64,000 bases of DNA from Cyanobacteria bacterium SZAS LIN-3 (GTDB lineage Bacteria > Cyanobacteriota > Vampirovibrionia > Obscuribacterales > Obscuribacteraceae). Both the position numbers and the translations under genes were made by a program. Location: NCBI GenBank assembly GCA_018266215.1, contig JAFEAV010000006.1, forward strand, positions 62,001-126,000, read 5' to 3'. This document shows positions 1 through 64,000 of this stretch, piece after piece. The notes under the pieces were generated by a model that was given only the letters and a program-made list of their open reading frames with translations, made no database searches and was not told where the DNA came from. Numbering within the stretch: position 1 is the first letter of the stretch; each line of letters opens with the position of its first letter.

Positions 1-2
1 CA

Positions 3-2615
3 CTGGACGGCTCAAACCTTGTCATCGACGTGACAAATAACAGTGCCCAGGGCGGCTCTGTATCTGTCATAAATGGCGGAGCTATAACTGTTGATGCCGC
101 CACCGGATTGAAGTTGCTGGGCACAAATTACGGCACCGGTACTGGTGCTGACCTGAACCTGACGGCCAAAGGTCTGCTTTTTGTTTCAAATACTCAGACA
201 TTGGTGGCGCAGGTGCTTCACAACGTAACGTTCAGCAGCAACAGCAAGACACCGTTTGTGCTATCCGGCGCTCTACCAGGCGGCAAGAGCAACGGCCTTA
301 GCTATGCCAATGCCACCACTCAATTTACCGCCGACAATGTATCTATCATCAATAATGGTGGTTCAGTGGATTACACATCCACAAGCGGCTCAGTTAGTGC
401 TCACAACATTACCCTGTCAGCGCCGACGGCCTCCATACTCTTTGACGCCGGGGCGACCTTGTCAGCCAGCGTTGATCCAGCGACCGGCAATGGCGGCAGC
501 ATCAGTCTGACCTCCAAAGTTGTCCCCTGGTCCAACCTCGGACTGAACCTTGACGCCTCCGGTGCACTGACTGGAGCCGGCGGCTCCATCAGCGTCTCAG
601 TCACAGATACAAAAGCCTTGAAGGTTACGACGCTCTCTCCAGTTACTCTCAAAATGACTGCACATGCTGGACCCACAGGTGCCGTCGGTGGTTCGCTCTC
701 ACTTTCAAACGGCGGCGCCCTTACGACAGACATTCCAACCAGCGTCTTTGATTACGGCGGTGTACTGACAGGAGCGGGACTGGCCTTGAAGTCAGGCTCG
801 GTGCTGGCTGTAAACAACGTTATCACCTACGCAAATGCCGGACTCAAAACACTTTCGTTCACTTCCAACAGCAAAAACGCCATGCTGATGAGTGGAGCGG
901 CTCCAGGCACAAACGGCATACAAGATCCCGCGCTGAGTTACACAGCCGGCAATATTACGTTTTCAAATACCGGTGGATCTGTATTCAAAGGAAGTGGCGC
1001 CGTCAGCCTGCAGGGCACTTCGTCGATAACACTCAATGCCCTGAGTGATATCGGGCAATCCGGTACAAGGATTCCGATTTTTGCCAGCGGAGCCCTCAAT
1101 GTCATCACCGGCGCTAAGGGTAACGCCTACATCGATATCGCAACTGCAAGCACCGTAGCCCAGGCCAATGTCGGTGGCAAACTCGATATAACAGCAACCA
1201 GCGCAGACTACAGTCTCGGAGTAAACACCCCGGGCAGTGTCGTAAAAGCAGGCTCAATATCGTTCAACCTCTCCGACGGCAACCTCAACAATACTCACAC
1301 TCTTTCCCTGGGCAACATCAGCACCACAAACGGTAATTTGACGGTTGCATCGGCAGCTCAAAAACTTACGATTTTGTCCAACTCCTTGATCAGCTCAAAC
1401 AACGGCAATATTTATCTCCAGGACCTCGATACAAGTAAAACCAATACACCCCTGATCTCCTTCCAGAGCGGATCCGTCGTGCATGGCGTAGGTCCCGCCA
1501 AAAATCTAAATCAAGGCCAGGTGTTTATTTCCATAGGGCCGACGCCAGCGAGCAACACTCTTGCCCTCGGAATCAAGCCTGCCAACGCAACAATAAACCA
1601 GATAGGATTCTTCAATCTCTTCTTCGGCACCTTCGACAACTTCAGCGGCAGCATTACAGTTACCGACAAAACAGACATTCTCACAGCCGCCAATAGAACG
1701 CTGTCATTCAATACGACGAAGGACTACCCGGCTACGGCCATAACCCTTGCTGCCAACGTGCAAATCACGGCCGACCCGCCGCCGCCAGCCGGCACTGACT
1801 ACACCACTCCATTCTGGAACAGTCTCGCCAATCCCTCGGTCAAACAAATGACAGTGGAAGCGATGTCGGGATTGGGAACGAACATCAATAACGTGACAAT
1901 GAACAGTCAGCCGGTCACGCAGAATATTCAAAACCTCGCACTGATAAACGTGCCTGAATTCTCTACACTTGTCAATACGAACCCACCGTCCGTTCTCGGA
2001 GGACTGAGCAACAGTGCTGTAACCAGCACCATAAACTCCGGGCACTTCATTCCACGTCCTCTTACAGGAGTCGTCTCCAATACCGACGGTCAGATACTGG
2101 AAAGTGGTGCCAAACTGCTCGCCCCCGACACTCAAACCAGGCTCAATACTCCACATGGTACAGTTGATATCGCCGCCGGTGCCGTGGTACTGATCGTTTC
2201 AACCGACGATTCCCTGTCAGTATTTGATCTCCACGATTCCCACAGGCAAGCAGTGACGGTTACAAGTGCCGGAAGAAGAATCACCCTGGTTCCGGGCCGC
2301 AGCGTTGTCTTCACTGATTCAAACCGAACCTTCGGCGAAATAAATCCGGCGCAGTTCGTTGGCTATCGCAAAGTACGCCACAGCGCAATCAACGAGAGCC
2401 GCAAGCTTATCGAATCAGAGTTTGAAATCATGTCCCTGGTGCGCGGACTCAAACCGATGCAGGCAATGCTTACGTCGGACAGTGCCAGAACACGCAGGAC
2501 CATGTGCAGCATGATAAAAACGGCGGCAATTTTGATGAATGTGTCACAGAGTAATGAGCCATTCAGACTGATTACCGCGCCGCAGATCACGGCCTGCGCG
2601 GTCAATCCAAACTGA
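3..2615 (+). CDS. Large beta-helical adhesin-like protein, C-terminal part (5' truncated)
   Basis: The reading frame is open to the left edge, so the true start lies outside the window; the first internal start would be GTG at 30. The visible part of about 870 residues is rich in Gly, Ser, Thr and Asn, with filamentous-haemagglutinin/beta-helix character. A long unit recurs: the stretch starting TFSSNSK (about residue 67 from GTG 30) returns as SFTSNSK about 206 residues later, each followed by an LSYxA...GGSV pattern. The last ~180 residues look like a FecR-type domain (GQILESGAKL, then TPHGTVDIAAGA, then a GR.VVFTD end). A FecR-like segment behind a haemagglutinin-like stalk suggests a surface protein. 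Substrate and partner are unknown. It is followed by the oppositely oriented kinase gene at 2642. Confidence 0.8.
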   Translation: MDGSNLVIDVTNNSAQGGSVSVINGGAITVDAATGLKLLGTNYGTGTGADLNLTAKGLLFVSNTQTLVAQVLHNVTFSSNSKTPFVLSGALPGGKSNGLSYANATTQFTADNVSIINNGGSVDYTSTSGSVSAHNITLSAPTASILFDAGATLSASVDPATGNGGSISLTSKVVPWSNLGLNLDASGALTGAGGSISVSVTDTKALKVTTLSPVTLKMTAHAGPTGAVGGSLSLSNGGALTTDIPTSVFDYGGVLTGAGLALKSGSVLAVNNVITYANAGLKTLSFTSNSKNAMLMSGAAPGTNGIQDPALSYTAGNITFSNTGGSVFKGSGAVSLQGTSSITLNALSDIGQSGTRIPIFASGALNVITGAKGNAYIDIATASTVAQANVGGKLDITATSADYSLGVNTPGSVVKAGSISFNLSDGNLNNTHTLSLGNISTTNGNLTVASAAQKLTILSNSLISSNNGNIYLQDLDTSKTNTPLISFQSGSVVHGVGPAKNLNQGQVFISIGPTPASNTLALGIKPANATINQIGFFNLFFGTFDNFSGSITVTDKTDILTAANRTLSFNTTKDYPATAITLAANVQITADPPPPAGTDYTTPFWNSLANPSVKQMTVEAMSGLGTNINNVTMNSQPVTQNIQNLALINVPEFSTLVNTNPPSVLGGLSNSAVTSTINSGHFIPRPLTGVVSNTDGQILESGAKLLAPDTQTRLNTPHGTVDIAAGAVVLIVSTDDSLSVFDLHDSHRQAVTVTSAGRRITLVPGRSVVFTDSNRTFGEINPAQFVGYRKVRHSAINESRKLIESEFEIMSLVRGLKPMQAMLTSDSARTRRTMCSMIKTAAILMNVSQSNEPFRLITAPQITACAVNPN

Positions 2616-2641
2616 CGGCTTAGACTGAGGGATTAGACAAA

Positions 2642-4471
2642 CTATCGCATCTTATCCAGAGCTGACCAGGGATCCGCCTTGGCGGCGCCGTGGGCAGGAG
2701 CCGCTGCCTTGGGCGCTGGAGCAGGCTGTGAGGAAGTTACAGCATGATTGGTGCGCACCGGCGTGTGCGCAACCGGATGAGCATGCCTGTGGCTGCGTCC
2801 CGGCTGAGATTCCCTTACTTTGTTAGCTGGCTCGGCGCCTGCGGTGGTACCAGTCGATGTACTGCTGGATTCAACAGCGGATGTACCTTCAGCGGTATCC
2901 GACGAACCATTAGTGGTATTCGAGGTAGCAGCGTTAGCCCCGGCAGAGGGAGCAGTGACGGCCGATTGATGGGTGCCGAATACCTTCGGCCAGGAAACAA
3001 ACACAAGAAAAGCCACCGCGACAAGCAGAAGAACAACCAGCCATGGATTTGACTGGGCGCTTTCAACATCAGCCTGAGACTTACGCAGTGACGCGGCGGC
3101 GGGAGGCTGGGGTCGCGCGGGAGGAACCGGTGAAGGCGGGGGGGAAGAAATCACAGGAGCAGGAGGCGCAGGTGCAACATCCTGAGCTGAAGGCGGCACA
3201 ATCTCAGAAGCAGGCCTGGCAGGCTCTGCCAACGGTTTGATGCTCTCACCGGTGACACCCGGGGTGCCGACGGCGTCGGGATGGCGCCAGCGCTCTACAG
3301 ATGGAGTAAAAGACTCTTTGACTTCGTCAGATGCCGAGGAAGCCGCATCGGCGCCACCGGAGAGCATGCTGTCGGCGAAAGGATTGAGAGCCCTTTTGAA
3401 AGCCTTCGAGGCACTTACAGACTCATCATTTGGATGCACACTACCGTCAGGATATCCGGCCATCGGATTGGAATGACCTGACTGAGACTTGGTACTGGCC
3501 TGGTTGGCCAGGTGAAAGAGAAACTCCCCTTTTTCTCTGTCCACAGACGCCGAAGATGCCTCAACGATTGCATCCTGCAGTTCTTTAGCGGACTGATACC
3601 TGCGATTAGGATCTTTTTCCAGCGCCTTAAAAACCACAGCCTCCACTTTTGGTGGCACATTTACTTTTAGATTGACACTATTGAGGGGCGGCGGAGTCAC
3701 CGAGGTATGGTTTTTGATAAATTCAAAAACAGTGCTGGCGTTGGGGAAAGGATCGACTCCGCAGAGCATTTCGTACATGACGGCACCAATGCTGTAGAGG
3801 TCCGACCGCTGGTCCTGCGGCTCACCCATGCATTGTTCCGGGCTCATGTATGGCGGGCTGCCCCACAGCTCACCTGAGTGAGTCAGACGCTTGTTCTGAT
3901 CGCCAATTTTGGCGAGGCCAAAGTCGACCACTTTGACGAAGTCCATTTCGTCATCCATCAAAACAATATTGCCGGGTTTTAGATCGCGATGGATAATACC
4001 GCGCTTATGAGCATGTTCCAGGGCGCTGCATATCTGGATGGAAATGCGGGCGAAGCGTTCCACACTCATCGGACCTTCATGGGCAATCAAAGCTTCAAGA
4101 CTGCGTCCTCGCAGATAGTCCATAACGATATAGGGCTGATCATCTTCACCGATGATGCAATCATATACGGTGACGATATTGGGATGACTGAGCGAGCAAA
4201 GGCTGCTGATTTCGCGCTGAAATCTTTCTCTGTAAATGTCCTTAGTATCAAGCTGCAAGCGTAAGGTTTTGATGGCAACGTGCCTGTTGACTCTCAGTTG
4301 CCTGGCTTTATAGACAACACTCATGCCGCCCGAGCCAAGCACTTCTTCAATCTCGAAGCGACCGTCTAAAACAGTCCCGACCAAAGGGTCGCGTGATTTA
4401 ACGCGCGAATCATTTTCTTGATTGGCCGGCTGCTGATCATTTTCACTTGGTGGCGAATTATCTTGAGTCAC
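2642..4471 (-). CDS. Membrane-anchored eukaryote-like Ser/Thr protein kinase
   Basis: 609 residues starting at GTG 4471, with an AGGA ribosome site 8 nt upstream. The kinase domain is complete: glycine loop LGSGGM at 45-50, ATP lysine K68 (AIK), catalytic HRDLKPGN at 161-168, DFG at 183-185 and an SPEQ activation-segment motif. It is followed by a Pro/Ala/Ser-rich linker, one transmembrane helix near 475-495, and a Ser/Thr-rich then Ala/Pro-rich extracytoplasmic tail without a recognisable ligand domain. This is the PknB-like layout without PASTA repeats. It lies 9 bp behind the secreted-protein gene at 4481, so the two are probably co-transcribed and may work together. Substrate unknown. Confidence 0.93.
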   Translation of the reverse strand: MTQDNSPPSENDQQPANQENDSRVKSRDPLVGTVLDGRFEIEEVLGSGGMSVVYKARQLRVNRHVAIKTLRLQLDTKDIYRERFQREISSLCSLSHPNIVTVYDCIIGEDDQPYIVMDYLRGRSLEALIAHEGPMSVERFARISIQICSALEHAHKRGIIHRDLKPGNIVLMDDEMDFVKVVDFGLAKIGDQNKRLTHSGELWGSPPYMSPEQCMGEPQDQRSDLYSIGAVMYEMLCGVDPFPNASTVFEFIKNHTSVTPPPLNSVNLKVNVPPKVEAVVFKALEKDPNRRYQSAKELQDAIVEASSASVDREKGEFLFHLANQASTKSQSGHSNPMAGYPDGSVHPNDESVSASKAFKRALNPFADSMLSGGADAASSASDEVKESFTPSVERWRHPDAVGTPGVTGESIKPLAEPARPASEIVPPSAQDVAPAPPAPVISSPPPSPVPPARPQPPAAASLRKSQADVESAQSNPWLVVLLLVAVAFLVFVSWPKVFGTHQSAVTAPSAGANAATSNTTNGSSDTAEGTSAVESSSTSTGTTAGAEPANKVRESQPGRSHRHAHPVAHTPVRTNHAVTSSQPAPAPKAAAPAHGAAKADPWSALDKMR

Positions 4472-4480
4472 AATCGGTTC

Positions 4481-5653
4481 CTAGGGAGGTCCACCACCGG
4501 GGACGCCATTCGGACCGCCGCCGGGTCCGCCCATAGGACCGCCCTGGCCACCCATCGGGCCCTCACCAGGTGGAGCAAACATGTCGGTATTGGTCAATTG
4601 CTTTGCCATGTCCTGGAAGCGCTTCATCAGGGCAAAAGCCTCGGGCTTACGCCCCTGGCTGAAAGCAGTGTCAATCTGGCGCTTGAGGGTAATCAGCTCC
4701 TCGGCGCCACTGCGATTTTTAGTCTTAGCCAGGCTGATTATTCCTTCGGCCTTACTGTCATACATCTGGCGAATAATAAGATGGTCCGATGGAAGAAAAC
4801 TGCTCGACTGGGTAGATTGGTTCGAGTGAGAAGCGCTGCCGGCAGACGGCATGCTACTGCTGGGCACACTGGACGAGAAGCTGTTCTTAGAGGCCGGCAC
4901 ACCGAGACCACGAGCCGTTCGCTTCGCCTGATTAAGAGCTTCTTCCTGCTCAGCCAATTTGGATTCCAAAAAGCTGAGCTTTTTGGTGGGATCGTCCTTA
5001 CCAGCTTTGACCATGCCGTCAATTTCGGTAAAAATGGCCTCAAATGGCTCAACACCGGTCCCCTGCTGACGAAGCTTTTCAATACGCTGCCAGACAAGAA
5101 GCCTGCGCTCAAACTGAGGGCCCGCCACCACATCCGGTGCTTTCTCCGCGGCAACTGGAGTCAGTCTCAGCGCTGACAGCAATTGCTCGGCGGTAATCTT
5201 GCCGGAGCCGTAATCCAGGATTTCTTTGCTGGAAATAGTGACGTAACGGCCGTCATGACCGGCCTGTGAAAACAACACTTTGACCTTACTGACCTGGCCT
5301 GATGCATGCTGGAAAAGCGCCTTCGCGAGGAAAATGGCGTCAATTTTCAGGTCTCGCTCGCCGCTGTTGGACTCCTTCTGCGCCATTACCGTCACATCGG
5401 GACCGGTACCAACCACTTGAATGTTGGTAGCCTTCGCTCCGACATTTGGTTCACGCAGGATGGCCGTCAATTCGGAAGCGGGTATGGTCGGACGGGCGTC
5501 GGCAGCCCAGGCGACGCTTGACATGCCAAGGAAAGCCGACACAGTCAGGCCGAAAGCCAGGCAGGACAGAAAAAGACGATGACCAAATCTATTAAACGCT
5601 TGCGCAGCAATGGTCTTGGGCAGTTGGATATGGCTTCTGGTCATAAAACACAT
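4481..5653 (-). CDS. Secreted protein of unknown function with Gly/Pro-rich tail
   Basis: 390 residues, or 387 from the in-frame ATG at 5644. A long N-terminal region with a hydrophobic stretch ending AWA-AD looks like a signal peptide with cleavage near residue 51. The mature protein has a mixed N-terminal part, a helical coiled region near the middle (KLSFLESKLAEQEEALNQAKRT), a Ser-rich linker and a C-terminal tail of GGP/MGG repeats. I do not recognise the family. It is the first gene of a probable two-gene unit with the kinase at 2642, so it could be a substrate or co-sensor; that is inference only. Confidence 0.8.
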   Translation of the reverse strand: MCFMTRSHIQLPKTIAAQAFNRFGHRLFLSCLAFGLTVSAFLGMSSVAWAADARPTIPASELTAILREPNVGAKATNIQVVGTGPDVTVMAQKESNSGERDLKIDAIFLAKALFQHASGQVSKVKVLFSQAGHDGRYVTISSKEILDYGSGKITAEQLLSALRLTPVAAEKAPDVVAGPQFERRLLVWQRIEKLRQQGTGVEPFEAIFTEIDGMVKAGKDDPTKKLSFLESKLAEQEEALNQAKRTARGLGVPASKNSFSSSVPSSSMPSAGSASHSNQSTQSSSFLPSDHLIIRQMYDSKAEGIISLAKTKNRSGAEELITLKRQIDTAFSQGRKPEAFALMKRFQDMAKQLTNTDMFAPPGEGPMGGQGGPMGGPGGGPNGVPGGGPP

Positions 5654-5805
5654 AATCAGTAAACCTGCTCATACTAACATTTAATAGTGATTATCAGAGA
5701 CACCTAATTTCTTCCCCTGACAATCTTCCATACCCCTAATTTTTGCAGTCCTGTCGGTAGGTTTAGTAATGTCACACGGGACAGGCGTATTCAGGACAAG
5801 TTTCT

Positions 5806-6696
5806 ATGACCAGACCGTTTAAAATCCGAGCTTTATCCCTTGCCATAGCACTGGCCGGGCTCGCCTCAGGCATCGTATGGCGGCCGGCCGAGGCAAAGGA
5901 CGACCAGCTGCGCCGGGCGGAGCTGCGGGATTGCTCCGGCGACAGAGCCATGAAACTCCTGCACGGCTTACTGAATCAGGACAAAGAAGGCCATTTTATC
6001 TTCAAAAAGCCCCTGAGGGACGCCTTTTATGCCGACCCAAAGGAAGAGGGATACAGCGGACGCGTCGACCTGGAAAGCGCCACGACTCTAAAACTAAAAT
6101 GCTCGGGCAAGCAGCGCCTGGGTTTGCTCGCTACCTTCAAAGCCCTGGACGACAAGACCACTATCGGGGACGAACTGTTGCTTCTGGCTGTATTTAAAAA
6201 CGCAGGCGGCAAAGAGCAGCTGATCGATGCCGTCAACGTTCAAACTGACCGCTTCGCCTCACTCTACATGCCCCCACTTTTACCCTACAAAGACGACTCC
6301 GATGCGCTGATAATTTCCAATACCCACTCCAACGCCGGTGAAAGCTACGAGGCATTGTATCCGGTGGCATTGCAAGGCAACAGGCTTGTCGCCCTCTGCC
6401 CCAATTTCGGAGAATTTTACAGCGGCAGGTCCGCGACAAAAAGTCTGCAGGAGCAGGCAAAATACAGCCTGGGCAAGAGCAACGCCCCGGGACCAAGGCC
6501 TCTGTACTTTGTCAATACAGTAACGGTGCAGACCATGGATCCAGACGATAGCGACAAAGTGCTATCCTCAAAGCGCAAAGTATTTCGCATACCTCTACGC
6601 TATAAAAACGGCAGATATTTCGTCGACAAACACGACAAAACCATGCGAGCCTTTACGGCTTTTGAAAAAAGCACCGGCCTCGGTCTCGACAACTAA
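5806..6696 (+). CDS. Secreted protein of unknown function
   Basis: 296 residues with a clear signal peptide (IRALSLAIALAGLASG, cleavage likely after AEA near residue 30). The mature protein has two cysteines that could pair (near RDCSGD and LKCSGK) and a C-terminal region rich in basic residues and Tyr. No family is recognised. It is 18 bp upstream of another secreted protein gene at 6715, so the two probably form an operon transcribed away from the kinase unit. An AGGACA sequence upstream of the ATG can serve as ribosome site. Confidence 0.8.
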   Translation: MTRPFKIRALSLAIALAGLASGIVWRPAEAKDDQLRRAELRDCSGDRAMKLLHGLLNQDKEGHFIFKKPLRDAFYADPKEEGYSGRVDLESATTLKLKCSGKQRLGLLATFKALDDKTTIGDELLLLAVFKNAGGKEQLIDAVNVQTDRFASLYMPPLLPYKDDSDALIISNTHSNAGESYEALYPVALQGNRLVALCPNFGEFYSGRSATKSLQEQAKYSLGKSNAPGPRPLYFVNTVTVQTMDPDDSDKVLSSKRKVFRIPLRYKNGRYFVDKHDKTMRAFTAFEKSTGLGLDN

Positions 6697-6714
6697 GCAC
6701 AGGGAGAACGCACA

Positions 6715-7518
6715 GTGAAGTATCGGCCCAACCGAAAGATATTTTTGACCCCGCTCATGGTGCTGGCCACTCTGGTGTGCCAACAGCAAATGGTTTTTGC
6801 AGCACAGGCCGAAACTGAAACGCGCACACTACAGGGCGGCGTCGAACATGCCGAAGAGTTGCCTGGCCTCGATGAAAATTTGCAGGTGGGCAGGGTTTAT
6901 TCGGACGATTTGCTCATGAGTCCTGCGACCGAGGGAAACAACGAATGGTTTTTGATACCACCGTGGTACGCGGGGGTGCGACATTCGGAAGAAGCAGTCA
7001 TCGTTTCGCGCTACGAATATGCAACGGGGCGCACCACTGCCCCAATGCAAAGACAACTCAATCGCCAGGACTCGCGCTCCGGATATCAGGTCGACCGCAA
7101 CGGCGGCATCTGGGACTATAAACGCGTGCCCTCAATTCAGCATGTGGAGAGCGACTTCTGCGACGCTGTCCTGTACGTCAAAGAGATAAAACCAATATCC
7201 GGAAGCGACAATCAGCTTGTGATTAAGTATGTGGAAGTCTCAGTCAGTTATGAAAAACGCAGCAAAAGAATCCTGCAGGTTGTCCAGCAAGAACAGGTCA
7301 ATACCATCACCTCACCCAGCCCCGGTACGCTGCGCGTTGACATCTCGGTAAAAAGCTATGGTTGGGACGGCAAACCCAATCGCCAGGAACAATCAGTAAT
7401 CATAGCCACAATGGTCGAACCATTCAAAAAGATAGACGAGTACGAGGGCCGCGATCTGAAAGCATTGTTCCGCGATTATCTCGTCTCACATAATCTACAA
7501 AATCTGGTGCCTCAGTAA
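6715..7518 (+). CDS. Secreted protein of unknown function
   Basis: 267 residues starting at GTG 6715, with AGGGAG at 6701-6706 as ribosome site. The N-terminus is a signal peptide (FLTPLMVLATLVC, cleavage near VFA-AQA). The rest is a soluble, beta-rich-looking protein with no motif that I recognise. It directly follows the secreted protein at 5806 in the same direction, so the pair probably shares an mRNA. It converges on the TPR protein gene ending at 7528, with only 9 bp between the two ends. Confidence 0.8.
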   Translation: MKYRPNRKIFLTPLMVLATLVCQQQMVFAAQAETETRTLQGGVEHAEELPGLDENLQVGRVYSDDLLMSPATEGNNEWFLIPPWYAGVRHSEEAVIVSRYEYATGRTTAPMQRQLNRQDSRSGYQVDRNGGIWDYKRVPSIQHVESDFCDAVLYVKEIKPISGSDNQLVIKYVEVSVSYEKRSKRILQVVQQEQVNTITSPSPGTLRVDISVKSYGWDGKPNRQEQSVIIATMVEPFKKIDEYEGRDLKALFRDYLVSHNLQNLVPQ

Positions 7519-7527
7519 TTATCGATA

Positions 7528-8520
7528 CTAAAAACTGGCGGCGCTAGCCTTCCTGGCGCTGGCGATATCTTCGTCGGCCTTTTGCTTAAGGCCCATCATT
7601 TTGTAAACCTGAGCACGCGCGGTGAAGAGCCTGGCTGACTCATCCAGACCGATGGCGGCAGTATAGTCAGCAATCGACTCTTTGTAGTGCTTGAGTTTTG
7701 CCTGTAACTCTCCGCGCTTGGCCAGAGCCTCACTATCAATAGGATTTTTCTGAATTAGTTTGGAAATTTCAACTATCGCATCCTGGTACTTGCCGTCGCT
7801 TTCCAGACAGGCAACTATCTTGTTAACTGTTGTATCGACATTGCGCATCTTAAGAGCTTCTCGATAGTTTTGCACGGCCTCGGGACGACGATTTAGTTTC
7901 TCCAGCAAATCACCCATGGAAAGAAAATGAGCTTCACTTGGCCCATTAACCTTGGCGCGAGCCTCGGTATCGGCTAGGGCCGCCTTATAATCTCCAAGAT
8001 TAGAATGAGCAATTGCCAACTGGCGAAGGGCGTCGGGGAAGGGCTTTTTGACATGCAATGCCTTTTGCGCATCTACAAGGGCTTTTTTATATTCCCCCTG
8101 CAAATTATCAAACTCGGCCATGAACGAATATGCCATACCGTTTTCAGGATCAAGCCTGAGGGCAGTCTGCAATTCCCCGTCTACCCTGCTCAAGATCCTG
8201 GAATCTTGCTCGGGATCGTCCATATAAGCCTTGGCCAAAAAAGCGTGCATACGGGAGGTGGCATTCGGACGTTTGCATGCCGGCTCCAGCAAACGTCGAC
8301 CATCCAGAACGTGATGGCGCATCACCAGATGCTCGGCCAGATTTTCAATTTGATAAATGCTGTTGATGCCCCGAGGGCGAGCATGTACTGCAAGGCCAGG
8401 AGGATTATTTGGTTCGGCCCTGAACTTAGCCGGGGAGGCCACAGCCGGCGTGCTCACAGCCCCCAACGCCGCCACAAGGCAACAAATATGCAAGAGCAAG
8501 CGCAAGATCAACCACTCCAC
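7528..8520 (-). CDS. Secreted TPR-repeat protein
   Basis: 330 residues starting at GTG 8520 (TTG 8511 is possible). A hydrophobic N-terminus (LLLHICCLVAALGAV) ends in a likely signal-peptidase site (AVASP), so the protein is probably periplasmic or membrane-held. From about residue 100 to the end there are about six tetratricopeptide units, for example GEYKKALVDAQKALHVKKP, GDYKAALADTEA and KHYKESIADYTAAIGLDES. TPR domains mediate protein-protein contact; the partner is unknown. It is transcribed divergently from the sugar kinase gene at 8595. Confidence 0.85.
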   Translation of the reverse strand: MEWLILRLLLHICCLVAALGAVSTPAVASPAKFRAEPNNPPGLAVHARPRGINSIYQIENLAEHLVMRHHVLDGRRLLEPACKRPNATSRMHAFLAKAYMDDPEQDSRILSRVDGELQTALRLDPENGMAYSFMAEFDNLQGEYKKALVDAQKALHVKKPFPDALRQLAIAHSNLGDYKAALADTEARAKVNGPSEAHFLSMGDLLEKLNRRPEAVQNYREALKMRNVDTTVNKIVACLESDGKYQDAIVEISKLIQKNPIDSEALAKRGELQAKLKHYKESIADYTAAIGLDESARLFTARAQVYKMMGLKQKADEDIASARKASAASF

Positions 8521-8594
8521 CAGGTTGATTCAATTATACAGGCCCTGGTTTACAATAGGAACGTTCATCAATTTGGCAGGCGGTATCCCAGGAC

Positions 8595-9464
8595 ATGGGC
8601 AGCATCTTAGTAATCGGATGTGTTTCTCTGGACACTATTCATCTAGAGCAAAGCGGGCAGAGGGAGACATTTAAAACAATCGGCGGCGCCGGACTATTCA
8701 CAGCCCTTGCCGCGGCCAAAAGCGGTGCACAGGTGACACTGTATGCCCCCAAACCCCAGCCTATGCCCGCCCTTCTAAGTCCAATCGAGACTATGCTCTC
8801 CTGGCAGGGTCCGACCGTAGCGCCGGAAAATATGCCGACCCTGGAGATTATCCATCACGGGGGCGGGCGCGCCACCTTGCTTGGAGCCAGCTGGGGTCCC
8901 GAACAAATGCTGACGCTGAAAAATTTAGATCAACTGCTTCATGACGAAATCAACAAGGAAAAGACCTTTGCGGCGGTCCATGTAGCCGCCTTGAGCAGCG
9001 CCGGCAGGCAGTTGGAATTCATCAAACACTGGCGCAACTGTGATACTGGAGCTCTGCTATCAGCCGGCACCTATGCCCGAGCGATAAACAACGACAAACA
9101 AGCTGTACTGGACCTGATCAGAAATTGCGACATCTTTTTTATGAACAGCAATGAGGCTGGCTTGCTCTCCTCCGAAGGGGAAAGTAGTGGGCAGAAAAAG
9201 ATCATCCCAGCCCCGGGACAAACTATTTTTATCACCGACGGGGAAAACGGCGCGACAATATTGAGCGACACATTTAACGAATCCACCAGACACATTGCAG
9301 CAACAGCAGCAGATGAACAGGATCCGACCGGGGCAGGTGATACCTTCTGCGGTGCCACGCTGGCTTCAATTGTTCAGGGCATGGGCGTCATACAATCGGC
9401 CCAGGCTGGCGCTAACCTGGCAGCAAAAATAATTGAAAAGCCAGGCAGCAGCTACTATTTCTAA
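8595..9464 (+). CDS. PfkB-family carbohydrate kinase
   Basis: 289 residues. The N-terminus ILVIGCVSLDTI followed by GGAGLFTALAAAKSGAQV matches the PfkB/ribokinase fold. The family's second signature is near residue 244 as DPTGAGDTFCGA, containing the catalytic Asp and anion-hole Gly-Ala-Gly-Asp. The protein therefore should phosphorylate a sugar or nucleoside hydroxyl using ATP in the cytoplasm. It is slightly short for the family (usually 300-340), and the substrate cannot be told from sequence. It stands alone between oppositely oriented genes. Confidence 0.85.
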   Translation: MGSILVIGCVSLDTIHLEQSGQRETFKTIGGAGLFTALAAAKSGAQVTLYAPKPQPMPALLSPIETMLSWQGPTVAPENMPTLEIIHHGGGRATLLGASWGPEQMLTLKNLDQLLHDEINKEKTFAAVHVAALSSAGRQLEFIKHWRNCDTGALLSAGTYARAINNDKQAVLDLIRNCDIFFMNSNEAGLLSSEGESSGQKKIIPAPGQTIFITDGENGATILSDTFNESTRHIAATAADEQDPTGAGDTFCGATLASIVQGMGVIQSAQAGANLAAKIIEKPGSSYYF

Positions 9465-9469
9465 CACTG

Positions 9470-11617
9470 CTATTCGGGAATAGCTGTCCGCACTATATCA
9501 TTTTCACTATTGTGCATGAGAGCACAGGTGCGCGGCAAAACTTTCCTCATCTCAATTTGCTCCGCCCCCGTCAGATCCCCCAGTGGCACTACCAGCTCAT
9601 GCAAACTCTCTATCCGCGGAAAGGTCCTGAGCAGCGTCTTACTGAAATTATGACCGCCGATAAAGACAGTCTCCAATTTCTTTAGGGAACCTAAACCGGC
9701 CAGACTCAGTTTTGAAATATCATTGCGCCGAAAACTCAAGAACTTGAGATTACTCAAAGTCCCGATATTCTCAATGTCCTCGGAGCTCAAACCGCAACCA
9801 TCAAGGGTCAAACTTCTGATATTCGGGCTACCTTTAAGTGCGGAAAGCGCCGGTGAAATACTCTTCAGGTCAGCTGCGTACAAAGTCTCCAGGGAGCGCA
9901 GACGCTTTAGACGTGCCAAATCACTGCCGGTCATTTTCGCTCCATTTACATTCAGCTCCGATAGTTTTGGCAGCCGATTTAGAAGGTCTATACAGGACGC
10001 ATCCAGGTCGGCATCACAAACGTCGAGTTGAGCAAGATCCGACAAATATTTCGTAGCCTGCTCAAGGTGCCTTGTACTCCAGGTGATCTCCGAGCGAAAT
10101 TCCAGCCGGTAAAAATCATCGGCCCGAAAATGGCTGAACAATTCCGGCTGCACCAGTAAAGGCTCGCCGGGAATAAAAGTGAGAAGTGTTCCAGCCGGGA
10201 CGGTCAATACTCCAGAGGTCCTGGCCATATTGTGTGCAGGCATAGTAAATCGACCGAGATAGACATCGCTTGGCCAGTAAAAAACCCTGTTACCATGCCC
10301 GGTCAAAACCGAGTAGTACTTTCGTTGCGCAGGCTCACTGCTGAGCTTAACCGCATTATTAGTCGTGCTATTGACGCGGAAATTAAGAGCACCGCTTGCA
10401 ATCGCAACGGCAAAGGCACCGACCGCTACAACAGCAACGACGGCAAAGACAAGGCCCCTGGAAGATCTCGCACCAAGTTCCACAGTATTTTGCTGACTGC
10501 TGCCCTGAGTGTTTTCACCGGTCACCTCAAGTAACATACGAGGTTTTTCATTTTCCGCTCTCGCGCCGGCAAAGTTTGCGAACTGTTCGCGTTCCCCGGA
10601 CGGGGGCTCGGAGGAAAGTCGTTTCAGTTCAACGATCACATCATCAAAACTTTGATACCGGCCCAATATACTCTTGCTCAACAACTTAGCTATAAAGGCC
10701 TCAGCCAAGCGACTGAAAGGTTTGCCGCCGGAAGCTTCCACCAGGGTTGGTGGCTTCAGATCATGGTGCATACGAATGGTGTCAAAGGCATTAGTCCCGA
10801 CAAAAGGCGGTTTACCGGCCAACAATTCAAAAGCGGTGCAACCAAAGGAATAAATATCAGTGCGATGGTCAGTTGGTCTCCCCATGGACTGCTCCGGACT
10901 CATATAGAGAGGGCTGCCGAAAACAATTCCACTGTCAGTCTGACTCTGGTCCTCACTCGTGCCGGACGTAGCCAATTTGGCTATACCAAAGTCCACGACC
11001 TTGGTCACAACCTTACCGCCCCTGTCCTGATCCAAAAATATATTGGCTGGTTTGATATCACGGTGCACAATCCCCATTTTGTGAGCGTGCGCCAGAGCAC
11101 CGGCCACGGCCGTCAAAATCGGCAGCGCATCGGATAGCGCCATCGGCCCCTGGTGGCGCAGCCTTTGAGCCAGCGAGCAACCGGACAGGACCTCCATGGT
11201 GTAATAAGGCACATTCCCCTGACCAATTCCAAAGTCGAACACCTGGACAATATTTGCATGGGTGAGCTTGGCGATGGATTTTGCCTCGCGCTGGAATCTT
11301 TCCCAGGCGTCCAGGGTAAGAGCCTCAGGCGGAAAAGTTTTTAGGGCCATCTCCTTATTGAGGAGCAGGTGCTGCACCCGGTAGACGGAGCCCATGCCAC
11401 CCTTGCCCAGAAGCTCAATAACGCGATATTTGAGGTCGACTATTTGACCGCTGAGGAGGACCTGGGTCGCGCCCAAAACAGGAGCGGAATTGCCGCTAAC
11501 CGGAGAGTTAGCCTCCTGCACCGTGCGCCACAGTATCATCTGGTCGACGTCAGACAGGACGCCGTCGACGATTTTAAAAGTCCTCGATAAGGCTAGGAAT
11601 TCCTGGCTGTCTTCCAT
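9470..11617 (-). CDS. Receptor-like Ser/Thr protein kinase with C-terminal leucine-rich repeats
   Basis: 715 residues, ATG 11617 with GAGG 8 nt upstream. The cytoplasmic kinase has glycine loop GKGGMG at 71-76, K93, HRDIKPAN at 185-192 and DFG at 209-211, all intact. One transmembrane helix lies near 390-412. The outer part has a beta-type segment (YWPS...VPAG) and then LRR-like units (LPKLSELNVNGAKMT, LRSLETLYAADLKS, LSNLKFLSFRRNDIS, LKKLETVFIGGHN). The segment before the LRRs resembles that of the kinase at 17676 and the protein at 14367. The layout is that of plant-like receptor kinases with the domain order reversed: kinase first, LRR outside at the C-terminus. Confidence 0.92.
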   Translation of the reverse strand: MEDSQEFLALSRTFKIVDGVLSDVDQMILWRTVQEANSPVSGNSAPVLGATQVLLSGQIVDLKYRVIELLGKGGMGSVYRVQHLLLNKEMALKTFPPEALTLDAWERFQREAKSIAKLTHANIVQVFDFGIGQGNVPYYTMEVLSGCSLAQRLRHQGPMALSDALPILTAVAGALAHAHKMGIVHRDIKPANIFLDQDRGGKVVTKVVDFGIAKLATSGTSEDQSQTDSGIVFGSPLYMSPEQSMGRPTDHRTDIYSFGCTAFELLAGKPPFVGTNAFDTIRMHHDLKPPTLVEASGGKPFSRLAEAFIAKLLSKSILGRYQSFDDVIVELKRLSSEPPSGEREQFANFAGARAENEKPRMLLEVTGENTQGSSQQNTVELGARSSRGLVFAVVAVVAVGAFAVAIASGALNFRVNSTTNNAVKLSSEPAQRKYYSVLTGHGNRVFYWPSDVYLGRFTMPAHNMARTSGVLTVPAGTLLTFIPGEPLLVQPELFSHFRADDFYRLEFRSEITWSTRHLEQATKYLSDLAQLDVCDADLDASCIDLLNRLPKLSELNVNGAKMTGSDLARLKRLRSLETLYAADLKSISPALSALKGSPNIRSLTLDGCGLSSEDIENIGTLSNLKFLSFRRNDISKLSLAGLGSLKKLETVFIGGHNFSKTLLRTFPRIESLHELVVPLGDLTGAEQIEMRKVLPRTCALMHNSENDIVRTAIPE

Positions 11618-11725
11618 CTGCTGGCCTCGGGCGTGGATTTACTATAAATTGGACCGGCCGCAAAGTACATTAAATTATGACTGGTGTATCATGGGTCAGA
11701 AGCACCGACAAAACAAAGGACCCGC

Positions 11726-12907
11726 ATGAAACCGGCCAGCAGCAGTAAAAGACTAAAACGCGCCAAAGCGGCGGCGAAATCGGCGAAAGCACTCAATCTT
11801 GCACGCAACAAGAAGTCCTCTGGAGGCAAGGGACCCACTGCCCCCAAGAATTCGGCCGCCCAGACCAACAAACCTGCCGTCGAAGGAACCATCGCCCACG
11901 CCAGACCGACCATGGGCAGACAGGAACTGCAGGCAGCGATGCAACTGATTCGCGACGGGGCCCTTGATGCCGGGCCGGAAGTGGAAGCACTGGAAAGTGA
12001 GTTTTGCAAATTTTACGGTTTGCCGGAGGGGCATGCCGTAGTGCTGGCCAGCGGCGCGGCTGCGCTCTATCTGGCACTGAAAGCCCTCGACGCTCAGGGC
12101 AAGGGGGTGCTCCTACCGGCATACAGCGAAGCTCATCTTACAGAAGCAACCAGACTGGCCGGGGGCAAAGCTATATACGTCGATGTAGCCGACGAAGAAG
12201 TGCACATGGACCTGGAGGCCGCCACCGCCAGCGGTGCAGACATAGCCGTTGTGGCGCATCTCTTTGGCCTGCCTGTCGACGTCAGCGCTCTGAAAAACAT
12301 GACCGTCATTGAAGATTGCAGCGACGCACTGGGTGCCAAACTGGGCGAAACTTACGTCGGACTGCAGGGTGATGCGGCGGTGTTTTCTCTGGCCTCGGAA
12401 AATATCATCACCACCGGCGGGCAGGGCGGATTGTTCATCTCACGCCGCAGGGAAATTTGCGACAAAGTAAGAGACTACAGACAGTCACTTGATCTGAATA
12501 TAACGGACAGTCAGGCCGCGATCGGCCGGGTGCAGCTGAGCAAGCTACCCAATTTCCTGGCACGCCGGGAAGAAATTTTTGCCCAGTACAGGGCTGCGGG
12601 ATTTGAACTGCTGGACACAGCCGAGGGCATCGACACGCCCGAGGATGAGCGCACCATGACCCCGGTGCGATACCGTGCCGTATTGAGTCTGCAGGACGCT
12701 CCCGCGATAGCCGCACATCTGTGCAACGGCATGATCGAAGCAATAGTACCGATCACAGAGCAGGAGCTTGCCGCCAGAGGTGGTGAGTTCCCCAGAGCTT
12801 TAGAGCTGAGCAAAACCACGGTCTCGATTCCAATATATCCGCATCTGAACAATGCCGAGGTATTCGAAATCATCGAACAGGTGGAAGTGGCGCTCGATTC
12901 TGACTAG
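11726..12907 (+). CDS. DegT/DnrJ/EryC1-family PLP-fold protein lacking the catalytic lysine
   Basis: 393 residues from ATG 11726, chosen because AAAGGA lies 5 nt upstream; an ATG at 11684 in frame has no such site. The first ~55 residues are rich in Lys, Ala, Arg and Ser and low in complexity. The rest follows the DegT aminotransferase fold: RPTMGRQELQA start, ALYLALKAL, LPAYSEAHL, VIEDCSDALGAKL. In the family, the PLP lysine sits in a K-x-x-TTGEGG context. Here the same place reads ASENIITTGGQGG, with Asn (next to Glu) instead of Lys and no other lysine near. The protein therefore probably does not transaminate by the usual mechanism; it may be a dehydratase-like variant or a binding protein. 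Confidence 0.82.
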   Translation: MKPASSSKRLKRAKAAAKSAKALNLARNKKSSGGKGPTAPKNSAAQTNKPAVEGTIAHARPTMGRQELQAAMQLIRDGALDAGPEVEALESEFCKFYGLPEGHAVVLASGAAALYLALKALDAQGKGVLLPAYSEAHLTEATRLAGGKAIYVDVADEEVHMDLEAATASGADIAVVAHLFGLPVDVSALKNMTVIEDCSDALGAKLGETYVGLQGDAAVFSLASENIITTGGQGGLFISRRREICDKVRDYRQSLDLNITDSQAAIGRVQLSKLPNFLARREEIFAQYRAAGFELLDTAEGIDTPEDERTMTPVRYRAVLSLQDAPAIAAHLCNGMIEAIVPITEQELAARGGEFPRALELSKTTVSIPIYPHLNNAEVFEIIEQVEVALDSD

Positions 12908-12930
12908 CGCACGGTAGGTATCTTGAATCT

Positions 12931-13488
12931 TTAGTGACGCTGAAGCGGACGGATCATGTCGGTGATATCGTAGCCCTTATCCTGGGCGATACTACAGATG
13001 GTGCGGAAGACATCCTCCGACATCTCCGGCTGACGAGCAAGTATCCATAGATATTTACGAGTCGGCTCACCAACGAGTGACCACTGATACTCCGGGTCCA
13101 GATCGAGGATCCAGTAATTGCCCCAGACGAAGGGCAAAAAGCGCAAAATGGACGGGGCAAAAGCCACTTCCAACTTAGTGTTGGTGCCGTCTACGGCCCG
13201 TGCCACACCGTTGACTTCGGTTTCGCGTCCATTGCCTCGGTGGCAACCATTGCAAACCGAAACTTGGCCTGAAGGCAACAGATCATAGTCAGCGGTGATA
13301 TTGGTCATATCATTTTTTTCAAAGAAGTTAGGCAGGCGAGCAATCTCGTACCATCTACCGCTATAGCGACTGAGATCGACCACATCGACAGTGGTCAAAT
13401 CGCGATTAAAATAGGCCAGGGCCCGAGCGCGGGCGCTTGAAATGAAGCCGACCGAAGCCAGAAACATGAAAAACAGAAATCGGGCCAT
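12931..13488 (-). CDS. Bacterial lipocalin (Blc-like)
   Basis: 185 residues from ATG 13488 (GAGG 9 nt upstream); a GTG at 13497 is less likely. The signal peptide (FLFFMFLASVGFISSARA) has no clear lipobox, unlike many Blc proteins. The lipocalin signature GRWYEIARLPNFFEK is near residue 45, and the later YWILDLDPEYQWSLVGEP and LWILARQPEM blocks are typical of Blc. The family binds fatty acids or lysophospholipids in the envelope. The length matches Blc proteins. Four cysteines near CNGCHRGN and the C-terminus may add disulphides. Confidence 0.88.
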   Translation of the reverse strand: MARFLFFMFLASVGFISSARARALAYFNRDLTTVDVVDLSRYSGRWYEIARLPNFFEKNDMTNITADYDLLPSGQVSVCNGCHRGNGRETEVNGVARAVDGTNTKLEVAFAPSILRFLPFVWGNYWILDLDPEYQWSLVGEPTRKYLWILARQPEMSEDVFRTICSIAQDKGYDITDMIRPLQRH

Positions 13489-13648
13489 CGCTACCACCTC
13501 TTTGTTTCATCGTAAGCTTAAACCATCCGGGCCAGCCGAGCGTGGAAGCTTGGCCAAATGCTAAGCAAAGTCAGACCACAAAAGATACCTTTTCAAGCAG
13601 CTAAACTATAACTCAGTCTTCCCTACAGCCCACAAGAGACCTATTGAC

Positions 13649-14386
13649 ATGCGCAACTTCGCTAAACTTACCGTCACAGTGCTGGCCTTAAGCCTGACGG
13701 CCTGCTCCTCCAGCTCGAATACCTCCGCTGGTCCCCAGGGCGGCAAAAGCGGCTCGGGTCACAATGTCATCATCGGCGCTTATATCCCAGGCGGACCTAC
13801 GCTCAAAGGATCAGGCAATCTCACCACGACCAAAAGAACGGTCGAGCAGTTTCACGCCATCGAGCTCAAGGACTGCGGAACGGTCAAAGTGACCGTCGGC
13901 GCGCCCCTGGACTTGCAAGTCATGACGGATGACAACCTCGCCGATGCCATCGATACCAAGGTAGAAGGCGGCAGGTTAATCGTAGCGGTTAATAAGGACT
14001 TTCAGACTCAGCACTCGCCGACTATAACCGTGGCGGTACCGGAACTATCCGAAATAGTCATAGCCGGTTCGGGCGATGTGAATGTCAACGCAGTCAAAGG
14101 CGACATATTCAACATCACAATCAGCGGCTCCGGCAGCTGCGCCGCCGGCGGTAAGGTGATAAACGAAAAAATCAACATCAGCGGTTCGGGCAATGTCGAC
14201 TGCTCCAGACTTACCGCCGACAACGTCACAGTTGATCTGAGCGGAGCCGGCAACTGCAAGCTGGCCAGCGAAAAATCGCTCAATGCAAAGTTGAGCGGCA
14301 CAGGCAATATCGAATATAAAGGCACACCACAATCGCTGACCAAAGATATAACCGGTACCGGTCAAATCAAAGTTCTGACGATGTAG
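13649..14386 (+). CDS. DUF2807-type lipoprotein (GIN-domain beta-solenoid)
   Basis: 245 residues. A lipobox LTAC with Cys19 indicates a lipoprotein. After a Ser/Gly-rich linker comes the DUF2807 domain: the FHAIELKDCGTVKVTVG start, the VEGGRLIVAV strand, and repeated ISGSGSC, ISGSGNVDC, LSGAGNC, LSGTGNIEY, ITGTGQI turns typical of this right-handed beta fold. The usual role of these proteins is unknown, probably envelope-associated. Its last 20 bp overlap the end of the oppositely oriented LRR gene at 14367. Confidence 0.88.
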   Translation: MRNFAKLTVTVLALSLTACSSSSNTSAGPQGGKSGSGHNVIIGAYIPGGPTLKGSGNLTTTKRTVEQFHAIELKDCGTVKVTVGAPLDLQVMTDDNLADAIDTKVEGGRLIVAVNKDFQTQHSPTITVAVPELSEIVIAGSGDVNVNAVKGDIFNITISGSGSCAAGGKVINEKINISGSGNVDCSRLTADNVTVDLSGAGNCKLASEKSLNAKLSGTGNIEYKGTPQSLTKDITGTGQIKVLTM

Positions 14387-15605
14387 AACGACCCGCCGGT
14401 CTTGAAGCACCGGCGCTCGGGTCTGTAAAAACCTGCCAGAAGGTAGTATCTATCATTGGCTCAAACTCGCACAGACAGCCGCTGAGGCCGGTCTGAAATT
14501 TTTGCTTGTCGGCGGCCGACCAGCCGTTCCTGTCCAGTATCAGGTGCTTCAGCCCGGGCATCTGGCGGAAATATGCCAGCGAAGCCGGGGTGAGAAAACT
14601 TCTGGTAATGTGCAGGGTCTCCAGAGCCGGCATATTCGACAGCGTATCGACTTGCTCATCGGTGATGCCCTGATCAACGAGCCACAATTCTTTGATATTG
14701 GGGAAAGCCGGCAAAAACTGGATCAGAGTATCCACATCTTTAATTCGCTTTACTTTCAGAACCTCCAATCTCTTCAGAAGCGGCATGGCCACAATCGCTC
14801 GGCCGGTAATGTCGTGACCGCACAGCCCCAGAGAGCGCAGCCCGGCAAAGCGTTCGAGATCCGGCAGTTGTCCATCCGCAATAATAGATTCGTCAAAAAT
14901 TTCCAGAGCGGGCAGAGACTTGAGCAGAGAGTTAAAAAAGCTCAGCTCACGCAAACGTGTCCAGTCCTTGATCTCCGCGAGCACTCTATCGGTGCGCTTG
15001 CATACGACTTCCAGGCCGGTCAAATCAGAAGGGCCAAATTTTCTCAGGATTTGAGGAAAGGCATTTGCGGCCCATGAGTAATAGAGACAGACACTCTTAC
15101 CGGCTGGTGCCTCGATCAGACCGGTGGCGAATACTGGCTTACCGCCATTGATGCTGATCGCACCGATGTTGACTTTGTCCGGAAATTTAAAGGGTTCGCC
15201 GGGACCACCAACGCGAAAGCGCGTAGTAAGCCAGCCCGGCTCGGCAATGAGACTCCTCATAACCTCTGCGTAATTGAGGCTTTGCGAAGTGAGCACTTCA
15301 TAGCGAGAATTGTTGGCCTTCTGGATTTCCTCATCGGTTGCGCCCAGACGTTTGAGCTCCCTTGTAGTGCCTACCAGCACGTTATCGACCGACAGATTTA
15401 TGGGCTGGCGAATATCTTCAGCGGCCTGCCTGTGCTTATCGGCAAGTACTTTAGCGGCCAACTTTTCCGTGGGCGAAGGCCCGGATTTGAGTACATTCTT
15501 TACGGCCAGAGCTCCACCGACAAAAACCACAAACAAGCTAATCGCCATTGTGATTTTCACATTGCGCAGCCTGCGCTCATCATTATCGAGGTCTTGTTCC
15601 GCCAA
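14367..15605 (-). CDS. Single-pass membrane protein with extracytoplasmic LRR domain, kinase-less paralogue of the receptor kinases
   Basis: 412 residues from TTG 15605, with AGGGGG just upstream. The N-terminal ~20 residues are cytoplasmic, followed by one transmembrane helix (ITMAISLFVVFVGGAL). Outside is a domain with FKFPDKVNIGAISI and PAGKSVCLYYSW, then LRR-like units. From about residue 130 to the end the protein aligns without large gaps to the outer half of the kinase at 17676, sharing for instance SFFNSLLK(S/A)LP, SLGLCG, NIKELWLV and RLTPASL-type units. It has no kinase domain. The start is 12 bp after the M48 protease gene, so the two form an operon. It may be a decoy, partner or ancestor of the receptor kinases. 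Confidence 0.85.
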   Translation of the reverse strand: MAEQDLDNDERRLRNVKITMAISLFVVFVGGALAVKNVLKSGPSPTEKLAAKVLADKHRQAAEDIRQPINLSVDNVLVGTTRELKRLGATDEEIQKANNSRYEVLTSQSLNYAEVMRSLIAEPGWLTTRFRVGGPGEPFKFPDKVNIGAISINGGKPVFATGLIEAPAGKSVCLYYSWAANAFPQILRKFGPSDLTGLEVVCKRTDRVLAEIKDWTRLRELSFFNSLLKSLPALEIFDESIIADGQLPDLERFAGLRSLGLCGHDITGRAIVAMPLLKRLEVLKVKRIKDVDTLIQFLPAFPNIKELWLVDQGITDEQVDTLSNMPALETLHITRSFLTPASLAYFRQMPGLKHLILDRNGWSAADKQKFQTGLSGCLCEFEPMIDTTFWQVFTDPSAGASRPAGRSTSSEL

Positions 15606-15617
15606 GCCGCCCCCTGA

Positions 15618-16766
15618 TTATTTGGCCTTGCTTTCGTTCTTGTATTTTGCCACCTCGGCTCTTATGGCGGCCATCCGTTCTTTATCCAGCGGATGCGTGG
15701 AAAACAAGCCGGTGAGCTGCTCGGCAACACCGCCTGCAGCCCCTTTCTTCTTACTCTCTTTATCAAAAAAGTTGACCAGACCCTCGCCCGAATAACCGGC
15801 TCTCATTGCCATCAGGACACCTTCACGGTCGGCCGCAGCTTCCTGACCTCGGCTGTAGCTGAGTGACTCAAGCTCTTCCATGAGCTCAGCCAGATGTTTG
15901 CCGTGCAAGTCAGCGCCGTCGCCGCCCAGTCCAATCAAATGGAGAAACGCGGAAAAGGACAAGCCCAGACTGAGATTATGCATGGTGGCGCGCAGGGTGT
16001 CGCGGTGGAGCACATGCCCTATCTCATGGCCGATTACTCCAGCCAGCTCGTCATCATCCCCGGCTTCCACCAGGCCGGAATTAACCACAACGACACCACC
16101 GGGATAGGCGCAAGCGTTTATTTCAGGGTCCTGAGCGACAAAGAAGAAAAATTTGTAGGGAGGCTTTTGCAGATGCGCAACGAGCTTTTCACCGATAGCG
16201 CGCACACGCTTCTCCTGAGCCTCGTTTTTATCGGCAGAGCTCTTGCGTTCCTGGGATTCGGCTATCCATGTGCCTAAACGGGCTTCATAGCTGGGATCGA
16301 TTTGAGCGATACTCTGATTGATGACGGCATTTAGAAAAATGAAAGCCAGCACTGGTATCGCCACCAGTGCTGCAACTACAATCGTCCACTGCTTACGATG
16401 ACTGCGATGCTTTTTAACCAGAGAATCTTTGAGCAGCCTGGCCTGCTTGCCCAGTCTGCTGTTCATCGGCAGTGCACCTAACTGACTGAGAATAGCGACA
16501 TCGGGCAGAACAATCGTCAGCTCCTGGCCCTGAGCCTTGATCTGCACACAATAGGGCCCGGAGCCGACCACCTCGAGATCAAGCCGGTCAAACGGCAGTG
16601 GATTATTGGCATAGGCGCTGTCGGTGAGGCGAATGTGATCCGACTCGATCCGCAAATGGGTGGATTGAGCTTCAACTCCGCCCTCGCCGTAGACCCGACA
16701 ATGATATTCAGCCAACTTCGTTTCGCCCTCCAGGCTCTCCCCTATTTTAGTTGACCTCGGGCCCAT
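15618..16766 (-). CDS. M48-family membrane zinc metalloprotease
   Basis: 382 residues. The first ~95 residues form a small domain of unknown type. One transmembrane helix follows near 125-147 (IVVAALVAIPVLAFIFLN). The peptidase domain has the zinc motif HEIGHVLHRD near residue 246, preceded by NACAYPGGVVVVNSGLVE as in M48 (HtpX/Oma1/BepA-like) enzymes, and followed by the SYSRGQEAAADREG segment that supplies the third ligand. The C-terminal STHPLDKERMAAI is also typical. The likely role is envelope protein quality control. It is the first gene of an operon with the LRR membrane protein at 14367. I see no good ribosome site for ATG 16766, so the start is uncertain. Confidence 0.9.
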   Translation of the reverse strand: MGPRSTKIGESLEGETKLAEYHCRVYGEGGVEAQSTHLRIESDHIRLTDSAYANNPLPFDRLDLEVVGSGPYCVQIKAQGQELTIVLPDVAILSQLGALPMNSRLGKQARLLKDSLVKKHRSHRKQWTIVVAALVAIPVLAFIFLNAVINQSIAQIDPSYEARLGTWIAESQERKSSADKNEAQEKRVRAIGEKLVAHLQKPPYKFFFFVAQDPEINACAYPGGVVVVNSGLVEAGDDDELAGVIGHEIGHVLHRDTLRATMHNLSLGLSFSAFLHLIGLGGDGADLHGKHLAELMEELESLSYSRGQEAAADREGVLMAMRAGYSGEGLVNFFDKESKKKGAAGGVAEQLTGLFSTHPLDKERMAAIRAEVAKYKNESKAK

Positions 16767-16828
16767 TCATATATAAAGGAACAAACAGGACAATTCCTTG
16801 CACAAAGGTAAAAATTGAGCCGGCGGCG

Positions 16829-16858
16829 TTGACACAATTATACCGACCGGTCTACTAT
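16829..16858 (+). promoter_or_regulatory. Sigma-70-like promoter of the SDR gene
   Basis: TTGACA at 16829-16834 and TACTAT at 16853-16858 are separated by 18 bp and lie 66 bp upstream of the GTG start of the SDR gene. The spacer contains the inverted repeat described separately, so transcription is probably repressible. Confidence 0.55.
16839..16854. promoter_or_regulatory. TetR/NemR-type operator candidate inside the SDR promoter
   Basis: The half sites TATACC and GGTCTA flank a GACC centre and pair at five of six positions. An overlapping perfect 8-bp palindrome GACCGGTC lies at 16845-16852. This resembles operators of TetR-family repressors that control oxidoreductase genes, such as the NemR box. 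It sits between the -35 and -10 elements, an ideal place for repression. No TetR gene is in the window, so the repressor must be encoded elsewhere. Confidence 0.5.
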
Positions 16859-16923
16859 AGCCCTCTTACAAAGATTCCGGTGCAAATCCGGCATTTCGTT
16901 CTCCGCATATAAGGTTTGATGTC

Positions 16924-17667
16924 GTGAAAAAATTAGCAGGTCAAGTAGCAGTAGTGACAGGTGCATCCAAGGGAATCGGCGCCGCAATCGCAAAACAGCT
17001 GGCGGCCGAAGGCGCCAGGGTAGTGGTCAACTATGCCTCCAGTAAAGAGGGCGCCGACCGCGTCGTCGAGAGCATTGTCAAAGAAGGCGGCGACGCCATC
17101 GCCGTCCAGGGCGATGTGGCAAAATCAGCCGACATCAAACGTCTCTTTGCCGAGACGACAAAAAAATACGGCAAAGTCGACATCCTCGTAAACAACGCCG
17201 GGGTCTATGAATTCAGATCGATTGAACAGATTGACGATGAACATCTGAAACGCATTTTTGATTTGAACGTCTTCGGTCTTATTCTAACGACACAGGAAGC
17301 ACTCAATCATTTCGGCGCCGAAGGCGGTAGCATCATCAACATAAGCTCGGTAGTGAGCACCCTGGCCCCGCCGCATGCTTCGGTCTACAGCGCCACCAAG
17401 GGCGCGGTCGATTCACTGACCAGATCAATGGCCAAGGAGCTCGGTGCCCGCAAGATCCGCGTGAACACAATCAATCCGGGCCTGGTTGAGACCGAAGGCG
17501 TGAACGCAGCGGGCATGGAAGAAATGAAAAAAGACATTGAGTCTAAAACTCCCCTCGGTCGCATCGGTCAACCAAAGGACATCGCCAGCGCCGCCGTGTT
17601 TTTCGCCAGCAACGACTCCGGTTGGATTACTGGAGAAAGTCTCTTCATCAGCGGCGGTTTCCGTTAG
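16924..17667 (+). CDS. Short-chain dehydrogenase/reductase (FabG-like SDR)
   Basis: 247 residues starting at GTG 16924. All classical SDR motifs are present: TGASKGIG at 12-19 for NAD(P) binding, NNAG at 90-93, catalytic Ser 141/142, and the YxxxK pair Y155/K159. The C-terminal segment GWITGESLFISGG is typical. It should reduce or oxidise a carbonyl/alcohol substrate with NAD(P)(H) in the cytoplasm. The substrate is not evident and there is no fatty-acid gene context, so I do not name it fabG. A TetR-type operator in its promoter suggests induction by a small molecule or electrophile. Confidence 0.92.
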   Translation: MKKLAGQVAVVTGASKGIGAAIAKQLAAEGARVVVNYASSKEGADRVVESIVKEGGDAIAVQGDVAKSADIKRLFAETTKKYGKVDILVNNAGVYEFRSIEQIDDEHLKRIFDLNVFGLILTTQEALNHFGAEGGSIINISSVVSTLAPPHASVYSATKGAVDSLTRSMAKELGARKIRVNTINPGLVETEGVNAAGMEEMKKDIESKTPLGRIGQPKDIASAAVFFASNDSGWITGESLFISGGFR

Positions 17668-17675
17668 ACAGCTCC

Positions 17676-19856
17676 CTATCTGGGGACCAGATACCAGAAA
17701 GTCGAATCCACCACTTTTTCAAATCGGCAGTCCGGAAGCTGCTGTTTGAAACGATTGCGGTCAGCCTCACTCCAGCTGTTTCGATCGAGCCGGATATGCT
17801 TGAGCGACGGCATACGCAAAAACGCATCAAGTGAGGCCGGCGTCAGTCTGCTGCCACGAATACGAAGGGTCTCCAGATTCTTCATACGCGTCAGATATTG
17901 CAGCTGATCGTCTGTCGTATTCAAGCCGACGAGCCACAACTCTTTGATATTGTCTCGCGCAGGTAGGGCCGCCAGAAGTGTTTCTTGATCGCTAATACGT
18001 TTTACCTTCAGCGTATCAATCGAGGCAAACAATTTCATGCCGATGATTTTCCCGCCGCTGACCGAAGGACCGCACAAACCAAGCGATTTGAGCTGACTGA
18101 GAGAATCAATGAGTGCCAGATCGGCATCCTGTAATTTCGACTCCTCAAAATTTTCGCAATTAGGCAGGGCCTTCAAAAGAGAATTGAAAAAACAGAGTTC
18201 ATCAAGATTTTTCCAGCGCGCAAGTGTGGGCAGCACTTCCCGGGGCTTACGGAATACACCCTCCAGGCCAGTGGCGTCATCAAGACCAAACTTAGCCAGA
18301 ATCTCGGGGCATTCGGTCACCGCGGCCGGCCAATAGAGACAAACACGCTTGCCGACAGGAGCAAGGATCACTCCTCTTGCCGGCACAGGCTCGCCATCTC
18401 CGACCTTTATTGCGCCCACGGCAAACTGGCTGGGAAATCTGAACGCCGATACCGGCTCGCTCGTCTTAAATCTGGTCTGCCTCCAACCGGCATCCGCGAT
18501 GCAAGGCCGGGAAACAGCGATAAATTTTTGCAACTCGACGGCCGTATCTGTGCCATCGGTCATCATCCGGTCGACCTCCTCAATGTCTGCCCCGGACTCA
18601 TCAACAAATGTTTGCACGACGTCGGGAGCCTGGCTGAGATGACTGGCGGTCGGCAGGCCCGTCGCGTTATGCGCAGCCGGCAGTGCGAAATACAAAGACA
18701 TCACAACGCCTGCGACAAGGACACAGAGGGCACCAAAACAAGAAGCAATCTTCTCAAAACAACCGACCCGAGAAAGCGCAGCGATGCCCGGATTGAAAGC
18801 ACCAATAGCGATACTATTATCGTCCGAGGCTGTTCGCGCCACGATCGGTTTACCGTTTTTGATACGCTCGAGATCATGGCGCACCTGATACATACTCTGA
18901 TAGCGCCTGTCGGGATCTTTGGCCAGCATACGGCCCAGAGCGAGGTCCAGAGACTCGACTGCACAACCGCCCAAGCCGCCGGAAGCAAGAGTTGGGGCCG
19001 GACAATTTTGATGGAGGATGAATGTATGAAAAGTATTCTTGCCTCGAAATGGCGGCACACCGATCAAGGCCTCAAATAAGGTACAACCCAGAGAATAAAT
19101 ATCGGATCTATGGTCGACGGCGGCCCCCTGACACTGCTCTGGACTCATATAAAAGGGCGTTCCTGAAATGAGACCGGCTCCGGCAGGGCCGGCATTGTGT
19201 TTTTGATCAATACCGATAGATCCAATTTTAGAAACACTGGCGATGCCGAAATCTACGATCTTGATGCTGACTATATTATTTGCAGAATCGCGCACAAGCA
19301 TTAGGTTAGATGGCTTGATGTCGCGGTGGATGATGCCGCGGGCATGAGCCGAGGCCAGGGCGTCGGCTATATGAATAAACAGCTCGATAGCCAGGGAAAC
19401 GTCGAGGCGTCCACACTCCCGCAAATGAGAATCCAGGGTCTCGCCCGAGAGCAGGTCCATGACATAGAAAGGGCACACGCCGCGGTCTATGCCCATATTG
19501 TGTATGCCGACAATATCAGGATGTTTCAGCCGGGCCAGGGCCTTGGCTTCGTCCTTAAAGCGTTCCCAGAGCTCGGCGTTCAGCTCGTCTCCATAGAGCA
19601 GCTTGAGTGCATAATCACGATCAAGCACAGGGTGGTGGCACCTGAAAACAACACCCATGCCACCACGACCGAGCAGTTCTAAAAGCTCGTAGGATCCGTC
19701 CACCACATCGCCCGCTTGATAGGTGGTGGCCGGTTCGTGCGTCGGCATGAAAACCACCGAACTGACCTGAGACAGATCAACTTCCGCGGTTTGATCGCCT
19801 GCAAAATTCCTGACCATTGATTGAGATCCGTCATCAATAAATGGCTGAGAGGTCAT
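17676..19856 (-). CDS. Receptor-like Ser/Thr protein kinase with C-terminal leucine-rich repeats
   Basis: 726 residues from ATG 19856; the frame stays open to 19988, but the extra 44 residues look non-coding. The kinase domain is complete: glycine loop GRGGMG at 63-68, K85, HRDIKPSN at 177-184 and DFG at 202-204. A transmembrane helix lies near 365-390. The outer region has a FRFPSQFAVGAIKV...APVGKRVCLYW segment and then LRR-like units to the C-terminus (LDELCFFNSLLKALP, LKSLGLCGPS, NLETLRIRGSRLTP). The outer half is a clear paralogue of the kinase-less protein at 14367. It is divergent from the gene at 20082 and shares its upstream region. Confidence 0.92.
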   Translation of the reverse strand: MTSQPFIDDGSQSMVRNFAGDQTAEVDLSQVSSVVFMPTHEPATTYQAGDVVDGSYELLELLGRGGMGVVFRCHHPVLDRDYALKLLYGDELNAELWERFKDEAKALARLKHPDIVGIHNMGIDRGVCPFYVMDLLSGETLDSHLRECGRLDVSLAIELFIHIADALASAHARGIIHRDIKPSNLMLVRDSANNIVSIKIVDFGIASVSKIGSIGIDQKHNAGPAGAGLISGTPFYMSPEQCQGAAVDHRSDIYSLGCTLFEALIGVPPFRGKNTFHTFILHQNCPAPTLASGGLGGCAVESLDLALGRMLAKDPDRRYQSMYQVRHDLERIKNGKPIVARTASDDNSIAIGAFNPGIAALSRVGCFEKIASCFGALCVLVAGVVMSLYFALPAAHNATGLPTASHLSQAPDVVQTFVDESGADIEEVDRMMTDGTDTAVELQKFIAVSRPCIADAGWRQTRFKTSEPVSAFRFPSQFAVGAIKVGDGEPVPARGVILAPVGKRVCLYWPAAVTECPEILAKFGLDDATGLEGVFRKPREVLPTLARWKNLDELCFFNSLLKALPNCENFEESKLQDADLALIDSLSQLKSLGLCGPSVSGGKIIGMKLFASIDTLKVKRISDQETLLAALPARDNIKELWLVGLNTTDDQLQYLTRMKNLETLRIRGSRLTPASLDAFLRMPSLKHIRLDRNSWSEADRNRFKQQLPDCRFEKVVDSTFWYLVPR

Positions 19857-20004
19857 TGAGAAATCACCCGTGTTTCCATAAATTGGATTCCGCCCGTTGC
19901 CAAGGTCATCCGCATTATTACTTATCAGCCCCGAAACACAAGCGCCAGCAAGCCGGCAATACCGGCACCCATGTGGCCTGGTGGCCAATTTTGCACTTTT
20001 TTCA

Positions 20005-20025
20005 CTGTTATCTGACTGTTATTTT
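20005..20025 (+). promoter_or_regulatory. PhoB-like direct repeat upstream of 20082
   Basis: CTGTTAT occurs twice, at 20005-20011 and 20016-20022, exactly 11 bp apart, followed by TTT. This is close to the E. coli PhoB box layout (CTGTCAT repeated at 11 bp). A possible -10 (TTACAA) begins about 8 bp downstream. OmpR/PhoB-family regulators bind such repeats. Confidence 0.4.
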
Positions 20026-20081
20026 GGCGGCTTACAAAGGAAGCATCGAGATGGCGCTTTTCACCCCAAAGGTGCACTTTT

Positions 20082-20651
20082 ATGATCAACCCACTTACCA
20101 GCAACCTTTATAACTATTCCGCCCTGGCAGCCCTCTGCACGGACACCGCTTACGAGGCCCCGGCCGTACCCTACAGCGGGAGCAGCAGGAGCGCGAGCCA
20201 TGTGACCGAGCTCACGGACAAACAACTGGCTATTCTTGAGCTGGCCTTTTCCCGGCACAACTTCGGCAAAAATATTACTATCTGGAGAAAAGACAATTCA
20301 TCAGCCAAGCTGCGCGAAACAGCCGACCTGATCAATTGCAAGCTCAACAATTATTGCCCAGCCGGCTTGCAGCTGGAGCTTTTCCGCCTCTGTTCTGCCG
20401 ATTCCAACCGGACCATCTATCAATCGCGCCATAAAGCGGTGAAAGGTTCAATATCATTTCCAGTCAAACCGGAAGCCCTGTCTTACATTGACGCAGAGGA
20501 CGTGAGCTGCCTCCTCATCGACGTAAAGATGGCAGACGGCAGTCTGGCCCGGGTGGACATCACGGTAGTCTGTCAGGCCCTGGAACAGGAGTATACAGAC
20601 AGGGTGAGAACCAAGCTATTGACCGGCTGGGTTGCTCCTGCGTATCAATAG
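20082..20651 (+). CDS. Hypothetical protein
   Basis: 189 residues from ATG 20082, with AAAGGTG 7 nt upstream. It is soluble, without signal peptide or membrane segment, and has mixed alpha/beta composition. No family is recognised. A PhoB-like direct repeat lies about 60-75 bp upstream, which links it tentatively to the regulator encoded at 23943. It is the first of several uncharacterised genes in the 20-37 kb region and precedes the EF-hand protein gene at 20755 in the same direction. Confidence 0.7.
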   Translation: MINPLTSNLYNYSALAALCTDTAYEAPAVPYSGSSRSASHVTELTDKQLAILELAFSRHNFGKNITIWRKDNSSAKLRETADLINCKLNNYCPAGLQLELFRLCSADSNRTIYQSRHKAVKGSISFPVKPEALSYIDAEDVSCLLIDVKMADGSLARVDITVVCQALEQEYTDRVRTKLLTGWVAPAYQ

Positions 20652-20672
20652 GAAAAAAATACCGGGCGATTC

Positions 20673-20703
20673 TACACGAATTTCTCACGCCGAATTTTTT
20701 ACT
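20673..20703 (+). promoter_or_regulatory. Shared 31-bp upstream element, copy 1
   Basis: The block starts TACACGAATTTCTCACGC and ends GAATTTTTTAC. CAC occurs at 20675-20677 and 20686-20688, an 11-bp direct repeat. It matches the copy at 25258 at 28 of 31 positions and, in its first half, the copy at 24662. It lies 52 bp before ATG 20755. Confidence 0.6.
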
Positions 20704-20754
20704 GTTCAGTGGTGAAATCACCCCACTCAACGATTCGGCCGGAGGATTCAGACC

Positions 20755-22068
20755 ATGGCAAACAATCAGCCTTTTGATGACATTCAAGAGCGCGCCCAGG
20801 ATACAGTAGCGGACGCCACCAATCTCAGCTACGGTGCCGACCATGCCGCTGCTCGTTTGCAGAATGATGTCTATCAAAACTATCAGCAACTTGGCGGCGG
20901 TGCCGAATATGGTGCCTACCTCAATCAGGTGACCGCCAGCTTGAAAGGCAATCCGGCCTTCGAAGAGGTAGCCGCGGCCTGGACCAGTCACAATACCCAG
21001 CGCTTCGATCTCGACGGCGACGGCAGTCTCAGCCAGGGTGAAATAGCCGCTTCCATCCGCACCACCCGCGACCCGCTTGAGCGCGAAATACTGGTGCGTG
21101 TGCGCGACCAGTTTCAAGACATTAGACATTCGGGAGGCGACGGCTTCCTCGGTATTAGAAAAGACTCCCTCGAGCCCGGCGATTTTGCCGGCTACACCGG
21201 TGAAAGACAGGAAAGACGCAATCAACTGAGTGCTGCAAGCAGAGAACAGGCCCAGAGTCGCTATCTGATGCAGCCGCTACTGACCACCGACGACGGCAAT
21301 CCCAATCATTCACTCTTCCGAGTGCTGGATAACATCAAGGGTGGCGAAAGAGACGGCAATGTCAGCCGCGGAGACCTGGAAACCTTCGTCAAACAATATG
21401 ACCGCGCAGCCTTCAACGGTGGCGACGTCAATTCCGGCGTCTTCACCAGAGCCAATCGTGATTATGCCCACAGTCTCATGCAAAACTGGGACACACCGGA
21501 AGTAGTGGCACTGCGCGGCAAACATCTTGAAACCACCGGCCACTACACCCAGAGCCGCGACAACTGGTACATCACCGAAAACAGCCTTCTGGCGGCCTCC
21601 GGCTACAACCGTAACACCAATCTCTATCGCACCTTCGAAACACCAAAGCCGCAGGTCAAGCCCGAGCGCCTGACACCGGTAAACGCCGCCGGAAGCGACG
21701 ACCTGATCGACCCTTACGCCAATCCCGAACTCACCCGCCAGCGGGCACAGTTTCAACAGCAACTGGAACAGCACGTACGGGCCGAGGCTCACTACACCGT
21801 TAAGCAAGGACAGGGCTTTGATCGCATCGCCCGCGACGTGATCCGCACTCACAGCAATGATAACTCATACAAAAGTGAGGCCAAAGTGACCCAGTTGTCG
21901 GATCATATAGCCAGGCTCAACGGCCGTGAAGGCAGACTGGATAAAAAACCGGTCCTCAAACCAGGCGAAGATCTGCAAATCTTCGACAATGAATGGGTGG
22001 AAAAACAAATTCAGGCCAGGATGCAAGCCTTCGACAACAGTGCCCGTCGCTTCGGCGGCGGACGCTAG
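20755..22068 (+). CDS. EF-hand-containing protein with C-terminal LysM-like segment
   Basis: 437 residues; GGAGG precedes ATG 20755. Near residue 82 is FDLDGDGSLSQGEIAASI, a canonical EF-hand loop (D-x-D-x-D-G-x-x-x-x-x-E); further acidic loops around GGDGFLGIRKD and GERDGNVSRGDLE may be degenerate copies. The C-terminal ~90 residues (HYTVKQGQGFDRIARDVI ... KPGEDLQIF) resemble a LysM domain, which would bind peptidoglycan. There is no signal peptide, so export by another route, or a cytoplasmic role, is open. Calcium binding is inferred from the loop. It carries the shared upstream element at 20673 and the hairpin at 22098. Confidence 0.82.
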   Translation: MANNQPFDDIQERAQDTVADATNLSYGADHAAARLQNDVYQNYQQLGGGAEYGAYLNQVTASLKGNPAFEEVAAAWTSHNTQRFDLDGDGSLSQGEIAASIRTTRDPLEREILVRVRDQFQDIRHSGGDGFLGIRKDSLEPGDFAGYTGERQERRNQLSAASREQAQSRYLMQPLLTTDDGNPNHSLFRVLDNIKGGERDGNVSRGDLETFVKQYDRAAFNGGDVNSGVFTRANRDYAHSLMQNWDTPEVVALRGKHLETTGHYTQSRDNWYITENSLLAASGYNRNTNLYRTFETPKPQVKPERLTPVNAAGSDDLIDPYANPELTRQRAQFQQQLEQHVRAEAHYTVKQGQGFDRIARDVIRTHSNDNSYKSEAKVTQLSDHIARLNGREGRLDKKPVLKPGEDLQIFDNEWVEKQIQARMQAFDNSARRFGGGR

Positions 22069-22097
22069 AAGAGTTAACCCTAAACCTGGACCATAAG

Positions 22098-22125
22098 CTG
22101 GCCGGAGGACCATCCCTCCGGCCGG
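22098..22125. other. Strong hairpin without U tract between 20755 and 22147 genes
   Basis: GGCCGGAGG (22100-22108) and CCTCCGGCC (22115-22123) form a perfect 9-bp stem with a 6-nt loop, extendable by two pairs. No T run follows. The hairpin is 31 nt after the stop of the EF-hand gene and ends 22 nt before the histidine kinase start, so it may separate expression of the two or protect a 3' end. Confidence 0.55.
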
Positions 22126-22146
22126 TATGGTAACATTCTGGCAGTT

Positions 22147-23967
22147 ATGCGCATGCACCTGACTATTTCGCAGAAAGGACTTTTGATATTCTGCATCATT
22201 CTCGTTGCAGAGCTGCTTTTTGCCGGGCTTTACTGGAATATGGCCCAGAGCGCCGACGCCCAGATAGCGGAAGAGAAGCGCGTCCGCCAGATTATTTCGC
22301 ACCTGACCAATATTTCAAACCATATACAGGATGCTTCGGTCGGATTACTCAAAACCCTGGTAGCTCCCGGTGACGTGCCCGGCTATGTGTCGCCGCTCCA
22401 GGCCATTCCAGGAGAGTTGAGCAAGCTCCGCGGTCTGGTGCAGTCAAAAGAAGAGCTGGACGCTATACAGAGGCTGGCCAAAACAACCGATGCCGGATTC
22501 CCGGTGATTGAATCGGCAAGAGCTACCTACCGGGCAAAAGACCATGTGCATCAAATGGTGCATCTGCGATATCTGCTCCAGTTAATAGAACTTTCGCACT
22601 CAGCCACCGGCCAGGTGACTGAGATACAAGAATATTTTCGCGCCATGCAGGATGCCAACCTTGCTAAACAGGCCGAGGACAAAGACAACGCCAAGAAACT
22701 TTTGCTTTTTGGTCTGGCACTGAATGTGGTGCTGGTGGGCGGAATCGTCACACTCTTTATCAGGGACATCACAGCAAGATTGCGAGTCCTGACCGACAAC
22801 AGCATAAGAGTAGCGGCCGGTCTACCCCTCAACAGGCCGCTCACCGGTCCGGACGAGATTACGCGGGTGGATAAGAGCTTCCATACTATGGCTAATCTGC
22901 TGCATGAATCCCAGAGAAGAGAAAAAGCAGTAATAGATAACGCACTGGATGTGATCTGCTCAATCAACGGTGACGGAAGATTCGTCGAGGTCAGTCCGGC
23001 CTGCCAGACGGCCTGGGGCTATGCACCGGTGGAGCTGATCGGGCGCCGCTATGTCGAGCTTCTGGAGCGCAGCGGCAAGGGCGAGGATAACGAGAAACTG
23101 TTTGACCTGATCAAGGACGACAGCAAATCCAGTTTTGAAAATCGCATCATGCGCAAAGACGGCGCGGCCGTCGACACACTCTGGTCGGCCCAGTGGTCGG
23201 CCGAGGAAAACTCCTGGTTCTGCGTTGCCCACGACATCACCGACCGCAAAAAGGCCGAACAATTGAAGCGAGACTTTGTCGCCATGGTCAGCCACGATCT
23301 GCGCACTCCGCTGGCTTCAGTTGAGCTCTCACTCAAACTCTTGACCGGCGGTGCCTGTGGTGTGCTGCCTGTAAAAGCGGTGGAAAACATAACCGAAGCG
23401 CAGCACAATCTTGCTTTTGTTATGATCCTGATAAACGGCCTGCTGGAATTTGAACGTATGAACGCGGGCAAGTTGCGCCTGCGTCTGGCCGAAATCAATA
23501 TGGCCGATGTCCTCACCCGCTCTCTGGAAGCCATACAACCGCTGGCGGAGCGCGACGGCGTCACCGTTACCGCCGATCATCCGGACATAGACTTTATCGG
23601 CGATGAGAACCGCCTGATACAGGTAGTTGTAAACCTTCTCTCCAACGCCCTCAAATTTGCCCCCAAAGGCAGCACGATCAAAGTCACGACCGTAGCCTCT
23701 TCCTCGTCCAGAGAACTGACCGTAAAAGTAAAAGACAACGGCCCGGGTATTCCCGCAGCCGAACAAACGCGCATATTCCAGCGCTTCGAACGCATCGAGC
23801 AGGCAAACAGCGCCGATGGCGCAGGCCTTGGACTGGCTATTTGCAAAGCAATAGTCGAGCAGCACGGCGGCACCATCGGTGTCGAATCAGCAGAAGGACA
23901 GGGTAGTACCTTTTATTTCACCGTGCCGAAAGAACCGCCTACTTATTCAGCCAGTTCAAATTTATAG
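22147..23967 (+). CDS. Membrane sensor histidine kinase (HAMP-PAS-HisKA-HATPase)
   Basis: 606 residues. Two transmembrane helices (about 8-29 and 180-202) enclose a mostly helical periplasmic sensor. A HAMP-like linker follows, then a PAS domain at about 260-365 (VIDNALDVICSINGDGRFVEVSPAC), a HisKA domain with the phospho-acceptor in MVSHDLRTPLAS near residue 382, and the HATPase boxes NLLSNALKF, DNGPGIP and GAGLGLAICK. It should autophosphorylate and pass the phosphate to a response regulator; the OmpR-type gene that meets it tail to tail (25 bp overlap) is the obvious partner. HK plus PAS plus an OmpR partner resembles PhoR/PhoB, but the signal is unknown. Confidence 0.93.
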   Translation: MRMHLTISQKGLLIFCIILVAELLFAGLYWNMAQSADAQIAEEKRVRQIISHLTNISNHIQDASVGLLKTLVAPGDVPGYVSPLQAIPGELSKLRGLVQSKEELDAIQRLAKTTDAGFPVIESARATYRAKDHVHQMVHLRYLLQLIELSHSATGQVTEIQEYFRAMQDANLAKQAEDKDNAKKLLLFGLALNVVLVGGIVTLFIRDITARLRVLTDNSIRVAAGLPLNRPLTGPDEITRVDKSFHTMANLLHESQRREKAVIDNALDVICSINGDGRFVEVSPACQTAWGYAPVELIGRRYVELLERSGKGEDNEKLFDLIKDDSKSSFENRIMRKDGAAVDTLWSAQWSAEENSWFCVAHDITDRKKAEQLKRDFVAMVSHDLRTPLASVELSLKLLTGGACGVLPVKAVENITEAQHNLAFVMILINGLLEFERMNAGKLRLRLAEINMADVLTRSLEAIQPLAERDGVTVTADHPDIDFIGDENRLIQVVVNLLSNALKFAPKGSTIKVTTVASSSSRELTVKVKDNGPGIPAAEQTRIFQRFERIEQANSADGAGLGLAICKAIVEQHGGTIGVESAEGQGSTFYFTVPKEPPTYSASSNL

Positions 23968-24620
23968 CCCAGGCCGTGCACCGTTTTAATCGGACAGACC
24001 TCTTCCCCGGGTGCAATTTTGCGACGCAATGTTTTCATATATGTGCGGATAGTATCCTCCGAAGCCTCTTTATCGGCGTCCCAGAGTCTCTCCAGCAATG
24101 CCTTTGAACTGAAGACCTGATTGGGATTTTTCATCAAAAACTCAAGCAGGACATATTCCTTAGGTTGAAGCTGTACATCTTTGCCGTCCTTTGTCACACG
24201 CGTCGCCTGACTGTCCAGCACAAGCGTACCGGCGGCCACCTTCTGCGATTGCACCAGGGCCCGACGCCGGGTCAGAGCGCGGATCCTGGCGGTCAGCTCA
24301 CGCACATCAAATGGTTTGCTCAGATAATCATCGGCACCAGATTCGAAGCCCATTTCCTTATCATCGATTTCACTTTTACCGGTCAGCATCAGCACCGGCG
24401 TACTGCCACCACCGGCACGAAATTTTTTGCAAAGATCCACTCCGGTCATACCGGGCAAGTTCCAGTCGAAAATCAGCACATCATACTTATACATTTCCAG
24501 GAAGTGCCAGGCGTCCTCCGCCGAATGCGCCATGTCGACGACATGCTGCTCCATCTGCAAATATTCGCGCAGCTTGGTGGCAAACTTAACTTCGTCCTCA
24601 ACAATCAATATCTTGGCCAT
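23943..24620 (-). CDS. OmpR/PhoB-family response regulator
   Basis: 225 residues from ATG 24620, chosen because GGGGGAG lies just upstream and the receiver begins there (MAKILIVEDE). The receiver has phospho-acceptor D52 (LIFDWNLPGMTG) and the conserved Lys in YLSKPFDV. The C-terminal winged helix (LQPKEYVLLEFLMKNPNQVFSSKALLERLW ... IRTYMKTLRRKI) is of the OmpR/PhoB type and binds direct repeats. It is convergent with, and overlaps by 25 bp, the histidine kinase gene at 22147. Its own upstream region holds a copy of the shared 31-bp element, so auto-control is possible. Confidence 0.93.
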   Translation of the reverse strand: MAKILIVEDEVKFATKLREYLQMEQHVVDMAHSAEDAWHFLEMYKYDVLIFDWNLPGMTGVDLCKKFRAGGGSTPVLMLTGKSEIDDKEMGFESGADDYLSKPFDVRELTARIRALTRRRALVQSQKVAAGTLVLDSQATRVTKDGKDVQLQPKEYVLLEFLMKNPNQVFSSKALLERLWDADKEASEDTIRTYMKTLRRKIAPGEEVCPIKTVHGLGYKFELAE

Positions 24621-24661
24621 GCACTCCCCCGCGATCGGTGCTCGAGATCTTTCACTGTTTA

Positions 24662-24692
24662 TACACGAATTACTCACTTTTAGTTTGGTAAT
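24662..24692 (+). promoter_or_regulatory. Shared upstream element, copy 2 (between regulator and 24731)
   Basis: It starts TACACGAATTACTCAC and carries CAC at 24664-24666 and 24675-24677, 11 bp apart. The second half is less conserved than in the other two copies. It lies in the divergent region between the OmpR-type regulator start (24620, minus) and ATG 24731 (plus). Confidence 0.5.
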
Positions 24693-24730
24693 TTCATACA
24701 GTCAAGGCGAAACACCCGGGAGAAAAAATC

Positions 24731-25066
24731 ATGGATAACGGACTGAGCCAGAGCGAAGCTATGTGTCAGAGCGAAGGCCTCTGCCAGGCCATCAGTCATC
24801 CAAGCAGCTGGGCAAAAAACAACCTCGCCTGCCGTCTGATAAATGAACGTCGCAGCTGGGAGCAAAACAGTGAGGACGCGCAAAAAGCCGTCGAGGGGCT
24901 GCAGCAACTGATCGGTCTCAATATCGATATGGCTCAGGTACAACAGCGTGCCGCCCTGGAAGGCATCTGGATCAAACAAGTCAATAAAAGCAATCTCTTT
25001 GGCGGTCGCAAGGACCTCCTCACCGGCCAATTGAGCGCAAGCCAGGTACGACTGGGCAGCGCCTGA
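24731..25066 (+). CDS. Small hypothetical protein
   Basis: 111 residues; GGGAGA precedes ATG 24731. The protein is soluble and helical, with Cys-containing repeats at the N-terminus (SEAMCQSEGLCQA). No family is recognised. Expression is probably controlled by the shared element at 24662, and a 14-bp perfect hairpin follows the gene at 25122. It is divergent from the OmpR-type regulator. Confidence 0.65.
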   Translation: MDNGLSQSEAMCQSEGLCQAISHPSSWAKNNLACRLINERRSWEQNSEDAQKAVEGLQQLIGLNIDMAQVQQRAALEGIWIKQVNKSNLFGGRKDLLTGQLSASQVRLGSA

Positions 25067-25121
25067 CCAAGAGACAGGTCTAAGCGACCTACAGAATAGT
25101 TTTTTACCGTGGGGTTCGGGG

Positions 25122-25161
25122 CAGCTCCGGTGTCGAGATGGTTCCTGCGACACCGGAGCTG
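25122..25161. other. 14-bp perfect hairpin downstream of 24731
   Basis: CAGCTCCGGTGTCG at 25122-25135 pairs perfectly with CGACACCGGAGCTG at 25148-25161 around a 12-nt loop. No T run follows on either strand, so it is not a standard intrinsic terminator. It starts 55 nt after the stop of the small gene. Confidence 0.6.
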
Positions 25162-25257
25162 TACCTATGGCAAGAGCAAATGTTAAGCAATATTAAGCGG
25201 CCGCCGAGAAGGGCAGCCGGCTGGCATTTCGCTCAAAAAGACAAATGGCCGCAGCGA

Positions 25258-25288
25258 TACACGATTTTCTCACGCAGGATTTTTTACC
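25258..25288 (+). promoter_or_regulatory. Shared 31-bp upstream element, copy 3
   Basis: The block starts TACACGATTTTCTCACGC and ends GGATTTTTTAC, matching copy 1 at 28 of 31 positions. CAC occurs at 25260-25262 and 25271-25273, 11 bp apart. It is 68 bp before ATG 25357. Confidence 0.6.
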
Positions 25289-25356
25289 TTGTATGAGTCG
25301 CCGATGAAACCCGGCATTTGATGGCAACGGACTATTTTTCTAAGAGGAACCGAACA

Positions 25357-26205
25357 ATGGGAAGTGGACACGAAATCGATAATACAGTTGCCGATGCTTC
25401 GAGCAACCAGGCCAATCCAGCACTGCTTCAGGCAATAATCGAGACCCATGGGAAGTACGGAGATAGCCGCACCACAGCCAGTCTGGCAAGCGTCAATGTG
25501 ACAAACCGATTCACCCAGGAAATGAGCATCAATAACTTCCCCAACGGCGTAAAGTTTGGCACCGGTGACGGTGCGCAACTGGTGGAAGCACCCAACGGCG
25601 GGCAGGTAGTCGCCAACAAAAAAGGCGGCATGGATGTGTATGATTCGCACCATAAGAAGGTGGCTGAACTCGACGCCAATAAGACCATGCACGTGCACAC
25701 CAGAAACGGTGAATATACCGAATCCAAAGATGGTCAGGTCATTTTCGAGCCTCTGCGCACCGGGGATCTGAGCAGCCTGCACAAAAAAGGAATTGTCGAG
25801 CCATCCAAACTGGAAAACTACGGTGTATCCAGCGACGGCAAAACAACCAGATTTCCCAATGGCGTAAACTACGAGCCCCGCACGGGTCAGGTAGTGATCC
25901 CGGCGGAATATCCCAATTTTCAAGAAGAAAGATTCTTTGACGATCACCACAATTTGACCAAACGCCTCGGTCTCAATGGTGACGGTCAGGTCCTCTATAC
26001 AATCGACAATAAAGGCATTCACGTACCGACTACAGACGGCACCATCAGCCAGAGCCACAACGGTACCGTGCGTTTTGAAAGCCCGCAACCACAGGGTAAA
26101 CATTTGCCCAAGATGTCCATTGATGACGATCTCAAAAAGATGATGGATGAATGCGGCAACAGCAACGATCCACTTTGCGGTCTCGATCTTGACGGCAAAC
26201 TTTAA
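25357..26205 (+). CDS. Hypothetical beta-repeat protein
   Basis: 282 residues from ATG 25357, selected over TTG 25318 and ATG 25321 because AAGAGGA lies 8 nt upstream. From about residue 55 the protein is made of short beta-like units with Gly/Asn/Asp turns, including NNFPNGVKFGTG and a second TRFPNGVNYEPRTG about 110 residues later. No signal peptide or membrane helix is seen. The C-terminus is acidic (DDDLKKMMDECGNSNDPLCGLDLDG). No family is recognised. It carries the shared upstream element at 25258 and ends in a long stem-loop at 26239. Confidence 0.72.
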   Translation: MGSGHEIDNTVADASSNQANPALLQAIIETHGKYGDSRTTASLASVNVTNRFTQEMSINNFPNGVKFGTGDGAQLVEAPNGGQVVANKKGGMDVYDSHHKKVAELDANKTMHVHTRNGEYTESKDGQVIFEPLRTGDLSSLHKKGIVEPSKLENYGVSSDGKTTRFPNGVNYEPRTGQVVIPAEYPNFQEERFFDDHHNLTKRLGLNGDGQVLYTIDNKGIHVPTTDGTISQSHNGTVRFESPQPQGKHLPKMSIDDDLKKMMDECGNSNDPLCGLDLDGKL

Positions 26206-26238
26206 AAGCTACACCCGACAGCCAACGCCAGCACAAAT

Positions 26239-26292
26239 CCGGAGAGCTCAAACACGATAGCGACAAGGTCGCATTGTGCTTGGGCTCTCCGG
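26239..26292. other. Long imperfect stem-loop between convergent genes
   Basis: The outer stem CCGGAGAGC (26239-26247) pairs with GCTCTCCGG (26284-26292). Inside are TCAA/TTGG, CAC/GTG and a terminal GCGAC-aag-GTCGC hairpin, giving about 21 pairs in 54 nt. There is no U tract on either strand. It fills the space between the stop codons of the beta-repeat gene and the alkyltransferase-like gene. Confidence 0.6.
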
Positions 26293-26293
26293 C

Positions 26294-26644
26294 TTATAGG
26301 TCGTCTGCAAATTCTTTCCAGAGATATTTTGCCAGATCGACTTTGTCCTCGGCGTTAAACTTAACGCCTTCTCGCCGCAAAAGCTTCTTTTGTAAATCCG
26401 GCGGTATCTCGATGATCCGCCCGGTACTGATGCCGCCCTGGGCATTGATAACACGATGCCAGGGCACATTGCTCGAATCATAATCCGCCAGCTCACCCTT
26501 TTTCTTTTTCGGCAGAGCCTTGAGAGCCCAACCCACGCCCTGAGCACTGAGGCGGCCGCCCAATTTATGGGAAATCAAGCCGTAGGTAAGTACCCGGCCC
26601 TCGGGGATCTGGCGCACGATGTCGTAGACTTTCTTGTAAATCAC
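26294..26644 (-). CDS. Alkyltransferase-like protein (MGMT DNA-binding fold without the acceptor Cys)
   Basis: 116 residues with the MGMT/Ogt DNA-binding domain: YDIVRQIPEGRVLTYGLISHKLG, then GWALKALP and the active-site box. The box reads PWHRVI where true O6-alkylguanine transferases have PCHRVI, so the methyl-acceptor cysteine is Trp. This is the hallmark of ATL proteins, which bind alkylated guanine and steer it to nucleotide excision repair without transferring the group. The length matches ATL proteins. It stands alone, convergent with the gene at 25357. Confidence 0.9.
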   Translation of the reverse strand: MIYKKVYDIVRQIPEGRVLTYGLISHKLGGRLSAQGVGWALKALPKKKKGELADYDSSNVPWHRVINAQGGISTGRIIEIPPDLQKKLLRREGVKFNAEDKVDLAKYLWKEFADDL

Positions 26645-26707
26645 ATACCTAGTATAAGATATTCTTTGGTCTGAATATCAGATTGGATTTCACGGGAAAC
26701 AGGCACA

Positions 26708-27898
26708 ATGTCACGTCTAAAAACGTTCTTTTCTGTGTTCATCCCACTGGGATTTATTCTTGTGGTGATTTTCTGCTTCATGTATGTACCCAAGGAAGGC
26801 AAGCTCGGGTACAGGGAAGCCTTCCATAAAGCTCTGCAAGAAAATCACTATGACGAGGCCGAAAAAATCCTCAAACAAACTATCGACAGGATACAAATCG
26901 AAAGACCAGACAGCCCGGAGCTGGCGGCATGCCTGTCAGACCTCGGCTCGCTGTACAGCACTGAAAAGAAATATACCGAGGCGCAGGCAGCCTTCAAGCA
27001 CGCGCTGGAAATCGACGAGCGCGTCAATATCATCGACAACCACCTTCTGGCAAAACGCAACAATGATCTCGGCAATGCTCATTTCAACCAGGGAAACATC
27101 AGCGAAGCCGAATCCTGCTACCGTAAAGCAATAGAGAGGGAGGACGAGGCAGATCCGCCCGATGATGAGAGAATCATTACCTATTGCGGCAACCTGGCGA
27201 CGATCTACGACAGTCAGCACAAGCTGGTCGCCGAAGAAAAGCTATTGAACCGCATTCTGGCCATTAAAGAGAAGGAAGACAGCGAGGATGCTTCCGGCCT
27301 GGTGGAGTCGCTCTACAAAGTAGCCACCATTTACGTCAGACAGGGCCAGAATTCCAAAGCCGAATCCCTGCTCAAGCGCGCCGTCAGCCTGGTGGATAAA
27401 GTAAGCGCTGAAAAGAAACCGGTGGTGGCACTGAATATGATCGAATTAGCCATGCTTTCGGTCAAATTTAGCGAAAACGCCGAAGCGGAGAAAATGGCAG
27501 CCGACGCCCTCAAACTTGTGCAAAATTACAAAGGAAGCGACTTTGCCTTGCAGGGTCTGTGCCTAAACAATCTGGCTTCGGTCTATTCCAGCATTGAAAA
27601 ATACACGCAAGCGGAAGATTTATTGAAACAATCCCTGAAACTGCACGAGAATCACTTTGGTGCTAACAGCATGGAAGTGGCGATGTGCCTGAACAACATG
27701 GCGGGATTGAGCTACAAACAAGAAAAATACAACGAAGCGGAAGCCCTGGCCAAAAGGGCCATGCAAATTATCAATACTGCCGCAGCAAGTGGGGCGGAAA
27801 AAGCCGAGTGCCTGGAGCAATACGGACATATCTTGGAAAAGCTCGGGCGCAAAGCCGAGGCCGATCAATTGCTCAATCAGGCAAAAGCCATCAAGTAG
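26708..27898 (+). CDS. Membrane-anchored TPR protein
   Basis: 396 residues. An uncleaved-looking N-terminal hydrophobic anchor (VFIPLGFILVVIFCFMYVP) is followed by tetratricopeptide units over nearly the whole length, in the Kinesin-light-chain style with about 42-residue spacing: YTEAQAAFKHALEIDER, ISEAESCYRKAIERED, NSKAESLLKRAVSLVD, YTQAEDLLKQSLKLHEN and YNEAEALAKRAMQII. It is probably a protein-interaction scaffold on the outer face of the inner membrane. The last 8 bp overlap the end of the FrnE-like gene. Confidence 0.88.
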   Translation: MSRLKTFFSVFIPLGFILVVIFCFMYVPKEGKLGYREAFHKALQENHYDEAEKILKQTIDRIQIERPDSPELAACLSDLGSLYSTEKKYTEAQAAFKHALEIDERVNIIDNHLLAKRNNDLGNAHFNQGNISEAESCYRKAIEREDEADPPDDERIITYCGNLATIYDSQHKLVAEEKLLNRILAIKEKEDSEDASGLVESLYKVATIYVRQGQNSKAESLLKRAVSLVDKVSAEKKPVVALNMIELAMLSVKFSENAEAEKMAADALKLVQNYKGSDFALQGLCLNNLASVYSSIEKYTQAEDLLKQSLKLHENHFGANSMEVAMCLNNMAGLSYKQEKYNEAEALAKRAMQIINTAAASGAEKAECLEQYGHILEKLGRKAEADQLLNQAKAIK

Positions 27899-28550
27899 AA
27901 ACCATATTTAAATTTGCAGCCTGCTCTATGAGCCTCTTCAATTCAGTGGAAGCAATAGCACCGGAAGCGACAACTTCACCGTTGACGACAAATGTAGGCA
28001 CCGAATGAATGTTGAGTGATGCGGCATTCTCCAACTCGGCTTTGACTTCGCTGGTGCCCTCATTACCGGACAAGAAGGTCTCCACATCACCAGCAGCTAA
28101 GCCGGCTTCCAGAGCCGCTTTCACAAGCACATCATCGGAGCCGGGATCAAGACCATCGGTAAAATAATTGCGAAATAAAACTTCGGCCAGCTGGTGCTGC
28201 TTTCCTTTTTTATGGGCAAACCACAACAAACGGTGAGCCTTAAAAGTATTGGGCACGACTTTCATCGCCCCAAAATTAAACTGCAGCCCATCTGGATTAC
28301 CGGCGGCATTGAGCCTTTGTTCCATGACTGAAATATCGCTGCTGCCAAACTTAGCAGTCAAATAATCCTTGCGTCCCATGCCGCCTGCAGGCATCTTGGG
28401 ATTGAGTTCAAAGGCCCTCCAGATAACTTCCGGAGCAAGTGCCGGGTCAATCATAGCCAGCGCTTTATCAAGTCGGGCTTTGCCCACATAGCACCAGGGA
28501 CAGATTACATCCGAGTAAATTTCAACCCGCACTGCTTTGCTCTCAGCCAT
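27891..28550 (-). CDS. FrnE/DsbA-family thioredoxin-fold oxidoreductase
   Basis: 219 residues. The N-terminus VRVEIYSDVICPWCYVGKARLDKAL has the CPWC redox motif typical of the FrnE/2-hydroxychromene-isomerase branch of DsbA-like proteins. The middle is the helical insertion, and the cis-proline region reads NIHSVPTFVVNGEVVASGA, also diagnostic. No signal peptide is present, so it works in the cytoplasm, probably as a disulphide oxidoreductase or isomerase. Length is standard. AAGGGGG precedes ATG 28550. Confidence 0.9.
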   Translation of the reverse strand: MAESKAVRVEIYSDVICPWCYVGKARLDKALAMIDPALAPEVIWRAFELNPKMPAGGMGRKDYLTAKFGSSDISVMEQRLNAAGNPDGLQFNFGAMKVVPNTFKAHRLLWFAHKKGKQHQLAEVLFRNYFTDGLDPGSDDVLVKAALEAGLAAGDVETFLSGNEGTSEVKAELENAASLNIHSVPTFVVNGEVVASGAIASTELKRLIEQAANLNMVST

Positions 28551-28638
28551 TACGCCCCCTTAAAAGTACGATTGCGCCATTCGTGCCACAAATATTCCAC
28601 AATTGGCTGCTTAGATGGAAGTATGGCAGATGCCTCCT

Positions 28639-28848
28639 TCAGCTGGCCAGTCTTCTTTCATCCCGGGCCCTGCGCCAGGCGTCCAGTTGGATGGTCGCCT
28701 CTTCCTGAAGTCGCTCGGCCAGATCCAGCCGGCCCATATTTTCATACTTGCGACCGAGACGTTCAAAACGTTTCGCCATGGTGAAACAACATTCGCTGTA
28801 AATCACGTTGCAGTCTTCAAAGTTACCGTCATGCTTACTTTTCACCAT
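28639..28848 (-). CDS. Small helical hypothetical protein
   Basis: 69 residues from ATG 28848, which has a strong AGGGGGG just upstream; the frame is open to 28932. The protein is charged and helical (MAKRFERLGRKYENMGRLDLAERLQEEA...), like a short TPR-like or coiled helix pair, with three Cys near the start (EDCNVIYSECCF). No family is recognised. It is oriented like the FrnE-like gene, 88 bp upstream of it. Confidence 0.5.
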   Translation of the reverse strand: MVKSKHDGNFEDCNVIYSECCFTMAKRFERLGRKYENMGRLDLAERLQEEATIQLDAWRRARDERRLAS

Positions 28849-29353
28849 TACTCCCCCCTGTAAAAGAAGGTTTTGCTCAGCCATCCGGCTTACAGAATTA
28901 GAGACGCATCGACAGTCCCCCTGTTTCCGCATCGTTCGTAGCCGATCGACTGCAAAAAGACCCTTGAGTCATCTACCCCAGGACATTCCAGCAAAGAGAA
29001 AATATTGCCACCGCTGTTACATAAGGAAACCAACTCCTGGCGGTCAAAATTCGCCGTTTCGAGGCATGACACTACCAGTAGTATCACTATTCAGAAAAAT
29101 CTCGAGCCCATTTTTTGACACAGACGATGGCCCACCGGCCGCCCGGGGGATCAATTTAACAATTTATTAGTGCTTTGCCGCACAGGGATTGAACCTTGGC
29201 AGATTTGCCCCTACGCATGCGCTGCTGGCATTTTTCACCTTTTAGTAGCCTGCAATCAGGCCTCCGTCGATTGTCAAGAAGCGTGTTCATCGGGGGTTCA
29301 AATAAAGGCCGGGCGTTGTACGATCAGGTAGCGTATCTTAAGGAGTGGGAAGT
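28849..29353. other. Non-coding stretch upstream of pckG
   Basis: About 505 bp without a convincing gene; open frames here are short and on both strands. On the minus strand, near 29176-29230, a piece resembles the 3' half of a tRNA (a T-loop-like GGTTCAATCCC followed by TGTGCGGCA), but no 5' acceptor partner is found. Closer to pckG, GTTCAT and GTTCAA occur 11 bp apart around 29285-29300, possibly by chance. Confidence 0.5.
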
Positions 29354-31204
29354 ATGACAGCTACCGAGTCCGTCACCGGCAAAAGGTCTTCATCAGTGGA
29401 AGCCAGTTATCCAGTAAATCATCTGAAACTGATGGAGTGGGTTACAGAAGCAGCGGCTCTCTGTCAGCCTGACCGCGTCTACTGGTGTGACGGCAGTGAA
29501 GAAGAGTACAACCGTATCTGCCAGGAAATGGTCGATGCCGGCACGTTCATCCGCCTCAACGAAAAGAAACGCCCCAACAGCTATCTGGCCCGTTCCGCCC
29601 CCTCCGATGTCGCCAGAGTAGAAGACCGCACCTTCGTTTGCACCACGCGCAAAGAAGATTGCGGCCCAAACAATAACTGGATGGAGCCCGAAACAGCTCG
29701 CATCATCTTGAAGGACTTCTTCAAAAACTCCATGCGCGGACGCACCATGTACGTCGTACCGTTCAGCATGGGCCCGCTCGGCTCGCCTCTGGCGCAGATC
29801 GGTGTGGAAATCACCGACTCTCCTTATGTTGTCGTCAACATGAAGCACATGACCCGCATGGGCAAAGAAGTAGTGAAGGTCCTGGGCAAAGACGGCTCCT
29901 TCGTCCCCTGCTTCCACAGTGTCGGCCATCCTCTCCTCAATGGTGAAAAAGACGTGCCCTGGCCGTCTGACCCCGAACATAAATACATCTGTCATTTCCC
30001 CGAAACAAAAGAAATCTGGTCCTATGGTTCCGGATATGGTGGCAATGCCCTGCTCGGCAAAAAGTGCCTGGCACTGAGAATCGCCTCCACCATGGGCAGA
30101 AATGAAGGCTGGTTGGCCGAGCACATGCTCATCCTCGGCGTCAAATCACCGAGCGGTGAAAAAGCCTATGTGGCTGCCGCCTTCCCCAGCGCCTGCGGCA
30201 AAACCAATTTCGCCATGCTCATTCCCCCGCCCGCATTCAAGGGTTGGGAAGTAACCACGATAGGCGACGACATCGCCTGGATCCGCCCCGGTAAAGACGG
30301 CAAGTTCTATGCCATCAACCCCGAAGCCGGCTTCTTTGGCGTCGCGCCGGGCACATCGCCCAAGACCAATCCCAATGCCATCAAAACCCTGGAGAAGAAT
30401 TGCATCTTCACTAATGTGGCCATGACCCCCGACGGCGACGTCTGGTGGGAAGGTCTCACCGATGAGCCGCCGGCCGAACTCATAGACTGGCAGGGACGCA
30501 AGTGGACGCCGGACTGCGGTCGCAAAGCCGCCCATCCCAACAGCCGCTTCACCGTTTCCTCCACCCAGTGCCCTTCCCTTGACGACCAGTGGGACAACGT
30601 AGAGGGTGTTCCCATCAGCGCCTTCGTCTTCGGCGGACGCAGAGCTTCCTCCATTCCTCTGACCTTCCAGGCCTACAACTGGGACTTCGGCGTCTACATG
30701 GCCGCCACCCTGGGCTCGGAAACCACCGCCGCCGCAGCAGGCAAAGTCGGCGAAGTACGCCGCGATCCTATGGCCATGCTGCCATTCTGCGGTTATCACA
30801 TGGGCGATTACTTCGGTCACTGGGTGCAGATGGGCCACATGGTCTCCAATCCGCCCCGCGTATTCTGCGTCAACTGGTTCCGCACCGACGAAAACGGCAA
30901 GATCATCTGGCCGGGATTTGGCGAAAACATGCGCGTACTCAAATGGATCACCGACCGGGTACACGGCAAGGCCGGCGCCGCCCAGACCTTCCTTGGATTT
31001 ATGCCTCGCCATAAAGACATCGACTGGACCGGCATCACTGATTTCACCCCCGAGCAGTTTGAAGAATTGATGCACATAGATAAGGATCTCTGGCAGCAAG
31101 AACTGGATCACCACGGTGAACTCTTCGACCGCCTGAAAGAACGCATGCCGCGCGAGCTGATGCTCATCAATGAAATGCTTCATTTGAGTCTGGCCCGGGG
31201 CTAA
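29354..31204 (+). CDS. pckG: Phosphoenolpyruvate carboxykinase (GTP)
   Basis: 616 residues from ATG 29354, with AAGGAG 8 nt upstream; GTG 29345 in frame is less likely. The enzyme converts oxaloacetate plus GTP to PEP, CO2 and GDP in gluconeogenesis or the anaplerotic reverse. The GTP-type signature [12 protein letters not shown], which holds the mobile Cys and the P-loop, is near residue 279, followed by the kinase-2 block [15 protein letters not shown] and FFGVAPGTS. The guanine-site region [13 protein letters not shown] is also clear. Length is normal for the family (about 600). It is monocistronic and ends at an intrinsic terminator. Confidence 0.97.
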
Positions 31205-31228
31205 GCCTGCCAAAAGCACACAAATCAC

Positions 31229-31263
31229 AGCGGGGCTGCAATTAGCGGCCCCGCTTGTTTTTT
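31229..31263 (+). terminator. Intrinsic terminator of pckG
   Basis: AGCGGGGC (31229-31236) pairs with GCCCCGCT (31248-31255) around an 11-nt loop, followed by TGTTTTTT. It begins 25 nt after the pckG stop. Confidence 0.9.
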
Positions 31264-31270
31264 GGCGTTT

Positions 31271-31286
31271 TCACCGTCATGTCACA
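31271..31286 (+). promoter_or_regulatory. 11-bp direct repeat upstream of 31374
   Basis: TCAC at 31271-31274 and 31282-31285, in the context TTTCAC and TGTCAC, spaced 11 bp. A possible -10 (TATAAC, starting at 31296) lies about 10 bp downstream, the usual geometry for PhoB-type activation. Confidence 0.35.
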
Positions 31287-31373
31287 GTTGGCCAATATAA
31301 CTGATTCACCGGATCCCCCCGGCACGCTCACCTCCCCCTGGTTGAGCATTTTTCTTTATCTAAGGAGCACCCC

Positions 31374-32180
31374 ATGAGTATTTCCTACTCTCAACTGCCG
31401 TCGGCCTGGAGCATGCGCACATCCTGCGACAGCGCCGAGGAACAATGGCCGATATTGCAAGCATCGACACTTTTTGCAGCACTTACCACCGCCTTTGCCA
31501 TTCTATTTATTATGCCGATGGTTGTAGCCGCACCCGTCGGCATGATCTGCGGCCGCACATTCTGGTGTGGGGATCTCCTGGCAGTTCAGGCCTGGATACA
31601 ATCGGCACTACTCTGCGCCCTGTCGGCAGCCGGAGCGCTGGTGATTGGTGCCACCTGTCTGCGCATTTATATGATCTCCACCTTCGGCGCACCATACGAC
31701 TACGCCGAATTACAGGTAGATATCTCCCACGAAGAAACACGCAAAATGTGCCGGGCCTATTTGCGCGCCATGGCCGTGGACGAAATATTCAGCGTGGACC
31801 GCTCGGAGAAGCGTCAGATTGCACTGGTCAATGAGGGAAGATTCTCCCGAACATTCCTCGAGATTTCCACTATTGCCCTCGATAACGACCGCACCTGGAT
31901 AGTATTTCGCGCAGTCAGCAAGCTCAACGGCGCGGCCACATTGATGAGTTCTTTCTACAATGATTTTGGCTGCGCCAGCGACAATGTCAACCGGGCCTCC
32001 AAACTATTCAGTCCCTACGCCAGTCTCAAACAGCGTCAGGCACAGGGCTACAAACAGGGCCAGGCCATGCCCTCGGTGAGGATGGCGGATCTGGCACCAC
32101 CGCCCACAATGCGGCGCAAACAGCGCTACCAGCACGAAGTGACTGAATCGGACATGCGTCATTTGAAGGCCTGCGGCTAA
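31374..32180 (+). CDS. Two-helix membrane protein of unknown function
   Basis: 268 residues; AAGGAG precedes ATG 31374. Two transmembrane helices lie near 29-52 (ASTLFAALTTAFAILFIMPMVV) and 74-97 (ALLCALSAAGALVIGATCL), with a short loop containing two Cys. The C-terminal ~170 residues are soluble and presumably cytoplasmic, mixed alpha/beta then basic. No family is recognised. The gene sits between pckG and an alpha/beta hydrolase gene and has an 11-bp direct repeat upstream, like other genes of this region. Confidence 0.72.
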   Translation: MSISYSQLPSAWSMRTSCDSAEEQWPILQASTLFAALTTAFAILFIMPMVVAAPVGMICGRTFWCGDLLAVQAWIQSALLCALSAAGALVIGATCLRIYMISTFGAPYDYAELQVDISHEETRKMCRAYLRAMAVDEIFSVDRSEKRQIALVNEGRFSRTFLEISTIALDNDRTWIVFRAVSKLNGAATLMSSFYNDFGCASDNVNRASKLFSPYASLKQRQAQGYKQGQAMPSVRMADLAPPPTMRRKQRYQHEVTESDMRHLKACG

Positions 32181-32183
32181 ATG

Positions 32184-32199
32184 TTCATACCCTGGTCAT
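32184..32199 (+). promoter_or_regulatory. 11-bp direct repeat upstream of 32245
   Basis: TTCAT at 32184-32188 and GTCAT at 32195-32199 are 11 bp apart. TAATAT at 32210-32215, a good -10, starts 10 bp after the second half-site and forms the loop of a 6-bp inverted repeat (GCTGCC/GGCAGC). Confidence 0.35.
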
Positions 32200-32244
32200 G
32201 CCTGCTGCCTAATATGGCAGCATCGCATCGCCAGGGAGAAAGAC

Positions 32245-33381
32245 ATGCCCGAACTAGACTTTGAACAAAAGACCGTCACTGTATATGGAATTACCAACCG
32301 ACACCTGGCCGCGGACGGACAACATTTTGAAGACGGCGAACTGGAGGCCAGAAAAGACGATGTGCCGCACTACTACAAAGAAGTGGTACCGGTTCTCGGC
32401 CGGGGTCACGACTACAGAGCGACCGGCCCGGGCGAAATCAAAGTCATCGACAAAACCCAGTTTGACCGCGAAACCGGTGAAGCAGTCAAAAACTCCGGCG
32501 GTAGACTTGGTATTTTCATTCACGGCATTCGCAATGCCGTCGGCGAGCCGGGTCAGAAAGCGGCAGAATTGAGCGTCGACAGCGGTGAGACTTTTATCGT
32601 GGAAGACTGGGCTTCAACAAAGGAAATGCCGCCGCAATCGAGACTGAAAGATCTGCTCAATATAGCCAAACAGCAGTCGGCCGACTATCAATCATCGGCC
32701 CAGAGTCAGGAGATGATTAATGAAACCGCGGTTGATTTAATTGATCGCTTCGGTGCCAAAAACATTGATCTAGTGGCGCACAGCCGTGGTGGCATCAATC
32801 AGGCTCGACTGCTTGTGCATCTGCAAAACAAAGGGCAGGAGCCTGTGCACAGCGCCACCTTTGCCCACAGCGACGTTAATGCCGCGGATTTTGCCCACGC
32901 GATGCCGCATTTCTACCAGGCAACCAGGCACATCAATCTACTCTATAGCGGCTCGGACAGGGCCCTGCGAGTGTCGGCCATGCAAAAATACGGCCTGGCA
33001 AATCTGGATGATGGCTGCACCATTTCAGACAATAGCTGTCTGGGCAATGTCGGCGGCAACCATCAAATGCTGCAAAACGAAGCGCACAAGCTCGTCGGGC
33101 GCGGCTATTTTTTGTCCATGCCCGATGTCACAGACGGTCAGGACGCCAACGGCCATCTCATGACCAGTGCGCGGGTAGCCGAATTGCTTACCATCCCCGA
33201 TATCTGGGATTCCAGCGCCAATGAAATGAAAAACGGGCCGGTCTTTAAGGCCATTGAGCCGCCCGCGCCAACCACAAAAAATCCACCGCCGCCCCTGCCG
33301 CAGGAGCAAATCAAAAGAGATTTTGTCTCGGCCAGCCCTGAAGTAAAGATCTCTTTTGCGCCCCGGGAACCAAAAAGCTGA
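32245..33381 (+). CDS. Alpha/beta hydrolase-fold protein (DUF900-like)
   Basis: 378 residues; AGGGAG precedes ATG 32245. The core has an oxyanion strand LGIFIHGIRNAVG and a nucleophile elbow VAHSRGGINQARLL (AHSRGG), the arrangement of alpha/beta hydrolases of the DUF900 type. Later Asp and His candidates include HSDVNAADFAHA and GGNHQ. The C-terminal ~60 residues are Pro-rich. No signal peptide is visible, so the location is probably cytoplasmic. Substrate unknown. A short 7-bp hairpin without T run follows at 33387. Confidence 0.8.
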   Translation: MPELDFEQKTVTVYGITNRHLAADGQHFEDGELEARKDDVPHYYKEVVPVLGRGHDYRATGPGEIKVIDKTQFDRETGEAVKNSGGRLGIFIHGIRNAVGEPGQKAAELSVDSGETFIVEDWASTKEMPPQSRLKDLLNIAKQQSADYQSSAQSQEMINETAVDLIDRFGAKNIDLVAHSRGGINQARLLVHLQNKGQEPVHSATFAHSDVNAADFAHAMPHFYQATRHINLLYSGSDRALRVSAMQKYGLANLDDGCTISDNSCLGNVGGNHQMLQNEAHKLVGRGYFLSMPDVTDGQDANGHLMTSARVAELLTIPDIWDSSANEMKNGPVFKAIEPPAPTTKNPPPPLPQEQIKRDFVSASPEVKISFAPREPKS

Positions 33382-33386
33382 GTGTC

Positions 33387-33404
33387 TGTCGTTTTTGAAC
33401 GACA
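33387..33404. other. Short hairpin downstream of the hydrolase gene
   Basis: TGTCGTT (33387-33393) and AACGACA (33398-33404) form a 7-bp stem with a TTTG loop, 6 nt after the stop codon. No U tract follows; it may be a weak terminator or a processing stop. Confidence 0.35.
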
Positions 33405-33429
33405 ACTTCAGCGAGGCGTAAAAGAAAGT

Positions 33430-33840
33430 ATGAATAGTTCAAAAATGCTCATCACAGCCGCGATCCTTACAATCACGGCTCTGCCAACTCTGGCCCAGAA
33501 TGAGATCTCCAACAATCAGCCCATAACAAGAAGTCTTAGTGAAGAGGAAATCCGTATTGAAGCCAAGATGAAACTTGATTTCAAAAAAGGTCTCATTGAC
33601 TCCAACCAACTGGCCGCCATGCAAAGGGACTTTGACGGCATTCTTGTGAGGGAAGACAGTTTCAAGGCGCGGGGATTGACCGATGATGGCCGAAAGGCAA
33701 TCAATGAGGCCCTGGCACGGTTTGAAGAGAAACTGGACAAGGCAGCCGGTGTCGCCACCACAAGCGAAGCCAATAATGCCAGTGGAGAAAAAGCCGACCA
33801 GAATAATGCCGGTCTGGACAAAATGGAGCCGACAAAATAA
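33430..33840 (+). CDS. Small secreted hypothetical protein
   Basis: 136 residues from ATG 33430. A short signal peptide (MLITAAILTITALPTLA, cleavage before QNEIS) is followed by a charged helical protein with the pattern LDFKKGLIDSNQLAAMQRDFDGILVRED. No family is recognised. The C-terminal 40 residues are Ala/Asn/Lys-rich and probably disordered. It follows the hydrolase gene by 48 bp in the same direction and could be co-transcribed. Confidence 0.7.
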   Translation: MNSSKMLITAAILTITALPTLAQNEISNNQPITRSLSEEEIRIEAKMKLDFKKGLIDSNQLAAMQRDFDGILVREDSFKARGLTDDGRKAINEALARFEEKLDKAAGVATTSEANNASGEKADQNNAGLDKMEPTK

Positions 33841-33854
33841 GCGACTTTGAGCCG

Positions 33855-35009
33855 TCAGCTATCCAGGCTGCTTGTGGACACGCCGGACTGGCGCGCCAGA
33901 GTAGCCTGCATAGCGGCATTATTGGTGAAGGTTTCAGTATCGCGAATGATTGCCTGGGGCAGAAGCTGGGGCGAAAACACTTTCATTTCCGGCATTTTTT
34001 TAATGGCAGTGCCGACGGCGAGCAATTCGACTACACCGGAGCCCAATTCATACACATAGGTCTTGATCCCGACAACATCGTCAGCCCCGTAGGAGCTGGC
34101 CTCGTCCTCGATCAGAGTCAGCGCTTTCAGCCGGGCATGATAGATCATATTGGTTAACTCTTTGATTTCACCTCGGGTGAAACTTTTGAGCATGGCTTTG
34201 ATACCGCCGGCAACACCAACTGAAAATACTGAGGCCCCCAGGACAAGACGCACCGGACAGTAGCCCATGTGCACGACATTCCACATCTCCTCATTGGTCA
34301 AATCGCTGGTGACGGGATTATCTTTATAATGAGCCTGCAGGGCCGGGTGGTACGAGGCGGTACCGGTCATGACCATCTCCTGCACCCCGACAAGAGGCGC
34401 GATTGTGGTCTGGATGCCGAGCACGGCATTGGCGCCTACGTCCCTGGCCTCTTGAATAATGCGCTCCACAGCCAGATGCCTGGTGTGATTGAGCATATTG
34501 GAAAACTCCACCACCTCACCGGACTTCAGACTGCGCAAAAGCCCCATGATACCGCCACCGACACCGAGCCCATAGGCGACATTGCCAAAGACAAATTTTA
34601 TAGGCGTGAAGCCGCAGTCGAGTTGACAGTAAAGTTCCTGCCCGTTGGCCGAGGTGGAAAAGGGAACGTCAGACTCACTTTCATGTTCGCGGTGAATCGC
34701 CGAACCAATGGACAAATATTCGATGTTGGCTTCGTGAAAAATCAATTGATTTGTGACGCCGGTGACACCAGCCCCCGTGTGCCTGCGGGCTTCTTCCACC
34801 ATGCGCAGATAGGCCATCTCACGGCCTTCGCGAATTAACTCGGTCAACTGGTGGATCTCGCCACCGCCTATGGTTTTTAAACCCGATATTAAACTGCCGA
34901 CCAGACCAAGAGAAAACACACTGTTCCCGATAACAATATTACCCGGAGTGTAACCCTTCTCCTTGAGACAGTACATTTCATTGCCGGACAAACCAGTGAT
35001 AATAGGCAT
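33855..35009 (-). CDS. Triple YbjQ-domain (DUF74) protein
   Basis: 384 residues from ATG 35009; the frame continues to 35060 but without ribosome site. Three tandem copies of the YbjQ/DUF74 fold occupy the protein, each about 115-125 residues. Each copy has a block of the form G-[YF]-x-P-x-x-[IFL]-V-x-G-[NA]-x-x-[FY]-[SG]-[LV]-G, then GEIxxLTxxxxxxRxxAxxRMxxEA and an ASYGADDVVGI-like segment. YbjQ proteins usually have one domain and form pentamers; their role is uncertain, though metal binding has been proposed. The triplication suggests an intramolecular version of the oligomer. Confidence 0.85.
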   Translation of the reverse strand: MPIITGLSGNEMYCLKEKGYTPGNIVIGNSVFSLGLVGSLISGLKTIGGGEIHQLTELIREGREMAYLRMVEEARRHTGAGVTGVTNQLIFHEANIEYLSIGSAIHREHESESDVPFSTSANGQELYCQLDCGFTPIKFVFGNVAYGLGVGGGIMGLLRSLKSGEVVEFSNMLNHTRHLAVERIIQEARDVGANAVLGIQTTIAPLVGVQEMVMTGTASYHPALQAHYKDNPVTSDLTNEEMWNVVHMGYCPVRLVLGASVFSVGVAGGIKAMLKSFTRGEIKELTNMIYHARLKALTLIEDEASSYGADDVVGIKTYVYELGSGVVELLAVGTAIKKMPEMKVFSPQLLPQAIIRDTETFTNNAAMQATLARQSGVSTSSLDS

Positions 35010-35253
35010 GCTGCTAACCCCACAAGAAAGTGGCACGATTGTAGCACCGCAAGTTACCATCGATACTAAATTGCTCGGGCGTAATAATGATCACGCTTTC
35101 CATCGCTAGAAAATAGGACAGGCAGGACCTGAGAAGCAAATATATAGATAGAATATACATCCTGTCTGCGTTACAAATGCATCTCGTTTAAGCAATCTGG
35201 AGCATTCAACTGCTATTCTTCACAGCGTTCCGTGCAAAGAAAAGGAGGGAGTG

Positions 35254-35526
35254 ATGAAAAAATCAGTCACGACCGGCAAAGCAACCGCTGTAGCAGAAAA
35301 AGCAACCCCAGCACCAAAGACGGTGGCAAAGACCGCAGCCAAAAAGGAAGCTCAGGTTTCCCAATCAATGGTCATATCCGTTGCCCCTGAAGTTTGCGCA
35401 GAAAACCAGGCCGAAAAAATCGCCCAGCGCGCCTATCTCATCTGGGAAGCGAGCGGTTATCAACATGGCCATCATGAAGAGCACTGGCTGGAAGCTGAAA
35501 AGCAACTGGCAAAAGAGTCCAAGTAG
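35254..35526 (+). CDS. Small DUF2934-like protein with Lys/Ala-rich N-terminus
   Basis: 90 residues from ATG 35254, with AAGGAGG 5 nt upstream. The first ~45 residues are Lys/Ala/Thr-rich and probably disordered. The C-terminal 40 residues match DUF2934: EKIAQRAYLIWEASGYQHGHHEEHWLEAEKQL, where the Trp and HW-x-EAE pattern is typical. Function unknown; such proteins are common as small accessory ORFs in many bacteria. Confidence 0.8.
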   Translation: MKKSVTTGKATAVAEKATPAPKTVAKTAAKKEAQVSQSMVISVAPEVCAENQAEKIAQRAYLIWEASGYQHGHHEEHWLEAEKQLAKESK

Positions 35527-35538
35527 ACTCTCGGTCAT

Positions 35539-36324
35539 TCAGGCAAGGTAAGGCGAATCATCACCTCTTGTAGGTTGACTGATCAGCGCGCCGTCACTAA
35601 ATCTGGTGGCAATGGTATTAAACCGGTCACGAGAATTAGGGCGGTAAGTAAGCCGTTCGATACGGTGCAGCGTAGCCTTCTCGTTGGAGATGGTGCGCCC
35701 CGGTCGCAGGTGGGCCAGCGCTAAGATGCGTCTGGCTCCGCCTTCGCCAAGCTGATTAATGATGTCGGCAATCAAGGCTGCACCATGCTCAGTCTTAATG
35801 CCGTAGCGCCTGGCTGTCTCCACCGACCGGTCGGCAAATTCGCGCGCCTTATCGATCTGGACTTGTTGAAATTCCGGATCGTGCAGGGCATTGCGCATCC
35901 TGCGCATCAGGTCATGGTTGCCGGCCATGTCAGCTTGTCTCACCCAGCTTTCCTTGAGCAGGTTGTGGGAGTACTTTCCAAACGTGCGGTCAAACTTTTC
36001 CGGGTTTTGATCGTGCATGGCTTTGAGCAGTGAGGGCATCTCGCCACAGCGTTGATTCCACTGGCGCACACCAATGCTGATGCCATGCCCGTTATCGTTG
36101 CGGTTGATATTCGTCAGAGAGCCTTCGTTGTGGCCAATTGCCTGGACGATGCGCCCGGACAGATCATCGCCGTAGAGAGCGGCGAATTTATTGACCTGTG
36201 CTGCCTGCGGGCCGGCGATATATGCGTCGCGATACAACATCGCGGCCGCACCCTCGTGGGCCTGGGCGAACACGCCATGATCCGAAGGCTGTGCAGCAGC
36301 CTCGTGCGGGTAGTCTGTTGGCAT
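35539..36324 (-). CDS. Possible lysozyme-fold glycoside hydrolase
   Basis: 261 residues. The centre has VQAIGHNEGSLTNINRNDNGHGISIGVRQWNQ (split: Glu67 in HNEGS and Asp77 in RNDNG), resembling the Glu...Asp active-site layout of lysozyme/chitosanase-like glycoside hydrolases with a following GxRQWNQ strand. The remainder is helical, as in that fold. There is no signal peptide, so export would need another route. Peptidoglycan or another polysaccharide would be the substrate; this is inference from fold-like patterns only. Its promoter region contains a TGTCA repeat at 36390. Confidence 0.6.
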   Translation of the reverse strand: MPTDYPHEAAAQPSDHGVFAQAHEGAAAMLYRDAYIAGPQAAQVNKFAALYGDDLSGRIVQAIGHNEGSLTNINRNDNGHGISIGVRQWNQRCGEMPSLLKAMHDQNPEKFDRTFGKYSHNLLKESWVRQADMAGNHDLMRRMRNALHDPEFQQVQIDKAREFADRSVETARRYGIKTEHGAALIADIINQLGEGGARRILALAHLRPGRTISNEKATLHRIERLTYRPNSRDRFNTIATRFSDGALISQPTRGDDSPYLA

Positions 36325-36389
36325 AATAAATGCTCGGACGGGGAAGAATATTAGTAATGGGTATCCATTTACACAATAACAATCAAGTC

Positions 36390-36405
36390 TGACAAATGTG
36401 TGACA
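36390..36405 (-). promoter_or_regulatory. PhoB-like TGTCA direct repeat in the 36.3-36.4 kb divergent region
   Basis: On the minus strand, TGTCA occurs twice 11 bp apart (plus-strand TGACA at 36390-36394 and 36401-36405), the half-site and spacing of PhoB boxes. It lies between two divergent genes starting at 36324 (minus) and 36449 (plus) and could serve either. Confidence 0.4.
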
Positions 36406-36448
36406 TCAAAATAAAATCGACTCCGGCACAAATGAGAGCAGCTGAGAT

Positions 36449-36979
36449 ATGAACGGAGACACCAGACTATCCGAAGCCCTGAAAGCCAATCCGGCAATCC
36501 TGGACTATATCGTCAGCCTCAATCCCCACGACTTTGACCGACTGCACAATCCTCTATTAGCAAAGGTGATGCCGCCGCGCATAACCCTGCGCAGAATTGC
36601 CGCCATGGTCAATATGCCGGTCTCCGAGCTGGTGACCAATTTGCACCGATTGGCCGGACTGCCCGACGCGACGACGGAAGACGAAAAAGCACTGCCCCAC
36701 TCATCGCCTGAACCGCCCGCGTGGTGGCAAAATACCGACATCAATAAAATCACCTGGGTGGACGTAACGCCTATTGATCTTGCACACGGCGATCCCATGC
36801 CGCCAATCAATATAGCCATTAACCGGAGCAAGCCCGGTGATGTCATCGGCATCAAGCACATGTGGGAGCCTCAGCCGTTCTACGACATCTGGCACAGTCG
36901 CGGTTTTGAATTCTGGTCGCAAAAACAAAAGGATGACCTGTGGCACATTTTCGTCCTCCGCCCACCGGCAACTGACTAA
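36449..36979 (+). CDS. DUF1858-DUF2249 protein
   Basis: 176 residues. The N-terminal ~70 residues fit DUF1858: LSEALKANPAILDYIVSLNPHDFDRLHNPLLAKVM and LRRIAAMVNMPVSELVTNLHRLAG, as in the ScdA/RIC N-terminal helical domain. The C-terminal ~75 residues fit DUF2249 (WVDVTPID ... PPINIAINRSKPGDVIGIKHMWEPQPFYDIWHSRGFEFWSQ), a TusA/SirA-like fold. This pair of domains is often linked with nitrogen-oxide or redox metabolism genes. The final 4 bp overlap the convergent lipoprotein gene. Confidence 0.82.
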   Translation: MNGDTRLSEALKANPAILDYIVSLNPHDFDRLHNPLLAKVMPPRITLRRIAAMVNMPVSELVTNLHRLAGLPDATTEDEKALPHSSPEPPAWWQNTDINKITWVDVTPIDLAHGDPMPPINIAINRSKPGDVIGIKHMWEPQPFYDIWHSRGFEFWSQKQKDDLWHIFVLRPPATD

Positions 36980-39240
36980 AGCGTGGTCTCGCCCACAAAG
37001 TCAATCTCAGTGCCGGTGCTGACGGGCTTGAGCAAAAATTTGGATATTTTCACCGCCTGCAGTTTTCCGCCTTCACTGTGGGAAAACACTTTCAGGGTAC
37101 CTTTATGGTCAAGGGGCATGATGCGGGTACCATTGAACGGCGAGCACTTGTTGAGGTAATCCGAAATCACCGATGTCTCAGCCTTCCGTATAATGCCGCC
37201 GGATACCTCACTCCAATCAATGTCGATGTCCTTAGGCAGCGGCATTTTCAATACCAGGTCATAAGCCACATCGCTGTCGGCAAGAGTTTTATTGGGGAGG
37301 AAGCTGAATTTGATTGAACCGGATCCGGTACAGGGAGCTGTGGCACGCCAGGGTTTGGTATCCCATTTCTTAGCATCTTTTTTGAACGCCGCCAGCAGGC
37401 CGGCTTTTTTGATTGTGCCGTTCACTTCCACATCAGCACTGACTTTAAAATCAGCCTTGTCTGGAGACGTTAAGTTGAGATTCTGCATCAACGGTTTGCG
37501 CACAATCAACTTTGTCACTTTTGCGTCCTTGTAGCGCCACTTTTTCTCCTCAAAAATTTCTTTATTAAAATCGATACTTTTTTCTTCCGGCAGCTGCTTT
37601 TTGATCATCGAAGCAATGGTGCCTTTTGGCAGCACAATTGAGCACCCATCGAGGGTCATGACGGCGTTGTCCCCGGGCAATATCCTGAAAGCCTGCACCT
37701 TAACATCAGCCGGAGTGTCTCCGAGAAGCTGACACTGAGCGATGGCAAAATTAGCGTTACCGCTCAATTTCACCTCCTCGGCCATGTCCACGATTACCTG
37801 ACCGTCAAGGCGGCTGAAATCCAGCACCGGGCCCTGAGAATTGCTCAATTTAGCGTTCCCCAATTTGACCGACAGGGGAATAGTGCCGTGCATTTTTGCA
37901 CCGGGTCTCTCTTTACTGAGAGCCAGAGACATACCTTTTGTAATCGAGATTGTCGAAGCCCCCTCGGCCAGGAGCTTGAATAGACGCTTGCCGTTACTCC
38001 ACTCAAAGGATCTGAGACCGGATGTGCCCTCAGCGAGATTAAAATTGAGCTCACCGGATTTGGTGAAGTCGATTGATCCCAGCTTTGCATCAGAAAGAGC
38101 AAGCTTGATCGATGTCCTGGGCCTTTTGATATCGATATCGGCAATCTCAGCGACAGGAGCAGGTGTGGTGAAAGAGATGCCATGCCCGGTTGTGTCATTG
38201 AAAAGAGAAAGTCTGGTATTCTCCGCCGCCGGAAAAACAGCATCTACTGAATAGGTTGGAAAATTGAGCATCAGATGGGTATTCGTCAGCGCCATAAGAG
38301 CATCAAAATGATAGCTGGACGGCACATTCTCGGCTTCATAATTAGCCCAGTCAAATTTATTGATTCTGATGAGCGAGGTATCAGAGTGCGACTGCGATGT
38401 TTTATCCCGACCAAACTTGTAAGTACAATCCTTGAGCGTAATGTGCGGAGCCGGACGCATGGGCAAAGGAGAAAGAGTGAGCACACGATTTTTGCGCTCC
38501 ACGGCCACAGTATCGTCGAGTATCCCGCCATTAAATACGGTATCAACCTTATCCGTGATGTAGGCCGAGCCCGGCGCAAAATTCAATTTAAACTGACAGG
38601 TGCCGCGATAATCCAGATTTTTATCGACCGTCAGATTCAGCATCTTCACCGACGAATCACCGACCACATGCAGTTTATTTTTGCCCATCTGCATCATCGC
38701 ATCAGGACGCAGGGTCAGATTAGCGCTTTCAATATGCATCGTACTGATCATCTTTTGAACGTCACCGCCCTCGGATTGATTGAGCATTTGAAACTGCAAC
38801 ATATTGAAGAGGAAGCTGCCCATAAGACCGACCAGATCAACTTCGCCCGAGATTTTGCCATGGTCCAGCAATATTGTCTTGGGCAATGAGACCTTACCCA
38901 GCTGCAAGGGCACAGTCGTATCCAGCCGGCCGCTTGCCTCAGCGGTACTGATTTCGTCCGGATTTTTAATGGGCAACTGCAATGAGAACTGAAACTTTGT
39001 GCCGGGCAAGACCGTTACAGGGTTATTACTCAGAGTGTAAGTACCGGGCGCAAACTCCCCACTGGCGACGATATCGACCTTGTCGGTTGCCACGGTCAGC
39101 TGCTTGATAATCGGATCCTTGACCCGCAAGGTAAGATCAACCTTGATTGTGTGCAACTCAGGCTTGGGCGCTGAAGAACAACCAGCTGTACCGGCAATTG
39201 TAAAGAGCAGCATGGCAATCGCCAGGCAGCAAGAGCGCAT
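36976..39240 (-). CDS. Large lipoprotein of unknown function
   Basis: 754 residues from ATG 39240 with GAGG 7 nt upstream. A signal peptide ending in lipobox TAGC (Cys21) marks it as a lipoprotein. The mature part is long, beta-rich and without helices, with repeated strand-turn units such as LGKVSLPKTILLDHGKISGEVDL and VKLGNAKLSNSQGPVLDFSRLDGQVIVDM, giving an AsmA- or lipid-transfer-like appearance. I cannot assign a family. A role at the outer membrane or in envelope transport is inference only. Confidence 0.78.
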   Translation of the reverse strand: MRSCCLAIAMLLFTIAGTAGCSSAPKPELHTIKVDLTLRVKDPIIKQLTVATDKVDIVASGEFAPGTYTLSNNPVTVLPGTKFQFSLQLPIKNPDEISTAEASGRLDTTVPLQLGKVSLPKTILLDHGKISGEVDLVGLMGSFLFNMLQFQMLNQSEGGDVQKMISTMHIESANLTLRPDAMMQMGKNKLHVVGDSSVKMLNLTVDKNLDYRGTCQFKLNFAPGSAYITDKVDTVFNGGILDDTVAVERKNRVLTLSPLPMRPAPHITLKDCTYKFGRDKTSQSHSDTSLIRINKFDWANYEAENVPSSYHFDALMALTNTHLMLNFPTYSVDAVFPAAENTRLSLFNDTTGHGISFTTPAPVAEIADIDIKRPRTSIKLALSDAKLGSIDFTKSGELNFNLAEGTSGLRSFEWSNGKRLFKLLAEGASTISITKGMSLALSKERPGAKMHGTIPLSVKLGNAKLSNSQGPVLDFSRLDGQVIVDMAEEVKLSGNANFAIAQCQLLGDTPADVKVQAFRILPGDNAVMTLDGCSIVLPKGTIASMIKKQLPEEKSIDFNKEIFEEKKWRYKDAKVTKLIVRKPLMQNLNLTSPDKADFKVSADVEVNGTIKKAGLLAAFKKDAKKWDTKPWRATAPCTGSGSIKFSFLPNKTLADSDVAYDLVLKMPLPKDIDIDWSEVSGGIIRKAETSVISDYLNKCSPFNGTRIMPLDHKGTLKVFSHSEGGKLQAVKISKFLLKPVSTGTEIDFVGETTL

Positions 39241-39284
39241 CAACACACCTCAGAGGGAATCCAGCTCAGCAGGCAGTATACCGA

Positions 39285-39767
39285 CTAAATGTTATTGGAC
39301 TCAAGTCCATCGGACCGAGCCTCATCCGCTGCCCTTGCTTCGGGTGGAAGCGGGCGCAAAGTCTTGAGATTAGGCCGGCGAGGCTCATATGCGTGGCGCA
39401 GCAGGATGCGGCGCACAGCTTCAGCACTGAAAGGCTTTTGTATAAGGCCGTCCATGCCCGCCCGAAGGACTTTTTGCTCAATCAATCCGATCGGCTCACC
39501 GTCAGGGTTGACCATGGCAACGACCGGCGTTTGAGAACTGGCATCCAGTTCCAGTCTCTTCAGCTGGCGAACGCATTCATAGCTGTCCATGTCCGGCAAG
39601 TTGAGAGAGAGCAAAATCACGGCATACTTCTGATCTCGCACAGCTGCAAGCGCTTCCTGCGCAGACCTGGCGCCGGTGGCGGAAAAATCGAACTGGGCCA
39701 GTATGTTCTTAATCGCGTCTTGGTCACGATCGTTGTCGTCGACAACTAATATCGATGGTAATGGCAT
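39285..39767 (-). CDS. Receiver-domain protein lacking the phospho-acceptor Asp
   Basis: 160 residues, single CheY-like receiver. The acidic pair D10/D11 (VVDDND) and the conserved Lys in LIQKPFSAEAV are present. The phospho-acceptor position, normally Asp in a LLDLNLPDMDG context, is Ser54 (LLSLNLPDMD), and the usual Thr/Ser switch position reads Val in VVAMVN. The domain therefore probably does not accept phosphate on Asp and acts as a pseudo-receiver or by another signal. The last ~25 residues are an Arg/Pro/Glu-rich tail. The next minus-strand start, downstream, is the lipoprotein at 39240. Confidence 0.88.
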   Translation of the reverse strand: MPLPSILVVDDNDRDQDAIKNILAQFDFSATGARSAQEALAAVRDQKYAVILLSLNLPDMDSYECVRQLKRLELDASSQTPVVAMVNPDGEPIGLIEQKVLRAGMDGLIQKPFSAEAVRRILLRHAYEPRRPNLKTLRPLPPEARAADEARSDGLESNNI

Positions 39768-39846
39768 TGGAATCCTGAGTTGGCCAGACAGTCTGCCAAA
39801 TTAGAGGGTATTCTCACCCATTTGTTCCCGCTTATTCTAATCCTCT

Positions 39847-40569
39847 TCAAGAAGGTTCACTGGCTGATTTCTGTCCATGCACTAAAGTCAGTTGACGATA
39901 TGCATGAGCACTGATCAATTGCACCCAGATCATCACCGGCATGAGAATAATCGGGACGGTCCACCGGATCATGTGCTTAAACTCCAGATGCAGGGCCTTG
40001 CCGACAAAATATGAAGGCACACCGAGGAAGATCCCGCCGACTATGCCAAATACAAGGGCAGCCAGAACCATCACCCAAAATAGGCCGAAAACCTGCCAGC
40101 GATAGCCTTTCGACAGCTGCGAACTTCGCCTCATTGCATCAAGAGGTGACTTATTGTCTTCCACCAGACAGAACATACAAAATGCAAAATGTATGGTGGC
40201 CAAGACGCCGGGCACAAGAAGACAGAAGTAGCCGAGCACCATGGCAGTGTTGACGCAGAGATTGAGAAGGAACACCTTGCCGGTCAGGCCCGCTTTACTG
40301 AAGAGTTCGGCATAGACAGGCTCACGACCGTCTACCAGACCAAGTTGCACGGCGGCAAATCCGCCCGCCAGAGGCAGAGCGCAGAGGGCAGCCAGCCAGG
40401 GACCGAAGGGCTGTGGCAGGAGGCAGGACCCGACCAGGCTGAGGGCCGTGAGTGGTAATTGCAGAGCAAAAAGAAAGGAAAACTTACGGACGAAGGTCTT
40501 GTTCGCGTATTCTATCGCCGAACCAACAGAGAACTGGGCGGCAGCGCCGCCTTGCATGGCATCCTGCAT
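39847..40569 (-). CDS. Multi-pass membrane protein (DUF975/YciC-like)
   Basis: 240 residues from ATG 40569; a TTG at 40599 with AGGG upstream is an alternative. About six transmembrane helices are visible. The central block LLVPGVLATIHFAFCMFCLVEDNKSPLDAMRRSSQLSKGYRWQVFGL is typical of DUF975/YciC-like membrane proteins, with its P-x-x-A-x-x-R-S cytoplasmic turn. Function in these families is unknown. No operon partner is obvious. Confidence 0.82.
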   Translation of the reverse strand: MQDAMQGGAAAQFSVGSAIEYANKTFVRKFSFLFALQLPLTALSLVGSCLLPQPFGPWLAALCALPLAGGFAAVQLGLVDGREPVYAELFSKAGLTGKVFLLNLCVNTAMVLGYFCLLVPGVLATIHFAFCMFCLVEDNKSPLDAMRRSSQLSKGYRWQVFGLFWVMVLAALVFGIVGGIFLGVPSYFVGKALHLEFKHMIRWTVPIILMPVMIWVQLISAHAYRQLTLVHGQKSASEPS

Positions 40570-40626
40570 GGAAATATTGCCCCGGGAAGGTGGAACCAAA
40601 GGATACCCTGATCATTTGACAGTTTA

Positions 40627-40851
40627 TCAGTTGCTCCTGGCCCTGTCTTCCCCGGCGGTGCAGCATTTCGCCTCGACCACCCCATCGGGGTAGTCACGAT
40701 TGGTCAAACGGACGGCGCCGCAGTGAAAAATTTCACGCTGCCCAACCTCTATTGTAATGGACCTCCCCTTCTGACCAAGCGGCTTGACGGCTCTCTCGGG
40801 GGCGGTTGCCTTTAATGGGGCTTTGCAAAGGGGGCAGGTAGGCTCCGACAT
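40627..40851 (-). CDS. Small zinc-ribbon-like protein
   Basis: 74 residues from ATG 40851; the frame is open to 40947. CPLCKAPL at the N-terminus and FHCGAVR, then KCC, later give a set of cysteines that could bind zinc. No family is recognised. It lies upstream of the membrane protein at 39847 in the same direction, with a 57-bp gap. Coding status is supported mainly by the CxxC motif and position. Confidence 0.5.
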   Translation of the reverse strand: MSEPTCPLCKAPLKATAPERAVKPLGQKGRSITIEVGQREIFHCGAVRLTNRDYPDGVVEAKCCTAGEDRARSN

Positions 40852-41019
40852 GATAATCAGCATCCTCGTTATGGTCTTACTTATTAGGTAATAGACCGGA
40901 ACCAGGATGTCCGGTTCCCAGCAGCGCTCATATAATGATGTTTTCAATCAGGAACAAATTTGCTCCTCAGGCCTCGTATAAAGTGGCAGCCAAATTACTA
41001 GGGTTGTGGAGGACCGAGA

Positions 41020-41313
41020 ATGTCAGAAAAGCCGGACGACAATTTATATATTTCATTAGGGAAAGTAATTCTGCAAAGGCGGAAGGACTTGGGTCTCTCC
41101 CAGGAACAGTTAGCGAAACGCGCCAATGTAGATAGAGCCTTTCTCAGCGCTGTAGAGCGGGGCAAAAGACAACCAAGCTTCGGCACCGTAAGTAAAGTAG
41201 CTTCGGGCCTGGATATACGCTATTCGCAACTGATCAAACTGTGCGAAAGCGCACTGGAAATGATGAGCAATGCAGCGTCACAGCCGTCCATAACGCAATC
41301 AAGCCTCAATTAA
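41020..41313 (+). CDS. XRE-family HTH regulator
   Basis: 97 residues; GGAGGA precedes ATG 41020. A single Cro/C1-type helix-turn-helix occupies residues 10-65: LGKVILQRRKDLGLSQEQLAKRANVDRAFLSAVERGKRQPSFGTVSKVASGL, with the classical sLSqeqlA and aflSxvErGkr blocks. It is short with no extra domain. It is followed 62 bp later by a zincin gene, an arrangement like ImmA/IrrE partners, in which a protease cuts or modulates the regulator. Confidence 0.9.
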   Translation: MSEKPDDNLYISLGKVILQRRKDLGLSQEQLAKRANVDRAFLSAVERGKRQPSFGTVSKVASGLDIRYSQLIKLCESALEMMSNAASQPSITQSSLN

Positions 41314-41375
41314 ACAGGATCAAAACCATAAATCACGTCGGCCTCATTCACTGAAAGGTGAAAGGGGTCGATCTG

Positions 41376-42032
41376 ATGCCATGGGTTGAGGGGGTTCACT
41401 GTAGAATATTACTGCTACAGAACCCTTCAAAACTCAGGAAAGCCTCAGCGCGGGCCATGCTCACCGACAATATCCCCAAGAAAATAAGTGAGTCCAGGGA
41501 GTACTGGCGAAGCGACGCCATAAACACAGTTGCCCTGCCCCCGGTGGAAAGTCTGCGATTGCAGGCAGAGAGACTCAAGGTCGGCCTGAAGGAAGAAAAC
41601 AAAAAAGAAGTGCAGTCAGCATGCACAGCCATGCTCAAAGAATTATCGACTTTTTACGGGGTCGAAAAACCGTCCATCCGTATATTGAGCGCCCGCCCGG
41701 TAGAGATTAGCGAAGACTGGGCTGAGGAATTATTCGGTGACTATGATCCAGAGACAATGAAAATCAGACTGTGGATGCGCACAGCGATAAAAAAGAAAGC
41801 CACCTCCTATGGTGTGCTGCTCAGTACATTCTGTCATGAATTTTTTCACCACCTGGATGTGGTTGCCATGGAATTGCCGAACACGTTCCACACCAGAGGT
41901 TTTTATGAGCGAGTCGGTTTGCTCTATCACCATATCCAGGACACGCCGGTGCGCAAAATTGTCTGGCATAAAAACAAAGACGGCACTTATAGAGTAGACT
42001 GGGCGCGAACAATGACAAGAATACCAGGCTGA
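41376..42032 (+). CDS. Predicted zinc metallopeptidase (HExxH), next to an XRE regulator
   Basis: 218 residues from ATG 41376, with AAAGGGG 8 nt upstream; GTG 41358 is in frame. The zinc motif HEFFHHLD starts at residue 154, and a downstream H-T-R-G-F-Y-E-R block (His172) could give the third ligand. The N-terminal half is basic and helical. No signal peptide. It resembles a small conserved zincin family, not classical ImmA. Adjacent to the XRE gene, it may process that regulator, but the sequence does not prove it. Confidence 0.8.
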   Translation: MPWVEGVHCRILLLQNPSKLRKASARAMLTDNIPKKISESREYWRSDAINTVALPPVESLRLQAERLKVGLKEENKKEVQSACTAMLKELSTFYGVEKPSIRILSARPVEISEDWAEELFGDYDPETMKIRLWMRTAIKKKATSYGVLLSTFCHEFFHHLDVVAMELPNTFHTRGFYERVGLLYHHIQDTPVRKIVWHKNKDGTYRVDWARTMTRIPG

Positions 42033-42041
42033 TAGCAGGCT

Positions 42042-43208
42042 TTATTTGCGCCCGGGCGCACGGCGCCCAAAAGTGAGTAGCAGGAACAGCACAGCCGCAC
42101 CGAGCAGACTGTAGCCCAGCAGAGGACGCGCCAGCATCCAGGCAAAACCAACCACGATCAAACTCACGGACCAGGACAGACCCAGAGCCATGAAAAACAC
42201 GCCTAGACCGGCGATATCGCCGACAAAGGGAATGATGCTAAGCACGGCCGACAGCGGGGCGGCCATCAAAAGCAAACCGATGAACATGATGAAGATGCCC
42301 AGCACTCGCAGCGCCCATGTCATCACCTGACTTTGAGATTCGGCACCTTGAAGCAGTTTATCGCTGGAGACAAGGCCTTCCTCCATCAAGTCGAATGTAG
42401 TGCCGCCGCCACCCTTGAAGGGCGTTAGACTGCCCTGAGACTGCACGGCAATCAGAGAGTACTGACGATTGGCAGGCACATAGGAGAAGAACACTTTTTC
42501 GTCGCCGACGACAGGCAGTGCCGGATCGTCGCCTATATAAAAACCGTTATCGCAAACTCTGATTTTATGAAAAGCGGAAGCCGGCAGATTAGCCGTGTCT
42601 TGGCCGCGCGGGGGTACGTATGCAGTAACAGACGGGACCTCCTCCAGTAATTTTGCACTGAGATGATAAGCACCGATTGTGGCATCACCGGCGGTGTACT
42701 GGTGCGGTGGAAATTTGAACGAATCAGGATTTTCATGACCGGATCTACGCTTGAAGGATGCAGACTTTATAAGGTCTTCGTCCCATTGCTTCGAATATGT
42801 ATAGGTCGTGACCGTCTCTGAGCCTCCGCCCACTTTCTTCTCGGTGTCGGAGTTACTGTCTTCAGTCCACTGATACATCGCCGATTTGCGAATCATTCTC
42901 AAAGCCCTGAGCTTAATATCAAAGTCATGGTCCTCAAGGTCCTGCTTAGTGACAACCATGCCAGTCATATACAGGAGCTTTCCCTCATTGGCCGGGTTCA
43001 ACGCCGTCGGCGAGACCGAGATGATGTCCCTGGCGGCCGCCTGAAGGGATTGATGGTCTTTTACGGCCCGTCCTTCATTCCAGACTTCGAGATAGACGGC
43101 CCCGACAAAAAAGACAAAACCAAAAAATGCAGCAAAAAAGGAGCCCGCAATGTTGTCACCGAGAGATTGCCGCGTCCTCTCCACGTACATATCATCAATT
43201 CCTGACAT
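42042..43208 (-). CDS. TMEM43/LUMA-family membrane protein
   Basis: 388 residues; GAGGT precedes ATG 43208. One N-terminal transmembrane helix (about 20-42) is followed by a large non-cytoplasmic domain and a cluster of three to four C-terminal helices (about 295-382). The AVKDHQSLQAAARDIISVSP start and the EGKLLYMTGMVVTKQDLEDHDFDIKLRALRMIRKSAMYQWTE section match TMEM43, whose human member is a nuclear-envelope/ER protein. Function in bacteria is unknown. Length agrees with the family. Confidence 0.88.
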   Translation of the reverse strand: MSGIDDMYVERTRQSLGDNIAGSFFAAFFGFVFFVGAVYLEVWNEGRAVKDHQSLQAAARDIISVSPTALNPANEGKLLYMTGMVVTKQDLEDHDFDIKLRALRMIRKSAMYQWTEDSNSDTEKKVGGGSETVTTYTYSKQWDEDLIKSASFKRRSGHENPDSFKFPPHQYTAGDATIGAYHLSAKLLEEVPSVTAYVPPRGQDTANLPASAFHKIRVCDNGFYIGDDPALPVVGDEKVFFSYVPANRQYSLIAVQSQGSLTPFKGGGGTTFDLMEEGLVSSDKLLQGAESQSQVMTWALRVLGIFIMFIGLLLMAAPLSAVLSIIPFVGDIAGLGVFFMALGLSWSVSLIVVGFAWMLARPLLGYSLLGAAVLFLLLTFGRRAPGRK

Positions 43209-43430
43209 TCAAACCTCGCATAACATACAAAGGGAAATACCACTCACTCGGATAAGATCGTTTCGTTTCGCCTGCGCAATTCTTTTTGCGTTGTATGCTT
43301 TGCTTCTACCAATCTAGGCAATGGCGGGGCACCTGTGCCGGCTTTTTAGAATGGCTTAAGAGTCAATGTTGTGCAGCCTACATTTTACGGTAAACTACTG
43401 GGGCACTAACCCACACGAGGACTCATTCTC

Positions 43431-43886
43431 ATGGATGACAAGGACAAACTACAGGCGATAAATATTCTCAATAAGATCATGGAATTGGAACTCGCCGGCG
43501 TAGTTCGCTACACGCACTATTCGCTGATGGTGTATGGCTACAATCGCATCCCCATCGTGGGCTGGCTCAAGAGCAACGCCGATGAAAGTCTGCTGCACGC
43601 GCATAAAGCCGGGGAACTGGTAACACTGTTGGGCGGCCACCCATCCCTGAAAATTGGTCCTTTGCTCGAAACCGAAAGACACGATCTTGGTGATATTTTG
43701 CGTGAGAGCCTGGAGCATGAGAAGGCTTCGATCAGTGCTTACTATGAGCTTCTGAAAGCATCGGAAGGCAAATCAGTTTTGCTGGAAGAATATGCCCGCG
43801 AAATGATCATGGGTGAAGAAATCCACCTGGACGAAGTCAACAAAATGCTGCGAAAACCGGGTGATATTCAACCTTTCCACGACTAA
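43431..43886 (+). CDS. Bacterioferritin-like / ferritin-like protein
   Basis: 151 residues; GAGGA precedes ATG 43431. Four-helix ferritin-like pattern: IMELELAGVVRYTHYSL, LLHAHKAGELVTLLGGHPS, LEHEKASISAYYELL and EEIHLDEVNKML. E129-x-x-H132 and H56 fit the ferroxidase pattern, whereas the Glu three residues before H56 is Ser53 with a Glu one residue earlier, so the di-iron site may be altered. Methionine haem ligands are not evident. Likely role is iron storage or detoxification. It ends at an excellent terminator. Confidence 0.85.
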   Translation: MDDKDKLQAINILNKIMELELAGVVRYTHYSLMVYGYNRIPIVGWLKSNADESLLHAHKAGELVTLLGGHPSLKIGPLLETERHDLGDILRESLEHEKASISAYYELLKASEGKSVLLEEYAREMIMGEEIHLDEVNKMLRKPGDIQPFHD

Positions 43887-43926
43887 TTAGTGCAATCACC
43901 GGCGGGCTCAATCGACCCTCTGAAAG

Positions 43927-43967
43927 AAAGACACGACCTTCCGGAACGGCGCGGGTCGTGTCTTTTT
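43927..43967 (+). terminator. Intrinsic terminator of the ferritin-like gene
   Basis: AAAGACACGACC (43927-43938) pairs over 12 bp with GGTCGTGTCTTT (43954-43965), with a 15-nt loop and a T run. It starts 40 nt after the stop codon. Confidence 0.93.
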
Positions 43968-44146
43968 ATGATCAATTCAGTGGGCACATACGCACCAAAA
44001 AATTAAGGCAGTACTAAATGTGGTGGCACGCCCCGATTTTCTCCTGCAAGCAATAATTCTTGTAGTGTTGTATACTTATATTAGAGTTAGCAAGTAAGTT
44101 GGTTAACCGAAGTGGCTATACTTTATGAAAGCGGACTCAACGCCCG

Positions 44147-44557
44147 ATGATAGACGACCAGACCGCATTTAATTGTCCAATTGACTTTGCCCTTGACGTT
44201 CTCGGAAGCAAATGGTCAATAGCCATAATGAGAGACCTTTGCCAGGGCAAACGACGCACCTCTGAGTTGATGCGCTCACTGGCGGGGATCAGCCCTAGAA
44301 CACTGTCCGAGCGCTTAAGAGAGCTGGAAGTACGAGGACTGATATACCGGACCGCCTATGCGGAAATCCCTCCCCGCGTGGAATATGGCCTGACCGAAGC
44401 AGGCCACGAAGTGAAAATATTAATCGAAGCGCTGGACCTGCTGGGCCGACGCTGGCAAAAGCACCTGGGCGGCGCCCCTGAGACGACGGATCTTTGCGTC
44501 CACTGTGGCCGTACAGAGATAGGAGCCGCCTGCGGCTCTCTCTCAGCTAATAAATGA
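44147..44557 (+). CDS. HxlR-family winged-helix regulator (first of a pair)
   Basis: 136 residues. The HxlR signature is clear: CPIDFALDVLGSKWSIAIMRDLCQGKRRTSELMRSLAGISPRTLSERLRELEVRGLI and IPPRVEYGLTEAGHEV. A C-terminal CVHCGRTEIGAAC cluster adds four Cys that could sense redox state or bind metal. HxlR proteins respond to aldehydes, quinones or oxidants. No ribosome site is evident. A second, related gene follows at 44677. Confidence 0.92.
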   Translation: MIDDQTAFNCPIDFALDVLGSKWSIAIMRDLCQGKRRTSELMRSLAGISPRTLSERLRELEVRGLIYRTAYAEIPPRVEYGLTEAGHEVKILIEALDLLGRRWQKHLGGAPETTDLCVHCGRTEIGAACGSLSANK

Positions 44558-44633
44558 GATACTTTCGACCGTTTGGTCCTCAAGTCAGGCTCAGATACGT
44601 AGTATTAATGGCGGCCACATGTTACGCTAGAAG

Positions 44634-44649
44634 TCACTTTTAAAAGTGA
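44634..44649. promoter_or_regulatory. 16-bp perfect palindrome upstream of the second HxlR gene
   Basis: TCACTTTTAAAAGTGA at 44634-44649 is a perfect inverted repeat 28 bp before ATG 44677. HxlR dimers bind such palindromes near their own promoters, so auto-control is likely. Confidence 0.5.
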
Positions 44650-44676
44650 AATAATAGTGCTTTCATAATAGAAAAA

Positions 44677-45081
44677 ATGGCGAGAAAGTCTGAAACCTGG
44701 TGCCCAATCCGCGGAGTCCTGGAAATTATCGAGGGGAAGTGGACCGCTCATATAATATCCGAGCTGTTCAGTGGCACCAAACGCCATTCAGAATTGGCAC
44801 GCTTACTCAAAGGGATAAACCCCAAAACACTTACGGACAAACTTCGCGCCCTTGAGCAGGCCGGTATTGTCGAGCGCAAGATGTATGAGGAGATACCTCC
44901 GCGGGTGGAATATTCACTGAGCCAGCGAGGACAGGAACTGTCCCCGGTTTTTGAAGTGATGAGGCAGCTGGGAAGCAAATGGCAACCGGCAAATGACAAA
45001 CTATGTGAGCATTGCAGAGAAGAAACACTTTTCAGACGATCTAAAAGTGTCGGTCGGAAGACCAACCGACAAAAGACATAG
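44677..45081 (+). CDS. HxlR-family winged-helix regulator (second of a pair)
   Basis: 134 residues. HxlR pattern: CPIRGVLEIIEGKWTAHIISELFSGTKRHSELARLLKGINPKTLTDKLRALEQAGIVERKMYEEIPPRVEYSLSQRGQEL. As in the first gene, the C-terminus carries a CEHC motif. It is a paralogue of 44147, sharing the EIPPRVEYxLxxxG block. A perfect 16-bp palindrome is upstream. There is no obvious target gene next to it; a small membrane protein follows. Confidence 0.92.
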   Translation: MARKSETWCPIRGVLEIIEGKWTAHIISELFSGTKRHSELARLLKGINPKTLTDKLRALEQAGIVERKMYEEIPPRVEYSLSQRGQELSPVFEVMRQLGSKWQPANDKLCEHCREETLFRRSKSVGRKTNRQKT

Positions 45082-45190
45082 GTCTGAGAACGCTCGTCCC
45101 AAAGAATGAACCATCCTCAGCCACGCGAAGGATGTCGACTTCCACTGCCCGATCAACAATGAAACAGAGGCTATCAAAGAGGATCGAGCA

Positions 45191-45409
45191 ATGATCACCA
45201 TTCAAAAACGACCTGACTTTGTGCTGCAGGCGATGCTTCTATCCGTTCTGTTAGTGCTGTTCGCCCTGATGATGCTCTTCCTGGCGGCGACCCAATCCGT
45301 CGGAAGCAACAGAAGGCTGATACCGGCTAACGGACTGGAAAATCTGACTATCGTCCAACCACAGGCCGCTGAAGCTAGAACAATAACGCCAGCCGGCAAT
45401 CATCCTTAA
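45191..45409 (+). CDS. Small single-pass membrane protein
   Basis: 72 residues; AGAGGA precedes ATG 45191. One transmembrane helix (LQAMLLSVLLVLFALMMLFLA) follows a 10-residue basic N-terminus. The rest is a short, mostly Ala/Thr-rich extracytoplasmic tail. No family is recognised. It may be part of the same stress-gene neighbourhood as the HxlR pair and the USP at 45516. Confidence 0.6.
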   Translation: MITIQKRPDFVLQAMLLSVLLVLFALMMLFLAATQSVGSNRRLIPANGLENLTIVQPQAAEARTITPAGNHP

Positions 45410-45515
45410 GGCTTAGCAGTCCACGGCCAAAGGAGGATGCCCTGGGCAGTAAGTGTGCGCTAGGCTATGCTGGCGCATCGATGCCATGTGGCCGGACAAG
45501 CCCGCCGGGAGAAAA

Positions 45516-45995
45516 ATGAAAAAGCGAATGAAAATATTGCTGCCGGTCGAATCTATTGCTGATTCCAAACTAATTGTCGAATTTGTCCTCAATTATCACT
45601 GGCCGGAAGAATCGAGTTTTTTGCTGCTCACTGTGCTGGGCGGCATGGCGACAGAAGAAGACTATTTAAGGGCCGAGGAGGCAGCGAGCGCGATGCTGGC
45701 GGAAGTAGCGGCAGTACTCAAATCGCAGCTGGCCACAAATGAAATAGAATGCCGGGTAACCTCGGGCGATGCCACTCTGGAAGTCGTATCCGCCGCAAGC
45801 AGATGGAAAGCCGACATGATCGTCATGGGTTACAGGGTGCGCAGCGACATCAGCAGTCTGCTGGCCGGGAGCGTTTCGCGCGGAGTAGCACTACAAGCAC
45901 CATGTTCGGTAGCAATCATTCGCCCACCCCAGAGTGGCGAAGACGAAGATCTGGCCGCCAGTGATGACCTGTCTGCGACGAGGGTAAGGGTTTGA
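45516..45995 (+). CDS. Universal stress protein (UspA family), variant ATP site
   Basis: 159 residues from ATG 45516, with GGGAGA just upstream. The fold is visible: KILLPVESIADSKLIVEFVLN at the start and the C-terminal LAGSVSRGVALQAPCSVAIIRP. The ATP motif G-x2-G-x9-G-S in the family is incomplete, reading GYRVRSDISSLLAGS, with Val in place of the second Gly, so ATP binding may be lost. The stop codon overlaps the start of the TPR gene at 45995 (TGATG), indicating translational coupling. Confidence 0.85.
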   Translation: MKKRMKILLPVESIADSKLIVEFVLNYHWPEESSFLLLTVLGGMATEEDYLRAEEAASAMLAEVAAVLKSQLATNEIECRVTSGDATLEVVSAASRWKADMIVMGYRVRSDISSLLAGSVSRGVALQAPCSVAIIRPPQSGEDEDLAASDDLSATRVRV

Positions 45996-46786
45996 TGACT
46001 ATGGAAGCATCCAAACACAACAGCACCCTCATATGCGGTCACATCCATGTGGCTCGTATGGCCTATAAATCGGGTGAATATCATGCCGCCTATCGCAATT
46101 TAAATTCTTCCATCTATCAACTACAGGAAGCCCATGGCCACCCCATTGCCGATGAAGACTATCACGAGCTCAAACATCTGATGGGCAAAGTGCAAGTGGC
46201 TCTTAGACTTTACGAGCAGGCCGAGTGGTCATTCAGGGACGCGATCAAATTTGCCGAGGCCTCCAAAAACCTGCCAAAGCAATTGCTCATCTCCGATACA
46301 AGACACCTGGCCGATTGCGTCAGATTGCGCGGTCGCTATGATGAAGCCGAGGGCCTGTACAAACACTGCATCGAGATCCTCAAAGACAACGACACAAGAA
46401 AGGAAAATCAGCTGCCCAAGGCCTATCTGGGCCTCGCTCAGGTCTATATCGACAGCCATCGATATGCCGATGCGGAAGCGGCAATCGCGCAAGCCCTGCT
46501 TCGATTTGAAAACCATCCCGGCGCCAGAAGTTTCTGGAGCGGCAGGGCACTGGTCACCAGAGCGAGACTCCTCTGGGCGCAAAACAAGGTGGCCGAGTCC
46601 AACGAAACCCTGCAAGAGGCACTAAACATCCTCGAACCACTGATCGGCCCGCATCACCCAATTCGCAATCTGGCTCTGCGCAGGCTGGGCGATGTACTGC
46701 GCAAGGAAGGGCAGGAGCGCAGCGCCAACGCTATCGCCAGCGAACTGAAAGAAGTGGAAAGATATCTCAAAGACCATGACTCCTGA
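45995..46786 (+). CDS. TPR-repeat protein translationally coupled to a universal stress protein
   Basis: 263 residues from ATG 45995, which overlaps the stop of the USP gene. No signal peptide, so it is cytoplasmic. The repeats run through the whole chain: MAYKSGEYHAAYRNLNSSIYQL, LRLYEQAEWSFRDAIKFAEAS, GRYDEAEGLYKHCIEIL, HRYADAEAAIAQALLRF and NKVAESNETLQEALNIL. Coupling to the USP suggests that the two proteins act in one complex. The final 20 bp overlap the convergent acyl-ligase gene. Confidence 0.85.
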   Translation: MTMEASKHNSTLICGHIHVARMAYKSGEYHAAYRNLNSSIYQLQEAHGHPIADEDYHELKHLMGKVQVALRLYEQAEWSFRDAIKFAEASKNLPKQLLISDTRHLADCVRLRGRYDEAEGLYKHCIEILKDNDTRKENQLPKAYLGLAQVYIDSHRYADAEAAIAQALLRFENHPGARSFWSGRALVTRARLLWAQNKVAESNETLQEALNILEPLIGPHHPIRNLALRRLGDVLRKEGQERSANAIASELKEVERYLKDHDS

Positions 46787-49442
46787 CCGTCAGTTGCTCG
46801 CCGGATTGTCCAGGCCGGAGTTCACGCACCGCGTTTTGCAAAGACGACAATAAGCGCTCACGAGGCGTGGCACCGGCACCACAGGCGATGAGATCGGCGA
46901 CCCGTCGAGGCTGACCAAAAATAACATCGAGTCTAACCGGCTTAATCAGCCATTCTCCCGGTGCCAGGGCCTGCGCGGTATTGTTCAAATAAACCGGCAC
47001 AACCAGAGTATCGGGGCAGTGCTCCAGTAGAATCGCCACGCCACCCTTAAAGGGCTGGAGTTCCCCGGTCAATGTGCGCCGCCCCTCGGGGAACCAGACC
47101 AGGCTCTGGCCTCGCTTCAATACAGAAGCCCCCAGAGCAAGACTGGATAGCACCGCTTTGTCCGGATCTATAGGGATACCGCGCATGACGCGACTGAGAC
47201 TGCGGGTGAACCAGTTTTGAAAGGACAATCCGGTCCAACCCGCCCATTGCAAAGACTGCAAAAAGCCATAGGGCAGAGCCCCGGCCAGGACGAAACCATC
47301 CAGATAGCTGGCGTGATTGGGCACAAACAGTAGCGATCCACCGACCGGTAAGGCAGAAAGTCCCTCGATACGCGGGCGAAAGAGCAAGTTCACAAGGCAT
47401 TTATCGACAAAATACAAAAAATGTTGTGCCGCTTGCTGAGCAGGATTGAGCGGTCGGAGCCAGCGTGCCTGCTCGGCGGACAAGGACTTTTCCGGCTCAA
47501 CAAAAGGGTCCTCACAGGAGCGTGCGACGCTCGCATCTCCAGCTTCCACGACCTGCACCAGCAAATCTCTGACTGTAGACAATTGCATGATCGCCGCTTC
47601 GGAAAGCTCCACCCCAAGTTTCTCCCGCATGTCCATAGTGAGAGCAATCCACTCCAGGGAATCAATACCCAGATCAAGTTGCAGACTGTCACTTAGATTG
47701 ACCCGCTGTCCGTCAAAGCGACCAATCAAAAACTGCCAGGCAGCCTGAGCCATCGGGCAGGCAAAAAGTTCTCGATCCTGTTCCTGCATCTCCTGCCAGG
47801 AAAGACTAGTCTGCCGTGCCGGATTGGCCCGGAGCAGGTCAAAAGATTTAGCCAGCTTATAGCGCTGGACCTTACCCATCGGTGTGCGGGCAATCGGCTC
47901 AGAGGAAACGACTATGGCCGAAAGCCGCTTGTAGCGAGGCAAATGCACCGAGCGCTCATCGACGGCATCGTGCATCAAACGATTCACATCACCACCGCCC
48001 AGTTTATTGACTTCAACCATATTGGGGACAACCACCGCCGCCAGTTTACTGTTGCGCTGGAAGACTGCGATTTCTTTTATCAGCGGGTTGGCGCCATAAA
48101 ACTGCTCCAGTTGCTCCGGGTCAATCTTTTCACCGGCTTCGCCGACAATTAAAACCGACGAGCGGCCGAGGACAAACAAGTCATCCCCGACAAAATAACC
48201 GCAATCTCCCGTCTTGAACCAGCCGTCAGCGGCAAAGGTAGCGGCAGTTTTTTCCGGTAAGTTTCTGTATCCGGCAAATATGCCAGGTCCGCGCGCCTGG
48301 ATCTCACCGTCTGCGATACGCAGCTCCACACCGGGGATTGCCTTGCCTACGGAACCTGCTTTGCTCCGATCCGGAAACTTGATTGTCAAAAGAGGTGATG
48401 TTTCAGTCAGACCGTAGCCAATCACAATAGGCCAGCCCAGACCTTCAAGATTGGCTGCCAGAGGGGGATCCAGAGCGGCACCACCCGAGGCCAGGAGTCG
48501 CAGCCTCGGCCCCATGCGAGCGTGCAGAGGGGCAAATAAAAGGCGACCAATGCGCAAATGACCGACACGACAGGCAACTTTGCTCAGGGTGAGCAAACCT
48601 TCAAAGAGCATTGCCGTCAATTTCGAAGCCTGAAAGCGCTCTTTTATAGCGGCAAAGAGTGCGGCGTAGAGGCGCGGGACGCCGACAATGGCAGTTGCCT
48701 CACCCTCGTGCATGGCCCGGATAAGCTCGGGTCCGGTGAGAGAGGCGGGAAAAATGACCGGCAGGCCAAGAGCCAGAGGCAGCAGCATCTCCACCACAAA
48801 AGGATAAATATGATGCAGCGGCAGGGGGGCAAAAAGGCGATCCTCGTCGTTCAAAAGTCCCGCCGCCTGCACCGACTTAATTTGAAAGGCCAGATTGCGA
48901 TGACTGAGAGGCACACCCTTGGGCGGCCCCATGGTACCGGAGGTGTAAAACACCGCGGCAAAATCGGCCGGCATACGCGTTTTACAAGCCCCATCGGCGA
49001 CAAACAGACGCTTCCAGGAATGCTCCTTATCGCAGTCGAGCAGATATACGGCCCGGTCATATTTCTCCAGACAATCGCTCAGGCGGGTGCGAGTGGCCAG
49101 GGTAGTGAAAATCACTGGGTTAGTTAAGTCAGCCAGCACATCTGCCAGAATCTTAGGATCCGTCTGATGATCAAGGGGTGCCACAACCAGACCCGCTCGC
49201 ACAGCCGCCAGACAGGCAATAACCCAGTGCGGTCCGGGAGGCGCAATGATGACAATCTCGTGGTCTCCCGGGGATAAACGTGTGAGCAAACCACCGGAGA
49301 GAAGCACTATTTCGGCATAGAGTTGCTCGTAAGTCCAGGTCTGCAAGCCGTCCACGTCAAAAGCCAAGAGGGCAGGCTGAGTGGCCCGGGCCGGCAGGCC
49401 CTCGATGATAGTCTGAAGTGTGTCCTCATATGTGCTTTCCAT
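46767..49442 (-). CDS. Acyl-CoA/ACP ligase - ACP - acyltransferase fusion
   Basis: 891 residues. Three modules are visible. AMP-binding ligase (about 1-545): YTSGTMGPPKGVPLSH, YGLTETSPL and GWFKTGDCG. Carrier domain (about 565-640): LGIDSLEWIAL, with the phosphopantetheine Ser near 596. PlsC-type acyltransferase (about 670-870): NHASYLD (H-x4-D, near 707) and WFPEGRRTLTGELQPFKGG. The protein could activate a free fatty acid, load its own carrier and transfer it to a glycerolipid. Related Aas proteins place acyltransferase and ligase in the opposite order and lack the ACP. It is probably co-transcribed after 49504. Confidence 0.9.
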   Translation of the reverse strand: MESTYEDTLQTIIEGLPARATQPALLAFDVDGLQTWTYEQLYAEIVLLSGGLLTRLSPGDHEIVIIAPPGPHWVIACLAAVRAGLVVAPLDHQTDPKILADVLADLTNPVIFTTLATRTRLSDCLEKYDRAVYLLDCDKEHSWKRLFVADGACKTRMPADFAAVFYTSGTMGPPKGVPLSHRNLAFQIKSVQAAGLLNDEDRLFAPLPLHHIYPFVVEMLLPLALGLPVIFPASLTGPELIRAMHEGEATAIVGVPRLYAALFAAIKERFQASKLTAMLFEGLLTLSKVACRVGHLRIGRLLFAPLHARMGPRLRLLASGGAALDPPLAANLEGLGWPIVIGYGLTETSPLLTIKFPDRSKAGSVGKAIPGVELRIADGEIQARGPGIFAGYRNLPEKTAATFAADGWFKTGDCGYFVGDDLFVLGRSSVLIVGEAGEKIDPEQLEQFYGANPLIKEIAVFQRNSKLAAVVVPNMVEVNKLGGGDVNRLMHDAVDERSVHLPRYKRLSAIVVSSEPIARTPMGKVQRYKLAKSFDLLRANPARQTSLSWQEMQEQDRELFACPMAQAAWQFLIGRFDGQRVNLSDSLQLDLGIDSLEWIALTMDMREKLGVELSEAAIMQLSTVRDLLVQVVEAGDASVARSCEDPFVEPEKSLSAEQARWLRPLNPAQQAAQHFLYFVDKCLVNLLFRPRIEGLSALPVGGSLLFVPNHASYLDGFVLAGALPYGFLQSLQWAGWTGLSFQNWFTRSLSRVMRGIPIDPDKAVLSSLALGASVLKRGQSLVWFPEGRRTLTGELQPFKGGVAILLEHCPDTLVVPVYLNNTAQALAPGEWLIKPVRLDVIFGQPRRVADLIACGAGATPRERLLSSLQNAVRELRPGQSGEQLTVRSHGL

Positions 49443-49503
49443 GTTTCAATCATGTCAGCGAGGCGTAAAGGCAACATCAACCTAAAGGATTACCGGCCGG
49501 TAA

Positions 49504-50385
49504 CTAAGCCTGCCGACGCAACTCGGCGATGGTTTCATCGCTCCAGCCGGCAAAAACCGATTTGCGACTGGCAAACAAACTATTAACCTCGCGCTGGGTG
49601 CGATGCTGAAATTCCCTGGCCAGATGCAAACGCAACTGACGGTCATTGACCCGCTCGGGACCATATGGCAGGTGCACTGGTTTGCCTACTTTGATCAAGA
49701 TTTTGGCGGGCAGGGGGACGCAGGCGGTTATGTATGGCAACCAGGGAAACATGGGAGTGATGGGAAAATAAGGCATGTGCAAAAGTCTGGCCAGGGGCTT
49801 AATCTCAGCCAATATCGGATAAATATCATCGCAACCGACGGTGGTGACAGGAATTATTGGAGCCTGGGTCAAAATGGCCGCTTTGACAAAGCCGGGATCG
49901 AAGTCCAAGAGCCGATAGCGCTCCACATACAATTTGCCCGTACCGCGGGCCCCCTCGGGGTAGAACATCACCAGCTCGTCTTGATTTAAGAGATCGACCG
50001 CCGTATCAAAGCGCGCCGGCACAGCCCCCAGCCCGCAAATAACCTGGCTGATGATATTGGTGCTTCGCAACCAGTTATGAGCCAGCGCTCGCACCCGGCG
50101 CGGGCAGGGATGTCTGTTTAAGTAGCCGTTCAGAAGCAGCATGGCATCAATGGGCAGGCCACCGGAATGATTCCCCACAAGCACGCCCCGGCCTTCGTCC
50201 GGAATATTCTCCAGGCCGATTATCTGCACATCGAAGTAACCTTCGTAGAAGAAACGAAAAAAGTCATTCCAGGCGACAACAGTATCGATGTTGTAGCCAT
50301 AGGCATCGGCTCTATCGCCATAGCGCTTCTCAAGACTGGCGCGCAATGTGTCGCAGCTAGATGTTCCGGTACTACGAAAGTGCAT
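49504..50385 (-). CDS. PlsC/LPLAT-family acyltransferase
   Basis: 293 residues; GGAG precedes ATG 50385. The LPLAT catalytic box NHSGGLPID (H-x4-D type, with GGLP between) and the block YPEGARGTGKLY, which binds the acyl acceptor, are both present. Near the C-terminus are typical LP-IKVGKPVHLPYGPERVNDR segments. It probably acylates lysophospholipid or another glycerolipid at the membrane, although no transmembrane segment is evident. It is 61 bp upstream of the ligase-ACP-acyltransferase gene, so the two form a lipid-modification operon. Confidence 0.88.
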   Translation of the reverse strand: MHFRSTGTSSCDTLRASLEKRYGDRADAYGYNIDTVVAWNDFFRFFYEGYFDVQIIGLENIPDEGRGVLVGNHSGGLPIDAMLLLNGYLNRHPCPRRVRALAHNWLRSTNIISQVICGLGAVPARFDTAVDLLNQDELVMFYPEGARGTGKLYVERYRLLDFDPGFVKAAILTQAPIIPVTTVGCDDIYPILAEIKPLARLLHMPYFPITPMFPWLPYITACVPLPAKILIKVGKPVHLPYGPERVNDRQLRLHLAREFQHRTQREVNSLFASRKSVFAGWSDETIAELRRQA

Positions 50386-50607
50386 GACCTACTCCAGAGC
50401 AACTACAACAGACGGGGACATTTCAAGATGACTAACAAGATCATTATGGCCATTACTGGCTCCGACGACCTCACTCGCAAGAATTATTGTAGCCGCTGCC
50501 GTAAATCATTCCGAGGATGGACAAAAAGATAGCAGCAGACGCGATAAAGTTCCATTAGAGACCCGATTCAGTTCACAGGTGAACCTTTCGAAAAAGGAGT
50601 ACCAACT

Positions 50608-51120
50608 ATGTTTCATTTAACACCATGGTCAAAAAAACATCTTCCGGTCAAACATGAGGAAGCCGGCGTCTACTCGCTGCAGCGCGAAATGAACAGGATG
50701 TTCGACGAATTCTTCCAGGGCATGCGCTGGGATATGCCCGGAGAATTCTATCCCGATACTTTCGATCGCGGCTTCGGCGAAGTCTCAACCCATCTGGACA
50801 TGAGCGAGACTGACAAAGCGCTGCTTCTCAAAATTGATGTGCCAGGCATGACCGAAAAAGATATAGACATATCAGTCAATCAGAATCGACTGACAATTTC
50901 CGGCGAAAAGAAGCAGGAAAAAGAACAGACCGAGAAAGGCTGGTATCGCATGGAAAGGCAATATGGTTCATTCAGCAGAACCATACCCCTGCCCTGCGAA
51001 GTGGAGAGCGAAAAAGCAGAGGCTGTTTACAAGAACGGTGTTCTGTCGATCACCCTACCTAAAGTCAATCCGCAAGAATCACAGGGCAAAAAAGTGACCG
51101 TTAAGGCGGCTCAGTCCTGA
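50608..51120 (+). CDS. Hsp20/alpha-crystallin small heat-shock protein
   Basis: 170 residues; AAAGGAG precedes ATG 50608. The alpha-crystallin domain is complete: THLDMSETDKALLLKIDVPGMTEKDIDISVNQNRLTISGEKKQEKE, then GSFSRTIPLPCEVESEKAEAVYKNGVLSITLPK. It is an ATP-independent holdase that keeps unfolding proteins soluble. It begins a stress island that continues with ftsH, two USPs and a zinc-ribbon protein. The terminator downstream is shared with the convergent ftsH. Confidence 0.95.
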   Translation: MFHLTPWSKKHLPVKHEEAGVYSLQREMNRMFDEFFQGMRWDMPGEFYPDTFDRGFGEVSTHLDMSETDKALLLKIDVPGMTEKDIDISVNQNRLTISGEKKQEKEQTEKGWYRMERQYGSFSRTIPLPCEVESEKAEAVYKNGVLSITLPKVNPQESQGKKVTVKAAQS

Positions 51121-51147
51121 TAGTTTTCCTCCAGGAACAGCAAAAAG

Positions 51148-51178
51148 CGGGCGCCGAATGTTAGCGGCGCCCGTTTTA
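51148..51178. terminator. Bidirectional intrinsic terminator between hsp20 and ftsH
   Basis: CGGGCGCCG (51148-51156) and CGGCGCCCG (51165-51173) form a perfect 9-bp stem with an 8-nt loop. An A run precedes and TTTTATTTT follows, so it works in both directions. Confidence 0.92.
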
Positions 51179-51180
51179 TT

Positions 51181-53073
51181 TTACGAAATCATCAGTTTTT
51201 GCAGGATCAACTCAGCCGGTGCGGCCGCATACTTAGCCAGGTCTTCCTGTACCAGTGTTTCTTTATCGAGCAGAAGCTCGGCGGCCTCTTGCAGTTCGGC
51301 CCGCCGCCCCTTCAAGATATCAGTCGCTCGCACCAGAGCAGAATTGATAAGTTCGCGCACAGCCAGCTCAATTTCCCGAGCGGTCTCGGGGCTGAAGCGA
51401 GCGCCTTCAGTATAGGACATCTGATTCTCGGCCAGAAAAGCTGCGTGCTCGGCTTCATAAGCCACCGGCCCCAGGCTTTTCACCATGCCGTAGCGCATCG
51501 CCATGCTGCGCGCTATATCCGTGGCCTTGAGCAGATCATCGGCCGCCCCCGTCGAAATATCCTCAAACACAAGAAGTTCAGCGGCTCGACCGCCGAGCAA
51601 AACAGTGAGCTTATTTGTCAGCTCTTCCCGCGACATGAGGAAGCGGTCCTCGGTCGGACGCTGCATCGTATAACCCAGTGCGCCAACGCCTCGGGGGATG
51701 ATGGAAATCTTTTGAATCGGGTCGGTGCCTTTGAGAGATAAAGCCACCAGGGCATGGCCGATTTCATGAAATGCCACCACCCGCCGCTCTTTAGCGTTAA
51801 GCAATCGACTCTTCTTCTCAAGCCCGCCGACAATACGCTCCAGGGCAGCGATGAAATCCTGATGCCTGACACTGTCAGCGCCCTCACGGGTAGCCAGCAA
51901 TACGGCCTCGTTGACGAGGTTCGCCAGGTCGGCACCGGTGAATCCGGTGGTAGCAGCGGCGATATCATCGAGCCAATCGCAACCGGAACTGACGACATTT
52001 TTCATATAGACGTTCAATATCTGCAGCCGTGCCACCTTGTCCGGCCGGTCGATCAATATCTGCCGATCAAAGCGACCGGCGCGCAGGAGAGCGGAGTCGA
52101 GAATCTCGGGTCGGTTGGTGGCCGCCAAAAGAATAATGCCCTGCCTGGTATCAAAGCCGTCCATCTCAACCAGAAGCTGATTGAGAGTCTGCTCCTTCTC
52201 GTCGTGGCCCCCGGCCACCGGGCCCAGTCCGCGAGCGCGACCGAGGGCATCCAGCTCATCGATAAAGACAATACAGGGAGCATTCTTTTGCGCCTGGGTA
52301 AAAAGATCGCGTACCCGGGCAGCGCCGACGCCGACAAACATCTCCACAAATTCAGAACCGCTGATGGAGAAAAACGGCACATTGGCCTCACCGGCGATGG
52401 CACGAGCGATAAGGGTTTTGCCTGTGCCGGGCGGCCCGACCAGCAATATACCTTTGGGCATATGTCCGCCCAGGCGATTGTAGCGAGCAGGTTCCTTCAA
52501 AAACCCAATAATTTCCTGCAGCTCTTCCTTGGCCTCATCCACACCGGCCACATCTTTAAAAGTCGTCTTAACTCTCTCCATGTATACTTTGGCCTTGCTC
52601 TTCTCAAAGGACATGAGTCCGAAGCCGGGACCACCACCTTCCCCACCGCCGCGTCGAGCAAGGCCGAGAAAGATCGTCCAGATTAAGATAAAGGTAAAGA
52701 TGCTCGTAATCCAGGGCACCACTTCCTTCCACCAGGCCCCTTCGTTGTCGCCGCTGAAAGCGATCTTATGCTCGGTCAGGCGCGGGATCAACTGCGGATC
52801 CTCGAGCCTGAAGGTACGAAACTTTTTGGCGCCGTTCACAGGCACTTTCAGGTTGCCGGTGATTTCATGCTCGGACACAACAAGGTTATCGACTGCGCCA
52901 TTGATACTGTCGTTGACAAAAGCGCTGTAGGGTAGGGTCTCGATTTTATTGACGGTGAGCGCGTTGGTCATAATTATGACCAGCCAAAATGTAATGATTG
53001 CAAACCAGAAAAACTGATCCAGGTACGAATACGAGGATTTTGGTCCATTCTTCTCAGGTGGTAATTCGGTCAA
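51181..53073 (-). CDS. ftsH: FtsH-family membrane AAA+ zinc metalloprotease
   Basis: 630 residues from TTG 53073, which has AAGGGG 7 nt upstream; ATG 53148 lacks a ribosome site and would add 25 residues. Two transmembrane helices flank a periplasmic domain ([18 protein letters not shown] and [19 protein letters not shown]). The AAA+ domain has Walker A GPPGTGKT and Walker [12 protein letters not shown], then the protease zinc motif HEIGH and a downstream Asp ligand region. FtsH degrades membrane and regulatory proteins at the inner membrane. The gene lies next to hsp20 and the USP pair. Confidence 0.94.
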
Positions 53074-53262
53074 GGCCAGACCCCTTGGGAATTTTGTACG
53101 CACAGCCAGTAAACAACTTACCGCTTCCAGGGTAGAGCAATTATCCATCTTAAGGATGAACTTGCCATTTAAACCGTTTGGATGAGGCCGCAATCCCCCG
53201 CCTGGAGCGAAAATATCAGTAACAGGGCCGAAGTAAGCCCGCGGCAAAACAAAGGAAAAACC

Positions 53263-53760
53263 ATGAGAGTTCTAATTGCCATCGATGATTCGCTGTTTTC
53301 CGAAGCCGCCGTCGACTCCGTCATCAAGGGCCGCTGGCCCGAGCAGTGCGAATTTAAAATCATATCCGTAGTCGAACCTATCATCTCCGACTGGAGCAAG
53401 GACAAAAACTACAATCCCAGTTGCGTTCTGGCTACAGAGCAGCATGTCTGCGATGCCAGACAGCAGATGGTGGACGACTATGCCGAAAAAATGAAAAAAG
53501 AGATGAAAATCGAAAACGTCACCACAGAAGTATTGCTCAACTACCCGGTCGAGACCATACTGGAAACAGTAACTAAGTGGAATGCGGACCTGCTGGTAGT
53601 AGGATCGCACGGTAGAAAAGGTATCTCCAGATTTTTCCTGGGTAGCGTGGCGGAACAGCTGGCAAGGCGGTGTCCTTGCAGCATCGAGATAGTCAAAATA
53701 GAATCGGTCGAACTGAGTGGAGCCGAAAAATTTACGGCCAGCGAAGGAGTACAGCGATGA
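53263..53760 (+). CDS. Universal stress protein (UspA family)
   Basis: 165 residues from ATG 53263, with AAAGGA 6 nt upstream. The UspA fold is clear: MRVLIAIDDSLFSEAAVDSVI and the ATP site GSHGRKGISRFFLGSVAEQLARRCPCSIEIV (G-x2-G-x9-G-S intact). It is divergent from ftsH. Its stop overlaps the next USP start by 4 bp (ATGA). It probably binds ATP and helps survival under stress. Confidence 0.93.
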   Translation: MRVLIAIDDSLFSEAAVDSVIKGRWPEQCEFKIISVVEPIISDWSKDKNYNPSCVLATEQHVCDARQQMVDDYAEKMKKEMKIENVTTEVLLNYPVETILETVTKWNADLLVVGSHGRKGISRFFLGSVAEQLARRCPCSIEIVKIESVELSGAEKFTASEGVQR

Positions 53761-54218
53761 AAGTATTACTTGCGATTGATGACAATGTTTGCTCACAATC
53801 GGTTATCCGGGCGGCGGCACAGGAGCAATGGCCGGAAGGCACCGAAATACGTCTCTTAACGGTAATCGAAGACCTGAACAAACTTTACGGCGATAGCGCA
53901 AGTCCTCGCAGCGAAGAGGACACTGCAGAAGGTGATCGTCGAGTGGAACACGCCGCGGCCCTGTGCCAGAAGGCGCTGCAACGTATCAAAAAAAACAGGG
54001 AAGGCCTGGAAATCAGCTACGAAGTAAAAACCGGAACACCCGCAGCCGCCATTGTCGAATCAGCTAAAAACTGGCAGGCGGACAAAATAATGATTGGTGC
54101 TCACGGCCGCAGCGTCTGTCCGCACAATTTTGTCGGCAGCGTATCGCGCTCAGTAAAAGATCAATTCGGCGATCGAGTAGAAGTCGTTGCCGGTGAACCG
54201 TCCAGCTTCCTGGGCTGA
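53757..54218 (+). CDS. Universal stress protein (UspA family), second of a tandem pair
   Basis: 153 residues; the ATG overlaps the previous USP stop by 4 bp (ATGA), and AAGGAG lies upstream. Paralogue of 53263: MKVLLAIDDNVCSQSVIRAAAQEQWPEG, ending with the ATP-binding box GAHGRSVCPHNFVGSVSRSV. The two are probably translated as a coupled pair and may heterodimerise. Confidence 0.92.
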   Translation: MKVLLAIDDNVCSQSVIRAAAQEQWPEGTEIRLLTVIEDLNKLYGDSASPRSEEDTAEGDRRVEHAAALCQKALQRIKKNREGLEISYEVKTGTPAAAIVESAKNWQADKIMIGAHGRSVCPHNFVGSVSRSVKDQFGDRVEVVAGEPSSFLG

Positions 54219-54247
54219 CATCACCGACTGAAAGAGAGGGGCGGACA

Positions 54248-54775
54248 ATGAAGACAATCGACAGAGCCAAGGCCACCCCGGCCATCGAGCATGCAGGCAC
54301 AAGGCTGGTTGAAAACAGAAAAACATCAGACCAGACAAAGAGCCAGGCAGGAGAAGCAATCTGCACCGCCTGCGGCGCCATCAACTCGCACAAGTTCTGG
54401 TTTTGCAATCAGAAGAAACATGCTGAACTGAGCAAGGATCCGCTGACCCGCTATGCGGTCTGCCCCGGCTGCCAGAGAGTTGCGGATAAGCACTACGAAG
54501 GTGAGCTGATCCTTGAAAGCGCCGATCTGCTGAAGGCCAAAGACGTGGTCTATGCAACCCTGTATCACACTCTGTCAAAGGCCTACATGCATAATCCGCT
54601 CTCTCAGGTGGCGGTAGTTGATGATGACGGCGACAAAATGCGCATCATGACCACAACCTGCACCCTGGCCGAGCGACTGGGCAAAGCTATGCATCGAGCC
54701 TTCAAAGGAAAATTGAAGATCAAGCCATCAACTGGAGTAGGCAAAAAATTTGTCCGCGTAGAGTGGACAAAATAG
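54248..54775 (+). CDS. Zinc-ribbon protein (BCAM0308-like)
   Basis: 175 residues; AGAGGGG precedes ATG 54248. CTACGAINSHKFW near residue 40 and CPGCQRVADKHYEGEL near residue 75 form a paired CxxC zinc ribbon. The C-terminal ~90 residues have a mixed alpha/beta region with IMTTTCTLAERLGKAMHRAFKGKLKI. This layout matches the BCAM0308/NMD3-like family, often found near stress genes. Function is unknown. It directly follows the USP pair and is probably co-transcribed. Confidence 0.8.
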   Translation: MKTIDRAKATPAIEHAGTRLVENRKTSDQTKSQAGEAICTACGAINSHKFWFCNQKKHAELSKDPLTRYAVCPGCQRVADKHYEGELILESADLLKAKDVVYATLYHTLSKAYMHNPLSQVAVVDDDGDKMRIMTTTCTLAERLGKAMHRAFKGKLKIKPSTGVGKKFVRVEWTK

Positions 54776-54785
54776 TGCCCCAGCT

Positions 54786-56066
54786 CTAATCAAGAAGGTC
54801 CTTCAATATCCAGGCAAACATCGGACGGGCTGGCTCATCCGGTGACAGCACATCGGCTATATTGGTTTCAGAGCCCCTGGGTCTCTGCTCCTCAATGAAA
54901 GTGAGATGATCGATGTCATCAAATAGGCGCGCTTTGCGGGCGTTGCTATGGCCGCGGATGGATTGCAGAGCATCGAGACTGTTGAGAGCGGCTCTGGAAA
55001 CAAATTCGTTGGTCAGAAGCAAGCTGCTCGACACCGGACTGATGCCGTCATTGAGCGGATAAACGATAGCGTCACTGCCCGGCTCTTTTGGCAACACATC
55101 GGCAATCAAATAGTTGAGAAAGCGCAGAGCCGCGTGCTCGGCACCCAGGTGCGTAGGCACAGTGGTGCGCAAAAAGGTCAGTGGCGAAACAATAAAAGTG
55201 CGCACCGCCCCGTGCCTCCTGGGCACAAACTGATTGCGCAAGAACCCGGCGTAGACAACAAATTTTGCGTCGCCCGGTTCACGCTCGGCCGCACGCCCAC
55301 GACTAATGGCCGAGTCCAGAGATTGCTGGTAAAACTCGGATGGCATCTGCCCATCAACGTTATCCCAGGCATAGTCACGATTGAGATTGCGATGTCTGGC
55401 AAAGTACAACTTATAGCCGAGGCCTCGGTCAAAACGGAAAAAAGGAGAAAGACGATGTCGCCGGTGAATGCTCGCCTGCATCCAGTCAGAACAAAACAGG
55501 GGTGAGCCGCGGAAAAATGAACCCAGCGTCAAAACTTTGTCGATCGATTTTTCGACAGCCGGATCGTTCATGGCATGGCGAATAATGGCCCCGGACAAAC
55601 TGATGGCAACAACTGTCAAACCACCGGCGGGTGCCAGTTGGCGAAAGGCGATTTTGAACTCATCGGCGATGGTGTCCAGGGAAGCATGGCTGTCATAACG
55701 AGCGAGATAGATCTTGTAATGCTGATGGAAAATCGCATCCCGATTCAGATAGTCGGCCAGTTTTTGCCAGCGAAAACGGGGGTGATATTCTCCCAGCAGA
55801 CCGTGGACAAGCAAAAAGGGTCGCCGACCACCTAAGGCAGTGGTATCAAACTGATAAATCTCCACTCCCTTGGGTAAAGCCTTGAGAGCCGTCCCCGGTA
55901 TCAAGGGGGCCTCGCTGAGCACGGGCGGCAGCGCCTCAGCCGTACAGGCGGGGGCAGAAGAGGCAAGGACAATACAGGCCAGGATGCACGCCAGGGCAGT
56001 GCGCAGTGTTCTCAGAGGATGAAATAATACCGGAGCGAATCTCGGGACGGAAATTGGAGACCTCAA
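54786..56066 (-). CDS. Secreted lipase-like alpha/beta hydrolase
   Basis: 426 residues from TTG 56066. A signal peptide (TALACILACIVLASSAPACTAEA) suggests export, possibly a lipoprotein, although the lipobox is imperfect. The alpha/beta hydrolase core has the oxyanion block FLLVHGLLGE and a nucleophile elbow VVAISLSGAII, where the first Gly of G-x-S-x-G is Ala. Asp and His candidates lie near DGISPVSS and DDIDHLTF. Probable esterase/lipase; substrate unknown. It stands next to the phosphorelay cluster but in the opposite phase. Confidence 0.82.
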   Translation of the reverse strand: MRSPISVPRFAPVLFHPLRTLRTALACILACIVLASSAPACTAEALPPVLSEAPLIPGTALKALPKGVEIYQFDTTALGGRRPFLLVHGLLGEYHPRFRWQKLADYLNRDAIFHQHYKIYLARYDSHASLDTIADEFKIAFRQLAPAGGLTVVAISLSGAIIRHAMNDPAVEKSIDKVLTLGSFFRGSPLFCSDWMQASIHRRHRLSPFFRFDRGLGYKLYFARHRNLNRDYAWDNVDGQMPSEFYQQSLDSAISRGRAAEREPGDAKFVVYAGFLRNQFVPRRHGAVRTFIVSPLTFLRTTVPTHLGAEHAALRFLNYLIADVLPKEPGSDAIVYPLNDGISPVSSSLLLTNEFVSRAALNSLDALQSIRGHSNARKARLFDDIDHLTFIEEQRPRGSETNIADVLSPDEPARPMFAWILKDLLD

Positions 56067-56153
56067 TACTTTTCTAAAATAGTGTTACAGGACTGCAAGC
56101 AGTCTAACACTTTTAGCGCAAGAGCATAGAAAAACCACCCCTGCCAGCTTTGT

Positions 56154-57704
56154 TTAATGGTCGGCGACAGAACAGAGTAGCGACAGTCGCACCGACTCCA
56201 TCGTCTGGGGACGCAGATCAGGGTCCCGCTCAAGCATTTTAGCCACCAGTTGTTCCATCGCCGGGGAAAAGCTTCCCTGGGGACAGACCTCCGACATCGG
56301 CGGAGCCGTCCAGTAGCAATGCTTTTCAAATGTCGCCGCCGGCGTCGCCGCCTTGAATACTTTTTCGCCGGTCAGGGCCTCGTAGAAGACGCAGCCCAGA
56401 GAATAAATGTCCGAGCGTGCGTCCAGTAAGCCACCAAAGCACTGCTCCGGAGACATATAACAGGGAGTGCCGCTGACATAAAATCTATCGGTGGATTGTG
56501 ACTGTGACTGTAACTCCGCCGGGGTCTCCTGCGATACCATCTGTGCCAGACCAAAATCAACAACCTTGACGCTTTCTTTGGGCTGCGTGCCGATGACAAG
56601 GATATTGGTGGGCTTGATGTCACAATGGACTATCCCCTTATCGTGGGCTTCCTCCAGGCCCATGCACAGTTCGGAGCCGAGGTCGACAAGACGCTCTTCG
56701 GACAGATTACGCTCAGCTTCCAACAGGTCTCCCAGACTGCGACCATTGACAAACTCCATCACCATAAAAGGCTCGTTATTGGAGCTGATGCCAAAGTCAT
56801 AGACTTCAACAATATTTTTGTGATGCAAATTAGCGACGGCCATAGCCTCACGCTGAAAGTTCCGCACTGCCAATCGGCTCTCGGACAATTCAGGTCGAAT
56901 TAGCTTAACAGCCACATCCCGGTCCATGTAAATGTGCCTGGCCTTGAAGACCGCACCGATTCCCCCCGAGCCGAGCATTTCTCCCAGCTCATACTTATCG
57001 GCGAAAATGGTCTGTTTGTCTCTTTCGCGAATGAAATTTCTCAGCCAGTCACCGGAATCGGAAGCTACGGCGCCGCCTTGCGTTTGCACGACCGTGGCAT
57101 TATCAGGGCCAGCTGCGTCGGCGATAAACTTATTGATGATACTGCCCATAATGCGTGCCAGCTTTTCTGTGTTGGCATCAAGTCCGAGGGCAATTTTCTC
57201 GTTGGCCACACCGGCTCTGATCATCTCCAGAATTTTGCGTTCAGAGTCCGTGAGATCTACTGCGCCTTCTTCGCCGACATTACGACTGTTGCGCAGAACG
57301 ATCTCAGCAATTGAAGGATCCAGCCAGATCTCCCCCCTGGTCACGGCGGCAATCGCCGCGGCAACTTGCTCTATCGCCGTATCTTTGACGCAATAGCCCT
57401 CAGCACCGGCCCCGAGAGCAGCCATGACATCAGCGGGCTCGGTGTGAGCGGTAAACATCACCACCCGGGTATGGGGCAACTCTCGCTTGACGCGCCAGGT
57501 AGCCTCTATGCCGTCAATCCCAGGCAGGCCCACATCCATGAGTATGACCGCCGGTTGCAAGCGCAGCGCTTCCCGGACCGCCATATCACCGTCCTCCGCC
57601 TCACCCACGATCCGGCAGCAGTTCAGCCGCTCGAGCGCCACCCTGAGACCAAATCTCAGAAGTTTATGGTCCTCAACAATCAGTACCGAAGGGGAATCAG
57701 CCAT
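56154..57704 (-). CDS. NarL-type response regulator fused to a eukaryote-like Ser/Thr kinase
   Basis: 516 residues; AGG precedes ATG 57704. Domain order: receiver (1-125) with phospho-acceptor D57 (LMDVGLPGIDG) and switch Lys107; LuxR-like HTH (about 151-195; LTDSERKILEMIRAGVANEKIALGLDANTEKL), partly degenerate in the recognition helix; Ser/Thr kinase (about 238-510) with glycine loop GSGGIG, K267, catalytic HCD at 360-362 (HCDIKPTN, Cys in place of Arg) and DFG at 383-385. No transmembrane helix, so it is soluble. Phosphorylation of D57 probably controls the kinase. It is last in the left phosphorelay arm, 8 bp after 57713. Confidence 0.92.
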   Translation of the reverse strand: MADSPSVLIVEDHKLLRFGLRVALERLNCCRIVGEAEDGDMAVREALRLQPAVILMDVGLPGIDGIEATWRVKRELPHTRVVMFTAHTEPADVMAALGAGAEGYCVKDTAIEQVAAAIAAVTRGEIWLDPSIAEIVLRNSRNVGEEGAVDLTDSERKILEMIRAGVANEKIALGLDANTEKLARIMGSIINKFIADAAGPDNATVVQTQGGAVASDSGDWLRNFIRERDKQTIFADKYELGEMLGSGGIGAVFKARHIYMDRDVAVKLIRPELSESRLAVRNFQREAMAVANLHHKNIVEVYDFGISSNNEPFMVMEFVNGRSLGDLLEAERNLSEERLVDLGSELCMGLEEAHDKGIVHCDIKPTNILVIGTQPKESVKVVDFGLAQMVSQETPAELQSQSQSTDRFYVSGTPCYMSPEQCFGGLLDARSDIYSLGCVFYEALTGEKVFKAATPAATFEKHCYWTAPPMSEVCPQGSFSPAMEQLVAKMLERDPDLRPQTMESVRLSLLCSVADH

Positions 57705-57712
57705 CCAAATGC

Positions 57713-58804
57713 CTACGCAGCAGGAATGGTCACGGTGAATCGTGTCCCATTCCCTTCTTCACTAAAGCACATAATTTTACCGCGGTGGGCATCAATCAAT
57801 TTCTTGCACAGATATAAACCCAGGCCTGTGCCGGGCGTGTATTTCTTGCCGATTCGCCCCTGTGAAAATCGCTCAAACAAACGCTGTTGCTCGTCCAGGG
57901 GAATCCCAGGACCGGTATCCTCGATTGCCATCGCGACACAGCCGTTGGTGCCCTGCACCGAAAGGCTTATCTGCCCGCCGTTGGGAGTAAATTTGAGGGC
58001 ATTGTCCAGCAAATTTTGCACCACCCTGCGCATAGCGCTGTGGTCAGCCAATACATCACGCACCACCGGAGCAAAATCGGTGCGCACAAGTATGTCGCGA
58101 TTGGCGGCGATGGGGGCTATTTCTTTTATGCAGCTTTCGATGATTTTAAGGATATTCGTGTGCTCGAGTCTTACGGCATACACATCTTTTTCAAACTTGT
58201 ATACTTCGATCAGATTCTGAATCATCGAGAGCAAGAGCTTATTGTTATCGCGCAGCTGCAACAATAAATTGACATGGTCCTCCGGAATCTTACCGAGCGC
58301 ACTAGCTGCCATAAGCTCCAGTATGCGGTTGGCTCCAATCAAAGGATTTTTCAAATCATGGGTGAGGGTGGCCATAAATTCTTCGTGCTGCTCGAGGAGC
58401 AATAGACGGCGGGAATTCTCTTCAAAACCTTTGCGATCACAGGCATAGCGAATGGCCCGCGGCAGCATGTACTCGGTCAATTCCTGCTTGAGAATATAAT
58501 CCTGAGCTCCGGCCTGAACCGCCTGCACCGATACGCCCTCGTCCGAGAGCCCGGTCAAAACTACAATCGGCACCTGCGGCAGTTTTTCGTAAATGCAGTT
58601 AAAACTCTCAAGCCCGTTGCCGTCCGGCAGGGACAAGTCCAGAAGCACTAGATCAAATTTACGCCGGTCGATTATTTCAATAGCTTCCTCAAGGCTGGCC
58701 GCATGAGTAAGAATGTAGCGGTCTTTGGTGAGCAGCTCTCGAACATAACGAGCGTCGGCCGGACTGTCCTCGATCAACAATATTTCAACTGTCTTAGCAG
58801 TCAT
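57713..58804 (-). CDS. Receiver-histidine kinase hybrid (left arm)
   Basis: 363 residues. N-terminal receiver with D-containing box VLLDLSLPDGNG, then HisKA with phospho-acceptor His in FMATLTHDLKNPLIGANRILELM, then HATPase (NLLDNALKFTPNGG, DTGPGIP, GTGLGLYLCKKLI). No membrane segment; the protein is cytoplasmic. Start overlaps the stop of the Rcp1-like gene at 58801 by 4 bp. It pairs in structure with 62401 of the right arm, which has an added PAS domain. Confidence 0.93.
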   Translation of the reverse strand: MTAKTVEILLIEDSPADARYVRELLTKDRYILTHAASLEEAIEIIDRRKFDLVLLDLSLPDGNGLESFNCIYEKLPQVPIVVLTGLSDEGVSVQAVQAGAQDYILKQELTEYMLPRAIRYACDRKGFEENSRRLLLLEQHEEFMATLTHDLKNPLIGANRILELMAASALGKIPEDHVNLLLQLRDNNKLLLSMIQNLIEVYKFEKDVYAVRLEHTNILKIIESCIKEIAPIAANRDILVRTDFAPVVRDVLADHSAMRRVVQNLLDNALKFTPNGGQISLSVQGTNGCVAMAIEDTGPGIPLDEQQRLFERFSQGRIGKKYTPGTGLGLYLCKKLIDAHRGKIMCFSEEGNGTRFTVTIPAA

Positions 58805-59235
58805 TTTTTCGATGGGTACCTCACGTTATGAAACCAGAATTGATCGAGCGACTTGATGATTGATGAGAATTGCTCCAGGTCCATTGGTTTTGGGATATAG
58901 CAACTGGCCTGCAGTTTGTAGCTTTTAACGATGTCCTCCTCCGATTGAGAGGTTGTTAAAATCAAAACCGGTATCGAATTGAGATCAGCACTGGCCTTCA
59001 TCTCAGCCAGAACTTCGCGACCGTCTTTCTTGGGCAGATTCAGATCGAGCAAAACCACATCCGGGCGCCTGGCGTGACGATAGGTGCCACTGCGACACAG
59101 ATAATGCATAGCTTCTTCGCCATCGCGCACCACATGCACATCGACCGCCACTCTTTCGTCTTTGAAGACCTCAAGAATCAACCTGGCATCGGCCTGGCTG
59201 TCTTCAACCAGTAATAGCTGGATCCTACCTGTCAT
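58801..59235 (-). CDS. Rcp1-like single-domain response regulator (left arm)
   Basis: 144 residues from ATG 59235, preceded by AGG at 8 nt; the frame is open to 59412. Receiver only: LLLVEDSQADARLI, D in [31 protein letters not shown] and CYIPKPMD. This is the Rcp1 subfamily, partners of cyanobacterial phytochromes. It overlaps the sensor kinase stop (59225) and the next gene start, so the arm is one tight operon. Paralogue of 61927. Confidence 0.94.
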   Translation of the reverse strand: MTGRIQLLLVEDSQADARLILEVFKDERVAVDVHVVRDGEEAMHYLCRSGTYRHARRPDVVLLDLNLPKKDGREVLAEMKASADLNSIPVLILTTSQSEEDIVKSYKLQASCYIPKPMDLEQFSSIIKSLDQFWFHNVRYPSKK

Positions 59236-60259
59236 CGCCACTACCTGCAGTATCATGCTTGGGCAAGGTAAAGAGAAATGAGGCGCCCTGCCCGGGGGTC
59301 GATTCCACCCAGATGCGGCCGCCATGGCGCTCGATAATTTTCTTGCAGACGGCAAGACCAATGCCGCTTCCGGTATAGAGGTCTCTGGTATGCAGCCTCT
59401 GGAAAATGACAAAAATCCGCTCAGCGTATTTCAAGTCCAGGCCGATACCGTTGTCACGCACTTCAAACAGCCAGAACTTGCCGTCATCCCGGGAAGAGAT
59501 GTCTATCTGCGGCGTGGCCTCCGATTTAAACTTGACGGCATTGGCGATTAAGTTTTGAAAGACTTGCACCAGTTGACGCGCGTCACCTTTTACTGTGGGC
59601 ATCGGCCCACAATTGATGAAAGCTTTGCTCTCAGCCAAGGCTACTTTTAAATTAGCCAGGGCGTCTTCGACCACCTGCTTACAGTCAGTGGCGGCAAATT
59701 CCTGCCCCTTGGTCTGCACGCGACTGTACATAAGCAAGTCGTCGATCAATCCCTGCATGCGCTTGGAAGCGTCGACCGTAAACTCCAGAAATTCATCGGC
59801 GCTTTCGTCCAGCACTTTACCGGAATAGCGTTTGGCAATCAGTTGCGTATAGTTTGAAATGACACGCAGCGGCTCCTGCAAGTCATGGGAACAGACATAG
59901 GCAAATTGCTGCAGGTCCTCGTTAGATCGTTGCAGCTCTAGCAGTTTCTCCTGCAACAGAGCCTCGCCCAGTCGCCGCGCGGAGATATCGACAATGGAAG
60001 CGAGCACGAAGCGCTCACCGCCGGTAATGAGCGGATTGAGACCAATTTCCACAGGCAGCTTTGTGCCGTCCTTGCGCTGGCCATAGAGATCTCGGCCACT
60101 ACCCATCGCTCTTGTTTTAGGATTGGCGAAAAAACCGGCGCGATGCTCCACATGTTTGGCGCGGGTTGCCGCCGGCACCAGAATGTCGATCGATTGACCG
60201 AGCAATTCTTCCCGGGTATAACCGAAGAGATGTTCCAAGGGCAATCTTGCCGGCCTCAT
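59225..60259 (-). CDS. PAS-histidine kinase (left arm), 5' part frameshifted
   Basis: 344 residues from ATG 60259 in this frame. The segment EHLFGYTREELLGQSIDILVPAATRAKHV is the second half of a PAS domain and RDLYGQRKDGTKLPVEIGLNPL its end. Then comes HisKA (LQQFAYVCSHDLQEPLRVISNYTQLI, with phospho-His) and HATPase (NLIANAVKF, DNGIGL, GIGLAVCKKII). The first half of the PAS domain is in another frame (60235-60353). No ribosome site is seen at 60259, so this gene may be damaged or expressed by reinitiation. It pairs with the Rcp1-like gene at 58801 and mirrors 60826. Confidence 0.85.
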   Translation of the reverse strand: MRPARLPLEHLFGYTREELLGQSIDILVPAATRAKHVEHRAGFFANPKTRAMGSGRDLYGQRKDGTKLPVEIGLNPLITGGERFVLASIVDISARRLGEALLQEKLLELQRSNEDLQQFAYVCSHDLQEPLRVISNYTQLIAKRYSGKVLDESADEFLEFTVDASKRMQGLIDDLLMYSRVQTKGQEFAATDCKQVVEDALANLKVALAESKAFINCGPMPTVKGDARQLVQVFQNLIANAVKFKSEATPQIDISSRDDGKFWLFEVRDNGIGLDLKYAERIFVIFQRLHTRDLYTGSGIGLAVCKKIIERHGGRIWVESTPGQGASFLFTLPKHDTAGSGDDR

Positions 60260-60353
60260 CGACCATAATCATGCCGCTGGGAGCGGCCTCAATGACAAGG
60301 CGCAGTCCTTCTTCGGTAAGTTGATGAATGCCCGTGGGGCCTTTATCGGTCAT
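60235..60353 (-). pseudogene. N-terminal PAS fragment separated by a frameshift from 59225
   Basis: From ATG 60353 the frame reads MTDKGPTGIHQLTEEGLRLVIEAAPSGMIMVDEAGKIAL, clearly the start of a PAS domain whose continuation (LFGYTREELLG) is in the frame of 59225-60259. In PAS proteins of this type about 14 more nucleotides are expected between the Lys-Ile and Glu-His parts (around 60234-60246). A small deletion, or an assembly error, would explain it. Confidence 0.7.
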
Positions 60354-60825
60354 GTAGCACCGTGACACTTAAAACAACGTAGCCGCTTAAGCTTTTACTT
60401 TTTGAAGTTCCCGGGGCTACCTGAAGCAAGCTGCCTTTTGCAGTACATTGAGCAGCTGCAACTTACTACCCGACCGACTGTAAGACAGATTCGGAATTTC
60501 CACAATTCTGTGTATATCACAGTGAGATTGCACACGTCTATAGGTCCGTGATCACATTGATCTGGCCATTATCTATCACATCCCTATTTACTAGAAACCG
60601 GGAAAGACAATGGCAGTCAATATTTTCGGCTCTACCAATAAATGACCAAACCAAGGCAAGAAAATATTATTTTTCACCCCAAGAAAAGGTAATAGTGAAC
60701 AACAAACTCAAGTTCCCCCATTTAGGGGATAGACCAGCCAAAAGAATACTGTAAGGATTGGAAGAATACCCGCGGTTGACCGTGTTTAAAGACCGATCAC
60801 CTGACCGGCTGTCGGCAGAGGCGCA
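60354..60825. other. Divergent control region between the two phosphorelay arms
   Basis: About 470 bp without a convincing gene; a 68-codon frame at 60548-60754 has no homology signal. The region should hold the promoters of both arms. A 15-bp inverted repeat CTGTG-TATAT-CACAG lies at 60508-60522, and CCCC/GGGG halves occur near 60715-60729. Confidence 0.6.
60508..60522. promoter_or_regulatory. Inverted repeat in the divergent phosphorelay promoter region
   Basis: CTGTG (60508-60512) and CACAG (60518-60522) flank TATAT. The TGTG-N5-CACA core is reminiscent of, but one base shorter than, a CRP-type site. It is about 155 bp from the left-arm start at 60353 and about 305 bp from ATG 60826. Confidence 0.35.
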
Positions 60826-61917
60826 ATGCAGACCCTAATTGAATTGGAAAAAGCCGAACAGGAGTCCATTTTTCTTTCGATATTCGACAGCATATCCGAT
60901 GGTGTGATTGTTTGCATTGAAGGACGCGAGCGTCTTTTGATGAACTCAGCGGCACAGAGAATCATCGGGCTGAAAGAAATAAATAAGCCGATGAGCGAAT
61001 GGTCTACCGTGACCGGCTGTTACTACGAACCGGATGGCGCGCTGATTCCCTGGGAAGATCTACCCCTTCCACGGGCACTGCGCGGCGAAAGCATCGATGA
61101 TTACGAAATCCTATTGAACAACAAAAATCTCGACCAGCCGGTATGGGTAAGCATCAGCGGCAGGCCGCTCACAGGTGGCGCAAAGGGCGGCGTGATCATC
61201 ATCCGAGACATAACGGCAAAGAAGAAAATTGACCAGGAAACGCTGCGCTCCAACCTGGAATTGCAGCAATTTGCCTATGTGGCAGCCCACGACCTGCAGG
61301 AGCCCTTGCGCACAGTTGTAAGCTATCTAGATCTGATTGAGCAGCGCTGTCCGGACCAACTGGACGACAAGGGCACCAAGTATTTGACCAGCGCCGTTAA
61401 GGGCGCCAGGCGAATGCAATTACTAATAAGTGATCTTCTCAGATATTCGCGGGTCAGCGCCCGCAAGGGCGAAATGGAAGAGGTCGACATGGAGCGCCAG
61501 GTCAGGGGCGTTATGAAAGACTTTCACCAGCTCATGCAAGATACGGAAGCGACAATCGAATTCAGCGCTCTGCCTACGATAAAAGCCGACCGCTCCCTTC
61601 TCACCCATCTATTTCAAAACCTGATCGGCAATGCCCTGAAATACCACGGCCCCGCTCCGCTCAAAATCACAATCTCGGCAACTAAAGAAGGTTCCGGCTA
61701 TAAATTTATGGTGGCGGATAACGGCATCGGATTTGAGATGGAGTACGCCGAACGCATATTCCTGATGTTTCAGCGTCTACACGGTCGCGATGAATATCCA
61801 GGGACAGGCATTGGATTAGCCCTCTGCAAAAGAATAGTCGATCATCACAACGGCCGAATCTGGGCCGTCTCGGCACCGGGTAAAGGCTCAACTTTCTACT
61901 TCACTATCAACACTTAG
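60826..61917 (+). CDS. PAS-histidine kinase (right arm)
   Basis: 363 residues, soluble. PAS domain at about 15-130 (FLSIFDSISDGVIVCIEGRERLLMNSAAQRIIG), HisKA (LQQFAYVAAHDLQEPLRTVVSYLDLI, phospho-His) and HATPase (NLIGNALKYHG, DNGIGFEMEYAERIF, GIGLALCKRIV). The LQQFAYVxxHDLQEPLR block equals that of the left-arm kinase 59225. Next is the Rcp1-like gene 10 bp later, with TTG start. Paired function with it is expected. Confidence 0.95.
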   Translation: MQTLIELEKAEQESIFLSIFDSISDGVIVCIEGRERLLMNSAAQRIIGLKEINKPMSEWSTVTGCYYEPDGALIPWEDLPLPRALRGESIDDYEILLNNKNLDQPVWVSISGRPLTGGAKGGVIIIRDITAKKKIDQETLRSNLELQQFAYVAAHDLQEPLRTVVSYLDLIEQRCPDQLDDKGTKYLTSAVKGARRMQLLISDLLRYSRVSARKGEMEEVDMERQVRGVMKDFHQLMQDTEATIEFSALPTIKADRSLLTHLFQNLIGNALKYHGPAPLKITISATKEGSGYKFMVADNGIGFEMEYAERIFLMFQRLHGRDEYPGTGIGLALCKRIVDHHNGRIWAVSAPGKGSTFYFTINT

Positions 61918-61926
61918 GAGATTATC

Positions 61927-62379
61927 TTGGCCAGACTGATTCAGCTACTGCTCGTAGACGATAGCCCGGAGGACATAGATCTGACCATGGAAGCTCTGGC
62001 CTCAATGAAGCTGGCCAATAACATTTCAGTCGTCCACGACGGAGTCGAAGCCATGCGCTTTTTGCGCAGAGAAGGGCAATACAGTGAAGCCCCCAGACCA
62101 TCGGTGATCTTGCTGGACTTAAACATGCCCAAAAAGGACGGACGGGAAGTACTGGAGGAAATAAAAGCCGACCACGAACTGAAGGATATACCGGTTGTAA
62201 TTTTGACGACATCGAAAGACGAGGAGGATATTGTCCGCTCTTATAAAGCTCATGCAAACTGCTATGTCAGTAAACCTGTCGACATGAGACAGTTTGAAAA
62301 AGTGGTACGCTCAATAGAAGACTTCTGGTTTGCAGTGGTGGAATTGCCGCCAGGAAGCCGGCCCAACCATATCGAATAG
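61927..62379 (+). CDS. Rcp1-like single-domain response regulator (right arm)
   Basis: 150 residues starting at TTG 61927, with AGGAG at 61916-61920. Receiver only: [13 protein letters not shown], phospho-Asp in [33 protein letters not shown] and CYVSKPVD, ending [13 protein letters not shown]. Strong similarity to the left-arm receiver 58801, including the EEDIV-SYK and CY--KP-D-RQF elements. Rcp1 family. Confidence 0.95.
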
Positions 62380-62400
62380 GTATCTCTGTGCAGGTTACAA

Positions 62401-63891
62401 ATGAAAATACTCCTGGTCGAGGACAGCCCGGCGGATGCTGACATTTTTTGTGAGCAACTGCAGTATGGCGGTGGTGATGAATTTGAGGTGCTGTGGGCAG
62501 ATAAGCTGGCCGACGCATTGCGTCGCCTCGATCAGGAATCATTTGATGTAGTCCTCCTGGATCTTAATCTACCGGACAGCAACGGCATCAAAACTCTGGA
62601 AAAACTGCGCAGTCTTTATCCGGCTATGCCAGTACTGATTCTGACAGGCCTCGACGACGCACATATCGGTATTGAATCGGTGAAAAACGGGGCCCAGGAC
62701 TATCTGGTCAAAGGGCAACCAAGCCGCGATTCAATCATTCGCTCTCTCCACTACGCCGTCGAGCGTAAACGCCTGGAGATGCTCAACTCCGAATCCGCAA
62801 GGAAGGCGAGCGAATCGGAAGCCGCCTTGAGATTGGCTCTAAAAGCGGCAAATACCGGCTTCTGGTCCTGGGATATAGTCAACAACAAACACGAAACCAA
62901 TACCGAAATAGGACGTATTTTTGACGAACCGGAGTGCCACTCATTCGATACTTTTATGCAGCGCATTCACCTGCAGGACGTCGAACTGGTCCGGGGTGTA
63001 ATTAAACAATGCCTCGAGGGTAAGGAAGATTTCGACCTGCAATTCCGGGTGCAATGGCGGGATAAGTCTATTCACTGGGTGCGTGCCATGGGTATGACTG
63101 TCTTTAACCAGACCGGCAAAGCAGAAAAAATGACCGGCATCCTGCACGATGTGACAAAGCAGCTAACACAACAGGCCGAAGACAAAAAGATAGCGATTCT
63201 CCAGCAACAAAGCGAATTCACAGCAGTCCTGGCCCACGATTTAAAAGGGCCGATCCTGGGCTCGCAGCGCCTGCTGCAGTTGATGCGGGAAGGAAAATTT
63301 GGCCCTTATTCTGAGCGCTTCGGCGAGGCGTTTGATCAGCTATTTGGCTGCAACCAGAGCCTGCTGATTTTGATCCACAATGTCCTGGACAGATACAGAC
63401 TCAGTTCTGAAGAAAATTTTCTCTGCGTTCAGAGAGTCGAAATGACGAAAATCCTGGAAGCGGCCGTGAACGAAACAGAGATTCTGGTGCGCAACAGCAA
63501 ACTCAACTTGATTGTCGACGACCGCAGCTCCGGTGCCATATACGGTGACGCACTGGCTATGACCCGAGTGCTTTGCAATCTGATAGGTAATGCCACCCGT
63601 TATACGCCCCCCGGCGGGACAATCGAACTTTGCGCCTATAATGACGGTGAAAAGGTCATCCTGGAGGTGACGGACAGCGGCAGCGGCATCCCTCCCGACC
63701 AGCAGGAGCAAATCTTCGAAAGATTCTATCGCGGCCATAATAATGCACGCGCAGACGGCCTGGGACTGGGGCTTTATCTATGTCGCCAGTTGCTCGAAAG
63801 ACAATCGGGGGCCATTTACTGCCTTAATACGGGTGAACGAGGCGCTGCCTTTCGCATCGAAATGCCCCTGGCCCAGTCTCAGGTAGCCTGA
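62401..63891 (+). CDS. Receiver-PAS-histidine kinase hybrid (right arm)
   Basis: 496 residues, soluble. Receiver (1-120, VVLLDLNLPDSNG); PAS/PAC at about 145-260 (GFWSWDIVNNKHETNTEIGRIF, RWRDKSIHWVRAMG, TGILHDVT); HisKA (FTAVLAHDLKGPILGSQRLLQLM); HATPase (NLIGNATRYTPPGG, DSGSGIP, GLGLGLYLCRQLL). Same plan as 57713 in the left arm, with an extra PAS. The 22-bp gap from 61927 indicates one operon. Confidence 0.94.
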   Translation: MKILLVEDSPADADIFCEQLQYGGGDEFEVLWADKLADALRRLDQESFDVVLLDLNLPDSNGIKTLEKLRSLYPAMPVLILTGLDDAHIGIESVKNGAQDYLVKGQPSRDSIIRSLHYAVERKRLEMLNSESARKASESEAALRLALKAANTGFWSWDIVNNKHETNTEIGRIFDEPECHSFDTFMQRIHLQDVELVRGVIKQCLEGKEDFDLQFRVQWRDKSIHWVRAMGMTVFNQTGKAEKMTGILHDVTKQLTQQAEDKKIAILQQQSEFTAVLAHDLKGPILGSQRLLQLMREGKFGPYSERFGEAFDQLFGCNQSLLILIHNVLDRYRLSSEENFLCVQRVEMTKILEAAVNETEILVRNSKLNLIVDDRSSGAIYGDALAMTRVLCNLIGNATRYTPPGGTIELCAYNDGEKVILEVTDSGSGIPPDQQEQIFERFYRGHNNARADGLGLGLYLCRQLLERQSGAIYCLNTGERGAAFRIEMPLAQSQVA

Positions 63892-63901
63892 TAATGACAA
63901 C

Positions 63902-63934
63902 ACCGTTTTGATTAAAGTCAATCATTCAAACGGT
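63902..63934. other. Hairpin downstream of the right arm
   Basis: ACCGTTT (63902-63908) and AAACGGT (63928-63934) form a 7-bp stem with a GATT/AATC inner pair in the loop. No T run follows; a transcript end or processing site is possible. Confidence 0.35.
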
Positions 63935-63995
63935 CGATAACCGGCGCCCCCGCATACCCGATAATGTAGTCAGGTATAGTTGCGAGGGAGTAACC

Positions 63996-64000
63996 ATGGC
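63996..64000 (+). CDS. Start of a gene cut by the window edge
   Basis: ATG at 63996 has GAGGGAG at 63984-63990 (5 nt spacing) and a possible -10 TATAGT at 63975-63980. Only the first codon and part of the second are in the window; the product cannot be known. Confidence 0.4.

Follow-up and report, generated by a model that had tools for sequence, protein, structure and literature searches.

A family of NarL-type response regulators fused to Ser/Thr kinases in Obscuribacterales, with a probable role as phosphorelay-gated kinases

In fungi, the protein kinase Rim15 carries a C-terminal receiver domain; the phosphorylatable Asp of this receiver has been replaced by Glu, Ala or Gly in many ascomycete members and is retained in the Basidiomycota and Mucoromycota, and the role of the receiver has apparently not been studied (PMC8510515). 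In filamentous cyanobacteria, the HstK family, on the account cited in PMC1262709, combines a Ser/Thr kinase with a histidine kinase. A search of the open-access literature returned no description of a family joining a receiver, a helix-turn-helix (HTH) and a Ser/Thr kinase (STK), which is weak evidence; unpublished or subscription-only descriptions are possible. Scattered architectures that contain both Response_reg and Pkinase do occur in domain databases, and the inputs to bacterial Ser/Thr kinases are mostly poorly known.

The window analyzed here is a stretch of 64,000 nucleotides from Cyanobacteria bacterium SZAS LIN-3, one of the Obscuribacterales, which are non-photosynthetic relatives of cyanobacteria. 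The genome (6.8 Mb in 186 contigs) has the very large STK set that is carried by the Obscuribacterales, with about 100 kinase-type matches among those listed. The original prediction had placed an open reading frame at exactly 56154-57704; we find an intact single gene there, on the minus strand (the prediction was silent on the strand), with its ATG at 57704, a product of 516 aa and full-length relatives at 32-52% identity. As also predicted, a single protein contains both a receiver with an intact D57 (aa ~6-125, 57330-57689, minus strand; Pfam Response_reg at residues 7-118, E 3e-24) and a Ser/Thr kinase, PknB-like and with an HCD catalytic loop (aa ~235-506, 56187-57002, minus strand; Pfam Pkinase at residues 238-505, E 3e-50). 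AlphaFold models both of these folds confidently (pLDDT mostly >90). Between them lies the partly degenerate LuxR-like HTH that had been proposed, a NarL-type domain that has lost its recognition helix (aa ~148-205, 57090-57263, minus strand): GerE leaves only a trace in the query (residues 151-175, E 0.049, under the Pfam cut-off) that spans just the first half of the domain, and a profile built from 20 relatives matches full-length NarL (1a04, positions 3-205) and VraR (6-205) as a single stretch over their whole length, so that the region linking receiver and kinase is a descendant of a NarL-type HTH. The protein terminates with the kinase domain, has neither a transmembrane helix nor PASTA repeats, and scores 274 against a cut-off of 450 with the NCBIfam PASTA-kinase model.

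We collected 55 distinct receiver-kinase fusion ORFs from the fetched loci. A chance or frame artefact is ruled out by this number and by domain-wise dN/dS ratios far below 1 where dS could be estimated, which was in close pairs only, most pairs being saturated. We consider it reasonably probable that the protein is a response regulator with a Ser/Thr kinase output, which would be gated by Asp phosphorylation and would reuse its HTH as a transmitter that does not bind DNA.

The receiver has the residues of a phosphorylatable domain (the acidic pair E11/D12, D57, T85 and K107), and across the fusions D57, K107 and T/S85 are each present in 55/55 and D12 in 53/55. The kinase has the full Hanks-type set (VAxK Lys, alpha-C Glu, catalytic Asp, Asn, DFG Asp and an APE-like Glu), with K267, E286, H360, D362, N367 and D383 likewise found in every one of the 55. 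This joint invariance in proteins down to about 30% identity indicates that both the receiver and the kinase activities are under selection.

The gene stands, as had been proposed, at the end of a His-Asp phosphorelay operon. Directly upstream, after a gap of 8 nt, is a REC-HisKA-HATPase histidine kinase, the likely phosphodonor (57713-58804, minus strand); its start is overlapped by 4 nt by a single-domain receiver (58801-59235, minus strand, with its likely start ATG at 59235), and a PAS-histidine kinase (59225-60259, minus strand) comes before both. These three genes and the fusion run in the same direction and overlap or abut, which indicates one operon. In this assembly the PAS domain of the most upstream histidine kinase (HK) appears to contain a frameshift, while the REC-HK adjoining the fusion is intact. 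The N-terminal part of that PAS domain lies in another frame (60117-60368); this PAS half (MTDKGPTG...EAAPSGMIMVDEAGKI), at about 60100-60370 on the minus strand, is out of frame with 59225-60259 and has the look of having lost a short piece, either because the gene is broken or because the assembly is wrong here. The window also holds a divergent paralogous set (HK, REC and REC-PAS-HK at 60826-63891, plus strand) without a kinase fusion; its REC and that of the minus-strand operon are 55% identical.

Three genera (that of the source genome and those of genomes G014 and G004) share the order HK, REC, REC-HK, REC-HTH-STK, with gene-by-gene identities of 45-56% to the counterparts in the other two. 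More broadly, 20/55 fusions have an HK gene no more than 300 bp away, on the same strand in 17 cases, vs. 1/31 unfused STKs (Fisher p 5e-4), a comparison in which related fusions are non-independent and all 31 control STKs come from one genome, the source genome. The proportion was 16/25 in the first 25 fusions, and some of the 35 fusions with no HK within 300 bp are at contig ends. The HK partners vary in build (REC-HK upstream, HK-REC hybrids downstream and plain HKs), suggesting repeated association. Invariant receiver chemistry, together with the strong enrichment of HK genes nearby, thus lends sequence support to the coupling of receiver to kinase that the original prediction put forward. 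The kinase might instead phosphorylate its own receiver or HTH, or partner receivers, and so exert Ser/Thr feedback on the two-component pathway with no gating by the receiver; STK phosphorylation of response regulators is well documented in other bacteria and the operons of several fusions do contain further receivers, but we think this unlikely, since the DNA-reading residues are lost (see below), the kinase is the sole recognizable output, and taking the receiver as the input is more parsimonious.

The catalytic loop of 18/55 fusions, the query among them, reads HCD, lacking the Arg that marks RD kinases; the remaining 37 have HRD. A sequencing error is ruled out by a clade of 18 members. 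In a tree of 139 kinases, HCD is confined to one branch (support 92), which also holds one unfused kinase, a PAS-STK from contig C106 of the same genome. This PAS-HCD Ser/Thr kinase (locus L094, 11122-12474) is the only unfused HCD kinase seen. The Thr at G-5 (five residues before the glycine of the GT/GS motif), which we take to be the position of PknB T173, the second activation-loop Thr, occurs in 0/18 HCD members, 9/37 HRD members and 33/86 unfused kinases. The residue directly before the same glycine is small (S/C/A) in 15/18 HCD members and Phe in 23/37 HRD members, and the activation-loop Thr at G-7 is kept in 15/18 of the HCD clade. Such coordinated changes in the activation segment, with the G-7 Thr kept, suggest that control by the loop has probably been altered and not wholly discarded, and the idea that HCD marks a real change in activation-loop control thereby gains support as a trait of a single clade. 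There was no significant link between the HCD clade and HK adjacency (10/18 vs. 10/37, p 0.07).

The plant receptor kinase EFR has a Cys in the HRD position, and a scaffold role has been proposed for it; EFR does not need its catalytic activity, and low activity in vitro is seen in non-RD kinases (PMC8463890). By analogy, the HCD kinases, whose existence as a clade would fit such a role, might be weak or inactive pseudo-outputs that act as phospho-dependent scaffolds. We regard this as quite unlikely given that the Lys, Glu, catalytic Asp, Asn and DFG Asp are without exception in all 55 fusions and that most HCD members retain the G-7 Thr.

The HTH itself has lost its means of reading DNA and kept its core. 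With residues numbered on the reference regulator, L163 and L171 of the hydrophobic core, the turn glycine G177 and the IA pair I183/A184 are kept in 81-90% of 52 fusions. Positions T193, K195, T196, H197 and H200, which face DNA in NarL-type proteins, fall from 78-96% in 23 free-standing NarL-type regulators of the Obscuribacterales to 2-17% in the 52 fusions, R199 falls from 87 to 42%, and the DRTQ motif after the recognition helix is gone. The receiver and C-terminal tetrahelical HTH of the NarL/FixJ group can thus be recognized by profile alignment to NarL and VraR, but in place of the recognition helix TVKxHxxH the query reads TEKLARIMGSI. GerE matches at E<=0.1 are found in 11/20 family members (best 7e-9). 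In close pairs with measurable dS, the HTH has a dN/dS of 0.02-0.12, indicating purifying selection, and the linker behind it is looser (0.04-0.35). A fold that is kept while DNA reading is lost would fit a structural transmitter or a dimerization element, and the predicted role of the HTH as a linker that does not bind DNA agrees with this family-wide pattern. It is very unlikely that the fusion continues to serve as a transcription factor, with an HTH that binds DNA at changed specificity and a kinase that acts at promoters by modifying RNA polymerase, sigma factors or itself: the conserved, selected fold core and the GerE matches speak for it, but the recognition-helix and DRTQ positions have collapsed at most sites, and the query's own GerE match stops halfway through the domain.

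The fusions are common within one lineage. A profile search for full-length fusions (E<=1e-130) found them in 29/53 Obscuribacterales genomes and 13/25 genera, with a maximum of four in one genome; the 29 genomes all belong to one family of the order, and the second family (three genomes) has none. With the single protein as query, 13/60 of the nearest genomes matched at E<=1e-76, and the relatives of the gene come from records titled Candidatus Obscuribacter, Obscuribacterales or Melainabacteria. One further record (L049, JAJPJO010000063.1) is titled “Proteobacteria bacterium,” a title that looks wrong, as its match list is that of the Obscuribacterales genome G007. No fusion was found outside the Obscuribacterales among about 900 sampled genomes, with 3-22 candidates scored per genome, so that divergent fusions could be missed; these comprised the genomes beyond the order in a 386-genome sample of the phylum, four other phyla (149, 146, 68 and 150 genomes) and those outside the order among 15 genomes reached via related loci. 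The plasmid and phage records searched gave no true fusion. The architecture had been predicted to be rare; it was absent from all other genomes sampled but is common in the Obscuribacterales themselves.

That the searches outside the order are able to recognize the collinear pattern is shown by an adjacent receiver-HTH and STK gene pair that they picked up in Nocardia farcinica. At this locus (L234, NZ_LN868939.1, 2300-5494), genes for an HK, a NarL-type regulator with an intact HTH and an STK are consecutive, and the regulator and STK share one reading frame, split by one stop codon; this is a possible picture of how receiver-HTH-STK fusions arise. A match from another actinomycete (L238) has one internal stop and presumably the same arrangement. 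Within the collected set, two loci (L043, 5593-6861; L046, 4173-5609) have the receiver joined straight to the STK with no HTH; the L043 receiver scores far below the other fusions against the family profile and may be a separate fusion type. The other genome of the same genus (L227, 7329-7940) encodes, beside a histidine kinase, a stand-alone regulator that has no kinase and whose HTH is degenerate; in the receiver+HTH tree this regulator clusters with the fusions.

The number of changes needed is 4 in the receiver+HTH tree and 8 in the kinase tree, and the support for deep forks is weak; in the first tree two short single receivers, which form a long branch, were wrongly counted as “standalone.” The trees would accommodate either one origin of the fusion or a few. 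The fusion may have arisen in or near the ancestor of the Obscuribacterales and then expanded by duplication.

Combined, these traits suggest the following mechanism. The histidine kinases of the same operon, given their genomic adjacency, would phosphorylate D57, and this would alter the packing of the receiver on, or dimerization around, the HTH, as in NarL. Because the HTH has no DNA-contact residues and yet is constrained in close pairs, it would relay the conformational or dimerization change to the kinase domain and not to DNA. The output would be a soluble, eukaryote-like kinase that holds the catalytic residues needed for activity. In this way serine/threonine phosphorylation probably comes under the direct control of a classic bacterial sensor. 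We infer control of the kinase by D57, and the route of the signal from HTH to kinase is conjecture, since AlphaFold, with a thin alignment, leaves the HTH and linker at pLDDT <50 (residues 168-216) and neither confirms nor refutes the fold. With HCD for HRD and no second activation-loop Thr, the kinases of this clade would probably rely less on phosphorylation of the loop and more on the receiver. Tentatively, and as something short of an even prospect, the whole order may have turned NarL-type transcription factors into phosphorelay-gated STKs, with the HTH as intramolecular transmitter, and one clade may have dropped the HRD Arg as control shifted from activation loop to receiver.

In cross-talk between STKs and two-component systems, a regulator is usually viewed as the substrate of the STK. 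The opposite, hard-wired direction seems to apply here, in that a His-Asp pathway with a conserved phosphoacceptor would feed an STK within one molecule. The natural variants (HRD or HCD, HTH more or less degraded, HTH-less) make receiver gating of a Hanks kinase directly testable, and kinases under phosphorelay control could be built from the family, which is soluble and modular.

Judged by its residues, the protein resembles a response regulator whose output is an enzyme, of NarL/FixJ descent without the residues that read DNA, and is a Hanks kinase of neither the RD nor the PASTA type. Its nearest known parallel is Rim15, which also holds a receiver and a Ser/Thr kinase in one polypeptide, leading from two-component signalling to Ser/Thr phosphorylation; the domain order is reversed, the receiver here being N-terminal where Rim15-like proteins have the kinase and then a C-terminal receiver, and Rim15 has no NarL-type HTH. 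HstK, as it is cited, belongs to a sister lineage and likewise brings the two kinds of phosphorylation chemistry together in a single bacterial protein, but there the partner of the STK is a histidine kinase transmitter, with no receiver or HTH in that account. NarL/FixJ regulators such as NarL (1a04) and VraR (7ve6) can be aligned with the fusion from receiver through linker to HTH without a break (residues 3-205), whereas the fusion lacks the DNA-contact residues and adds a 280-residue kinase. The Cys of EFR stands at the same place as that of the HCD fusions, a useful analogy only. PknB-type Hanks kinases (PknB, StkP and PknA) are the best solved relatives and share the same catalytic residues, but the fusion is soluble, has no transmembrane or PASTA part, carries an N-terminal receiver, reads HCD for HRD and is missing the second activation-loop Thr of PknB (G-5).
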